A DNA stretch of 46,506 bases from Kofleriaceae bacterium (GTDB taxonomy: Bacteria; Myxococcota_A; Polyangia; Haliangiales; Haliangiaceae). The position numbers were made by a program, and so were the translations under genes. The notes below the pieces were generated by a model. That model had not been told where the DNA came from. It saw only the letters and a list, made by a program, of their open reading frames with translations, and did no database searches. The stretch is from contig JANTGM010000041.1 in assembly GCA_024762925.1 (NCBI GenBank), positions 1-46,506 on the forward strand, written 5' to 3'. Shown piece by piece: positions 1 to 46,506 of the stretch; positions within the stretch are counted from its first letter, which is position 1, and every line of letters begins with the position of its first letter.

Positions 1-17
1 AGCAAGCGTGGTGTTTC

Positions 18-107
18 GCGCCTTCGGCGCTGTGGTCTGGTGTTCCACACCAGAAATTAGCTAGTTCGCGTCCAACTGGGACGCGAACTAGCTAGGTTCC
101 CTTTTTG
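18..107. repeat. Tandem hairpin block, possible terminator
   Basis: Three consecutive perfect inverted repeats lie before the first gene. They are a 5-bp stem with a 3-nt loop (18-30), an 8-bp stem with a 3-nt loop (36-43 with 47-54), and a 16-bp stem TAGCTAGTTCGCGTCC with a 5-nt loop (58-94). A short T-run (102-106) follows, so the last hairpin could act as an intrinsic terminator for a gene left of the window. The TAGCTAGT...ACTAGCTA outer stem recurs at 10204-10241, and the 13-mer at 1-13 recurs inverted at 10182-10194, so this is a repeat-family member rather than a one-off terminator. Confidence 0.6.
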
Positions 108-117
108 TGCTGACTCT

Positions 118-126
118 TGTTATCCT
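118..126 (+). promoter_or_regulatory. Putative extended -10 for the hybrid kinase gene
   Basis: TGT-TATCCT matches an extended -10 (TGnTAnnnT). It ends 8 nt before the ATG at 135, which would put transcription start at or next to the start codon and give a leaderless or nearly leaderless mRNA. No Shine-Dalgarno sequence is visible before this ATG. No convincing -35 was found. Confidence 0.3.
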
Positions 127-134
127 GAAATCTG

Positions 135-1613
135 ATGAGGGACGACTCGGACGAATCCTGCGCAACATTGGATGTTGCAGTGAAGACCAGCGGGATGGGG
201 ATGTGGCGGTTCGTGGCGTCATTAGCACGTGTGTCGCTCAATGAGCAAAGTTGCACCATACACGGCCTCACTTGCACCGAGGACACCAACCTCTCCTTTG
301 ATGCGTACCTCGCTCTCGTTCATCCAGAAGATCGCTGGAAGCTGCAAGCTGCCCTTGGTGCAGACACACTCACAAGTTTTCGCGACCTGGAGTTTCGTCT
401 TGCAGATGCCGGAAATGGAGTTCGCTGGGTCCGACTCAGTGGCGATGCTCAGAAAAACACTGATGGTATGCAAGTGATGGGGAGCTGCTTTGACATCAGC
501 GAGCGAATGCTCGTGCACCGACAGCTGCTACAAGCGCAGAAGATGGAGGCGGTAGGGCAGCTCACTGCAGGAATTGCTCACAACTTCAATAACATCTTGA
601 GTGCGATCTTGCCGAGCTTGCATCTAATGGCGCCTCACGTTGGTGTGGAGGCTACCAAGCTCGTTCGCAACGCGCAGTTGGCCGCAGAGAGAGCCACCGA
701 TTTGGTGTCGGAGCTCATGGTGGTTGCTGGTAGAAAAACGGGCCAAACACGCAAGGCTCTCGACCTTGTTGAGATCGTCGACCGTGTCGTGCGAATTTGC
801 CGCACGACGTTTGGCGGTTGGGTGCAACTCGCCTTTGAGTGTGAGTATGAGGTGCCCGCCCTGCTTGGCAACGAGAGTCAAATCGAACAAGTACTACTCA
901 ATCTCCTGCTCAACGCCCGAGATGCGTTCGAAGAAGGTTCGACTTCGTGCCCTCGCATTGATTTGGAACTCGATGTCGAAGACGACAATCTCATGCTCCG
1001 GGTCATGGACAATGGCCCCGGCATGGATGCAAAGACGCTGCAGCGTGTCTTCGAACCATTCTTCACAACAAAAGGTGCGGGAACTGGGCTCGGGTTGGCA
1101 ACAGCCAATGCGATTGTTGGAGAGCACGGAGGGACGATTGAATGCATGAGCAAACCAAATCGTGGAACCGAGTTTGTTCTCCGACTCCCTGTTCATGCTG
1201 GCATCGTCGAGCCTCTCCCAGAGAAAACGATTCCCTCCTTTATTGGGGGGAACGAGCGCATCTTGGTTGTCGACGATGATCCGCTAGTACGCCAAGTGAC
1301 GTCGGCAGCACTTCGTGAAGCTGGCTACCAAGTGGTCGAAGCCAAGGGGGGAAACGAGGCGCTTCGTACGCAGGGCGACGACAGCGCCATCGACCTGGTC
1401 GTGCTCGATATGGCCATGCCTGAACTCACCGGGGACCAAGTGTTGGAGGCAATGCGCACGAAAAACCCAACCGTCAACGTCTTGGTCTTTACAGGCTTGA
1501 GCGACGCACGCGTTGAGCGACTACGTGGAGTTGCGATTCTGCAAAAACCCGCAGGGGTCAACGAATTGCTGCAGGCGGTTCGTGGCGCTATCGACAATCA
1601 CCACGTCAATTAG
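135..1613 (+). CDS. Cytosolic hybrid sensor histidine kinase (PAS-HisKA-HATPase-REC)
   Basis: A 492-residue kinase with no signal peptide or membrane segment, so it probably senses a cytoplasmic cue. In order: a PAS-like domain (about 15-125, ending in the typical FDISER), a dimerisation/H-box with phospho-acceptor His149 (AHNFNNIL), an ATPase domain with N-box around N260, G1 DNGPG (292-296) and G2 TGLGLA (317-322), and a C-terminal receiver (about 375-488) with acidic DDD at 380-382, phospho-acceptor Asp425 and Lys471. All key residues are present. No response regulator or output gene is adjacent; the nearest regulator is the NtrC-type gene at 13945. It is convergent with the minus-strand operon, with only 8 bp between stop codons. 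The signal and partner are unknown. Confidence 0.93.
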   Translation: MRDDSDESCATLDVAVKTSGMGMWRFVASLARVSLNEQSCTIHGLTCTEDTNLSFDAYLALVHPEDRWKLQAALGADTLTSFRDLEFRLADAGNGVRWVRLSGDAQKNTDGMQVMGSCFDISERMLVHRQLLQAQKMEAVGQLTAGIAHNFNNILSAILPSLHLMAPHVGVEATKLVRNAQLAAERATDLVSELMVVAGRKTGQTRKALDLVEIVDRVVRICRTTFGGWVQLAFECEYEVPALLGNESQIEQVLLNLLLNARDAFEEGSTSCPRIDLELDVEDDNLMLRVMDNGPGMDAKTLQRVFEPFFTTKGAGTGLGLATANAIVGEHGGTIECMSKPNRGTEFVLRLPVHAGIVEPLPEKTIPSFIGGNERILVVDDDPLVRQVTSAALREAGYQVVEAKGGNEALRTQGDDSAIDLVVLDMAMPELTGDQVLEAMRTKNPTVNVLVFTGLSDARVERLRGVAILQKPAGVNELLQAVRGAIDNHHVN

Positions 1614-1621
1614 GCACCACA

Positions 1622-1906
1622 TCAATTAGACGCGTAGATGTCTACGCTCATGGTTTCGAGGCAGGCTTGGCCCTCGTCAATAAGCGCTCCGAGTTTTTGC
1701 GCCTCAGCCTTTGAGGGGTTGTCATCACGGAACTCCTGAACGAGTCGCCAAAACTCGCGACGTTGCTTGGTCGCACAGGAGTGCTCCTTACAGGAACAGG
1801 CGCTGGCCTTCCAGGCCTCAAGCTCTGTTGTTGCATCACGGCTACAGGCTGGCGCTAAGAGCACGGTAAACATGAGCAGCGAAGTAAGGCGTGTTGCGAC
1901 GTTCAT
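1622..1906 (-). CDS. Small Cys-rich lipoprotein
   Basis: A 94-residue protein with a hydrophobic N-terminus and a lipobox ending at Cys21 (LAPAC), so it is probably lipid-anchored. The mature part has four more cysteines (CSC, C, and C near the end) in a charged, helical context, which could form two disulfides. It is the last gene of the minus-strand lamin-tail/SNase/HhH operon, 53 bp after the barrel protein. I do not recognise a family. Its small size, Cys spacing and helical character resemble the 100-residue lipoprotein at 17859, but I see no clear homology between them. Confidence 0.75.
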   Translation of the reverse strand: MNVATRLTSLLMFTVLLAPACSRDATTELEAWKASACSCKEHSCATKQRREFWRLVQEFRDDNPSKAEAQKLGALIDEGQACLETMSVDIYASN

Positions 1907-1959
1907 CAGGAGTCCCCAAGTAGAAGAGGCCCATCAAACGCTGGTGTCGCACGGATCTT

Positions 1960-4119
1960 CTAGAAAAACGCCGTGTAGTCCAACCGCAGCCAGTGTTCGG
2001 GGTTTGGAGATCGGGTCTTGGTGCTGGTGCGATCGTCAAGGTGCATCAAGATGTCGTAGCGGAAACGCAGTTGATCCTTCTTGCGAAGTCGGTATGTCAG
2101 GTCCGCATAACTCCACCAGCTCTGTTCCAGGTATTCGTTATCAGAAATGTCCTCGTAGAGAAATCGGCTGCGAGCGCGGAGACGAAAGCGCGGATGTGGT
2201 TTGGTTGTGGCGATTGCCACTAGGGACAGGTCCTGGCGGTACTTCTCGGTGTAGCGCGCATCGTCCTGCAACTCGTGTTGGTACTGCAGGTCAAGCCACG
2301 TGGTCTTGCTATGAGTGTAGCGCAGTCGTCCCGTTGCTTGCATGCGCTGACCTGCACAGCTCACAGGGCCATTGGGGCCAATCTCATCAGGGTCATCCCC
2401 GATGTAACACTGATCGCGACCACTGCGCGCTAGGTCCTTGTCCTGGTACTGCGTCCACAAGCCCCACTGAAACTGGTCGCTGAGTTTCACATCGCCACGA
2501 ACAAAGGCCTGCACTTCGTTGATGGACTCAGAAGGCGAGTGCCAGTAGTCAAGACGTGTTCGGACGCGAAAGCGCTTGTCGAACTGACCTGTGTATTGAA
2601 CGCGGCCACCAATCTCATCTCGAGCGCGAAGCCCGTCGAATTCATCTGCTGCTGCGATTGGGCGTGCATGCGGGTTGGCAAAGTTCTCATCGTAATACCG
2701 AACCGATGTCTCAACTTCGTTCTTGTCCCATGCCGTGATCGCACGAGTAAGGGCACCTAGACCACCACCACCTGGCATGCCATCGAAGCTGCGACTCACC
2801 TCTGTGAGCACATCGGTGATGCCAAAGCCCTTCGCCGCGTTGATGCCAACCGCACCGAAATTTCCCCCGTAGGGCAGAGCCGACCACTCTTGAAAGTCGA
2901 GCTCCATACCCTCGGTAAGCCAGTCAATCGATGCGCCATACCCCGTTACGCCAATGTGAGCGCGCCGGTCGAGAGCGTAGGTGACATTGGCTCCAACAAT
3001 CTGCTCCGCATACATGTTGGGAAGCGTTTGAAACGAAAACTCCGAGGAGGGCGCAAGCGGATCTGCATTGGTACGATACACATCTGGGGCGCTGCACACC
3101 GGATCCTCGCTTCGGGGATCTTCGCAGACCGCGGGGTTGTAGAGTTCGTATTGGTAGATCGAGCGAGGCTGATACGAGGCAAATCCGTGAACCTCCAAAT
3201 TGCCACCACCGATCTCTACATTGCGGAGCGATGCAGCTATACCCGTGAGCCCATCACGAGATCGAAAGTCGGGTGTGATGTAGTTGTAGCCCGCTGACGC
3301 AGGGCAAGGGGCTGTGTCGAGCTCGCCCTGTGACTCTTTGCAATCGCGGGTAAGGTTGGTGCTGCGAAAGACATCAGCATCACCGTTGAACCCGTCGGGG
3401 TCTGTTTGGTCGGTATTGTCGAAGGTGAGTCGCTGGCCAAATCCGATGCGATAGGTACCGACGATGGCCGAAGCGTTCTCACCTTCCCAACGGACAAAGA
3501 GTTTGCGAAGGCGCACTGCATCGCTTGGCGCTTCGGCAGTAAGAGCTTGTCTTACGGGATCGTAGCGAACCTCGCCAACCTGAAGGCGTGTGTTGAGCGC
3601 AACGAGGCCAACAGATACGTTTTGCAGCCCTTGTGCCCGCAGCTGCAAGGCGGATGCGGGAAGCCCTGAGTCTTCGATGGAGTAGCTGGTCTGAAAGCGC
3701 GCTTTTCCTGCGAGGGGAAGTTCGGCTCTTGGGCCAGTGCCAACAATCAAGAAGGCTGCGATGGCTGCGAGTTTGTCAGCCCGTAGGATTCCCTGCGTCA
3801 CCAATGTGGCAGGATCTTCGATGCGCCCGACCTCATCGCGATAACTGAGAATGCCATCAACTTCTGCGTACGTTAGGTTGGGAAGGGTGTAGAGAATTTT
3901 TCGGCTGGCCTTGTTGATATCAACGCCGCGCTGTAGCAACTCAACGAGCGTCTCAAAGGTGACATCGTCGATTACACCCGCGACTTGCAGATCGTAGAGA
4001 TCGTCTTCGGTATTGATGTCTACGAAAACTTCGTATTGGTTACTGTGAGCAACTTGGCTACCAGCGGCGAGTGCCAAGCTGGCGCAAAGCGTGGCGATAA
4101 GAGTACGAGTATTTAGCAT
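1960..4119 (-). CDS. Outer-membrane beta-barrel with helix-hairpin-helix head
   Basis: A 719-residue protein with a signal peptide (about 1-26). Residues 67-128 contain a helix-hairpin-helix region (VDINKAS...LPNLTYAEVDGILSYR) like that of ComEA-type DNA-binding proteins. The rest (about 150-719) is made of alternating amphipathic strands rich in aromatic residues (for example RFRYDILMHL) and ends in Phe-Phe. A C-terminal Phe is the usual recognition signal for BAM-inserted outer-membrane barrels. The start codon overlaps the upstream SNase stop by 7 bp, so the two are translationally coupled. Inference: the HhH part sits in the periplasm or plugs the barrel and contacts DNA or a partner. Several Cys pairs in extracellular-type loops may form disulfides. 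The substrate is unknown. Confidence 0.85.
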   Translation of the reverse strand: MLNTRTLIATLCASLALAAGSQVAHSNQYEVFVDINTEDDLYDLQVAGVIDDVTFETLVELLQRGVDINKASRKILYTLPNLTYAEVDGILSYRDEVGRIEDPATLVTQGILRADKLAAIAAFLIVGTGPRAELPLAGKARFQTSYSIEDSGLPASALQLRAQGLQNVSVGLVALNTRLQVGEVRYDPVRQALTAEAPSDAVRLRKLFVRWEGENASAIVGTYRIGFGQRLTFDNTDQTDPDGFNGDADVFRSTNLTRDCKESQGELDTAPCPASAGYNYITPDFRSRDGLTGIAASLRNVEIGGGNLEVHGFASYQPRSIYQYELYNPAVCEDPRSEDPVCSAPDVYRTNADPLAPSSEFSFQTLPNMYAEQIVGANVTYALDRRAHIGVTGYGASIDWLTEGMELDFQEWSALPYGGNFGAVGINAAKGFGITDVLTEVSRSFDGMPGGGGLGALTRAITAWDKNEVETSVRYYDENFANPHARPIAAADEFDGLRARDEIGGRVQYTGQFDKRFRVRTRLDYWHSPSESINEVQAFVRGDVKLSDQFQWGLWTQYQDKDLARSGRDQCYIGDDPDEIGPNGPVSCAGQRMQATGRLRYTHSKTTWLDLQYQHELQDDARYTEKYRQDLSLVAIATTKPHPRFRLRARSRFLYEDISDNEYLEQSWWSYADLTYRLRKKDQLRFRYDILMHLDDRTSTKTRSPNPEHWLRLDYTAFF

Positions 4120-4598
4120 GGGTTGCTTTCACAGGCGCCCCAGAGCCCTCGTTCGTCTTGCTCAGCAAGATTCTCGAGAGTCTGAAACTCCGTTCTACGA
4201 TCAGCTCCGTTTGGGGGAATGTGCAGGACACAGGCAAACCCCCGCTCGACCAATAGCGTGTTGATTTCTCGATCACCTATTGAGACATAGGCCAGAAGGC
4301 GATCAAAGCGGTCGGTGCATTCTGTGTCATACGCGAGCGAGACGGTTTGGCCAGCGACCAAGTCTTCGTTGAACTGCTTGGCTTCGTCGGCGAAACACTC
4401 CGCGACTTCGGAGGAGTTGTGGCTGATCTCAGGCGTGTCGATCATGAGGTAGCGTATGGTTTCGCCACTCTCAAGCTCGATCGTATCCCCATCCAAAACA
4501 CGAGCGACCACACCTTCGCTTGGGCCACAGCGGTCGGGGTTGGGAACGCAGCTTGCCACCAACGATAGGGCGGCTCCGAGTATCCAGAGCGTCTTCAC
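4113..4598 (-). CDS. Thermonuclease-family (SNase-like) lipoprotein, short form
   Basis: A 161-residue protein with a GTG start preceded by AGGA. The lipobox ends at Cys17 (LVASC). The mature part is a single staphylococcal-nuclease-like OB-fold domain with the expected catalytic pattern: LDGDTI, then RYLMIDTPE (Arg, Asp, Thr, Glu), then DRFDRLLAYV (second Arg). The residues needed for Ca2+-dependent phosphodiester cleavage therefore appear intact, and it is probably an active nuclease held on the cell surface or in the periplasm. Six cysteines after the lipobox suggest disulfides and an extracytoplasmic fold. It lies 6 bp downstream of the triple lamin-tail gene and overlaps the barrel gene. 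Confidence 0.93.
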   Translation of the reverse strand: MKTLWILGAALSLVASCVPNPDRCGPSEGVVARVLDGDTIELESGETIRYLMIDTPEISHNSSEVAECFADEAKQFNEDLVAGQTVSLAYDTECTDRFDRLLAYVSIGDREINTLLVERGFACVLHIPPNGADRRTEFQTLENLAEQDERGLWGACESNPC

Positions 4599-4604
4599 GA
4601 AGTC

Positions 4605-6284
4605 CTATGGGCAGGTGCCATTGGGAAGTCCCGGCGTTCCCAGGTTGTCGCCAGGGCCGTATGGATCCGTTGCATCGCAAACAATGTCTGCAAGATCAAT
4701 CTGTCGTGCGACGCCTGATGACGTGTCGCCACCGAGGTAGTCGACTGAATCGAGCAGAGCATTATCGATCGCTACGAAGATATTAAAGCTGGTGCCAGCG
4801 CCGGTTTGTCCAAGACTGAAGCCACTTGGGAAGATGTTGGTTTCGGGAAGCCCGCCGTTAACGAGCGGATCGGTCTTGCGGGCAAAGAGAACATGGGTAT
4901 CGGCGTCAACGGCCACGCATTCAACCGAATCGATGGTAGTTGAGACAACAAGCGCCGGGTCGGATTCCTTTCCGAGTTGCAATCCGTTTAGGTCGGCCGC
5001 GGAAGCGAAGTGCACTTCAAACCACTCGCCATTGGTGTCCGAAACCACTGCAGGGTTAGGCATGAATTCTGTGATACGAACATCGCCAGCGAGTGGTGGG
5101 TTCGTGGGGCGAAGAGTGTCGCCATCCATGCACATGCCGCTTGTATCGCAGGGCAGGTTGGCCGCGCCGGGAGTTCCCAAGTCGCCATCGCCATATGGAG
5201 TTTTTCCATCACACCAGTTGGCTTCATCATCGTTTGCTGCCGCACTCTCAAGCGCAGGGTCAAGTGAGGTCGACTCGCCAGCACTCGAGCCCGTCCAGGT
5301 GATCGTGTCGATAACAGTCTCATCAACCCCCACAAAAAGTGTCGCGCCACCATTGCTGAGGCCAAAGCTAAACGTGAAGTCGGGAGCAGGAAGGCCTCCG
5401 TTGACGCTTGCGTCGGTTGAACGGGCAAAGAGCAAACGGTCGCCAGGTGCCACGGCGAGGCAGTTTTCGTCAGTGAGATTGATCTTCGGTGATTCAGGAT
5501 CGTTTCCAGCAACGACTCCGTTTAGATCAAAGCTGCCTGTCGCAACGAGCTCGAACCACTCGCCAACTTCATCGCCAACAGCATCGGGGTTTGGCATGAA
5601 TTCGGAGAACACGAGATCCCCAACCTCGGGCTGTATAACGTCTCTCTCCGTGCCATTGTCGAGGCAGGTGGTTTGTACGACGATGCTGCACGGTTCGTTT
5701 GCAACGCCCGGTGATCCGTAAGACCCCGTCGCGTATTCGGTCGTCGCAGGACAGAAGTTTTCTATTGAGTCATTCGCAAGGTGGTCGGGAGTGATGTTGC
5801 CATCGAGTCCCTGAGAGTGGCCGCTTACAGCTTCGCCATAGAAGAGGTGATCCACTTCAACATCACCACAACGCAGCCCAAGCTGCCCACCACTATTCGT
5901 CATGCCGCCGAGATCATCGGCATAGCCGTATCCAATGTACTCAGCGCGAAACTCGGGCAGCACTCCACCTAGGGCGAGGTACTCGCCAGCTTCGATGATG
6001 GTCTCGCTCATTACATGCGTCTTGGCGCTGCTGCCATCAACCGATGCCTTCTCAAGGACAAGCCCTGTTAGGTCAATGGCGCTGCCAGTGGCGTTGTAGA
6101 TCTCAAAGAACTCGTTGCCATCGTCATCGCCTTCCGGGTTGGCCATCACTTCGGTAATCACCAAGTCGCCAGTGAGAAGCGCCGCGGTGCAGTCCTGTTC
6201 GCCGTCAATCGGACCATCGTCTCCCGGTCCACAAGCTGTGAGAAGGAAAGCGCTGGCGAGTGCGAGTACGGGTTTTGAGTGCAT
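4605..6284 (-). CDS. Lipoprotein with three lamin-tail-like domains
   Basis: A 559-residue lipoprotein (lipobox LLTAC, Cys18) built from three tandem copies of about 160 residues, at roughly 39-200, 222-382 and 400-559. Each opens with a GDLVITEVM/GDVRITEFMPNP strand, continues with an E/EWFE strand and D-L-x-G, and closes with a G-(T/S)PG-x-x-N-x-x-C motif. This is the lamin-tail domain (LTD) pattern, an immunoglobulin-like fold found in many secreted bacterial proteins, often beside nucleases. Copies 2 and 3 resemble each other more than copy 1, suggesting stepwise duplication. Asp/Glu-rich loops suggest Ca2+ binding. It probably acts as a surface adhesin or tether for the co-encoded nucleases (inference). 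Confidence 0.88.
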   Translation of the reverse strand: MHSKPVLALASAFLLTACGPGDDGPIDGEQDCTAALLTGDLVITEVMANPEGDDDGNEFFEIYNATGSAIDLTGLVLEKASVDGSSAKTHVMSETIIEAGEYLALGGVLPEFRAEYIGYGYADDLGGMTNSGGQLGLRCGDVEVDHLFYGEAVSGHSQGLDGNITPDHLANDSIENFCPATTEYATGSYGSPGVANEPCSIVVQTTCLDNGTERDVIQPEVGDLVFSEFMPNPDAVGDEVGEWFELVATGSFDLNGVVAGNDPESPKINLTDENCLAVAPGDRLLFARSTDASVNGGLPAPDFTFSFGLSNGGATLFVGVDETVIDTITWTGSSAGESTSLDPALESAAANDDEANWCDGKTPYGDGDLGTPGAANLPCDTSGMCMDGDTLRPTNPPLAGDVRITEFMPNPAVVSDTNGEWFEVHFASAADLNGLQLGKESDPALVVSTTIDSVECVAVDADTHVLFARKTDPLVNGGLPETNIFPSGFSLGQTGAGTSFNIFVAIDNALLDSVDYLGGDTSSGVARQIDLADIVCDATDPYGPGDNLGTPGLPNGTCP

Positions 6285-6335
6285 AGGGAATGGCCTGTTT
6301 CGGCAGCGAGGTTTGGCAGGATAGGGGAGCTTGAG

Positions 6336-7487
6336 TTACGGAGCGTTGGAGGCGGAAGCGGCTGGCTCGGCGTCGGTCGCTGGTGCTGGTGGCTCCAATG
6401 GCGTTTCCGTGAGGGGGAGCCGCGAGCCTTTGACTTGGGATGGCAAGCTCACAAGGATCTGTAGGACCTGCTTATTATTGTACTTGTTCTTATATTTGTT
6501 AACGACGCCCGTCACAGCGACAAACTCACCCTTGTAGCGGGTGATTCCCGAACTCGCGAATACATCGCTGTCGAAGAAGACCGCCGGAAAATCTTTGAAG
6601 AGGCGTCTACTTAGGCGGGCCTGACTTGGACCGCTATCACCACGTCGGATGTCACCAACCGTGGCCAAGATTGTGACCTCTTCGCCAAGCTTCTCTTCAA
6701 TCCTGCGCAAGGCGTCCCAGTTTGTCAGCACGATGTAGTCATCGCGTTCAGCAGCTTTCCGTTCAAAATCCAAAATGAAATCGGCGCGCGCATCCCACCA
6801 CGTTCGACGAATTGCGTAGTCGGGATAACACTGACAACCTGGCTTCCAGATTCCGAGTTGCTTCTCTTTGGCTTCCTTCTCCGCTTGCACAAAGTCGGGA
6901 TGAAAGCGTCGCGAATAGCCATACTTGCTGAAGTATGGAGTCATGCCGGCTCGCACCGCTTCGACATTGTAGTTGACCCAGGCGCCGTTCTTTTGAACAA
7001 AGACGTAGGCGAGGTAGCGACCATAACGGCCACGGATTTCTTTTGGATGGTCGCGCTCAAGGCGAACTGTCGTTGTTCCTGCAAAGAAGTTCTTGGCCCA
7101 CTTCTTTGCTTCTTCGCCAAGTGGCGTCGCTGCCTTGGCAGGACGAACGCTGTCGCCCTTCTTGTTCTTCAGGTAGGTGTCAAAGTCCGAGTCAGATGCT
7201 CGTCGATCTGCATCGCGCTTGTAGGTCTCTTCGGTGTCAATTGCCAGCAGACGGAGACTGGTCTCAAGCCCGCGTACTTTGATTGTGTCGCCATCGACGA
7301 TTGCGTTTGCAGGAAGGCTGAACTCTCCAATGACTAGGCCTGGTGCTTCGAGACGGCTAAGTGAACTCTGAACTTGCTTGCGATTGTAGCGGCGGGTTTG
7401 GCTTGAAGAACCGCAGGCGCCAAGTACTGCGCTACTAAGAAGAACACCTATAGATGCGAGGGCGAGGTTCTTGACTACTCGGCGCAT
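6336..7487 (-). CDS. SNase-like lipoprotein with C-terminal OB-like extension
   Basis: The ATG at 7487 is preferred because a GAGGAGA Shine-Dalgarno precedes it and it begins a good signal peptide. An in-frame start at 7562 would only add a basic leader. The 383-residue product has a lipobox at Cys25 (LGAC) and an SNase domain (about 50-215) with VDGDT, LRLLAIDTEE and GRYGRYLAYV, so the catalytic Asp/Arg/Glu/Arg set is retained. A tryptophan-rich linker leads to a second beta-rich segment (about 270-350, EEVTILATVGDI to VLQILVSLP) that looks like an OB fold, a typical nucleic-acid-binding module. The C-terminal tail is Pro/Ala-rich. The start overlaps the upstream lamin-tail gene by 13 bp. 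Probably a surface nuclease. Confidence 0.9.
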   Translation of the reverse strand: MRRVVKNLALASIGVLLSSAVLGACGSSSQTRRYNRKQVQSSLSRLEAPGLVIGEFSLPANAIVDGDTIKVRGLETSLRLLAIDTEETYKRDADRRASDSDFDTYLKNKKGDSVRPAKAATPLGEEAKKWAKNFFAGTTTVRLERDHPKEIRGRYGRYLAYVFVQKNGAWVNYNVEAVRAGMTPYFSKYGYSRRFHPDFVQAEKEAKEKQLGIWKPGCQCYPDYAIRRTWWDARADFILDFERKAAERDDYIVLTNWDALRRIEEKLGEEVTILATVGDIRRGDSGPSQARLSRRLFKDFPAVFFDSDVFASSGITRYKGEFVAVTGVVNKYKNKYNNKQVLQILVSLPSQVKGSRLPLTETPLEPPAPATDAEPAASASNAP

Positions 7488-8149
7488 GACGGATTCTCCT
7501 CTTGTGGCGTTCCGCGAACACCTTTTTGTTCTGTCTCTTCGTCTTCCAAGTTGTCCACGCACCAGTTGACTTCATCATCATTGGCTTCTGCGGTGGGCGG
7601 GGAGATATCGCCGTTGAGAGTGAGGCTGCCTTTCGTTGGCAAGTTGCGATACAAAGCGAGATCGATGAACTCTCCACAAGAAGTGATTTCGACGGCGGCG
7701 CTGTCAAAGAGCTTGCCCCCAGAACCATCGATGTCACCGATATCACCTAGGTAGCCATAGTCGACGTGCTCAGGTTCCGCACCTGGGAGCTGCTTGCCAA
7801 AGACCGCATAGCCGCCCGGCTCAAGATTCACCGCGGTGCGAACAAACATCTTGAGTTTGGACGAGCCGTCAAGTTTTGTGAAACTCACGGACAAACCACT
7901 GAGGTCGATGGTTCGACTTGACGCGTTGTAAACCTCGATCCATTCCCCGTATTGGTCCTCACCTGTTTGCGGTCCATGCACCTCGGTCACGACAAGCTCG
8001 CCAGCGGATATGGCCGGACACGGAATGTCGAGTGGCTCGTGAGAACACCCAGAGAGCACGCTCAAAGAGCAAGCTGCAAGAAACGTCAGTGCAGTACAGT
8101 CGCCAAACACGTTAGCCAAATGTAGCGAATCTTGACGCTTCATGGGCAC
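7475..8149 (-). CDS. Lipoprotein with single lamin-tail-like domain
   Basis: First gene of the surface operon. It starts at GTG 8149 or ATG 8143 and has a hydrophobic leader with a lipobox-like LSGC about 33 residues in. The mature part carries one lamin-tail-like domain: GELVVTEVHGP, GEWIEVYNASSRTIDLSGLSV, then an EPGGYAVFGK strand and a DDEVNWCVDN segment matching the DDEANWCDG stretch in repeat 2 of the 559-residue protein. It is therefore a paralogue of that protein. It overlaps the SNase gene by 13 bp. No strong Shine-Dalgarno sequence is seen at either start. Confidence 0.85.
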   Translation of the reverse strand: MPMKRQDSLHLANVFGDCTALTFLAACSLSVLSGCSHEPLDIPCPAISAGELVVTEVHGPQTGEDQYGEWIEVYNASSRTIDLSGLSVSFTKLDGSSKLKMFVRTAVNLEPGGYAVFGKQLPGAEPEHVDYGYLGDIGDIDGSGGKLFDSAAVEITSCGEFIDLALYRNLPTKGSLTLNGDISPPTAEANDDEVNWCVDNLEDEETEQKGVRGTPQEENPSCAE

Positions 8150-8214
8150 TTAGATCGTTTTGACGCAGGATCGTCACTCTTGACTGCGAGCTGACAGTGG
8201 TCTAGGGATGCACA

Positions 8215-9123
8215 GTGAACTCGGGTTCGGAAACCGGTCTGATCGGCGAACTCGCCGCTTTGGGCACCGCTTGCTGCTGGGTTGTGACTTCTTTGGCATT
8301 TACGCGGGCCGGACAACGGGTGGGTTCCCTTGCGGTGAACTATGTTCGCCTGTTCTTCGCCCTGCCCATGCTGTGTGGCGTGACCCTTCTGGTCCGTGGC
8401 CAGCTTCTCCCCCTAGACGCTAGCGGTGACGCGTGGATGTGGCTCTCCCTCTCTGGGCTCATTGGAGTTGTCTTTGGGGATATGTGCCTATTTCGGGCAT
8501 TTATCCTCATTGGTCCCCGCCTCTCGAGCCTGATTATGGCAACTGCACCCCTGATGACAGCTGTCATTGGCTACCTCGTTCTCGACGAAGAGCTCGGATG
8601 GGCGGCGCTCCTCGGGATGGCCCTGACCATCATTGGCGTGGCTTGGGCCCTGGCCGATCGCTCGAGTAGCGGTGGTGGCGCAGGGAATGGTCGCGGGTGG
8701 GGTGTTGTGCTCGCGCTCGGTGGCGCCCTTGGGCAGGCGCTGGGGCTCGTGCTCTCCAAACATGGCATGGGAACGTTTGATGCGTTTGCCGCGACACAGA
8801 TTCGGGTCATAGCCGCGTTTGTAGGGTGGACCTTGATCATGGCTCTCGCTGGGCACTGGCCCAGCGTTGGCAAGACAATTCGTGACTCGGTTGCCATGCG
8901 GCTTCTCGCCATTGGGGCATTTTTCGGGCCGGTAGTAGGAGTCGGGCTCTCTCTATTGGCAGTGCAGAGAACGCATGCAGGTGTTGCTGCCAGCATCATG
9001 TCTGTTACTCCGATTCTCTTGATCCCAGTTACAGTGATTGCCTTTCGCGAGCGTGTTGGCGTTGGCAGTGTGCTCGGGACTTTCATCGCCGTTGGTGGTG
9101 TAGTGGTACTTTTCTTAGTATGA
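8215..9123 (+). CDS. EamA/DMT-family membrane transporter
   Basis: A 302-residue protein with a GTG start. It has about ten hydrophobic segments arranged as two EamA repeats (about 10-147 and 160-302), each with the family's glycine/alanine-rich helices (SLSGLIGVVFGDMCLFRAF; SIMSVTPILLIPV). DMT-superfamily proteins of this type export or import small metabolites such as amino acids; the substrate cannot be read from sequence. The stop overlaps the next gene's start (ATGA at 9120-9123), so it is co-expressed with the DUF523 protein. Confidence 0.92.
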   Translation: MNSGSETGLIGELAALGTACCWVVTSLAFTRAGQRVGSLAVNYVRLFFALPMLCGVTLLVRGQLLPLDASGDAWMWLSLSGLIGVVFGDMCLFRAFILIGPRLSSLIMATAPLMTAVIGYLVLDEELGWAALLGMALTIIGVAWALADRSSSGGGAGNGRGWGVVLALGGALGQALGLVLSKHGMGTFDAFAATQIRVIAAFVGWTLIMALAGHWPSVGKTIRDSVAMRLLAIGAFFGPVVGVGLSLLAVQRTHAGVAASIMSVTPILLIPVTVIAFRERVGVGSVLGTFIAVGGVVVLFLV

Positions 9124-9650
9124 ATGAACGTCCACGAGTGGGAGTGTCATCGTGTCTGCTCGGCCATCTCGTGCGCTATGACGGTGAGGAGAAACGCGTC
9201 CCGTGGGTCTCAGAAGATCTTGCATCAGAGGTTGATCTCGTACCCATTTGTCCCGAGGTTGGAGCCGGCATGTCGGTGCCAAGGCCGCCCATCCAAATCG
9301 TCGAACGTGCCAGTGGCACTCGCGAGATAGCGCTTGTATCGGGGAGTGGAGACGTGCACACAGCCATGCGCCACTACTGCGACTCGATGAGGGCGCAGCT
9401 CGAAGCGCAGCGTATTCATGGCTATCTCTTCAAAGCGCGTTCTCCGAGTTGCGGACTCATCGATACTCCGTATTTTTCTGAGAGCGGAGACATTCTTCGC
9501 AAAGGCCCCGGGATTTGGGCGGAGACGCTCATTGCGCGATGGCCCACACTGCCCGTGGCCGATGAGAGCGCTGTGCAAGACGAGGCTGGGCGCAAAGACT
9601 TCCTCCGCCGAGTGCGCGAGTTTTGGCGCGGAGATCTGCTGAAGCTATAA
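9120..9650 (+). CDS. DUF523/TudS-like iron-sulfur protein
   Basis: A 176-residue protein of the DUF523 family. The three invariant cysteines are present: Cys12 in SSCLLG, Cys44 in ICPEVGAG and Cys111 in SPSCG. In the characterised member TudS, three such cysteines hold a [4Fe-4S] cluster with one open iron that desulfurates thiouracil. A similar thio-base desulfurase or sulfur-abstracting role is plausible here but not shown. The length is normal for the stand-alone domain; the YbgA extension seen in some proteins is absent. It is translationally coupled to the EamA transporter. Confidence 0.9.
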   Translation: MNERPRVGVSSCLLGHLVRYDGEEKRVPWVSEDLASEVDLVPICPEVGAGMSVPRPPIQIVERASGTREIALVSGSGDVHTAMRHYCDSMRAQLEAQRIHGYLFKARSPSCGLIDTPYFSESGDILRKGPGIWAETLIARWPTLPVADESAVQDEAGRKDFLRRVREFWRGDLLKL

Positions 9651-9687
9651 AGACTAATTTGCTTGGGTCGATTCGATCTTGCAAGCC

Positions 9688-10008
9688 ATGTCGACAGAGC
9701 GCAGTCAGTTCCGATCCGGTCAAATCATTGTTCATAAACGCTATGGATATCGAGGTGTTATCGTTAGTGTCGATGATACCTTCGAAGGTAGCGACGACTG
9801 GTACGAAGCGGTCGCACTAAGCCGCCCCTCGAAAGACCGACCTTGGTATCACGTGCTTGTCGATGAGTCGGCCTACGAAACTTACGTAGCCGAAGCGCAT
9901 CTGATGAGCGACGTTAGCGATGAGCCCATTGACCACCCTCTAGTGGAAGTCTTTTGGGACGACTTCGAAGATGGTCAGTACACACGCGAGCAGCGCTTGA
10001 TGAACTAA
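9688..10008 (+). CDS. HspQ/YccV-like domain protein
   Basis: A 106-residue protein from the ATG at 9688 (a TTG at 9679 would add three residues). The core FRSGQIIVHKRYGYRGVIV...WYHVLVDES...TYVAEAHL is the HspQ (YccV) domain pattern, originally described as hemimethylated-DNA binding and later as a specificity factor for Lon-type proteolysis. The C-terminus adds an acidic tail (HPLVEVFWDDFEDGQY). It follows the DUF523 gene after a 37-bp gap and is followed directly by a repeat element. Confidence 0.88.
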   Translation: MSTERSQFRSGQIIVHKRYGYRGVIVSVDDTFEGSDDWYEAVALSRPSKDRPWYHVLVDESAYETYVAEAHLMSDVSDEPIDHPLVEVFWDDFEDGQYTREQRLMN

Positions 10009-10181
10009 CTGGGTCGGATTAAAAACTCTTGCTCGCGCTCGTTCGGTTCTTCGCGCTCTGGACGCCTTCGGCTCGGCGTTACTCTGCGCCTCCCTTGCCC
10101 CAGCAAGCTCGTTGTTCGCGCCTTGCTAGAGAACGAACTCCCGTCGCGATCGTCGATCCACTATTCTGGACCCGACACTAG
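10009..10181. repeat. Dispersed element copy A
   Basis: It starts immediately after the HspQ-like stop codon. Its last 112 bp (10070-10181) align without gaps to 46305-46416, with about 100 of 112 positions identical by hand alignment. Its right end CCGACACTAG is the reverse complement of the left end of copy B (CTAGTGTCGG). Its own left end is a degenerate version (CTGGGTCGG). This copy has about 33 bp more in its left half than copy B. It contains no gene. It looks like a small non-autonomous inverted-repeat element or an extragenic repeat family. Confidence 0.75.
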
Positions 10182-10241
10182 CACCACGCTTGCTCGGAAG
10201 CGTTAGCTAGTTTTTGTCTCTAGCGGGACGGACACTAGCTA
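10182..10241. repeat. 13-mer plus TAGCTAGT hairpin, related to window start
   Basis: CACCACGCTTGCT (10182-10194) is the exact reverse complement of bases 1-13. It is followed by an imperfect hairpin with outer stem TAGCTAGT/ACTAGCTA (10204-10211 with 10234-10241) and an inner GTCTC/GGGAC pairing. The same outer stem and GGGAC arm occur at 58-94. It abuts the 3' end of the minus-strand lipoprotein gene and could serve as its terminator. Confidence 0.55.
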
Positions 10242-10242
10242 G

Positions 10243-10980
10243 CTAGTTGGCGGTCGCAGCAGCCTGATTGCGTCGCTGATTGAACTTGTCAGCGAGCGTC
10301 TTCATCTCAAGCGCCGTGACCGATCCGTGGACTTCAGTTTTGCCGCTCTCACGTGCGTAGTCGATGCGCCGGTATAGTTTGGATGCCGCAACGCAGCGAT
10401 TGCCACCAAAGGCGAAGTAGCCCGCAGTGTAGGCTCCAGCTCCACCCGCTAGTCCAAGCAATCCAATGTTGCCGACGACGTCGTTGCCATTGCTCGCGCC
10501 AACGCTGTAGGCAATGAGTCCACCAATCGCAAGTCCCATTCCTATGTACCTCGGTACGTTTGCCTCTTGGCACGCTTCGCTGTGATCGGCGAGTGTGGTC
10601 AGGCTTTGTTGGTAGGTCGGATCGCTAATCACGAGAAACTGCGCATAGTCAATGGGGGTTCCGCCGTGGGTTGCCGTGGAAACCGTGCGAGTGACTGGCT
10701 CTTTAGCCGTATACGTCGTTTTCACGCACGCTGGCGAACCGCTAGCGTGTCCCTGTGGGCAGGTCTCGCTCTCCTTCTGAACGTTTTCAAAGGTGGTGGA
10801 GGAGTTTGAGTACACCTCAAGAGGCGACCCTGGAGCGACATCCGGAAGCGTCACGGCTTGGGGGCGTGGTGGCGCTGCTCCGTAGCAGCCCGCCATGAGC
10901 AGCAAGCCTGCGATGCTAAGCCCACTACGTGATGCAGCTGAGTGAGAAATGTGAGAGGAGGATTGGGAGAGTTGGCTCAT
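10243..10980 (-). CDS. Lipoprotein with glycine-rich hydrophobic segment
   Basis: A 245-residue protein with a long Ser/His-rich n-region, a hydrophobic stretch and a lipobox at Cys32 (LMAGC). The mature part has a probable disulfide-bonded section (C-P-Q-G...A-C) and then a glycine/alanine-rich hydrophobic region (about 144-193, GMGLAIGGLIAY...LGLAGGAGAY) like two glycine-zipper helices. The C-terminus is polar and helical. AGGAA lies about 10 bp before the ATG. It stands alone between a repeat island and a possible gene remnant. The family is not recognised. Confidence 0.8.
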   Translation of the reverse strand: MSQLSQSSSHISHSAASRSGLSIAGLLLMAGCYGAAPPRPQAVTLPDVAPGSPLEVYSNSSTTFENVQKESETCPQGHASGSPACVKTTYTAKEPVTRTVSTATHGGTPIDYAQFLVISDPTYQQSLTTLADHSEACQEANVPRYIGMGLAIGGLIAYSVGASNGNDVVGNIGLLGLAGGAGAYTAGYFAFGGNRCVAASKLYRRIDYARESGKTEVHGSVTALEMKTLADKFNQRRNQAAATAN

Positions 10981-11123
10981 GAGAGGAGATTCCTGTTGTG
11001 GCTTCCCCTAAAGGAGCCCGCATCGAGTCTGTGGTCGCAAACGAATTTCGAAAAACGCGCAACTCGTCGCGTTGGCTCAGTCGAAATCACCAGCAAACGA
11101 GCTGACTTCGCGATCACGAATCA

Positions 11124-11324
11124 ATGTCCATGGATCGCGCACTCGTGGGAGCCAATCACTTCAAGGACCTTTTGGCGGGTACTCTGGTTGATTCCGCCGT
11201 TCGCGTGAAGCTGTGGCGCGTACCTCGCGAAGAGATTCCACAGAGCATGTCGGAACGGACGCTCTGGCTCGCGCAGCAATGGCAAGACGTCGACGACTGG
11301 ATTGAAGCGAGCCAAACCGAATAG
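11124..11324 (+). pseudogene. Possible acyltransferase C-terminal remnant (66 aa)
   Basis: The 66-residue frame reads FKDLLAGTLVDSAVRVKLWRVPREEIP...WLAQQWQDVDDWI. This resembles the C-terminal tail of PlsC-type lysophospholipid acyltransferases, where an F-x-D-L-L-x-G segment is followed by V-x-x-R/P residues and a W-L-x-x-x-W-x-x-x-D motif. No upstream acyltransferase core (HX4D) is found; the frame is closed by a TGA at 11103. Either this is a decayed remnant or a small gene of its own. The resemblance is from memory of the family, so confidence is low. The remainder of 10981-11348 shows no other gene. Confidence 0.3.
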
Positions 11325-11348
11325 CGAATTAACAATCGATGCTTGCCA

Positions 11349-12575
11349 TCAAGTCGCGAGCGGCAGAGTCTTGCGCTTGTCTCTGGCGTCCACAACTCGG
11401 GGGCACTCAGGGTCTGGTTTGGTTTCATCGCCGCACAGGTGACGAGAGACGACCCGGCAGCCACCTCGACACAGCGCGTGATAGTCACAACTCGCGCATG
11501 GTTGTTCCGCATTGTGCCAATCGCGAAAGGCACCAAAGGCATCGTCTCGTCGCCAGTAGTCTTTCAGAGTGTCGACGTTGGGGCCGTCTTTGGGAGGTTG
11601 GGCAAAGCTGCACGCAGTGACTTGACCCGTTGCCTTGGCACCGATCAGAAAATCTCCACCGGTGCAGCCATAGACCGAGAGCCGGGCCAAGAGCTCACGG
11701 CTGGGTTTGTGATGCGCGAGCATGGGCATGTAGGAGCAGTCGACTCGAACTCGCAAGCGATGGCGCTTTGCACCCGCGAGAACCGTAGGCAGGAACGCAC
11801 GATGTTGCATATCACTGCAGGTCATTTCGGAAAAGGTCGAGATTCCCCGTCCTGCGGGCTTGAAGCGCAGGAGTTCTACCTCGTTTAGTCGTCGCCTTTT
11901 TGCATAAGAAAAAATCTTATCTAGAGAGCTGAAGTTGTGACGTGTGACGACGACATTGATGCCGACGTTCTTGGTGCGCTTGCGAAGCTCAAGCAACGCA
12001 GCATCAGCCTGCGCAAACCCATCAAAGCCCCGAACACGAGCGTACTCATCGCCCAAGCCGTCGATCGAGACATTGATTTGCCCAAATAATGGTGCCAGCT
12101 GCAAGACACGCGCGAGGCTGGAGAGGCCACTCGTCGTTAGGTTTGGCACCAGCCCCTTGTCCCGGGCGTACTGCACAAGCTCACCAAGCCAAGGCAAGTC
12201 AGCACTCTCGCCACCACCTAGCGCGAGATGAAAGACGCCCATTTCCGCGAGTTCATCAATGGTGGCCTTCCAGCGCTCTACGGGCCATTCCCGCTGCGCG
12301 TTTGGAGTGGCGGCCGTGTAGCAACCTTGGCAACCGGCGTCGCAGCGATTCGTGATCTGCAGGTGCGCTTCGAGTGGTGCAACCAAAGGTCGCGCACCCA
12401 CCTCTTGTTCATCCTCATCCCAGTGCTTCGAGGAATTCACACCCAAACTCCGAGCAAAGTCTCGATCGAGAAAGACAAGTGCTCGGGGCCATGAGAGTTG
12501 TGCGATGGCACCGAAGTGCTCTATGCGCAGACGTCTCTCGAGCCCGCGTCGCTTACGACGAAGCCAGGTTCTCAT
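11349..12575 (-). CDS. Radical SAM/SPASM-domain enzyme
   Basis: A 408-residue protein. The radical SAM cluster motif NRCDAGCQGCY gives Cys78-x3-Cys82-x2-Cys85, followed by the GGGE-type SAM-binding strand near 120. The C-terminal third has a SPASM pattern: Cys280, 304, 322, then the C-x2-C-x5-C-x3-C run at 360-373, and Cys391, enough for two auxiliary [4Fe-4S] clusters. SPASM enzymes mostly modify peptides or proteins (PqqE, anSME, mycofactocin and sactipeptide maturases). A distinct N-terminal region (about 1-65, with FGAIAQLSWPRALVFLDRD) has no known assignment. It is the last gene of the nine-gene run, and its start lies inside the upstream small membrane peptide gene (23-bp overlap), making that peptide the obvious candidate substrate or partner. 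Confidence 0.9.
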   Translation of the reverse strand: MRTWLRRKRRGLERRLRIEHFGAIAQLSWPRALVFLDRDFARSLGVNSSKHWDEDEQEVGARPLVAPLEAHLQITNRCDAGCQGCYTAATPNAQREWPVERWKATIDELAEMGVFHLALGGGESADLPWLGELVQYARDKGLVPNLTTSGLSSLARVLQLAPLFGQINVSIDGLGDEYARVRGFDGFAQADAALLELRKRTKNVGINVVVTRHNFSSLDKIFSYAKRRRLNEVELLRFKPAGRGISTFSEMTCSDMQHRAFLPTVLAGAKRHRLRVRVDCSYMPMLAHHKPSRELLARLSVYGCTGGDFLIGAKATGQVTACSFAQPPKDGPNVDTLKDYWRRDDAFGAFRDWHNAEQPCASCDYHALCRGGCRVVSRHLCGDETKPDPECPRVVDARDKRKTLPLAT

Positions 12576-12786
12576 CGGTCGGAGACTCGTTTGAGTTGCT
12601 CTTTACGTCGCGCTTGCTCGCGCGAAGCCTTACGAGGGCAGATACGAATGGAGTCGCCACACTTAGCGCAGCGGCGCCAACGAGTAGAAAGGTGACATCG
12701 ACGCCGAGGCTTGACGAGTTGGGATTGAGCCCCCACTTGACTGCCAATACTCGGCCTCGCTTTCTGCGCAACATGCTGCCCATCAT
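12553..12786 (-). CDS. Small single-pass membrane peptide next to radical SAM enzyme
   Basis: A 77-residue frame starting at ATG 12786 (alternatives 12783 and 12774), 4 bp after the TPR-gene stop codon and overlapping the radical SAM start by 23 bp. It has a basic N-terminus (LRRKRGR), a polar segment with VKWGLNPNSSSLG, one transmembrane helix (about 34-51) and a charged Ser/Asn-rich tail. The tight spacing on both sides and the coherent N-basic/TM/polar layout argue it is a real gene. Possible roles are a substrate of the SPASM enzyme or a membrane anchor for it. The family is not recognised with certainty. Confidence 0.6.
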   Translation of the reverse strand: MMGSMLRRKRGRVLAVKWGLNPNSSSLGVDVTFLLVGAAALSVATPFVSALVRLRASKRDVKSNSNESPTDENLASS

Positions 12787-12790
12787 AGAG

Positions 12791-13948
12791 CTATTCTGGG
12801 CCGAAGCGTACGGTTGTTGCGACCAAGTCGAGTAGTTGAGAGCGCTGCAATGCCAAGTAGCATGCACCCACGGTAGCCAAGAGCGAAGCGGATGCGGCAA
12901 GAAGCGCCTGAGAGGTTGCCAGAGGCTTGCATTGCTTGAGCCAGGCGCTAGCCAGATAGGTCGTGACAAGACCGCCCATGCAGATGATGCTGACTGCAGG
13001 CCAGATCTCCTGGTGGCCGGTCATTGCCATGATCATCAGAAGCCCTGCTCCTGGCACCATGTAGTAAAACTCCGTTGTGGGTTTGGAAAGCGCTCGCAGC
13101 GCCTGCATCCAGCTGCCGCACTGTCGTCGTAGTAAGCCGAGAAACCCCAGTTGCACGAGAAGGAACGCAATGCCGCTCGCCCACAGGAGCACCTTGCGCT
13201 GTCGGCTCGAACTCAGAAGATCTCGAAGTTCCTCTACAGAATGCCTGTCGGCGGCTGTGAGTTCGGTCTGCTCGTCGAGGGTGTCTAAGAGCTTTTCTGC
13301 ACGCTCGTGGTGTCCGCTGAGGATGGCAACCTCTGTGAGACCAAGTAGGGCCTGCACATGTGCACTCTTCGGAGCTTGGCTCTCGATTACTCGACTGTAG
13401 TGTGAAGCTGCCTGTCTCAGATCGCCAGTTCGCCGTGTTGTGGCTGCCAGCCAGAGGTGGATTTGATGAACTTGTGGCCAAGAAGCATTTTGCTCGGCCA
13501 GTGCTGTTGCGAGACGAATGCTCTCCGCAATTTTTCGATTGGGAAAGCCGCGCAGAATGTCCTGGAATTGAACAAGAGCTTGGGCTCCTTCGCCAGTCTG
13601 GCCAAGGCTCTCATTGAGGCGCGCAAGACGGCGCTGTGCGGCCAGGGCCGTGCGGGAATCAGGGAACCGGGCGAGCAGCTCTTGGTATCGAGCACGCGCT
13701 TCCGCCGGTTTCCCCAGTTTCTCTTCGAGCAGGTTGCCCGCAAGAAAGAGGGCATCATCCGCAAGTGCGTCGTCCGGAAAGTTCTGTGTCAGCGCGTCCA
13801 AGGTCTTCACCGCTCGGGCATCCGAATCGGTGCCCGCGGCTTCTGTTGCCTCGGTCCACAGTTCTGCGGCGTTCTGGGCCTGCGTGTTTCGCACGCCTGC
13901 AAGCAGGAAAAATGCAACAGCAAGCAGAACCGCGATCCGAATAATCAC
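12791..13948 (-). CDS. TPR protein with C-terminal multi-pass membrane domain
   Basis: A 385-residue protein with a signal peptide or first TM (about 1-24, ending TQA). Residues 27-245 are tetratricopeptide repeats (for example DDALADDALFLAGNLLEEKLGKPAEARARYQELLARFP), related to outer-membrane-assembly TolA/YbgF-type TPRs. From about 250 on there are four or five hydrophobic helices (VLLWASGIAFLLVQLGFLGLL; YYMVPGAGLLMIMAM and others). The TPR part is probably periplasmic. The start overlaps the regulator stop (ATGA, 13945-13948). No family-specific function can be assigned. Confidence 0.85.
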   Translation of the reverse strand: MIIRIAVLLAVAFFLLAGVRNTQAQNAAELWTEATEAAGTDSDARAVKTLDALTQNFPDDALADDALFLAGNLLEEKLGKPAEARARYQELLARFPDSRTALAAQRRLARLNESLGQTGEGAQALVQFQDILRGFPNRKIAESIRLATALAEQNASWPQVHQIHLWLAATTRRTGDLRQAASHYSRVIESQAPKSAHVQALLGLTEVAILSGHHERAEKLLDTLDEQTELTAADRHSVEELRDLLSSSRQRKVLLWASGIAFLLVQLGFLGLLRRQCGSWMQALRALSKPTTEFYYMVPGAGLLMIMAMTGHQEIWPAVSIICMGGLVTTYLASAWLKQCKPLATSQALLAASASLLATVGACYLALQRSQLLDLVATTVRFGPE

Positions 13949-15351
13949 GATGGACGGTGAATGCCAAGAGCGCGGAGCTTCTTGTGCAGATTTGTGCGCT
14001 CAATGCCTAGAGATAGAGCAGTCTGAGAAATATTCCATTGGAACTCTTCTAGTCGGTGCACAATAAACTGGGTTTCGATGAGTTCACGAAACTCGCGCAG
14101 GCTGCTAGATGCGTAGGCCGAAATGTCGATGCTTCCATCACTGCCCACGGCCGGGGCTTCTCGCGTGGGTCCGCCCAAGTATGGTGGCAGGTCTTTCTCC
14201 ACGATATACTCATCACTCATGATGACCAGGCGCTCCGCGACGTTGCGAAGCTCGCGCACATTCCCGGGCCAATCGTATCCGCGAAGCTTCTCAAGCACGG
14301 CATCATCAATGCTCTTGTGGGCGAAGCCATTCTCGTCACAGCAGTGCACGACAAAGCTCTGCAACAAGAGCGGTAGGTCATCTTTTCTATCGCGCAGTGG
14401 CGGTGACTCGATTGGCAAGACGTTCAAGCGAAAGTAGAGATCCTCGCGGAACTCCCCATCTGTGACGGCTTGTTGCAAGTCTTTGTTGGTCGCAGCAACC
14501 ACGCGGCAGTCGGTTGTGAGCGTTTGCTCGCCACCAACTCGGCTGAAGTCTCCCGTCTGCAGGACGCGTAGCACCTTGGCCTGCGCCGACAGCGACATAT
14601 CACCAATTTCGTCGAGAAAGATGGTGCCCTTGTTGGCTACTTCAAAGAGGCCGCGCTTGCGTCCAGTTGCTCCCGTGAACGCACCGCGTTCATGACCGAA
14701 GAGCTCGCTCTCGATGAGTTCGGGAGGAATCGCCGCACAATTCACTTTGACAAAGTCGCCACTGGAGACCGCGCTGTTGCGATGCACGGCTCGCGCAATG
14801 AGTTCCTTGCCCGTTCCGCTCTCACCTGTGATGAGCACGCGGGTCTTTGTGGGCGCGACTTTCGAGATTTGTCGGCGCAGATCTACCATGACCTGCGAGG
14901 TGCCGAGCAGCTCAAATTGTGCGTCAACCGCATCTCGCAGCTGATTCACACGAGCTTGCATGGCGGCCCGATCCACCGCGTTTCGTACCGTCACCACGAC
15001 CCGATCTCGCTCCAGGGGTTTTTCCATGAAGTCAAACGCGCCGAGTTTGGTGGCCTTTACTGCATCGTCGATTGACGCGTGGCCGGAAATCATGATCACG
15101 GGAACGCTGGGGTCATAGCCTGTGCCACTCCCTGCCAAGTGCGACTTGATTCGCTCTAGTAGTTCGAGGCCGTCATCTTCTCCGAGCTTTACATCGAGCA
15201 AGATCGTATCGACGTTTGTCTCGGTTGATAGCTGTTGTTCCGCTGCTGCCTGACAGTCTGCGTCAAGCACGTCATAGCCTTCGCCCTCAAGCACAAGCCT
15301 TAGTGTGCGGCGGATGTTCTTCTCGTCATCAACAATGAGAACTGTGCTCAT
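13945..15351 (-). CDS. NtrC-family sigma-54-dependent response regulator
   Basis: A 468-residue protein: receiver domain (1-125; acidic Asp8/Asp9, phospho-acceptor Asp53, Lys111), AAA+ domain with Walker A GESGTGKE (176-183), the sigma-54-contacting GAFTGA loop (223-228) and Walker B FLDEIGD (245-251), and a Fis-type helix-turn-helix at the C-terminus (about 443-464). All motifs needed to activate sigma-54 RNA polymerase are intact. The long receiver resembles NtrX/AtoC types. No partner kinase is adjacent. Overlaps of 4 bp on both sides place it inside an operon of envelope proteins. Confidence 0.95.
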   Translation of the reverse strand: MSTVLIVDDEKNIRRTLRLVLEGEGYDVLDADCQAAAEQQLSTETNVDTILLDVKLGEDDGLELLERIKSHLAGSGTGYDPSVPVIMISGHASIDDAVKATKLGAFDFMEKPLERDRVVVTVRNAVDRAAMQARVNQLRDAVDAQFELLGTSQVMVDLRRQISKVAPTKTRVLITGESGTGKELIARAVHRNSAVSSGDFVKVNCAAIPPELIESELFGHERGAFTGATGRKRGLFEVANKGTIFLDEIGDMSLSAQAKVLRVLQTGDFSRVGGEQTLTTDCRVVAATNKDLQQAVTDGEFREDLYFRLNVLPIESPPLRDRKDDLPLLLQSFVVHCCDENGFAHKSIDDAVLEKLRGYDWPGNVRELRNVAERLVIMSDEYIVEKDLPPYLGGPTREAPAVGSDGSIDISAYASSSLREFRELIETQFIVHRLEEFQWNISQTALSLGIERTNLHKKLRALGIHRPS

Positions 15352-16334
15352 GCTTGCTCCTCCGTGTCGTTGGCTGACTCGCTAGCGTCACCCTCGTTGC
15401 TCTCGCCACCGGCTTCCGTGGCAATGTTGTTGGGGGGATCGCTATTCTCGTCTTCTTCCTCGCTTGAGTCCGTCGGTGCTGAGCGAGTTGTTAGGTAGAA
15501 TGCTACTGCAAGCAGCAGTGCTCCGATGGCAATGATCGTGCGATTGTTATTCTCGCTCTTGGGCTTTGGACGCCCCTGATAGAGAACTTCACCCATCTGC
15601 GCTGGTGCGGCTCCAAGGCTATCGCTCGGAAGGGTTTCGCTTGTCTTGAGTTTCGGAACTGAGAATTCTTCTGGCTTCATGTCGCCGATAGCCGTGGGCT
15701 CGGGAAGGGCTGCAAGCGTTTCGTGCGCGGCCTTGTCGGTTAGCGCGAGCGAGTCGAGGGCGGTGTCGCAAAGTGGTCGCGACTCCCCAATGCCCTCGCT
15801 TTGCAGCACACACTCCGCCACAGCGACATGCACGCGAGCCTCGGCATCCTTCCATCCAAGCGCACGGAGGACGTTGACCGTCCCATTGCTCATGTGAGCC
15901 CACTCAAATCGCATCTCAGCAACTCCGTCAAACATGCGTTCCCGGTAGGTAACTTCCTGCGTAGAACCAGGTTCTGGACTCGCAAGATACGGGGCGTGAT
16001 GCAATTCGTCGAACGCCGTGCGAATGCTCGATTCGGCGGAGGGTTGGGTGCGCAAGCTATCAATCCACGTTAGATAGAGCGCGCCTCGATTTGCTCGGCC
16101 ATACGCCATGGCTCCGCTTTCAAAGGTCTCATCAGGGCCAAAGAAGTCGGCTTCGGATGCACTCTGCGCGACTGTCTCGCTCAAACCGGGCAAGTGGTCC
16201 CAGCCGGCAGGGGAAGACAGAGAGAGAGTTGCAGGCGCCGCACCGGTGCGCAGCTCTGGCAGTTCGGCTTTTGCCACGGCCGCAATAAGGCAGAGCGAAA
16301 AGGCGATTGAAAAAAGTGCGATGGAGCGAATCAT
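15348..16334 (-). CDS. Signal-peptide protein with C-terminal TM and acidic tail
   Basis: The start at ATG 16334 is fixed by the ATGA overlap with the upstream gene and by the signal peptide it opens (IRSIALFSIAFSLCLIAAVAKA). The 328-residue product has a globular extracytoplasmic domain (about 24-250), a single TM helix near 268-288 (IIAIGALLLAVAFYL) and a strongly acidic tail of about 40 residues rich in Glu, Asp, Ser and Asn. With a cleaved signal and one TM, the acidic tail should be cytoplasmic. It overlaps the NtrC-type regulator gene by ATGA. Its extracytoplasmic domain may be distantly related to the neighbouring 165-residue secreted protein (both have short Cys-containing segments after beta strands), but this is weak. 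No known family. Confidence 0.8.
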   Translation of the reverse strand: MIRSIALFSIAFSLCLIAAVAKAELPELRTGAAPATLSLSSPAGWDHLPGLSETVAQSASEADFFGPDETFESGAMAYGRANRGALYLTWIDSLRTQPSAESSIRTAFDELHHAPYLASPEPGSTQEVTYRERMFDGVAEMRFEWAHMSNGTVNVLRALGWKDAEARVHVAVAECVLQSEGIGESRPLCDTALDSLALTDKAAHETLAALPEPTAIGDMKPEEFSVPKLKTSETLPSDSLGAAPAQMGEVLYQGRPKPKSENNNRTIIAIGALLLAVAFYLTTRSAPTDSSEEEDENSDPPNNIATEAGGESNEGDASESANDTEEQA

Positions 16335-16825
16335 GGAGTGGCTTTGGTTTGGTCTTGCAGAACGCCCTGGCAAATCGATTGGCAACGGGCCGGTTCGCGT
16401 TCATTCCAATAGCACGCCAACAACGAAGCGCTACGTGTGGGCAATTCGATCAATCGTAGCGAGGCGAGCCCGGTAATGCCGGCGCCCGTGATGCGCAAAA
16501 CGTCACCTGGTTCGTCGGTGACTGTGAGATTTGCCTTGGCCATCGTTGCTTGCAAGCTTGAGCGCATCGGCTCGGGACCCACCGAATCAGACACGGGCAG
16601 GTAGAAGAGAGCGAGCTGACAGCCCGCAGCAGGGTCGCTCCAGGCTCGGGCTTGTATGCCCTTTGCAGGCCTGATCTCTTGCTCGTGCCAACCTTCACCA
16701 GGGGTGAGGTCGGGAAGCACTAAAGACTTCGTCTCCTTCGAGTCGGAGTTCGCCTGTGCGAAGACAGCCGTTGCCAAGGCTGCAGATGCAAGCAGCGCAA
16801 GCCCGCCACCGACTACACGTTTCAT
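16331..16825 (-). CDS. Secreted protein of unknown function
   Basis: The start at ATG 16825 is chosen because it overlaps the AstA stop as ATGA and begins a normal signal peptide (KRVVGGGLALLASAALATAVFAQA). The mature part of about 140 residues is a mixed beta domain with four cysteines (AGCQLALFYLP, LACYW, ARCQSICQ), probably two disulfides. It overlaps the next gene by 4 bp. Not recognised. Confidence 0.8.
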   Translation of the reverse strand: MKRVVGGGLALLASAALATAVFAQANSDSKETKSLVLPDLTPGEGWHEQEIRPAKGIQARAWSDPAAGCQLALFYLPVSDSVGPEPMRSSLQATMAKANLTVTDEPGDVLRITGAGITGLASLRLIELPTRSASLLACYWNEREPARCQSICQGVLQDQTKATP

Positions 16826-17850
16826 ACAACAACCGTCCAAGCGATGTCGCCTTGCTTGGTTCCAAGCGCATTCGAGACGCCTTCTGGCAAGAGTAGATGA
16901 TTCTCTTGTGCTGCATTGGGGGACCAGGTGCAGCGAAATCCCACATCGCCGATTCGAGGCAGTGCTACTAAGTGTTTTTCCTTACCCTTGTTAGGGATTT
17001 GAGGTTGCTCGCCAATCGCAATGGAGACGTTCCGCGCACCTTCGACTAAGGTTATCGTATCGGTTCTTGCGATGAAGTGCGGGCCACCATCAAATGGGTC
17101 GATCTGATTTGCATAGCGAAACCCAAGCCTCTTGAGAAGCTTCTCGACGCCTTTGGTTTGCGGCCCAACTTCTCCAATTTCATCTTGGACGTCTTGTGGA
17201 AAGAGCGAGGTGTAGACCATGCCTTGCGGAAAGAGGCTCTTGATAAACTCTTTATTGTCCTTCGAGAGCTGGTCTGCTTCGCGGTAGGTCAGTCCCGTAA
17301 AACGCTTTCCATAGTGCTTCCAAAGACGCGAAGTTCCGTCTTGCTCAAGCCTTGGCAACAGCTCCGAGAGGACCTCGTCTCGAAACACCGCACGGTGCAT
17401 CGCGATGAAAAGGAAGCGAGCACAGGATAGGAGTTTTCCCAACGACTCAGCGTGTCCTCTATACTCGGGTAGTACGATAAGCCCGCCGATCTCTGTTGGT
17501 CCGTTGTAGTTGTACCCAATGCGCAGAGCTTGGTGAACCAAGTAGGTGTCGAGCGTTTCGGAGTAGTGCTCGTCCTGAAGAACGTCTAGGTAGACATGGG
17601 GAGAACGGTGCGTGCCATGCTGCGCATAGAGCATGGAGGTTCCGACGATCTTGCGTTCGTTGGTGTCCTCCACAACGAAGGTGAACTCCCGCTCTGCAAT
17701 AGGAATTGCGGCCGCGAAAGATTGAGTGCTGCGTTCCAAGATCTCCTCAATGACCTCCCGGTTATAAGGAAGGTTGTAGGAGTCGAGGTGCTTGGCGACC
17801 TTGAGTATCGAATCGACATCTTCTGGTCGAGATTCACGAACGACGAACAA
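16822..17850 (-). CDS. astA: Arginine N-succinyltransferase (AstA-like)
   Basis: The TTG at 17850 is the best start: TAGGAG sits 5 nt upstream, and the protein then begins FVVRESRPEDVDSIL at about 342 residues, close to the normal AstA length. Family hallmarks are RPED near the start, GTSMLYAQHGTHRSP-type beta strands, IGGLIVLPEYRG, the GLTYREAD block and FEGGPHF-like FDGGPHF. AstA transfers succinate from succinyl-CoA to the alpha-amino group of arginine, the first step of the AST catabolic pathway. No other ast gene (astB, C, D or E) is in the window, so it may act alone or on a different amine. The Shine-Dalgarno sequence contains the upstream gene's TAG stop. Confidence 0.92.
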   Translation of the reverse strand: MFVVRESRPEDVDSILKVAKHLDSYNLPYNREVIEEILERSTQSFAAAIPIAEREFTFVVEDTNERKIVGTSMLYAQHGTHRSPHVYLDVLQDEHYSETLDTYLVHQALRIGYNYNGPTEIGGLIVLPEYRGHAESLGKLLSCARFLFIAMHRAVFRDEVLSELLPRLEQDGTSRLWKHYGKRFTGLTYREADQLSKDNKEFIKSLFPQGMVYTSLFPQDVQDEIGEVGPQTKGVEKLLKRLGFRYANQIDPFDGGPHFIARTDTITLVEGARNVSIAIGEQPQIPNKGKEKHLVALPRIGDVGFRCTWSPNAAQENHLLLPEGVSNALGTKQGDIAWTVVV

Positions 17851-17858
17851 AAACGCTC

Positions 17859-18161
17859 CTAGCCTTTGTCGCAGGCTTCGATTTCTTCTTTGGACGTTGC
17901 TTTGAGGCTGCAAGTCACTTGGTCAGCCTTGATGTTGTGTTCACAACGTTCGATGAACTCGGGGCCGGTCTCTTTTTCGATCGTTGCCTTGTGTTTGGCT
18001 TTGTCCTCATCGCTCGCATTGCTCTTGGCGGCTTGCATATCTACGAGATGGCTGAAGAGCTTGGCGCAGTCACCAGCAGCCGGGGCTTCCGAACATGCGG
18101 AGCCAAACATTGCTGCAGCTAGGCCTAGTCCGAGCAGTAGTGCGCGATGCGGGCGAATCAT
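17859..18161 (-). CDS. Small lipoprotein
   Basis: A 100-residue protein with a leader ending in a GSAC lipobox (Cys23). The mature part of about 78 residues is helical and Lys/Glu-rich, with four cysteines (GDCAKLF, ERCEHN, VTCSLKA, EACDKG) spaced as in helical-hairpin disulfide folds. It lies 12 bp after the TPR lipoprotein and leads directly into astA. Function unknown. Confidence 0.8.
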   Translation of the reverse strand: MIRPHRALLLGLGLAAAMFGSACSEAPAAGDCAKLFSHLVDMQAAKSNASDEDKAKHKATIEKETGPEFIERCEHNIKADQVTCSLKATSKEEIEACDKG

Positions 18162-18173
18162 TGCCCGAGAGTA

Positions 18174-19889
18174 TCATGGCTGCGCGGATGGCATCGATTG
18201 CGTCAAGCGATTTCGCACCGTGTCGACGGCAGCTCGCGCGTGCTTTGCCAGGGCTAACTTGCTGGCCTTCTGTAGCAATTGCTTTGCCTCGGCTTTTCGC
18301 CCTTGAGCCCACCGAAGCTCAGCTAGATGGGTTAGAAGTTCGGGTTCCGTCGGGGTGAGGCGAACCGCACGCTCAAGAAGTGGAGCGGCGGCTAGAGGTT
18401 GGTCTGCCTGAAATAGAAACCAGCCATAACTGTCGAGCACAAAGGCTGAGTCTGGTGCAAGTTCGAGAGCTCGGAGAAGTAGGTCTTCTGCGCGCTCCTG
18501 ACGTGTCGGGTCGGAAATAAGGCTGTAGCCGATGTAGTTGAGGGCGGCGAAGCTCTGTCGGTTCATGCGCAACAAGGGCGTTATTGTCGCGATCGCTTCC
18601 TTGGTGTGGCCACTTCGAGATTCAACCTCCGCCAACGCAAAGAGCGGCCGCTGCGCAAATGGATGATGGGCAATTGCTGTCTTGAGAATTTCTCTGGCCT
18701 TATCAACATCGCCGGCCGCCTCCGCCACAGCAGCGGCTGCCATGATCAGATCGGGTTGGTCTGGATGCTTCTCAAGAGTGGATGTGATGGTTGCCTGTGC
18801 CGCTGTGGTATCGCCCATGTCTGCCAAGAGGTGAGCGAGCATGGCCCGTATCAACGGGTATCCTGTTACTTCTGGGCCGATTGTTGAGAGTTCTTCTAGT
18901 GCTTCCCTGTTGCGGTGCAAGGCGCGCAATGCTCGCACTCTAAGCTCGACGATCGCTGCACTCTTGGGCACACGCTTCTCAAGCCTAGCCGCGATGGCAA
19001 GGGCTCCCTCGAAGTCGCCTGCACGCAGGAGCCAGTGCCCCATACCAATGCGTGTGTCAATTGGCAGATCGTCGCGGTCAAGCACCTTCACGATTTCAAG
19101 CGCCTGGTCGCGTGCGTCGAGCTCGAGAAGTCGAACAAAGAGTTGCTCGCCAGTGCTTGGACTGCCCTGGCTGCGATCAAAAGGCTGGCGTAGCGCATCA
19201 TTGGCTTCGCTGTGGCGGCCCTGCCGAAACAGTGCATTCGACAGCAGTGCCCAGGCTCGCAAGTCGTAGGGCGCCTCGGTGATTGCTTCGGTGGCGTGGG
19301 TGCTTGCGGCCTTGAACCGCTTTTCTGCACGAAGCAGTAGAGCGAGCTGGTAGTGAGCTTCGGACGAGCTTGTTTTCCGGGCGATGAGTTTGCGGAAGAC
19401 TGCCTTGGCATCTTCGAGCCTGCCAGTCGCAACTAGGGTGCTTCCATAGGCGAGATAGGTTGCCTCATCGCGATCCCCCAAGGCGATTGCGCGCTTGTAG
19501 GCGATGGCCGCATCCGCAAAATTGCGGGCGCTTCGGTGTAAATCACCGCTCTGCATCCACACCTGCGCATCTTTGGGCCACTGGGCCCGCGCCCAAGCCA
19601 TCTCCGCCTCTGCACCTTTGCGGTTGCCAGCGTGGTATCGCGCCTCGGCAAGTGCTCGGGAAATCGGAGCCTGCGTTGGGTCACTCCGCTTTGCCATCGC
19701 AAGCTCACGCTCTGCCTCCGCGAAGTCACCTTGGAAGAAGGCGAGCTTGCCCCGAAGGTAGTGGCTGTAGGTGTTCTGAGAAAGCGGCGCAGGGGCAGCG
19801 GGCTTAGTGTTTTTCTTAGGAGCGCCGCCGCAAGATGCGCCACCACAAGCCAGCGACATGAGGAGAGCGAAGAGCGCTGTGTGGTTCAT
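18174..19889 (-). CDS. TPR-repeat lipoprotein
   Basis: A 571-residue protein with a leader containing Cys15 and Cys20 in lipobox-like contexts, so it is probably outer-membrane- or membrane-anchored. Residues about 40-565 are a continuous array of some 14 tetratricopeptide repeats (for example AHYQLALLLRAEKRFKAASTHATEAI and DSAFVLDSYGWFLFQADQPLAAAPLLERAV). Such solenoids serve as assembly scaffolds. It is the first gene of the nine-gene run; 81 bp separate it from the carboxylase gene upstream. Confidence 0.88.
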   Translation of the reverse strand: MNHTALFALLMSLACGGASCGGAPKKNTKPAAPAPLSQNTYSHYLRGKLAFFQGDFAEAERELAMAKRSDPTQAPISRALAEARYHAGNRKGAEAEMAWARAQWPKDAQVWMQSGDLHRSARNFADAAIAYKRAIALGDRDEATYLAYGSTLVATGRLEDAKAVFRKLIARKTSSSEAHYQLALLLRAEKRFKAASTHATEAITEAPYDLRAWALLSNALFRQGRHSEANDALRQPFDRSQGSPSTGEQLFVRLLELDARDQALEIVKVLDRDDLPIDTRIGMGHWLLRAGDFEGALAIAARLEKRVPKSAAIVELRVRALRALHRNREALEELSTIGPEVTGYPLIRAMLAHLLADMGDTTAAQATITSTLEKHPDQPDLIMAAAAVAEAAGDVDKAREILKTAIAHHPFAQRPLFALAEVESRSGHTKEAIATITPLLRMNRQSFAALNYIGYSLISDPTRQERAEDLLLRALELAPDSAFVLDSYGWFLFQADQPLAAAPLLERAVRLTPTEPELLTHLAELRWAQGRKAEAKQLLQKASKLALAKHARAAVDTVRNRLTQSMPSAQP

Positions 19890-19970
19890 CTGCGTGGCTT
19901 CGAGGCAGTCAAAGAGGGTTCAAACCGCCCAAGGCTTGAAGAAAGGCGGATTCGCGGCGTTTGATCAAGC

Positions 19971-21575
19971 CTACAGCGGAATGTTGCCATGTTTGCGAGG
20001 CAAATTACTTTGACGCTTGTTTTCCAAGAGTCGCAAGCTGCGAACAATCGCTTGGCGGGTGTGGCTAGGTTTGATGATTTCATCAATGTAGCCCAACGAT
20101 GCCGCCTTGTAGGGATTGGCAAAGTTGCCCTTGTACTCTTCTACGAAGGCAGCACGCTTGGCAGCACGCTCGTCCTCGTCTTTGATTGCAAGCAATTGGT
20201 TGCGGAATATGATGTTGACCGCACCTTCCGAGCCCATCACAGCAATCTCAGCATTGGGGTATGCCAGATTGATGTCGGCGCGAATGTGCTTGGATGCCAT
20301 GACATCGTAGGCGCCACCATAGGCCTTGCGGGTGATAAGGGTAATCTTTGGAACGGTTGCTTCAGCATAGGCATAGAGCAATTTGGCACCATGCTTGATG
20401 ATGCCGCCGTACTCTTGAGAGATGCCTGGCAAAAAGCCTGGTACGTCGACAAGCGTGACCAGAGGAATGTTGAAGCAGTCGCAAAAGCGAACAAAGCGCG
20501 CCGCTTTTACCGATGCATCAATGTCAAGGCAGCCTGCGAGGTGAGCTGGTTGATTGGCGACGATACCGACCGAGCGTCCATCAAACCGAGCAAATCCGCA
20601 AATGATGTTCTTTGCGAACTCTTCTTGCACCTCGAGGAAGGTGCCATCATCAACGACTTTGGTGATGATCTGATGCATATCGTACGGCTGATTTGACTCG
20701 GATGGCACAAGCGAATCGAGTGCTTCATCTGTGCGATGAATGGGATCTTCGCTAGCCACACGGGGTGGGTCCTCGGTGTTATTCGAAGGACAGTAGGCGA
20801 GCAGTTCTCGGAGTTTCTCAATGCAGCCAAGCTCGTCATCACAGGCGAAGTGAGCAACACCAGAACGGCCAGCGTGAGTGTGAGCGCCTCCGAGATCTTC
20901 TTTGGTGACTTCTTCATGCGTGACCGTTTTGATGACGTCGGGCCCAGTGATGAACATGTACGAGCTTTGATCCACCATGAAGATGAAGTCGGTAATTGCT
21001 GGTGAGTACACGGCACCACCAGCACAGGGACCAAGGATGGCGGAGAACTGGGGAACAACGCCCGAAGCAAGTACGTTGCGTTGGAAGATTTCTGCGTAGC
21101 CCGCAAGAGACTCGACACCCTCTTGAATGCGAGCTCCACCCGAGTCGTTAAGACCAATTACTGGCGCGCCAATTTTGGTTGCCAAGTCCATAATCTTGCA
21201 GATCTTGCTGGCATAGGCACCAGAGAGCGAACCACCAAAGACGGTGAAGTCTTGTGCAAAGACACAGACGGTGCGGCCCTCGATGGTGCCAGTGCCTGTA
21301 ACCACTCCATCACCGAGAATGGCTTGCTTTTCCATTCCAAAGTCGGTGCAGCGGTGCGTGACGAACTTGTCCATTTCGGAGAAGCTGTCTTCATCAAGCA
21401 GAGCTTCAATGCGTTCGCGCGCCGTTAGCTTGCCCGCCTTGTGTTGTTTTTCAATGCGAGCTTTGCCACCGCCAAGCAAAGCTTCGCCCTCCATGCGAGA
21501 GAGGCGAGTTAGAGCGTCTTCGGGCTTTTGACCAGGCACGGGCGCAGGGTAGGCGCCCAAAGACAGTCGTGTCAA
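19971..21575 (-). CDS. pccB: Acyl-CoA (propionyl-CoA) carboxylase carboxyltransferase subunit
   Basis: A 534-residue biotin-dependent carboxyltransferase of the PccB/MmdA family. Hallmarks are [28 protein letters not shown], the [18 protein letters not shown] block, [25 protein letters not shown], and the C-terminal oxyanion region [23 protein letters not shown] with [13 protein letters not shown]. It carboxylates propionyl-CoA or acetyl-CoA together with a biotin carboxylase/BCCP subunit that is not in this window. The precise start is uncertain: TTG 21575 overlaps the upstream stop as TTGA but lacks a clear Shine-Dalgarno sequence, and ATG 21494 would cut a conserved N-terminal helix. Confidence 0.95.
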
Positions 21576-22675
21576 AGCGGGGGAAGCGCTTCGCCAATGG
21601 CATGCATAAGGCTACGTCGCATCGCTTTGATACCCGAGGGCTCCCACGAGTAATAGGTGCGATTGGTGAGGATGATGACGAATCGGTTGTGCTTGGGCGC
21701 CAACCACATGGCCGTTCCCGTGAAGCCGAGATGACCAACGCCCGTTGCTGGCCAGTGGTCACCGGAGTGTGAGATCCCTGGTGTGTTTGAAGGCGTGTCA
21801 AAGCCCATCCGCCAACTCGTCTCGGGGGCTGCCGAGGTGGTCCAGAACTGTCGAACCACTTCGCCTGGCACAAAGCTTGGACGATCTTGGTACGCATCAC
21901 AGAGTGCCTGGGCAAATCGGGCGAGATCGGGAGCGGTTGTGAAGAGACCTGCGTGACCACTTATCCCCCCTCCCGATCGTGCATTATCGTCATGAACTTG
22001 CGCGTGCACCATGGCTCGCTCCCCCGAGCTTGTTGGCCCATCTCCCGTCGGAGCAACTCTCTCCGGATTTGGATGTGGGGGGCCGTTCAGGTCGACGAAA
22101 TGGGTGTCCTTCATTGCCAGTGGGCCCGCAATGCGCTCAGCAAAGGCATCATCCAGGCGTTTGCCGGTGAGTCTCTCGATCAACCTTGCAAGCAGTATGT
22201 ACCCGAGATCGCTGTAGATTGTCTTGGTGCCGGTTTCATACGCCAAGGGCTCAGCACCCGCCATCGTGGTCAGCGCCTCCCAGGGAGTTGCCCTTCCAGC
22301 CAAGTCCCCCGACCAGATTCGGTCGAAGAAGTGTACATGAGCTGGGAGTCCTGATGCATGACCCATGAGATGACGCAGTTCGATGTGCTCTTTCTGAGGA
22401 CCCGTTAGTTCTGGCAACAGGGGCGCTACCTTGCTGTCCAGACCAATTCTCTCCTCACTGACCAGAGTCATGAGCAAGGCGGAGGTGACCGCAGCTTTCG
22501 TGATTGAGGCAGCATCGTAGATTGTATCGAGCTGGGTGGGGGGGCCATCTTCGGAGAGCCAACCAAAGGCATGGTGAAAGCACGTCTGGCCACCATCGGA
22601 GACAAGCACGACAGCTCCTGGCGTGACCTTGCGGTGCATGGCATCGGCGACAATGGGAGTGAGCATTTCGAGCAC
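21572..22675 (-). CDS. Serine hydrolase, beta-lactamase class C/esterase family
   Basis: A 367-residue protein (GTG 22675; ATG 22666 is possible). It has the class C-type motifs: S-x-x-K at Ser57-Ile-Thr-Lys60, Tyr154-Ser-Asp at the YxN position, and HLGFTG as the third box. No signal peptide is seen, so it is likely a cytosolic esterase or amidase rather than a resistance beta-lactamase. Its stop overlaps the carboxylase start, so the two are probably co-transcribed. Confidence 0.92.
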
Positions 22676-22715
22676 GGTGCATGATCATACACAGCCAAAG
22701 TGCGCAAAGTCATTG

Positions 22716-22724
22716 TGATATCCT
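22716..22724 (+). promoter_or_regulatory. Putative extended -10 for the Ser/Thr kinase gene
   Basis: TGA-TATCCT is an extended -10, ending 9 nt before the ATG at 22734. As for the kinase gene at 135, this predicts a leaderless or nearly leaderless mRNA. It lies in the 58-bp gap between divergent genes. No clear -35 was found. Confidence 0.3.
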
Positions 22725-22733
22725 GCCGCCGGG

Positions 22734-24554
22734 ATGGCGCAGTATGAGCTACTCGAGCGGATCGGCATCGGTGGCATGGCCGAGATATTTCGGGGCATCG
22801 CTACAGCTGGCGGTGGCTTCGAGAAGCCCGTGGCGATCAAGCGGATCCTCCCCCATCTGAGTCAAGATCAGCGTTTCATCGAACTTCTGATCGCGGAAGC
22901 CAAGATTCTCTCCGAGCTTCACCATCGCAATATCGTCCAGATCTATGACGTTGGGCTTGGCGATGACGGCCAGTACTTCTTGGTCATGGAGTTTGTCGAT
23001 GGCACGGATCTGAAGCAGGTCTATGAGCACCTTTTTGGTGGAAGGCGCTTGCCCATCGAAGTCGCTCTGCACATTTGTTCGGAGATTTGTGAGGCCTTGG
23101 AGCATGCGCATATCGCCAAAGATGCAGAAGGCAAGTCACTCGGGCTTGTGCACCGCGATGTCTCGCCGTCCAATGTACTGCTGTCCAAATCAGGTGAAGT
23201 GAAGCTGACGGACTTTGGAATCGCCAAACGTGTTGAGGAGGCAACCGGTCACGGCGGCGTGCGCGGTAAGTTCGCCTACATCTCGCCTGAGCAGGCTGTG
23301 AACCAGCACGTGGATGCGCGAAGCGATGTGTACTCTGTCGGAATTCTTCTCTACGAACTTGTCTGTGGTCAGCGATTGTTCTCGGGGCTCGCTGACTTTG
23401 ATGCTCTAAGGGAAGTACGGCAAGGACGCGTGCGTCCAAATGCGCGCCACGTGGCAGATGTAGCGCCTGAAATGGCAGAAATCATCATGAAGGCCCTAAG
23501 CAAGGAGCCCGAAGAACGCTATGCCAGCGCAGGAGCATTTGGTTCGGCCTTGCGTGGCTATCGGTACTCGTTGGAAACCGAGATTGCCGATCCTGCCGCC
23601 GAGATCGCTGCACTGGTCATGCGCGAAGGGCGGGGGCCATCTCGCGACGAGCGTGCCGACTCGGGCAACGACGACTTTGATGGGGGCAGCACGGTGGTTC
23701 GCATCGACACCGCAGCAGAGTTCAATCTCACGGACCTCTCAGGGCTGCACCAGCTTGTGACCTCATTTCCTGAGCCAAAGATTCGTGACACCAGCCCTAC
23801 GTTTGATACCGATTCACTAGACGATGAGAAGACCATTGCTCGCGCCAATCCGCTTCTTGGCGACCTCAGCGAACCGACCATCATGCAGGCGCGTCCTAAG
23901 GCGCCGGTGACGCTTGATCCGTCAGACGCTTTTCACGAGGGAATGCTCCCTGGAGTAGGACCGAGCTCAGACGACGCATTGATCGAACCGACTGTGCCAC
24001 GTGTCGCACGACCAAGTACATCGAGCCCTGCGAACCCCAATGCAAAGTCTCCCAAGTCGATGTTTCCCGATGCTGCGCTGCCTAGGCCAGGTCGCAAAAA
24101 AGCGTTGCCCTCGTCGCCGGCAGCGCCTCCAGTTCGGCCCAACTTGGCGCGGGCAGAAACTCCAACAGAGCGCGACGTATTTCACTCTCATGCAATGAAG
24201 CCAAAGCCCGCAGGAGGTATTCCTGACCACTATCCTGGCTATTCGGGGCGACCGGCAGGCGTTCTCGATGCCGAAGCCGAGATTCGGAGGCGTCGAATGC
24301 GCATGGGGCTTGTGGCAGCGGCGTTGGCGGTTTTGGCCTTTGTCATCGCAGGACACTTCCTCGGTGGGGATGACGGAGCGCGCGCCGACCTAGTCGATCC
24401 TGATGCGGGGCTGCCTGCAGCGATTGTGGACGCCGCGCCAGCTGCCCCCACCATCGATGCCTCGGCTGCTGCGAAGCCTCCACCAAAGAGGGTTCGCAAG
24501 AAGCGACCGCGCCGCAAACGTAGAAAGCCAAAGAAGAAGAACCGCCGCAAATAG
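22734..24554 (+). CDS. Transmembrane Ser/Thr protein kinase with polybasic tail
   Basis: A 606-residue protein. The N-terminal Hanks-type kinase domain (about 4-275) has the glycine loop IGIGGMAEIF, Lys36 (VAIKR), catalytic HRDVSPSN (Asp142), DFG (160-162) and the SPEQ activation end, so it should be active. A Pro/Ser-rich linker (about 290-520) carries many Thr/Ser-Pro sites. One TM helix (524-545) follows, then a short acidic/Ala-rich segment and a tail (581-606) in which almost every residue is Lys or Arg. With the kinase inside, the tail should be outside the inner membrane and could bind anionic polymers. It is the divergent neighbour of the serine hydrolase. Substrates are unknown. Confidence 0.93.
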   Translation: MAQYELLERIGIGGMAEIFRGIATAGGGFEKPVAIKRILPHLSQDQRFIELLIAEAKILSELHHRNIVQIYDVGLGDDGQYFLVMEFVDGTDLKQVYEHLFGGRRLPIEVALHICSEICEALEHAHIAKDAEGKSLGLVHRDVSPSNVLLSKSGEVKLTDFGIAKRVEEATGHGGVRGKFAYISPEQAVNQHVDARSDVYSVGILLYELVCGQRLFSGLADFDALREVRQGRVRPNARHVADVAPEMAEIIMKALSKEPEERYASAGAFGSALRGYRYSLETEIADPAAEIAALVMREGRGPSRDERADSGNDDFDGGSTVVRIDTAAEFNLTDLSGLHQLVTSFPEPKIRDTSPTFDTDSLDDEKTIARANPLLGDLSEPTIMQARPKAPVTLDPSDAFHEGMLPGVGPSSDDALIEPTVPRVARPSTSSPANPNAKSPKSMFPDAALPRPGRKKALPSSPAAPPVRPNLARAETPTERDVFHSHAMKPKPAGGIPDHYPGYSGRPAGVLDAEAEIRRRRMRMGLVAAALAVLAFVIAGHFLGGDDGARADLVDPDAGLPAAIVDAAPAAPTIDASAAAKPPPKRVRKKRPRRKRRKPKKKNRRK

Positions 24555-24590
24555 CGTGAGGTTCTCCGTTCCGAGTTGTTCTGAGTCCAG

Positions 24591-25043
24591 CTACTGCAAG
24601 GTACTCGCGCCTTTCACGCTGAGGTAGGGGCGGAGCTTCTTGATTGTCTTGGCGCCAAAGCCTTTTACTCGGCGAAGGTCCACGACTCGCTTGAACTTGC
24701 CGTGTTGCGCTCGCCAATTTACGATTCGATCGGCCTTCTTCGGCCCAATGCCTGGCAGCTTCATCAAGTCAGCTATAGACGCTGTATTGAGATTGAGAGT
24801 GCCAGATAGCCCACTCGCGCTGCTCTTCGTCTTTGGAACGACAGGCACTTTCGAGGCTGGAGCTTCCGCCACGCGGGCAGCGCGATTTGGGACCACGCTT
24901 AGCGCAGGCTGGGCGTCATCGAAGTCGAGCTGAGTTCGCTCAGTGGGAGCCTCGGCAAAGGCCATGGTCACTGCCGCGATGAGCGCCGTAAAGGCAGACA
25001 GCGAAAGAAAGCGGCGCAGGTTGTTCTTGGTTTTGGTTGTCAT
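24591..25043 (-). CDS. ComEA-like helix-hairpin-helix protein
   Basis: A 150-residue protein with an N-terminal hydrophobic segment (about 12-30, LSLSAFTALIAAVTMAFAEA; signal peptide or anchor). After a low-complexity linker comes the canonical ComEA C-terminal module, LNLNTASIADLMKLPGIGPKKADRIVNWR...GFGAKTIKKLRPYL, with two HhH hairpins. ComEA binds incoming double-stranded DNA in the periplasm during transformation. No comEC or comF is nearby. AAGGA lies about 8 nt before the ATG. It is convergent with the kinase gene. Confidence 0.92.
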   Translation of the reverse strand: MTTKTKNNLRRFLSLSAFTALIAAVTMAFAEAPTERTQLDFDDAQPALSVVPNRAARVAEAPASKVPVVPKTKSSASGLSGTLNLNTASIADLMKLPGIGPKKADRIVNWRAQHGKFKRVVDLRRVKGFGAKTIKKLRPYLSVKGASTLQ

Positions 25044-25102
25044 TTTTTTGTATCCTTATCGGTTTGTGTTTCTGAGAGGTTAGGTGTAAGAATTACTCTT
25101 AG

Positions 25103-25324
25103 TTAGAAGGGCAGGGGATCTCTGGGTGAGTTCGAGGCGGAATCAGGTTTTTTCTGATCACGTTCATCGAGATCGCGAATTTGCAGTTTTCCGTTTGCGG
25201 GAAATGCATCCAGGTAGACGTTGGTTGAGCCATCCGAATTGATGAAGGCCGAGCCAACGCGCATCCAGTGTGTTCGCCCCTGGCGCTCCATTGGACAGAG
25301 CACCTTCTTGCGGTTTTTGGACAT
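25103..25324 (-). CDS. Conserved-looking 73-aa hypothetical protein
   Basis: The start at ATG 25324 is supported by AAGGA about 6 nt upstream; longer in-frame starts lack this and would add unstructured sequence. The product reads KKVLCPMERQGRTHWMRVGSAF, then NSDGSTNVYLDAFP and NGKLQIRDLDERD, and has a Ser/Pro tail. The compact beta pattern with W, GSAF and DGS-x-N-x-Y-L is what I associate with small conserved proteins in myxobacterial genomes, but no function is known to me. It is cytosolic by sequence. Confidence 0.7.
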   Translation of the reverse strand: MSKNRKKVLCPMERQGRTHWMRVGSAFINSDGSTNVYLDAFPANGKLQIRDLDERDQKKPDSASNSPRDPLPF

Positions 25325-25870
25325 AGGGTTCCTTGCGATTGAGGGTTGAAAGTTCGGTTTGCTAACGACTAGTCGCCAACTGCCATCGCAAGCCCAATGC
25401 CATAAGTAAGTGCTTGATACTATTGGAGAATGTCCGGTTTCCCTCATCGGCGAACGGACATTGGGGCCGAAGTGGGGACACTCCCGGACAGGCGCCGAGT
25501 TCGGAGCAAAAACGGTGACGAGTGCAGCTTCCAAGGCTATTGGAGTTGCCTCTCGCCATCAGAATTTTGGGGCGGTTATCCCCCGCCCATGACCTGCTTG
25601 TCAGACTTGTTCTCAACCAGTTAGCAGGTCTGAATCCCGCTCGTCTGTGTATGTGCATGGATCCCATACACAATCTTGAACTGCGGCAGTTTGGATGTAG
25701 AGAGGCACGGATGTTGCGTAGCGTCATCGTGTGTCGAATGTTGACCCAACGTCGCAATCTCGTTACACGTCTCCTCGTTTGTAACTAAATGCGATTCGGT
25801 CTCAGCGGCCCTTACCTTTACCTACGCCGCCAATTCTTCATCGTCACTTAAGACTGGACTAAATACTCGA
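25325..25870. other. Intergenic region, no confident gene
   Basis: About 546 bp between divergent genes. No open frame shows convincing coding character on either strand. Two potential hairpins lie close together: GGGCGG/CCGCCC (25570-25575 with 25583-25588) and GACCTGCT/AGCAGGTC (25591-25598 with 25623-25630). They could belong to an untranslated leader or a decayed element upstream of kdsD. Confidence 0.5.
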
Positions 25871-26860
25871 ATGCCTCCATCAACGCTTCACCGACTACCC
25901 CGCCGGCGCCGCTCCACACACACATCCTTTGTGGTGGCCGAGGCCCGCAATGTCTTCCGGCATCAAGCGATGGCAATCGAAGCCCTTGCCGAACGCATCG
26001 ACCAAGGGTACGCAGAAGCTGTTGAAGTGCTCTTCACGACCGTCGGCAAAGTAGTCATTCTCGGCGTTGGCAAGTCGGGGCTCATTGGTCGCAAAATCGC
26101 CGCTACGTTAGCTTCCACAGGCACCCCCAGCTTTTTCGTTCAGGCGGGCGAGGCCTACCACGGCGACCTTGGCATGATTAGCCAAGGTGATAGCGTTGTC
26201 CTTATTTCCCAGTCGGGCGAAACCGACGAGGTCATCCGTCTCATGCCCCACCTTCGCCGCCTCGGTGTGCCAATGGTAGGGCTCACGGGCGTTCTCGATT
26301 CCACCTTGGCCTCTGGTGTCGATGTGGCTCTCGATGTCTCGGTCGAACGTGAGGCCTGCCCAAACAACCTCGCGCCAACCAACTCAACCTTAGCTGCGCT
26401 CGCGATGGGGGATGCTTTGGCAGTGTCATTGATTCAAAGGCGCCAGTTTGGGCCGAGCGAGTTTGCCCAGTTTCACCCTGGTGGCAGCCTTGGAAGGCAA
26501 CTTCTCACCGTCAAAGAGGCGATGCGCTGTGATGATCTACCGGTGGTCTCTCCAAGCGATAGCGTCGGCGACTCACTGATGATCATGAGCAAAGGCCGTC
26601 TTGGACTTGTCTTGGTCATGAAAGAAGGCCGGCTGCTCGGCTTAATCACTGATGGCGACCTGCGGCGTGGAATGCAGAACTACCCCGACATGCTCACGCG
26701 CCCCGCCAGCGACATCATGACCACAAGCCCGGTGACGATCCCTGACACCACGCTCCTGGTCGACGCACATCGTCGAATGCAGCAAATGAAGCTCAAAGCT
26801 TTTGTCGTCGTTGACTCTGATGGGCAAGTCTCTGGTGTCGTCGAAGTTTTCGAAGAGTAG
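25871..26860 (+). CDS. kdsD: Arabinose-5-phosphate isomerase (KdsD/KpsF)
   Basis: A 329-residue protein with a SIS domain (about 35-175; ILGVGKSGLIGRKIAATLASTG, then the SQSGET substrate loop and APTNST) followed by two CBS domains (about 205-329; LLGLITDGDLRR, SGVVEVFEE). It converts ribulose-5-phosphate to arabinose-5-phosphate, the first committed step to KDO. The length matches KpsF/KdsD. A basic N-terminal extension of about 17 residues precedes the conserved part. It heads the KDO/capsule block; kdsA follows after 48 bp. Confidence 0.95.
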   Translation: MPPSTLHRLPRRRRSTHTSFVVAEARNVFRHQAMAIEALAERIDQGYAEAVEVLFTTVGKVVILGVGKSGLIGRKIAATLASTGTPSFFVQAGEAYHGDLGMISQGDSVVLISQSGETDEVIRLMPHLRRLGVPMVGLTGVLDSTLASGVDVALDVSVEREACPNNLAPTNSTLAALAMGDALAVSLIQRRQFGPSEFAQFHPGGSLGRQLLTVKEAMRCDDLPVVSPSDSVGDSLMIMSKGRLGLVLVMKEGRLLGLITDGDLRRGMQNYPDMLTRPASDIMTTSPVTIPDTTLLVDAHRRMQQMKLKAFVVVDSDGQVSGVVEVFEE

Positions 26861-26896
26861 GTAGCATCAGGCGCCCGCCGTCGAAACGCGCTGCGG

Positions 26897-26902
26897 TAGA
26901 GT
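26897..26902 (+). promoter_or_regulatory. Putative -10 immediately upstream of kdsA
   Basis: TAGAGT (TAnnnT) ends 6 nt before the kdsA ATG, the spacing typical of leaderless transcripts. No Shine-Dalgarno sequence is visible before this ATG. It could give kdsA-kdsC expression independent of kdsD. Confidence 0.28.
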
Positions 26903-26908
26903 CACGCC

Positions 26909-27742
26909 ATGAAACTCGCGGGCTTTGAGGTTGGCAATCGGTTGCCGTTATTTGTGATCGCTGGACCCTGTGTGATCGAGAGCGAGGGGATGATCATGCG
27001 CACGGCTGAGGCTCTCAAGAGCATCACCAGCTCGCTCGGCATTCCATACATCTTTAAGGCGAGCTTCGATAAGGCCAATCGAACATCGGCCAATGCCAAG
27101 CGCGGCCCAGGGCTTGCCGAAGGACTGCGCATTCTCGAGAAGGTAAAGGCTGAGCTCGAGCTGCCCGTTCTCACCGACGTGCACGAGAATACGCCTGTCG
27201 ATCAGGTCGCCTCCGTTGTCGATGTTCTGCAGACGCCTGCGTTCTTAGTGCGGCAGACCGATTTTATACAACGCGTGGCTCGAGCGGGAAGGCCCATCAA
27301 CATCAAGAAAGGGCAGTTTCTGGCACCGTGGGATATGGCACCAGTTGTTGAAAAGTGCCGTGCTGTTGGAAACAACGACATCATGCTTTGCGAGCGCGGA
27401 GCCTCATTTGGCTACAACACCTTGGTTTCAGATATGCGCGGATTGCCAGTGATGCGGGATACTGGGTGTCCTGTAGTCTTTGACGCAACCCACTCGGTTC
27501 AACAGCCAGGCGGGCAAGGCACTTCAACCGGTGGGCAACGCAAGATGGTTCCGGTGCTTGCCAGAGCAGCGGTGGCCACAGGAGTCGCTGGCGTGTTTAT
27601 GGAGGTACACCCCGATCCAGACAACGCTTGGAGCGACGGGCCGAACCAGTGGCCGCTTGAGCGAGCAGAAAAACTCTTAAGCATGCTAAAGCGACTTGAC
27701 GAGGTCGCAAAATCCGAAAGCTACCAAGAGGACGAACTATGA
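26909..27742 (+). CDS. kdsA: 3-deoxy-D-manno-octulosonate 8-phosphate synthase
   Basis: A 277-residue enzyme condensing phosphoenolpyruvate with arabinose-5-phosphate. Family blocks are [62 protein letters not shown] and [19 protein letters not shown]. Cys21 in AGPC is the fourth metal ligand position, so this is the metal-dependent (Aquifex-type) class rather than the metal-free E. coli class, which has Asn there. The stop overlaps kdsC (ATGA, 27739-27742). Confidence 0.97.
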
Positions 27743-28266
27743 GTGATCTGGCTGCAAAGCTAAAGCGCATTCGACTTCTCGTTTGCGATGTGGACGGCGT
27801 TCTGACAGACGGTCGGCTCACCTATGGTGACGGCGGCGAAGCAACGAAGACCTTTCACGTCCGTGATGGCATGGGACTGCGCATGTTGATGGACAATGGC
27901 ATCGAGGTTGCGATCATCACAGCGCGATCGGGAGCTGCCGTCGCTAAGAGAATGTCTGATCTGAAGATCGAGAACGTTGCTCAGGGGCGCGGTGACAAAG
28001 GCAAGGCTCTGCAAGAGATTCTCGACAAACTCGACATTTCGGCTGACGACGCTGCATATATTGGTGATGACATCATCGACATTCCCGCGCTCCGTCTCGC
28101 CGGGCTCGGTGTAACCGTCGCTGACGGGCACAAGGCAGTGCAAGAGGTGGCTGATATCGTCACCAGCCGCGGAGGTGGCCAAGGTGCTGTTCGTGAGCTC
28201 TGTGATGCCATTGTAGATGCGCAGGTGGGGCTTGACGTGGCAATAGCTGCCGTTCTTGACAAGTAG
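27739..28266 (+). CDS. kdsC: KDO-8-phosphate phosphatase
   Basis: A 175-residue HAD-family C0-type phosphatase. The nucleophile motif DVDGVLTDG is at 17-25, followed by [19 protein letters not shown] (motif II) and [12 protein letters not shown] (motif IV), with the family's [16 protein letters not shown] tail. It removes phosphate from KDO-8-P made by KdsA. It is translationally coupled to kdsA and 5 bp before the next start. Confidence 0.96.
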
Positions 28267-28271
28267 TACTG

Positions 28272-30233
28272 GTGCCCAACTCAGACAAACTCGCAGGATT
28301 CACGGCATCGGTCGATGCCCGTGACTCTGTCAGCGTTCTGCGAGTGTTATCGGCGCTGCGTGCAGCACGGAGCACCATACTTAGCGAAGACAAGATGCTC
28401 TTTCTCAAGTGCGCTGGTGGCACTTGCCCCAAGGACATCGGCGCACTGCTCGCCGAGTGGGACTATCAGAGTATCGCCAAAATACCCGCTAGCAAGACCC
28501 TGTGCTTCGCCAGCGCAGGCGTCGTGGAACGCTATGGCGAGGACCCTGGCCAATCAATACGGGAGAAGGTCGCCGCCATTCGCAAGGGGGGGATCGTGAG
28601 CGCCCTGCCAAGGCTTAAGCGAGCGAGGAATCTTGCCCTCGACCTGCGTGGCCTGCGCCCCAAGGTGCTTCGTGGAAGAAAGCTTAACAAACTCCTTGAA
28701 AAACCAGAGAAGTTCTTAGAGGACTCTTCCTTGGGACTGCTCTCAGGTGCTGGTCTGAGAGCCTACCAGACGATTGCATCACTGCCCTGGCCCTCGGCAA
28801 AATCCCGAATCCCGAGCAGCGACGGTCTGGCTCGGCGCTCTGTGGTTCTATTCTTGGGTGAGCAGCAGACATCGGACTACGCGGCGTTAGCACGGTTTTC
28901 GAAAGCCCTTGACGCAGACACCGAACTCCTCGTTGTGCTTTGGGCAGAATCCTCTACAAGCCTCTCGCACATTCTTGGCGCGATTCAGTGCCCACAGGCG
29001 AGAATCTTTGTCTTACCCAATTGTGATTCGCGCCATGCGCTCGCCTACGTGCTTGCACGATGCCTTGGGGGGCAGGTCGCGGTAGCAAAGCAAACGGTGC
29101 CTCCACGGTCACTTAGCGGAGCGTTTCACTCCATTGATGAGAACACAGAGTTCGTTGTCGAGTATACAGAGTTTTTCTTAGCACCAAATGTAGTCTGGCT
29201 TAGCACCGTTGCCAAGCGTGGCACCGCCGCCAGCGAGCATGCAGGTCTCGCAGCTTGGCTTGACACTCTCGGTCCCGGACCCACCTCCCAGGTTGTTCCG
29301 CAGCTTGAGGGAGTCACCGACTATTGGTGCTACAGCTCCGTGCCTATGTCGAGACCGTTTGGCGACACGCGTGAGCTCAGTGAAATTCCAACGTGCTTTG
29401 AACGCAAGCCTGCATGGGTGCGCAGAGGCGAAACGCAAGCAGAGGATGCGTCACCACTCATCTCGGTCGTGATGACTGTCTACAATGCCGAGAAAACCGT
29501 TGAGGCCGCGTTGGATTCGATTCTGCAGCAGACCCACTCGAAGCTCGAAGTGTTTGTCGTCGATGATTGTAGCACTGACCGTTCACTGGCCATCCTCCAG
29601 AAGAAGGCCGCCGAAGACTCGCGAGTTCGCGTGCTACAAACGCCACGCAACGTGGGGACCTACTTTGCAAAGAACGTCGGCCTTCGCTTTGCCCGCGGTG
29701 CTTTTGTGGCGTTTCAAGACTCCGACGATGTCTCCGCTCTTCACCGCTTGGAACTGCAAGCAAGTGCGTTGATCTCCGAGCCGGCAGACGTTGGCAACTT
29801 CACTCGGTATCAACGCCTTTCGGAGTTGGGTGACGCAGTGTGGTTCGACCAAGCTCCACACAGGCCGGGCTACATCACGCTCATGTTGCGTCGGGCCGAG
29901 GCACTGCGGCTCGTGGGCTATTTTGATTCGGTTCGAGTTGCGGCCGATACGGAGTATTTCGACAGGCTCCATGTCGTGACGGGAAGCGAAGTTCGTCTCT
30001 TGCCCGTCGTTGCGTATCACGCGCGTCACGCAGAGGGCTCGTTGACAACATCTGGTCCACACGCATTCACCACCAATGCCGAGGGAGCTGCGGTCATGCC
30101 CGCTTCCCGCCGCGCATATCGGGCTTCTGCGAGGCAATGGCACGAAGAGATTTTCAATGGTGAGAGCTCGTCGCTGATGCCGTTTCCAGCGTCAACGCGC
30201 CCGTTTCCAGCCCCAGAGGCAATGCAGCCATGA
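28272..30233 (+). CDS. Two-part glycosyltransferase with GT2 C-terminal domain
   Basis: A 653-residue protein with a GTG start 5 bp after kdsC. The C-terminal part (about 396-600) is a GT2 (GT-A) transferase: ISVVMTVYNAEKTVEAALDSILQQ, VVDDCSTD (431-432), and QDSDD as the metal-binding DxD (482-486). The N-terminal 390 residues are not a known GT. At 136-154 they hold RKL-x-KL-x3-P-x2-F-x2-D-x2-L, a basic motif I associate with capsule-synthesis transferases and which recurs in the small protein at 37315. No membrane segment, so probably peripheral at the inner membrane. It likely adds a sugar to the capsule repeat or linker. Confidence 0.85.
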   Translation: MPNSDKLAGFTASVDARDSVSVLRVLSALRAARSTILSEDKMLFLKCAGGTCPKDIGALLAEWDYQSIAKIPASKTLCFASAGVVERYGEDPGQSIREKVAAIRKGGIVSALPRLKRARNLALDLRGLRPKVLRGRKLNKLLEKPEKFLEDSSLGLLSGAGLRAYQTIASLPWPSAKSRIPSSDGLARRSVVLFLGEQQTSDYAALARFSKALDADTELLVVLWAESSTSLSHILGAIQCPQARIFVLPNCDSRHALAYVLARCLGGQVAVAKQTVPPRSLSGAFHSIDENTEFVVEYTEFFLAPNVVWLSTVAKRGTAASEHAGLAAWLDTLGPGPTSQVVPQLEGVTDYWCYSSVPMSRPFGDTRELSEIPTCFERKPAWVRRGETQAEDASPLISVVMTVYNAEKTVEAALDSILQQTHSKLEVFVVDDCSTDRSLAILQKKAAEDSRVRVLQTPRNVGTYFAKNVGLRFARGAFVAFQDSDDVSALHRLELQASALISEPADVGNFTRYQRLSELGDAVWFDQAPHRPGYITLMLRRAEALRLVGYFDSVRVAADTEYFDRLHVVTGSEVRLLPVVAYHARHAEGSLTTSGPHAFTTNAEGAAVMPASRRAYRASARQWHEEIFNGESSSLMPFPASTRPFPAPEAMQP

Positions 30234-30994
30234 CGAAACCGCAAGAAGCGACCTCGGCCATCGCCCCATCAACCAGCATCGCTTTTCAGCGGTCTCTTCG
30301 AGGCTCACTTCTCCTACTTCTTCTGATTTCGGTTGCAAGTTGTGATGATGACCCAAGCGAGTGTCGAACCTACGCTTCAGCTCAGGTTGGAGTGGGCTTT
30401 GACTACGAGTATGAAGCTGTCTGGGACCATGACCAGAACACAATGCGCTGGGATGAAAATCGCAATGCCGATTGGTGGAGTGGAACGATGGAGTACGCCG
30501 ACGAGTCCGCTTTTGTCGAAGAAGGACGACTGCTCGGAGATTCGCGGCTCGTGCACGCAACCGTTGTTGCCGAGATTGGTGGTATCCGACATGAGGATGA
30601 CTATCGCTACGATACCGATGGACGGTTGGTGGAGATTTCGCGGAATACCCAAGACGTTGTTGCAAGCACCGAGGTTACTGTATTTGATGCTCACGCGGCT
30701 GACGGGCGTGTACTGCATGGGATTCACAACTACTCCGAGGAAGACAACGAGTGCAACGGGCGCATGATCGACATCGAATACGACGATGTGGCTCGAACCA
30801 GGACTGAGAGTATTTCTGAAGGCCTGAGCGATGAGGGAACTCCGTGTGGAACTCGAAGAGTCTCAAGAGAGCACTTTGATGCAGACTTGATCGTGATCGA
30901 GCGATCGCTGTGGAACGATCGAGATCCAATGCGGGCGCCCGATGTAACTCGCATGTTTGAGAATTCCCGAACCGCGCGCGTGTGCGTCGACTAA
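30230..30994 (+). CDS. Lipoprotein with YD-repeat-like strands
   Basis: A 254-residue protein with its start overlapping the GT2 stop (ATGA). A long leader leads to a lipobox at Cys38 (SVASC). The mature part is beta-rich and aromatic, with at least one good YD-repeat-type unit (YRYDTDGRLVEI, 125-136) and weaker ones before and after, plus four cysteines. YD repeats occur in Rhs and wall-associated proteins and often bind carbohydrate. Its place inside the KDO operon suggests an envelope role, but nothing specific can be said. Confidence 0.75.
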   Translation: MTKPQEATSAIAPSTSIAFQRSLRGSLLLLLLISVASCDDDPSECRTYASAQVGVGFDYEYEAVWDHDQNTMRWDENRNADWWSGTMEYADESAFVEEGRLLGDSRLVHATVVAEIGGIRHEDDYRYDTDGRLVEISRNTQDVVASTEVTVFDAHAADGRVLHGIHNYSEEDNECNGRMIDIEYDDVARTRTESISEGLSDEGTPCGTRRVSREHFDADLIVIERSLWNDRDPMRAPDVTRMFENSRTARVCVD

Positions 30995-31036
30995 CAAGGC
31001 CTCGCCAATGACAATCGCCCAGGAAACCAATTCGTA

Positions 31037-31813
31037 GTGTCGCAAGAAGCAGGTTTTAACGTCATCATTCCATCGCGCTTTGCGGCTTCGCGCCTGCCCG
31101 GAAAGCCGCTCAAGTCGATTGTTGGGCGCAGCATGATTGCCAGGGTCTGGGACATAGCAGTCTCATCTGGAGCCGATGAGGTGATCGTTGCGACCGACGA
31201 TGCTCGGATCGTTGATGAGGTAGTCGCATGCGGAGGCAAGGCCATGCTCACTCGGCACGATCATGCGTCGGGCACAGACCGACTCGCTGAGGTTGTCGAG
31301 AGCTTGGCGTGGCCCGATGAGACCGTGGTGGTGAACCTGCAAGGAGATGAACCGTGCATTCCCGTCGAACTTATTCGCGACGTTGCGGGCGCCTTGCGAG
31401 CAAATACCAACGCAGGGATCGCAACAATGGCGACTCCTATCTCAACGACTGAAGAACTCTTCAACGACAATGCGGTCAAGGTTGTAGTCGATGAGCAGAG
31501 CCTGGCGTCCTATTTCAGTCGCTCGCCGATTCCATGGGTTCGTGGAGTCTTTCATCCAGGGCAGATTCCTCAGCACTTGCCACCGGAGTTTCGCTTCTTG
31601 CGGCACATTGGCATGTATGCCTACCGAGCTGGTGTCTTGGGTGAATTGGCCCGCCAGCCGCAGACCCACAACGAAATCGCCGAGTCACTAGAGCAACTGC
31701 GCGCGATGGCGTTGGGCATAGCGATTCATGTGACGATCATCGATGAGCCACCTCCTCCCGGGGTTGATACGGCGGCTGATCTCGAACGCGCGTGTACGTA
31801 TTATTCGGAGTAG
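31037..31813 (+). CDS. kdsB: CMP-KDO synthetase
   Basis: A 258-residue cytidylyltransferase with a GTG start after AGGAAA. Signatures are IIPSRFAASRLPGKPL (nucleotide loop), VATDD, LTRHDHASGTDRLAEV, VVNLQGDEP (the Asp/Glu metal site), RSPIPW and HIGMYAYR. It activates KDO to CMP-KDO, the donor used by KpsC, KpsS and lipid A KDO transferases. It is equivalent to KpsU in E. coli group 2 loci, where it also precedes kpsC. Confidence 0.96.
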   Translation: MSQEAGFNVIIPSRFAASRLPGKPLKSIVGRSMIARVWDIAVSSGADEVIVATDDARIVDEVVACGGKAMLTRHDHASGTDRLAEVVESLAWPDETVVVNLQGDEPCIPVELIRDVAGALRANTNAGIATMATPISTTEELFNDNAVKVVVDEQSLASYFSRSPIPWVRGVFHPGQIPQHLPPEFRFLRHIGMYAYRAGVLGELARQPQTHNEIAESLEQLRAMALGIAIHVTIIDEPPPPGVDTAADLERACTYYSE

Positions 31814-31819
31814 AGTGAA

Positions 31820-33892
31820 TTGAATCGTGTAGCAACGTTTTCCCGTGGCATTGCCAACTCGAAGCACGGGCCAGCTCTCATCGGCTGTCAAGAGTTGGTC
31901 TATTGGCCGCTAAGCGCATCGGGAATCGACGCCGTGGTTGGGTGGGGTCACAAGGGCAACACAATGATCGCCATTGAGTTTGCTCACAAGCACGGCCTGC
32001 CCTATTGGAGACTGGAGGATGGGTTTCTGCGAAGCGTTGGGTTGGGAGTTGAGGGGGATACCGCGCTCTCGATGGTCATGGACGACCAAGGTATGTACTA
32101 CGACGCTAGACGCCCATCGAGATTGGAGACTCTTCTTCTCACCGCACCGCTCGAGGACGCCGCTCTCTTGCAGCGAGCGAGGGCTGCCATTGCCGAAATC
32201 GTCGACAACGGCCTCTCCAAGTACAACAACTCTCCCACCGAGATGTTTGAGCTTCCCGACAGCAAGGGCAAGCCTCGTGTGCTCGTCGTCGATCAAACCG
32301 CAGGCGACTTGAGTGTCGCTTGTGGCCTTGGGCGACGCGACACGTTCTCTCAAATGCTTGCGGCCGCTCATAGGGAAAACCCTGAAGCCGAGATTCTTAT
32401 AAAGACACACCCCGATGTCGTATCCGGAAAGAAACAGGGCTATTTGGGAGCGCTTGAGACTCGTGCCCGGCAACGGATCATCAGTGATGCGTGCAACCCT
32501 ATCGAGCTCTTAAAGCACGTAGACAAAGTCTACGTTGTGACCTCACAGCTTGGCTTCGAGGCGCTCTTGGTTGGAACACCCGTATCCTGTTTTGGCGCTC
32601 CTTTTTACTCGGGGTGGGGGCTCACTGATGACCGCCAACCAGTTGCAAGACGCACAGAGAGTCGAACTCTTGAGCAAGTGTTTGCGGCCGCCTACATTCT
32701 CTACAGCCGGTACGTGGATCCGGACACGGGCGAGCCCTGTGAACTTGAGCGAGTGATCGAGCATCTCGCGCTTCAGCGCCGAGAGTTCTCGCGAAACGAG
32801 GGACACATCTTCTGCTTTGGCTTCATCAAGCACTTTTGGAAGCAAAACTATGTGCGCGCCTACTTGCGATGTCCGGGGAACTCGATCGTCTTCCCATACA
32901 GCGTTGCTCACGCCGAGCGACTGGGGTTTGATCACGAGAGCAAGATGGTGGTCTGGGGCCGCCGAGCGAGAGGCGATGTGAGCGCGCTAACCGCGAAATA
33001 CGGCGTGCAGCCTTGGTGCATGGAAGATGGCTTCTTGCGCTCCGTAGGACTGGGCTCCGACATGGAAGCTCCCGCCTCGCTGGTTGTCGATCGAGAGGGC
33101 ATCTACTTTGACCCATCGGCGCCCAGTGAGCTGGAGTCGACCCTGCAAAGCACAACATTTTCCGAAGAGCTTCTCGCTCGAGCTCGCGAGCTTCGGGCCC
33201 GGCTCCTTGCCTCGGGGCTCTCGAAGTACAACGTTGGCGATGCCGAGCGCAAGCTGCCCATCGAGCCTGGATCGCGAGATGTCGTCTTGGTGCCTGGGCA
33301 GGTCGAAGATGACGCCTCGATCGAGTTGGGTTGCCGCGATGTGTCGACGAATTTGGGCCTTCTGAAGGCCGCTCGCGCAAAGCGCCCCAATGCATACATC
33401 GTCTTTAAGCCGCACCCAGATGTGTTAAGTGGCAATCGACGTGGCAATATTCCCAAAGAGCAGGCACTTATGGTCTGTGACCACGTCGAAGTGGATGCAT
33501 CTTTGGCACAATGCTTACGAGTGGCAAATGAGGTGCACGTTATGACTTCTCTGGTGGGCTTTGAGGCTCTCCTTCGCGGCTTGCCAGTTCATGCCTATGG
33601 CCAACCGTTTTACGCCGGCTGGGGGCTCACCGTGGATCGCCATCCTGTGAATCGTCGCACCCGGAGTCTCACGCTCGATGAACTGGTGGCGGGAACGTAT
33701 CTGCTATATCCGCGCTACTTGAATCGATCGACGCAGCGATTCACAACGGCGTTTCATGTGGTCGCACAACTTGAGGCTGCCCTTGCGATGAGTCCTGAGA
33801 AACTGCATGTGAGTTGGCCGCAAAGACAATTTCGCAAACTGCGCAACATCGCCAAGGCGGTTGCGGGGTCGGAGGCACGACGTGGGTCCTAA
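31820..33892 (+). CDS. kpsC: Capsule beta-KDO transferase KpsC (two modules)
   Basis: A 690-residue protein with a TTG start, 6 bp after kdsB and preceded by GGAG. Two homologous modules (about 1-330 and 335-690) each contain the W/MEDGFLRSVGLG signature, a KTHPD/KPHPD phosphate-sugar motif, a TSQLGFEALL/TSLVGFEALL strand and FYSGWGLT/FYAGWGLT. In characterised KpsC these modules are two retaining beta-KDO transferases (GT99 and GT107) that build the poly-KDO linker on phosphatidylglycerol. Both modules look intact. It acts at the cytoplasmic face of the inner membrane. Confidence 0.96.
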   Translation: MNRVATFSRGIANSKHGPALIGCQELVYWPLSASGIDAVVGWGHKGNTMIAIEFAHKHGLPYWRLEDGFLRSVGLGVEGDTALSMVMDDQGMYYDARRPSRLETLLLTAPLEDAALLQRARAAIAEIVDNGLSKYNNSPTEMFELPDSKGKPRVLVVDQTAGDLSVACGLGRRDTFSQMLAAAHRENPEAEILIKTHPDVVSGKKQGYLGALETRARQRIISDACNPIELLKHVDKVYVVTSQLGFEALLVGTPVSCFGAPFYSGWGLTDDRQPVARRTESRTLEQVFAAAYILYSRYVDPDTGEPCELERVIEHLALQRREFSRNEGHIFCFGFIKHFWKQNYVRAYLRCPGNSIVFPYSVAHAERLGFDHESKMVVWGRRARGDVSALTAKYGVQPWCMEDGFLRSVGLGSDMEAPASLVVDREGIYFDPSAPSELESTLQSTTFSEELLARARELRARLLASGLSKYNVGDAERKLPIEPGSRDVVLVPGQVEDDASIELGCRDVSTNLGLLKAARAKRPNAYIVFKPHPDVLSGNRRGNIPKEQALMVCDHVEVDASLAQCLRVANEVHVMTSLVGFEALLRGLPVHAYGQPFYAGWGLTVDRHPVNRRTRSLTLDELVAGTYLLYPRYLNRSTQRFTTAFHVVAQLEAALAMSPEKLHVSWPQRQFRKLRNIAKAVAGSEARRGS

Positions 33893-35144
33893 GAGCGCGT
33901 TGCTTTTGCAGGGCCCTGTTGGGCCATTCTTTCGTCGATTCGCCGACGAGCTGCAGCGCCACGGCGCCCAAGTAACCAAAGTCAATTTCAATGGCGGTGA
34001 TGCTCTCTTCTTTCGAGGACCAGAAGTTATCTCGTACCGAGATCCCATCGACGAGTGGCCCGCTCGATTTCGCGCTCTAGTACGGGAACGTCGCGTCGAC
34101 GCAGTCTTTCTTGTTGGTGACTGCAGAGCCATTCACAAACCCATCATCCCAATCGCCCACGAAATGGGAATTGCGGTTTGGGTCTTTGAAGAAGGCTATC
34201 TGCGACCCGATCACATCACATTGGAGCGCGATGGGGTGAACGGCAACTCCAGCATGCCGAAGGATCCCGATACCTATCGCGAAGAAGCTGCGAACATGGG
34301 CCCAGCTCCCAAAGCTGAGCGTGTTGGAGATACCTTCGTACCATTCGCAATTCAGTCTGTGCTCTACGCGTGTGCACACTCGGTGAGCGCCTGGCGGTAT
34401 CCGCACTACCAACATCATCGCGACATCCGACCCTTGGGACAAGGCATTGCATGGGCTCGAAGCGCGTGGCGAAAGAAGGCCTACGCTGTCAAAGAGAAAG
34501 GCATATTGGAGCGGGCGACCGGCATGTGGAGCGGCAACTACTTCCTGGTTCCACTTCAGCTGCACTGCGATTTTCAAATCGTGCACTCGGACTACGAGAG
34601 CATTCCGGCGTTCATAGAAGAAGTCTTAGAGACCTTTGCGAAACACGGACCAAGCGATACGCGACTGCTGATTAAACATCATCCCCTCGATCGAGCGTAT
34701 CGAGACTATACCGAGCTATTGCGGCGTCACTCCGAACGGCTGGGTCTAGTCGGCCGTGTGCACTACATTCACGATCAACACCTGCCCACTCTGCTCAAAC
34801 ACGCACGGGGTGTGGTGACGATGAACAGTACCGTTGGCACATCAGCGCTGTACCACCAAGCTCCGGTCAAGGTCATGGGGCGTGCGATCTACAACGTCCC
34901 CGAACTTACCTACCAAGGCAGCCTATCCAACTTCTTTTGCGAAATAGGTAGCGTCGATTCCGAGCTGTTCCGCGACTTCAATCGCTGGATGCGCGAGCAC
35001 AATCAAATCAACGGAAGCTTCTACAAAGTGCGCGACGGAATCTGCCCCGAGCGAGAGATTTGCAAGCGCCTCGACTCGCAGGAAAGCACCGGTGGTGACG
35101 AGGGCAACGACGAGGTGGACGAATCGTATCCACGGCTCGCATAG
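33882..35144 (+). CDS. kpsS: Capsule KDO-linker transferase KpsS
   Basis: The GTG at 33882 is chosen because GGAGG sits 8 nt upstream and KSALLLQGPVGPFFRRFADEL then opens the protein as in KpsS. A start at ATG 33861 is possible. About 420 residues with VFEEGYLRPDHITLE, QLHCDFQIVHSDY, LIKHHPLDRAYRDY and VTMNSTVGTSALYHQAPVKVMG. KpsS adds the first beta-KDO to phosphatidylglycerol. It overlaps the kpsC end by 11 bp. Asp/Glu-rich C-terminal tail. Confidence 0.95.
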   Translation: MGPKSALLLQGPVGPFFRRFADELQRHGAQVTKVNFNGGDALFFRGPEVISYRDPIDEWPARFRALVRERRVDAVFLVGDCRAIHKPIIPIAHEMGIAVWVFEEGYLRPDHITLERDGVNGNSSMPKDPDTYREEAANMGPAPKAERVGDTFVPFAIQSVLYACAHSVSAWRYPHYQHHRDIRPLGQGIAWARSAWRKKAYAVKEKGILERATGMWSGNYFLVPLQLHCDFQIVHSDYESIPAFIEEVLETFAKHGPSDTRLLIKHHPLDRAYRDYTELLRRHSERLGLVGRVHYIHDQHLPTLLKHARGVVTMNSTVGTSALYHQAPVKVMGRAIYNVPELTYQGSLSNFFCEIGSVDSELFRDFNRWMREHNQINGSFYKVRDGICPEREICKRLDSQESTGGDEGNDEVDESYPRLA

Positions 35145-35187
35145 TGTTGGCATCGAGTTGCTCGGACGTTAGGGTTAAGAAGAATTC

Positions 35188-37026
35188 TTAGCACCCCGCA
35201 GGGCGTTGCTCAAGAATTTGCTTGTATGCGGCATCTACTCTGTCAGCAATGCGGTCCCACGTTCGATTCTCTCGAACCCAGCTTCGGGCGCTCTTCCCAA
35301 GGTCTGTCATTCGAGCTGAATCGCGCATGAGCAGGTGCAGAGAATTGGCTAGGTCTTCCCAGTTGTCCTTCTTGTGAATGAGACCGGTTTCGCCTTCGCG
35401 TACCATTTCCGCCAACGCATCAACACTTGAAACCACGACGGCTTTTTGCATCGCCATAGCTTCGAAGGGCTTGAGAGGGGAGACGACTTCACAGACGCGG
35501 GCACCCTTTCGAGGATATGCACAGATGTGCATGAGCGAGTAGTATCGTGCAACTTGGTCATGCGCAACGCGTCCCGTGAAGGTGACAACTCGTTCTAACT
35601 CGAGCTCTGCGGAAAGTGCTCGCAGTGATTGCATCGCTGCTCCGTCGCCAACGAGCAAGAGTCGGATGCTCTTGTGTCCTGCATGGTGAAGGCTCGCCAC
35701 CGCTCGCAAGAGATCATCGAGACCCTCATATGCTGCAAACGAGCCCACAAAGCCAACCACCGTCTCACTGTCATAGCCAAGTTCACTCTTGAGTGCCAAG
35801 TCTGGCTCACGAGGCTGAAAGTCCTCTACATTGACGGCGTTCGGGACCACAGTGATTTTCTTAGCCGATATGCCCGCATCGATGACAATATCGCGAATGG
35901 CTTCTGTTATCGCAAAGACGTGATCTGCTTGGCTGGCGGCTTGCATTTCTAGCGCGTGTGTCATCGCGTAGTGCTCGGTGGTTTCATAGCTGGGCTGCTT
36001 CGACGCGCGAGTCATATGCCAAAGGCCTCGCATCTCATAGATGGAGGGAATGCCAAGCCGCCTCGCCGCTTCGGTTCCAGAGAGCCCAACGATCTGATTG
36101 GACGCGGTGTGGATGAGTGCAGGGCGAAAGAGGGCGGCTTGTCTGCAGAGCGTTTCGACCGCTTGCTCTTGGTACTCTTGTGGCACGAGCGTGCGAAATG
36201 CTTCTGTGTCAGGTTCGAAGTGATACGTAATGGCTTCTACGACTTCGCGTCGCTCAGCAAGCGCCTTGTCGATGAAGTCATACCTGTCGTTGGGATAGCC
36301 ATGCCTGGCAAAGACTTCGATGTCCCAACCCTTGCCTTGGAGCTGTCTTGCTAGGGCATGGGTGCGAATCGCATAGCCACTATTGTGAAATGGCGGGCAC
36401 TGGCTAACATGATAGAGAACTCGCTTTTGGCTGTTCGGCTTCCATGTGCGAGTCTTCTTCGCTCTACGTGGCATTCCACGAGCCAAGAGCTCTCTCTCCG
36501 CAGAGAGCTTCTTTGCCAACGCGGTGTCTTGTTCATCGGAAAGACAACAACGGCTAATTTCGGCAGCTCGGGTTATGTGACCTTCTCGTCCGTGTAGCCT
36601 CGCTAAGAGCCTCACAGCAGAGACACTAGAGGTGTGTGACAAGAAAGCATCCCCCAAGTCTGTTGCTCGTTCCGGTGCGTGCTTTTGCAGGACATGCATG
36701 CTTGCCCAAAGAAGCCTATTTGCGGCAGTCGTGTGGCCTCCCTCAAACAGCAGTTGAATCGCTTGGCGAGTGCGAAGCTCCACGAGATCAACTCCATAAC
36801 TCTGAATAGTTTCGCGGAGCAAGGTGCGGACACTTGCCTGGCCAGGAACGAATGCATAGCGCACCAACCACCGGGTCATCTGATCTGCAGGATAGTTTGC
36901 CGGCATCAGGCGTGCGCGCAGCGGAGCACTTCGAACCAGCGCAAGCGTAAGACCACGAGTAAGGCGGCGCTTCAGTTTGCGATACTGTGCGTCGAGGAGC
37001 CAGCCCAGGTTGTTTGTTGGATTCAT
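35188..37026 (-). CDS. GT4-type glycosyltransferase with helical N-terminal region
   Basis: A 612-residue protein. The first 200 residues are helical and basic, without a known domain. From about 203 there is a GT-B fold glycosyltransferase (family 4-like): YHVSQCPPFHNSGYAIRTHALARQL, IYEMRGLWHMTR, VVPNAVNVEDF, GFVGSFAAYEGLDDLLRA and the C-terminal donor site VSPLKPFEAMAMQKAVVVS. It is convergent with kpsS and divergent from the next plus-strand block. It probably adds a hexose to the capsule repeat. Confidence 0.9.
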   Translation of the reverse strand: MNPTNNLGWLLDAQYRKLKRRLTRGLTLALVRSAPLRARLMPANYPADQMTRWLVRYAFVPGQASVRTLLRETIQSYGVDLVELRTRQAIQLLFEGGHTTAANRLLWASMHVLQKHAPERATDLGDAFLSHTSSVSAVRLLARLHGREGHITRAAEISRCCLSDEQDTALAKKLSAERELLARGMPRRAKKTRTWKPNSQKRVLYHVSQCPPFHNSGYAIRTHALARQLQGKGWDIEVFARHGYPNDRYDFIDKALAERREVVEAITYHFEPDTEAFRTLVPQEYQEQAVETLCRQAALFRPALIHTASNQIVGLSGTEAARRLGIPSIYEMRGLWHMTRASKQPSYETTEHYAMTHALEMQAASQADHVFAITEAIRDIVIDAGISAKKITVVPNAVNVEDFQPREPDLALKSELGYDSETVVGFVGSFAAYEGLDDLLRAVASLHHAGHKSIRLLLVGDGAAMQSLRALSAELELERVVTFTGRVAHDQVARYYSLMHICAYPRKGARVCEVVSPLKPFEAMAMQKAVVVSSVDALAEMVREGETGLIHKKDNWEDLANSLHLLMRDSARMTDLGKSARSWVRENRTWDRIADRVDAAYKQILEQRPAGC

Positions 37027-37314
37027 TTCACTGGCGTCATGATTGCGGCTTGGCAGGTGAACAGATGTCTACTCTAGTCGGGTCCTTTGCGCTCATCAAG
37101 AGACTTATGGCGCTGCTTTTAGCGATCTTTGGTCGTAGGTATTGTTAGTAGATTGCTGTTCAGGGCGTTGCCTTATTCTGTCCGATGAAGCTTACATAAA
37201 AGTTGCCGACAAGAAGGCTCGCTAGCGGCAGAGAATCCCTTGCTCAGCTTTCGAGAGCCAAGAGCCCGAGGCACTTGTGGGTATCATCTCGGCCGAGCTA
37301 TAACGAGACCAGCA
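37027..37314. other. Divergent intergenic region, AT-richer
   Basis: About 290 bp between the minus-strand GT4 gene and the plus-strand small protein. No gene seen. Being divergent, it should hold promoters for both sides, but no confident -35/-10 pair could be picked. This marks the start of the more AT-rich variable capsule block. Confidence 0.4.
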
Positions 37315-37569
37315 ATGGCATCCACACGAAGAAAGCTTCGCAAGCTACGTGAGTCCCCTGGCCTCTTCGTAGCAGACATGATTCTGAAGAGACTGGGGCG
37401 GTCAGGTGATAGGCTTTCTACCTCTACCCTTTCTTTCCAGTTCTGCAACGCCGACTTCGATGTCGTTGATGACTATGTTCTGATCACGAACGCCAAGATT
37501 GTCAGTGAGCTGCGACGAATCAAGCAAGTTGGAGCGGTATCGAAGCTCGAGATTACCGAGAAGAGATAG
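37315..37569 (+). CDS. Small basic protein with capsule-transferase N-terminal motif
   Basis: ATG 37315 begins an 84-residue protein; the longer frame from 37240 adds 25 residues of unclear value. Residues 6-24 match the pattern RKLRKL-x3-P-x-LF-x2-D-x-x-L, almost the same as 136-154 of the GT2 protein at 28272. The rest (VDDYVLITNAKIVSEL) is short and hydrophobic-alternating. In other proteins this motif precedes a glycosyltransferase, so this could be a truncated transferase or a small stand-alone membrane-docking subunit. It sits 33 bp before a methyltransferase gene. Confidence 0.6.
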   Translation: MASTRRKLRKLRESPGLFVADMILKRLGRSGDRLSTSTLSFQFCNADFDVVDDYVLITNAKIVSELRRIKQVGAVSKLEITEKR

Positions 37570-37602
37570 CTACGCCTGGTTGGGCGGAGGAGAAGTATCA
37601 TC

Positions 37603-38244
37603 ATGATCAACGCCCGTGAATACTGGGACCAGCGACACCAGGCACTCGATGACCTTCGTTCTGGGGGAGATAGGGGAATATCTGAAGGGGAGAACTATGC
37701 GTTCTACATTCACCGCTTATCCGCCGTCCTCCGATTTCTACATGAACACTTCTACGGAAAGAGACCTCTGCACATTCTCGATGCTGGATGTGGAAAGGGG
37801 TTTTTCTCAGAAGGGCTTGTTCGATCAGGCTACGAAGTTGACGGCATAGATTCGAGTGAAGCCGCTATTCGCATCGCGAGAGAGCAAACCGTTGGTGAGT
37901 TTCATTGTGTTCCACTGGAGACCTTCGAAGCGAAGCGGCTCTACGACGCGGTCATTTGCATCGATGTCCTCTTTCACATTCTCGATGATCAAGTGTGGGA
38001 GGCGTCTCTGAAGAATCTAATCAACTCGGTGTCGATAAACGGGTTGATTATCGTGACAGATGTTGCCGGGCCTGAGCGGCTATCGCTGGGCAACTACATC
38101 ATTCATCGTCCTCGCGAGCAGTATCTTGAATGCTTCGGAGAGCGTGGATTCACCCTTCAGAGAAGCGTTCCGTTTCGTCTTGGTGTTAACCCCAACAAGT
38201 TCTTGGTATTCGCAGCGTCCACGCAAGGTGAGGACTCCAAATGA
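37603..38244 (+). CDS. SAM-dependent methyltransferase
   Basis: A 213-residue class I methyltransferase with a strong GGAGGAG Shine-Dalgarno 10 nt upstream. Motif I is ILDAGCGKGFFSEGL (about 58-72), then VDGIDSS (acidic ribose-binding position), and ICIDVLFHILDD as motif IV. The stop overlaps the giant glycosyltransferase start (ATGA, 38241-38244), so it probably methylates a sugar or glycan end as part of capsule synthesis; the acceptor is unknown. Confidence 0.9.
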   Translation: MINAREYWDQRHQALDDLRSGGDRGISEGENYAFYIHRLSAVLRFLHEHFYGKRPLHILDAGCGKGFFSEGLVRSGYEVDGIDSSEAAIRIAREQTVGEFHCVPLETFEAKRLYDAVICIDVLFHILDDQVWEASLKNLINSVSINGLIIVTDVAGPERLSLGNYIIHRPREQYLECFGERGFTLQRSVPFRLGVNPNKFLVFAASTQGEDSK

Positions 38245-41200
38245 GAATTGCAGACATTTTCGCACTATTCCGGGACCAAGGTTACAAACACGCATACGAC
38301 TTCTCCTCTTCGACGAGCACCATTCGCAATTACGCCCGTCTTGGGACTCGTGAGATTATTGGCTTTCATTCTCCCGACGAACTGACGGTGGGTGCGAAGA
38401 ACGTCATCGTAGGAGATGACATGACGCTTCTCCCGGATGACTTGCAGGCCTACCGAGGATCAGCTGTTCTTCTCGTCTTCCCAAGTGCCGATTCACTTGT
38501 CTCACGAGGCCTAACGAGTTTTCTGCGCCGCAACCAAGCGTGTATGCAGAGCATCCAGAACACCGACTACAGCGATAACCCGCTAGCAGTGTTTGCCATT
38601 ATTGACGATGGCGAAAACTCAGCGAAGTACATTGCGAAGAACAACGACCTCGCTCTTCAAGAACACTGGAACACGGAACTAGTACAACAGGCACGAAACT
38701 CGCGGAGGATGCGACAACGAGCTTTGCAGCGCGTACAGGACCTGCAGAAGTCTCTGGATTCCGCGAAAGGCGAGATTGCGACGCTTGAGGGCAAGGTGGA
38801 GGGCTTGAGCGAGCAGCTTGATTCGGCGCGCAAAGAATCCAGAAAGTACCAGGCGCTGTATAAGAACTATGCCAACAAGCATAGTTTGCTCTCAGACACG
38901 TTTGCGGTTGAAACAGGTGCTGCAGTTGAAGATGCGTTGTTGTCGCCTGGCCGAAAGACGTTGGAGTTGCCATCAAGTATCGCGAAATCTGCATTGAGGC
39001 ACCTTGCACTTCGCGTTCGCAATGCAGGCAAGGCCAACCGTCGCAAGGACGATGCGCCTGCCATCTCCCAGCCCACAGAGGAGGTGCGAAAGCCGATCCC
39101 CTTTTTTGCCTGCGCTGCGCTCGAAGAGTTTGAACGCGAAAGCAAAGGCGGCCCGACGATCTTGGTCTACGCTGACGTGAGTATCAATGTCGTAGATGGT
39201 TCTTCGATTTGGCTGACATCTGTATGCAATCTTGCTGCACGATGTGCCAATACAATCGTTCTCTCTAGAGAGAACGCCAAGACCGATCTCATCACTTCAA
39301 ACTTTGTTGACAGCGCAAACCAAGTGCTCTTGCTGCAGCCTTCGGATTTGGGTGTGCCCGATCGACTTTCAGTCGAGGACGTGTCGGATGTCATCTCCAT
39401 TCTTGATGCGCAGCTTCAGGGGCTTGAGTTTATCGTTGTTCGAGGGATTCAAATTGCCTCGGAGCTTTGTAGGACCAATGACTTCTACGCTCGTTTGGTT
39501 CCCTACCTAACCAACTTCTACATGCACACGATGGAAGGGCCTGTGCTCAGAGAGGGGTGCGCTGAGGTAATCGATAGAATTGCGCAAAACTCTAGAACAT
39601 GGCTTTGGCAGACACCTGCCATGGAGTCGTTTGTTTCCAAGTCTCTAGACATCGAGATGGGGAAGTCGCTTTCATTTCCGCCACTACTTCCCGACATGTC
39701 TGGCTTTGTCGCGAGTGCTGCTCCGAGAGTCGGCAACGCACCCATTGTGATTGGATATGCGGGGAAAATCCAACCTGACTGGGGAGTGATCGAACTGCTC
39801 AGAGAGGCCAAGAGGCTCAACCAAGGAGCTGTCGATATTGTTGTCCGTATTGTGACGAGCAAGATAAGCCACCGAAGCGAGATGGTTTCCGGTGTGGGCT
39901 TTGTTGAGGAGATTCATAGCCTTCTTGAGGAAGACTTTGTCGACTTGCACCAGAACGTGAATCGTCAGAGGAGCATTGAATTGCTTGAAGGAGTCGATTT
40001 TGTCTGGTGCTTTCGTCCTGAGTATTTTGAGAGTTGCACACTAGAGCTTTCGACGAAGCTACTTGAAGCGATCGCGATCAAGAAGCCTGCGATTTGCTTT
40101 CCTGCGGCCATTAACACCGACTTGCTGGGTAAGAACTATCCGTACTTCATTGAGAAGGAGGACGAGCTGCAGTCACTCCTAGAAAAGAATCCTCATCCAA
40201 AAATCGATACGAGTTTGGCAGAGCGAATCGCAACTGAGTACGGTTTTGAAGAGCGAATTGCGTCTCTAAGTGGCTTGTTAACTCCTTTGCAGAAGGACAT
40301 GGTGGTGTTTGCTGGCCATGACTTCAAGTTTGTCGACCACTACTACTCTCACCTCAAATCGAATGGATACCAGTGCGTAAAGGACCATTGGGAATGGGGG
40401 GCAACAACAACGGAGGCCCGTAGTCGGGAACTCTACGAGAAGGCGGATATCATCTTTTGTGAATGGGGGCTGGCCAACGCGGTGTGGTACTCGCAGAACA
40501 ATTCAGAGAAGAAGCCTCTCTATATTCGCATTCACTTGCAGGAAATTAATCCTAAGGCGCAAAAGTTTGGGCCAGCTATCGACATAGAAAACGTCACGCG
40601 AGTCATCTTTGTTTCGGAGAGAGTTCGCGATGTCGCGATCGAGAAGTGGAATTGGCCAATCGAGAAAACCGTTGTGATTCCAAACTATGTATTGGTGGAT
40701 AGCTTCACTAGCTCTCCAACCAAGAGGCGCTCCATCAACCTTGGCTTGGTTGGAATTACTCCACAAAGAAAACGCTTCGACAGAGCGCTCGACTTGTTAG
40801 AAAAACTCGTACCCGAGTTTCCCGAGGCGAGATTGTATGTGAAGGGTCATAGGCCAGAAGACTATTGGTGGATGCATGCGCCCGGCCGTGTGGAAGAGTT
40901 GGACTATTACTATGAGCAATATAAGCGCATTGAAAATAGTGCATTGCTTCGAGACACAGTGGTGTTCGATGGCTTTGGCAATGACATGCGTCGTTGGTAC
41001 AAGAAAATTGATTTCATTCTGTCCCCAAGTGACTTTGAGTCATTCCATTATGCGTTGGCAGATGGAGTTGCTTCTGGATGCGTGCCGGTTGTTTGGAATT
41101 GGGATGAGGCCGAAACGATCTACTCACCAAGTTGGCTAGTTTCGAACATCGACGAAGCTGTAAAGCGCGTACATGACTCGCTTCTGTTGGAGGCGAACGA

Positions 41201-41333
41201 GTTTGCGAGCATCGTGGACGATAACCGAAGTCTGATTGTGGACAGGTATGGCGATAAATCCGTGTTTGCCACCCTGAGCGCCGAAATCGGTTTGAGTAGA
41301 AGCTCAGATACTGAGCACCAGAGCGCTCGATAG
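38241..41333 (+). CDS. 1030-aa bifunctional glycosyltransferase with coiled coil
   Basis: In order: an N-terminal alpha/beta domain (1-140), a long coiled coil (about 155-210, LQKSLDSAKGEIATLEGKVEGLSEQLDSA), a basic linker, a first GT-B-like unit (about 300-700; IVIGYAGKIQPDWGVIELL, TLELSTKLLEAIAIKKPAICFP), and a second GT4-like unit (about 705-1010; IFVSERVRDVAIEKW, VVIPNYVLVD, LGLVGITPQRKRFDRALDLLE, SPSDFESFHYALADGVASGCVPVVW). The coiled coil may set chain length or join a polymerase complex, as in WbdD/KfiB-type systems (inference). The gene is visibly more AT-rich than the kds genes, as expected for a serotype-specific region. Confidence 0.85.
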   Translation: MRIADIFALFRDQGYKHAYDFSSSTSTIRNYARLGTREIIGFHSPDELTVGAKNVIVGDDMTLLPDDLQAYRGSAVLLVFPSADSLVSRGLTSFLRRNQACMQSIQNTDYSDNPLAVFAIIDDGENSAKYIAKNNDLALQEHWNTELVQQARNSRRMRQRALQRVQDLQKSLDSAKGEIATLEGKVEGLSEQLDSARKESRKYQALYKNYANKHSLLSDTFAVETGAAVEDALLSPGRKTLELPSSIAKSALRHLALRVRNAGKANRRKDDAPAISQPTEEVRKPIPFFACAALEEFERESKGGPTILVYADVSINVVDGSSIWLTSVCNLAARCANTIVLSRENAKTDLITSNFVDSANQVLLLQPSDLGVPDRLSVEDVSDVISILDAQLQGLEFIVVRGIQIASELCRTNDFYARLVPYLTNFYMHTMEGPVLREGCAEVIDRIAQNSRTWLWQTPAMESFVSKSLDIEMGKSLSFPPLLPDMSGFVASAAPRVGNAPIVIGYAGKIQPDWGVIELLREAKRLNQGAVDIVVRIVTSKISHRSEMVSGVGFVEEIHSLLEEDFVDLHQNVNRQRSIELLEGVDFVWCFRPEYFESCTLELSTKLLEAIAIKKPAICFPAAINTDLLGKNYPYFIEKEDELQSLLEKNPHPKIDTSLAERIATEYGFEERIASLSGLLTPLQKDMVVFAGHDFKFVDHYYSHLKSNGYQCVKDHWEWGATTTEARSRELYEKADIIFCEWGLANAVWYSQNNSEKKPLYIRIHLQEINPKAQKFGPAIDIENVTRVIFVSERVRDVAIEKWNWPIEKTVVIPNYVLVDSFTSSPTKRRSINLGLVGITPQRKRFDRALDLLEKLVPEFPEARLYVKGHRPEDYWWMHAPGRVEELDYYYEQYKRIENSALLRDTVVFDGFGNDMRRWYKKIDFILSPSDFESFHYALADGVASGCVPVVWNWDEAETIYSPSWLVSNIDEAVKRVHDSLLLEANEFASIVDDNRSLIVDRYGDKSVFATLSAEIGLSRSSDTEHQSAR

Positions 41334-41343
41334 CGTGGCGGCG

Positions 41344-42060
41344 CTAGGGCTTTGTTACCCGAAAGCAGAACTGTCCACAGAACGTTAGTTTTCGATGATT
41401 CACAACTCTAGGACCTTTCCCCGCGTGCTGCGCCAGCGTTTCAATCTCCCGATTCCTAGGTGATTCGTTGGTGAAGAATTGTGAGAACCGAGGGTCTCGT
41501 CCGCTGTAGGTTCGTTCCATGAGCGTGAAGCCGTCAATTGAGGGCCGTATCTCTTCGAGTTTCATTCCAGCATCCTCGATCATTCGCTTAAAGCCATAGA
41601 CCGTGAAATTCCAAATGCTGTAAGAGTGATACGGCTCGAACTGCGAGGTTTGTCCTACAAAGGTTCCACCCGGTTGCAGTACTCGAGCCACTTCACCGAG
41701 AACCTGATCCGGATAGCGAACGTGTTCAAGAACCTGATGTGAGTAAATGAGGTCGAAGTTCGCATCGGGAAACGGTAGGTCGCGCCCGTTGTAGGTTACG
41801 AACGTTCCATCGCTTCGCGTTCGGCTTGCCACTTCTGGGGAGTCCTCGATATCTACGCCAGTCCAGTCTGTGCTGGGAAAGTACTGCTTAAAGAGATCGA
41901 TCGAACTACCAACCCCACAACCCAAATCGAGCACGTGTTTTGCTGGCAAGTCACTCGCCGAGAGTGCTTGCACCATGTCCCTCGAATTGACCTGGTGGCA
42001 GTGGTCATTGGGAATGGCCTCTTTCATTAGATCGTACAAATCCATGCTGGAGCGAAGCAT
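41344..42060 (-). CDS. SAM-dependent methyltransferase (Methyltransf_11 type)
   Basis: A 238-residue class I methyltransferase. Motif I is VLDLGCGVGSSIDLF (43-57), then WTGVDIEDS, LPFPDANFDLIYSHQVLEHV (motif IV) and LQPGGTFVGQTS (motif VI). It lies on the minus strand between two plus-strand capsule genes, with only 10 bp to the stop of the giant transferase, which suggests insertion of a single-gene cassette. The acceptor is unknown. Start at ATG 42060 or ATG 42045 (MDLYDLM). Confidence 0.9.
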   Translation of the reverse strand: MLRSSMDLYDLMKEAIPNDHCHQVNSRDMVQALSASDLPAKHVLDLGCGVGSSIDLFKQYFPSTDWTGVDIEDSPEVASRTRSDGTFVTYNGRDLPFPDANFDLIYSHQVLEHVRYPDQVLGEVARVLQPGGTFVGQTSQFEPYHSYSIWNFTVYGFKRMIEDAGMKLEEIRPSIDGFTLMERTYSGRDPRFSQFFTNESPRNREIETLAQHAGKGPRVVNHRKLTFCGQFCFRVTKP

Positions 42061-42431
42061 ATCTCTTGCAGGAGGAAAGGTCGATGTTTGGAACTAACCT
42101 GCCTGGATTATTCTGTCGCTCACGTTTCTCTCAACGGAGTCGCAGCGCATCGGGCTGCCACGATCTAGAAGTCTTCTGAGGTGTTTTCATGGCGCCAGCG
42201 TGCACCAAGCGCGCGGACTCGAGAGGCACGCTCAAGCAACACCACAGTCGCTCACATCGGAGAAAAAGACCGTTTCGTTGGCGAAACTCGGTGCAATTGT
42301 CAACATCGCAAACCAGTAGTTCGTGGTTTTGTCTCCACGACAATGACCTGGCGTGTTTGAGACGTAAGCGAGTTCCAACAGGACTTGGAAGACTCACTTG
42401 TTCTGGCATAGCGTAGGGCTAGGGAATACGA
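42061..42431. other. Divergent intergenic region, no gene seen
   Basis: 371 bp between divergent genes. No open frame on either strand has a plausible start, Shine-Dalgarno sequence or composition. AGGGA about 8 nt before the ATG at 42432 serves the FkbM gene. It probably carries promoters for both sides. Confidence 0.45.
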
Positions 42432-43748
42432 ATGAGCAAACCAATCCATCCATCTACCCAAACGCGCGGTTTTCGACTTGTCCTTCCCACCCTCGGCGAG
42501 GAGAAGCGATTCCTACGCATAGAGGCCCCACGCGACTATCATGTTCCACGAGAGCTGCAGTTTCATGGGCTATCTGGCTACGAGTCCGAGACCCTTGGCT
42601 GCTTTTTGGCGACCCTCGAAGAGGCCAATGCGGGCCCGTTTTTCGATGTTGGGGCAAACGTGGGCTTGTTCTCATGGTTGGTTGGCGCAATCTCTGATCG
42701 TGAGGCGCACGCCTTTGAGCCGACACCTGAGCTCGCAACGTGTCTCGAGTTGGTCGCAGTCAAGAATCGACTCTCAATCTCAGTGCACAAACTAGCTCTG
42801 TCTGATTGCACTGGTGAAGCTGAGTTCTTTCTTTCATCGAGAAGTGATTGCTCCAACTCCCTTAATCCCGACTTCAGAGAGAGCACAAAGACGCTAAGGG
42901 TACCCTTGGAGACACTAGATTCGTTCTCCGAACAACACGGTCTTGTTCCTGCAATCATAAAGATCGACACAGAGACCACAGAGCCTGCAGTTCTGCGAGG
43001 GGCGTTGCAGACCATCGAAACACACAGGCCGTGGATACTTTGCGAGGTTCTCCCAGGAGCCACAGAGAAGGAACTGAGCGCAGCTCTACTGCCGCTTGGC
43101 TACTCTTGGTACCAAATCACTGACGAGATTCCATTGCAGAGGCGTGACTCCATCGTTGGTGATAGTTCGGGGAAATACACCAACTGGCTCTTTGCGCCCA
43201 GTCCACCAAGTGAGGAGTTTTGGAATCGAATGCTGCGCTGGAAGTCTGCAGTTCGCGCTTGTCTGCCACATGCATCAAGGGCGCTTCTGCCCTCAAGAAT
43301 TCTCTCGTTTGGCACTTCTGAGGAGGAGTTTCGAACGTGCTGGGGCCACAACAGTACTGTGCTTGAGGCTCAGTGGGCAGACGAGGGGGTGACTCTGACG
43401 CTAAGCCCTGACGCTGGCAGTCACGTCTACTTCTTTCATGGAGACACTGGATTTGACAAGGCAAATAGTGCCGAAAGCCTGCCGGTAGACCCAACCCAGC
43501 TGTATGAGATTGTCCTTGAGGTTGAGGGGCACCTTGAAGAGATACCAAGCATGCACTTGCTAGTTCTTGAATTTGATGACGAGAAGCAAATCAATCAGGG
43601 CAGGGTGTACTTGCGACCTGGCACCAACATTCATCGTTTCATGCCGCAAGCTGAGGCGAAGATGATTCGGATCGCCTATCGGGCAACATCGCCTGGACGA
43701 CTAACGATCAGCGATCCAGCGGTTTTTACTGTCACCGACGCTGGATAG
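42432..43748 (+). CDS. FkbM-family methyltransferase with extra C-terminal domain
   Basis: A 438-residue protein. The FkbM methyltransferase domain (about 60-235) has FFDVGANVGLFSWLVG (SAM site), AFEPTPELATCLELV, LETLDSF and IIKIDTETTEPAVLRGA. The last 130 residues (about 305-438) form a separate beta-rich domain (VTLTLSPDAGSHVYFF; YEIVLEVEGHLEE; FMPQAEAKMIRIAYRA) resembling a jelly-roll carbohydrate-binding module. It probably O-methylates a capsule sugar, with the extra domain binding glycan. Confidence 0.87.
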   Translation: MSKPIHPSTQTRGFRLVLPTLGEEKRFLRIEAPRDYHVPRELQFHGLSGYESETLGCFLATLEEANAGPFFDVGANVGLFSWLVGAISDREAHAFEPTPELATCLELVAVKNRLSISVHKLALSDCTGEAEFFLSSRSDCSNSLNPDFRESTKTLRVPLETLDSFSEQHGLVPAIIKIDTETTEPAVLRGALQTIETHRPWILCEVLPGATEKELSAALLPLGYSWYQITDEIPLQRRDSIVGDSSGKYTNWLFAPSPPSEEFWNRMLRWKSAVRACLPHASRALLPSRILSFGTSEEEFRTCWGHNSTVLEAQWADEGVTLTLSPDAGSHVYFFHGDTGFDKANSAESLPVDPTQLYEIVLEVEGHLEEIPSMHLLVLEFDDEKQINQGRVYLRPGTNIHRFMPQAEAKMIRIAYRATSPGRLTISDPAVFTVTDAG

Positions 43749-43963
43749 TCCGTTTCCCAGAAACAAGAAAATTCACGACTCATGAACGTATGTGTTGGCT
43801 GGATCTGTTCTTAGGTCCTCCAACTTGCATTCCCCAGGAGTGCTTCAAGGCACTTGACCAGCGCCATAAATCTAGATACTTGGCCATAGATTCTACTTTG
43901 ACCCGAGACAGGAAAACAGACCGCCGAGACGGTAGCCCAGCAACAACCTGGGGACGTGCCATT

Positions 43964-44722
43964 ATGGGGCAAATCAACGTCATTAATGCGTTGGTGCTTC
44001 GAGAGACGCGTACGAGGTTTGGCCACCATCAGCTCGGCTATGCGTGGGCCCTTGCCGAACCAGCGCTCATGATTCTTACATTCTTGGGAATGTTCGCAGT
44101 TGCTGGGCGACAGCCTGCGAGCGATATGGACTCGTTTGGATACATGGCAACAGGCATCCTGCCCTACTTGCTCTTCAGCAAGACAACGGTACAAGTCTCT
44201 CAGGCAATCAACGGCAACAAGGGCCTGCTCTTCTATCCTCAAGTGAAGCCGCTCGATGTCGTTTTTGCGCGTATCGCTCTTGAGTTTTCCACCTATGTCG
44301 TTGTGTTCCTCTTGTTGATGGGAGCAAACGTCATGCTCCGACATGAGGTCTCCGTTTCTGACCCTCTACTCATCGCTGTTGGCTTTGCACTGGCTTCATT
44401 GCTTGGAGCGGGCTTGGGCTTGATATTCATGGGGCTCGGCCAGCTCTCCAACGTAACAGAGCGGGCCCGCGGGCCCCTCATGCGACCCTTCTTTTGGGTC
44501 TCTGGGCTGTTCTTCACGGTCGATTCACTCTCTCCAAGGTTTCAAGAGATGGTTGTTTACAACCCTGTCATTCACCCCGTTGAGTTAGTGCGAGCGGGCT
44601 GGTTTTCGACCTACGATGATACATATACGAATATTCCCTACGCTCTCCAGTGCGCTCTATGGATGATACTGATTGGCCTTGCACTCGAGGTTGTGACGCG
44701 AAGAAGAATTGAAGTCACATGA
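43964..44722 (+). CDS. kpsM: Capsule ABC exporter permease KpsM
   Basis: ATG 43964 gives 252 residues, close to the usual KpsM length of about 258. An in-frame ATG at 43790 would add 58 residues with no counterpart in the family. The N-terminus LVLRETRTRFGHHQLGYAWALAEP is the ABC-2 permease signature (LREIRTRFG...LGYLWAILEP). Six membrane segments follow, with KGLLFYPQVKPLD in the cytosolic loop and YNPVIHPVELVRAGWF near the C-terminus. The preceding 215 bp (43749-43963) holds no other feature. The stop overlaps kpsT (ATGA). Confidence 0.94.
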   Translation: MGQINVINALVLRETRTRFGHHQLGYAWALAEPALMILTFLGMFAVAGRQPASDMDSFGYMATGILPYLLFSKTTVQVSQAINGNKGLLFYPQVKPLDVVFARIALEFSTYVVVFLLLMGANVMLRHEVSVSDPLLIAVGFALASLLGAGLGLIFMGLGQLSNVTERARGPLMRPFFWVSGLFFTVDSLSPRFQEMVVYNPVIHPVELVRAGWFSTYDDTYTNIPYALQCALWMILIGLALEVVTRRRIEVT

Positions 44723-45384
44723 TCGAACTCCGTCACATCACGAAGGCTTACCAAACCCCGTTTGGCCCGAATGTCGTTCTTAATGACATAAACGTAGCGT
44801 TGCCGACGGGAGAGAGTATTGGAATTCTTGGCAAGAATGGAGCTGGCAAGTCAACGTTGCTACGAATCATTGGTGGGGCAGAGATGCCAGATCTCGGTAA
44901 AGTCTATACCGATGGACAGGTGTCGTGGCCTATTGGGTTCTCTGGTGGCTTTAGTGGGGCACTCACCGGCGAAGACAACTGTCGATTTGTGGCTCGGATC
45001 TACGGCCAGAATGTCGATCGGGTGACCGATGAGACTCGTGCATTCGCGGACATTGGTCGCTACTTTTACATGCCAATACGCACCTATTCTTCGGGAATGA
45101 AGGCGCGACTTGCATTTGGAATGAGCATGGCAATCGACTTCAGTGTTTATCTGGTCGACGAGGTGACAGCGGTGGGTGATGCAAACTTCAAGAAAAAGTG
45201 TCAGGAAGCCTTCTCAGACAGAAGCGAGCGCTCGTCCATTATTATGGTTAGCCACAGTCCCGATACGATTCGACAGTACTGCAGTCGCTGTGCGGTACTA
45301 AACCGTGGAGGGTTGGAGTTGTTTCCCTCCGTGGATGAGGCCTACGAGCGGTACGCTGCGTATCAGGCTGGAGATGTCATATGA
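44719..45384 (+). CDS. kpsT: Capsule ABC exporter ATPase KpsT
   Basis: A 221-residue ATPase: Walker A GKNGAGKS (38-45), signature YSSGMKARL (123-131), Walker B VYLVDE (143-148) and switch His in MVSHS. The IGFSGGFSGALTGEDN region before the signature is typical of polysaccharide exporters of the KpsT/BexA group. It powers KpsM export of lipid-linked capsule. It overlaps both neighbours by ATGA. Confidence 0.97.
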   Translation: MIELRHITKAYQTPFGPNVVLNDINVALPTGESIGILGKNGAGKSTLLRIIGGAEMPDLGKVYTDGQVSWPIGFSGGFSGALTGEDNCRFVARIYGQNVDRVTDETRAFADIGRYFYMPIRTYSSGMKARLAFGMSMAIDFSVYLVDEVTAVGDANFKKKCQEAFSDRSERSSIIMVSHSPDTIRQYCSRCAVLNRGGLELFPSVDEAYERYAAYQAGDVI

Positions 45385-46280
45385 GCAAAGTAGAGACTGA
45401 GGTGGTTCGAGCGGAGGCAAGTTCGCAAGAGATACGCCAGGCGCGTGTCAAGCGCCTGCTTCGAAGGATCGGTATCTGGGTCGTCGTGCCTACGCTGCTA
45501 GGTATCGTCTACTATGGTTTTTTGGCTGCTCCACAGTACGACTCGGTCGCAGTGATTCAAGTACAGAGCAAGAGCGGTGGTAAGTCAGATGTCGATAGCA
45601 TGCTTGTAAAAACGTATGTTGAATCTCGGGAAATGCTCGCTCTTTTGACAGAGAAGCACGGCTTCACCAACCACTATCAGGAAAACGGTGACGTCTTCAC
45701 ACGGCTTTCCGCAGACGCAAACACGGAGGACGTATACGACTACTACCGGAAGGTGGTTGGAGTCGACTATCACAGTAAGTCCCGCACTCTGGAGATTTCT
45801 GTTCGGGCCTTCTCGGTCGAGGCTGCACCAGACTTCGTTGCTGCAATTGTTGCCTCAACAGAAGCGATGGCAGACTCTATCGATGGATCATCTCGATCTG
45901 CACGACGAACTCTCGCGGACCAACAAGTCGATGCTGCTGCCGAGGCTCTCTCCGTCGCGCAGACTGCTCTCTCGGAAGTTACTATTGCAACAGACGAAGC
46001 GCTGACCCCTGCGCAGGTTGCAAACGTCGAAACGGCTCGCTACAAGCGAGACCTGGCCCGTAAACTCTACGAGGCGGCGTTAACAGCTCGAACGAGGCTC
46101 GCCGCAGACCTGGTAGAGCAACAGCTTCATGTGGCTGTCGTCTCACCTCCATCCAGGCCATCCGGTGCATCATACCCACATCGAGTTTGGGGAATCCTCA
46201 CCGTCTTCGTCCTCTCGATTGTGCTCATGGGAGTCTTCAGTATGCTGGGTGCCGCGTTAAAGGAGCATGCTCGCTTCTAG
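45381..46280 (+). CDS. kpsE: Capsule export inner-membrane PCP protein KpsE-like
   Basis: A 299-residue polysaccharide co-polymerase family protein: TM1 at about 30-50 (IGIWVVVPTLLGIVYYGFLAAP), a periplasmic Wzz-like domain (YDSVAVIQVQSK), a helical hairpin coiled coil (about 170-245), a conserved SPPSRPSGASYPHR proline segment and TM2 (about 268-292). It is shorter than E. coli KpsE (about 382) because of a reduced coiled coil. It links KpsMT to the outer-membrane exporter, which is missing here. Its TAG stop is part of the repeat element that follows. Confidence 0.92.
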   Translation: MSKVETEVVRAEASSQEIRQARVKRLLRRIGIWVVVPTLLGIVYYGFLAAPQYDSVAVIQVQSKSGGKSDVDSMLVKTYVESREMLALLTEKHGFTNHYQENGDVFTRLSADANTEDVYDYYRKVVGVDYHSKSRTLEISVRAFSVEAAPDFVAAIVASTEAMADSIDGSSRSARRTLADQQVDAAAEALSVAQTALSEVTIATDEALTPAQVANVETARYKRDLARKLYEAALTARTRLAADLVEQQLHVAVVSPPSRPSGASYPHRVWGILTVFVLSIVLMGVFSMLGAALKEHARF

Positions 46281-46416
46281 TGTCGGATTCACGAATCTTG
46301 CTCTGGCTTTGCGTTGCTCAGCGCCTCCGTTGCCCCAGCAAGGTCGTCCTTCGCGCCTTGCCAGCGGACGAACTCCCGTCGCGATCGTCGATCCACCATT
46401 CTGGACCCGACACTAG
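46277..46416. repeat. Dispersed element copy B with terminal inverted repeats
   Basis: A 140-bp element with perfect 10-bp terminal inverted repeats CTAGTGTCGG (46277-46286) and CCGACACTAG (46407-46416). Its last 112 bp match 10070-10181. The left repeat contains the kpsE stop codon. No gene inside. The remaining 46417-46506 has a small TAGGG/CCCTA hairpin (46414-46428) and nothing else recognisable. Confidence 0.75.
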
Positions 46417-46506
46417 GGGGTGTCCCTATTAAGAGTTGGATCATTTCGATCACTTGGATCCTGGTGTCGCGTTGGTGCTTGCGGTGTGTGCATAGATTTG
46501 ATCTAC

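Follow-up and report, generated by a model that had tools for sequence, protein, structure and literature searches.

The locus described here raises the question of what a bacterium might do with a compact run of genes whose predicted products combine SNase-type nucleases, lamin-tail domains (LTDs) and a large outer-membrane barrel. The window, that is, the whole stretch of DNA analysed (46,506 nucleotides), lies on contig C41 of a 6.8-Mb genome that is 98% complete. A preliminary description had listed six consecutive minus-strand genes in positions 1622-8149; all six open reading frames are present, with overlaps or gaps of 6-53 bp. They follow in the order of transcription (ltd1, snB, ltd3, snA, barrel and the gene for a 94-aa Cys-rich lipoprotein), the two parts of the barrel protein being listed below its gene:

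7475-8149, minus strand: ltd1, first gene, GTG start; predicted 224-aa LTD lipoprotein with lipobox LSGC, pI 4.1 (Pfam LTD, E 1.7e-9)
6336-7487, minus strand: snB; predicted 383-aa SNase lipoprotein with lipobox LGAC and a C-terminal OB-like domain; 13-nt overlap with ltd1
4605-6284, minus strand: ltd3; predicted 559-aa lipoprotein with lipobox LTAC and three LTDs (Pfam, three stretches), pI 4.05
4113-4598, minus strand: snA, GTG start, 6 bp after ltd3; predicted 161-aa SNase lipoprotein with lipobox VASC
1960-4119, minus strand: barrel; predicted 719-aa outer-membrane beta-barrel with an N-terminal HhH domain; 7-nt overlap with snA
3748-4008, minus strand: N-terminal helical domain of the barrel protein, residues 38-124, which includes the HhH with LPNLTYAEVD
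1966-3711, minus strand: residues 137-718 of the barrel protein, its beta-barrel part, with about 24 transmembrane strands as assigned by DSSP in the AlphaFold model
1622-1906, minus strand: predicted Cys-rich lipoprotein of 94 aa, last gene; homologue only in genome G002, of the same genus

The start of snB is most likely the ATG at 7487 and not position 7562. Export signals and lipoboxes were called by pattern reading alone, with no signal predictor; read in this way, every protein carries an export signal, as previously described, and the lipoproteins of the window have lipobox-like motifs, none of which is followed by an Asp at +2. The genes are flanked by a divergent EamA-type transporter gene (8215, plus strand) and by a convergent sensor-kinase gene (ending at 1613, plus strand), both named from our own reading of the sequences. 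Scans for sigma-70 promoters and terminators gave sites no more numerous than in shuffled sequences, and an Rfam search returned no match. A 16-bp tandem repeat of 1.9 copies is found at 1599-1629, where the ends of the unit and of the sensor-kinase gene converge.

Of 56 relatives, 30 have a barrel gene, as have 72 of the 373 Myxococcota genomes searched. An all-species scan with strict motifs gave 69 named loci, all of them consistent with Myxococcota, a few of the records being vaguely titled; the hosts include the cultured Plesiocystis pacifica, Enhygromyxa salina and Paraliomyxa miuraensis, and among named relatives the barrel is closest (68% identity) to that of a Kofleriaceae MAG. A search of plasmids for the barrel gave no match. 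Across families and orders of the phylum the barrels are typically 40-50% identical and gene order is kept. We sampled 44 loci of close relatives in which the upstream flank of the barrel spans 6 kb or more. The barrel, an LTD gene and at least one SNase gene lie on one strand in 40 of them; the exact order LTD-snB-LTD-snA-BARREL is found in 26, two others differ by an extra LTD gene (28 canonical loci in all), and four have the order BARREL-snB-LTD-snA. The ltd1 gene occupies the same position in most close relatives. Moreover, the SNase/OB gene is nearly always single-copy, and yet dozens of genomes have it no more than a few kb from the barrel, which excludes chance clustering.

Conservation of the set as first described, with six genes, holds for five. 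A homologue of the 94-aa Cys-rich gene was found only within the same genus (at L033), so that the unit proper consists of five genes; the small lipoprotein, ruled out as a core part, is probably an accessory of this genus only. The flanking genes are likewise ruled out as further parts, since no neighbour outside the unit is generally conserved; the most widespread, a universal-stress gene after the barrel, is confined to one subgroup. No dedicated nucleotide transporter or nucleotidase was found to be conserved beside the unit.

The assignment of two LTD and two SNase lipoproteins is borne out by Pfam matches for all four. The SNase family (PF00565) matches snA with E 8.3e-20 and snB with E 9.2e-15, both above the cut-off, and the LTD family (PF00932; cut-off 34.3 bits) matches ltd1 with 38.5 bits and ltd3 with 68.2 bits. 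The SNase domain of snB (AlphaFold pLDDT 87.7) superimposes on staphylococcal nuclease with Z 16 and an rmsd of 2.1 over 133 residues. Residues D65, D67, T68, R79, D84, E87 and R157 of snB are invariant in 45 homologues, as are DGDT, R49, E57 and R100 of snA in 39, and the catalytic set as a whole (DGDT, Arg, DTxE, Arg) varies little or not at all in either group. The catalytic residues are intact, in keeping with the earlier claim, and both proteins are predicted to be active nucleases. SNases require calcium. The C-terminal domain of snB, in a confident AlphaFold model, shows the order b-b-b-a-b-b, which is that of OB-fold strands and would fit the OB-like extension described before; Pfam OB-fold models, searched against the domain within the whole protein, match weakly, in 7 and 3 of the 45 homologues. 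The pI of snB is 9.4 here with a median of 7.6 among relatives, so that the protein is not basic in all; snA is acidic. This genome has only three SNase genes, two of them in the unit. In genomes of group f30 (L158-L162), and in a single genome from a different family (L163), an snB-like SNase gene has neither a barrel nor an LTD gene as its neighbour.

That the barrel might be spurious is refuted by its AlphaFold model (58 sequences; pLDDT 90.1, pTM 0.87), in which helices at residues 38-124 precede about 24 long strands spanning 137 to 718. The barrel part of this protein matches no Pfam or NCBIfam family. Even-stranded outer-membrane barrels have both ends on the periplasmic side, so that the HhH domain is expected on the side of the periplasm or in the lumen.

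The head of the barrel protein had been described as a DNA-type HhH. Its fold is that of an HhH: HHH_3 matches this protein with E 4.3e-6 (27.2 bits against a cut-off of 27) and is matched by 57 of the 58 barrel homologues. The DNA-binding type, however, was rejected on its residues and its charge. The hairpin reads LPNLTYAEVD, as against LPGIGPKKAD in ComEA, and in most of the 58 homologues it is LPNLTY followed by A, E or D and then by D or E; both GxG hairpins and the equivalents of K62 and K63 (V. cholerae ComEA numbering) are missing. A canonical ComEA-like protein encoded in the same window (24591-25043, minus strand; 150 aa, basic, with GIGPKK and GFG hairpins) serves as an internal control: over the matched stretch its net charge is +12, that of the barrel protein is -1, and the mean of the barrel family over residues 64-126 is -3.5. 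In distant barrels the lysine pair is likewise absent and the first glycine is kept in some, the motif finder having missed the HhH of several of these sequences. In V. cholerae ComEA, K63A lowers transformation about 250-fold, K63E or the double change K62/63A abolishes it, and perturbing the GIG hairpin also stops DNA uptake (PMC3879209). By these determinants the head is an HhH in fold and, as judged from its sequence, non-DNA-binding. It shares with ComEA the HHH_3 domain, the predicted periplasmic side and a possible setting of DNA uptake, but is acidic, lacks the hairpin glycines and the lysines, and is fused to a barrel (PMC3879209). Docking to another protein is a likelier role for it than DNA binding. 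The competence protein RA0C_RS02645 of Riemerella (PMC8459023) has an HhH at 236-301 and is predicted to be periplasmic; compared by description only, it is not clearly of the same architecture.

A similar picture emerges for the LTD proteins. Both ltd1 and ltd3, the latter with three LTD matches (E 9.7e-19), have a pI of about 4, which argues against simple capture of DNA, and the LTD of ExeM is dispensable for DNA degradation (PMC6085458). The view of the LTD and HhH modules as DNA-binding parts is thus not upheld. Homologues of ltd3 (e.g., L062, L067 and L123) differ in length from clade to clade, with extremes of about 525 and 950 aa, probably through variation in the number of LTD copies.

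We took 24 loci with distant barrels (E about 1e-17 to 1e-62) from other families of the phylum. An LTD gene lies beside the barrel in 19 of them. The nuclease is an SNase in eight, a single-HKD PLD in six and a ComEC-type MBL in five, L168 having both of the latter in the order PLD-BARREL-LTD-MBL; five barrels have no partner, three of these at contig ends. Where it replaces the SNases, the gene for a predicted PLD lipoprotein lies directly upstream of the barrel (L166, L168, L169, L171, L173 and L175), and the MBL gene lies directly downstream of the LTD gene (L177, 13017-14459; L195, 4745-6280; L196, 1034-2605; L197, 4201-5649; L168, 5241-6983). The best matches of the PLD partner are endonuclease Nuc (E 1e-18) and NucT, the latter implicated in purine salvage and transformation (PMC5714352). 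The MBL partner, predicted to be exported, best matches ComEC/Rec2 (E 2e-17) in the nuclease domain of ComEC; this beta-lactamase-like domain is a characterised nuclease, aided by an OB fold (PMC12455585). Both kinds of copy, SNase-type and PLD-type, are present once in genome G262 and once in genome G276. In a barrel tree (quick method, midpoint root) the MBL loci form one clade with support 100, nested with the PLD loci in a branch that also has SNase loci. The exchanged genes abut their neighbours on the same strand and recur across several families; the pattern was spotted on viewing the neighbours and was not a preset test. That three unrelated nuclease folds are found around one conserved core indicates nucleic-acid processing, and the link to nucleic-acid cleavage suggested by the preliminary description is strengthened by it. 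L205 has a PLD gene with two HKD motifs near the unit, which was disregarded because it does not resemble the single-HKD nuclease. Near the barrel, the MBL clade also has a gene for an exported protein of about 850 aa with a weak AMMECR1 match (L195, 11701-14247; L177, 4954-7488; L196, 6654-9212).

The conserved unit, the barrel, the intact catalytic residues and the exchange of nucleases are computed observations, from which we infer co-assembly, surface location, activity, direction of transport and a nutritional purpose, as follows. The core would consist of the barrel of about 24 strands, with its periplasmic or lumenal HhH-type helical domain, and the multi-LTD lipoprotein; to it each lineage would add at least one exported nuclease, and in the present case two SNase lipoproteins, of which one has an OB-like domain. 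The lipoproteins would most likely assemble around the barrel at the outer membrane, the nucleases would cleave extracellular DNA or RNA, and the fragments would pass through the barrel into the periplasm for use as nutrients. That nucleic acid is the substrate seems to us very probable. The reading as a whole, in which nucleases assembled at the surface around an outer-membrane channel scavenge nucleic acids for nutrition, is about as likely to be right as wrong, and that the barrel is the route of import falls slightly short of this. More tentatively still, the unit may represent a new outer-membrane machine for nucleic-acid import, independent of type IV pili and SusCD, in which a dedicated barrel with an LTD scaffold, widespread in Myxococcota, would import the fragments released by plug-in nucleases of unrelated folds. 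The preference for nutrition over transformation or defence is a guess from the presence of two nucleases per unit and from the role of NucT in purine salvage (PMC5714352). Against scavenging stand the missing DNA-binding residues of the HhH and the acidity of the LTD proteins and of snA, which leave snB as the only obvious agent of capture.

The main rival to an import channel is a platform for secretion or anchoring, by which the barrel would place the LTD and nuclease lipoproteins on the surface for degradation of DNA outside the cell (in matrix remodelling, in defence against foreign DNA or in attack on prey DNA), with nothing imported. We regard this as unlikely, yet serious, as the size and fold of the modelled barrel would suit secretion or anchoring as well as uptake and its best structural matches are export ushers: the closest solved barrels are FimD/PapC, with Z about 15 over about 370 residues. 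Also in line with a platform, the adjoining genes encode proteins with predicted export signals, mostly with lipoboxes, and the acidic N-terminal domain suits protein docking. However, the identity to ushers is 9-11%, other large barrels follow closely (Z 13-14), and usher families are absent from the Pfam matches (E 0.01) of all 58 barrel homologues. Moreover, the lumen is estimated to be net positive in 58 of 58 homologues, by a crude inside/outside assignment of strands with no control set, which speaks for the import channel.

A different possibility, and an improbable one, is that the barrel and LTD core serves another substrate, such as protein, polysaccharide or lipid, the nucleases being passengers or unrelated in purpose. 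The lack of a DNA-binding signature in the LTD and HhH modules would agree with this, as would the lipid enzymes in the PLD superfamily. Nevertheless, three unrelated nuclease families adjoin the same core, and the PLD partner is of the single-HKD nuclease type and the MBL partner of the ComEC type. Slightly less probable again is that the unit forms the outer-membrane entry step of natural transformation and hands DNA to ComEA and ComEC. Both are encoded in this genome, and the alternative nucleases are of competence type (NucT, ComEC domain); yet the ComEA is an ordinary one encoded separately, two nucleases per unit fit degradation better than the import of long DNA, and most of the 373 Myxococcota genomes searched gave no unit. 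Lastly, a chance cluster or an oddity of one genus, which describes the 94-aa gene and nothing more, is refuted for the five-gene unit by the order kept across families and orders and can practically be dismissed.

Several known systems share parts with the scavenging complex that we favour. ExeM of Shewanella oneidensis and Xds of Vibrio cholerae (PMC6085458) likewise combine an LTD, an oligonucleotide-binding-like domain and a nuclease in an exported form linked to extracellular DNA, but each is a single protein with an EEP nuclease, with neither barrel nor SNase. NucT of Helicobacter pylori (PMC5714352), which is located at the cell envelope, and endonuclease Nuc are single-HKD PLD nucleases, to which the PLD partner is most similar; the NucT paper describes no accompanying barrel or LTD protein, and the nucleases of the unit in the window are SNases. 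The nuclease domain and OB fold of ComEC (PMC12455585) are matched by the MBL partner, and their pairing parallels snB; unlike ComEC, the partner has no channel of that kind and is predicted to be exported. Secreted DNases with HhH or LTD modules (PMC4486849) and the PADLOC candidate 'SNc+LTD' (C3a212) use the same domain vocabulary as the unit, in single fused proteins with no outer-membrane barrel. In PADLOC only the SNase part matches that candidate, and the barrel and LTD proteins match no model. FimD/PapC ushers, with their large fold of about 24 strands, give the best structural match to the modelled barrel; however, none of the 58 barrel homologues matches an usher family in Pfam, and the unit has no chaperone or pilin gene. 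Our search of the open-access literature yielded no account of an outer-membrane barrel accompanied by LTD and nuclease genes. Hence the separate pieces are known from cell-envelope nuclease systems and the combination is undescribed in open-access papers, much as the preliminary description had stated.

The passage of nucleic acids, or of pieces of them, across the outer membrane is poorly understood where no type IV pilus takes part, and the unit offers a conserved and testable candidate for a channel with its nucleases, in cultured hosts. The exchange of three unrelated nuclease folds is functional evidence such as one seldom has for an unstudied system. The unit would also place the bacterial LTD, a domain of unclear role, in a definite context next to an outer-membrane channel; degraders of extracellular DNA with an LTD nuclease protein have been reported (PMC8289736). 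Further LTD proteins are encoded elsewhere in this genome (G000), on contigs C49, C83, C12, C200 and C40, one of them in a frame of 1259 aa.
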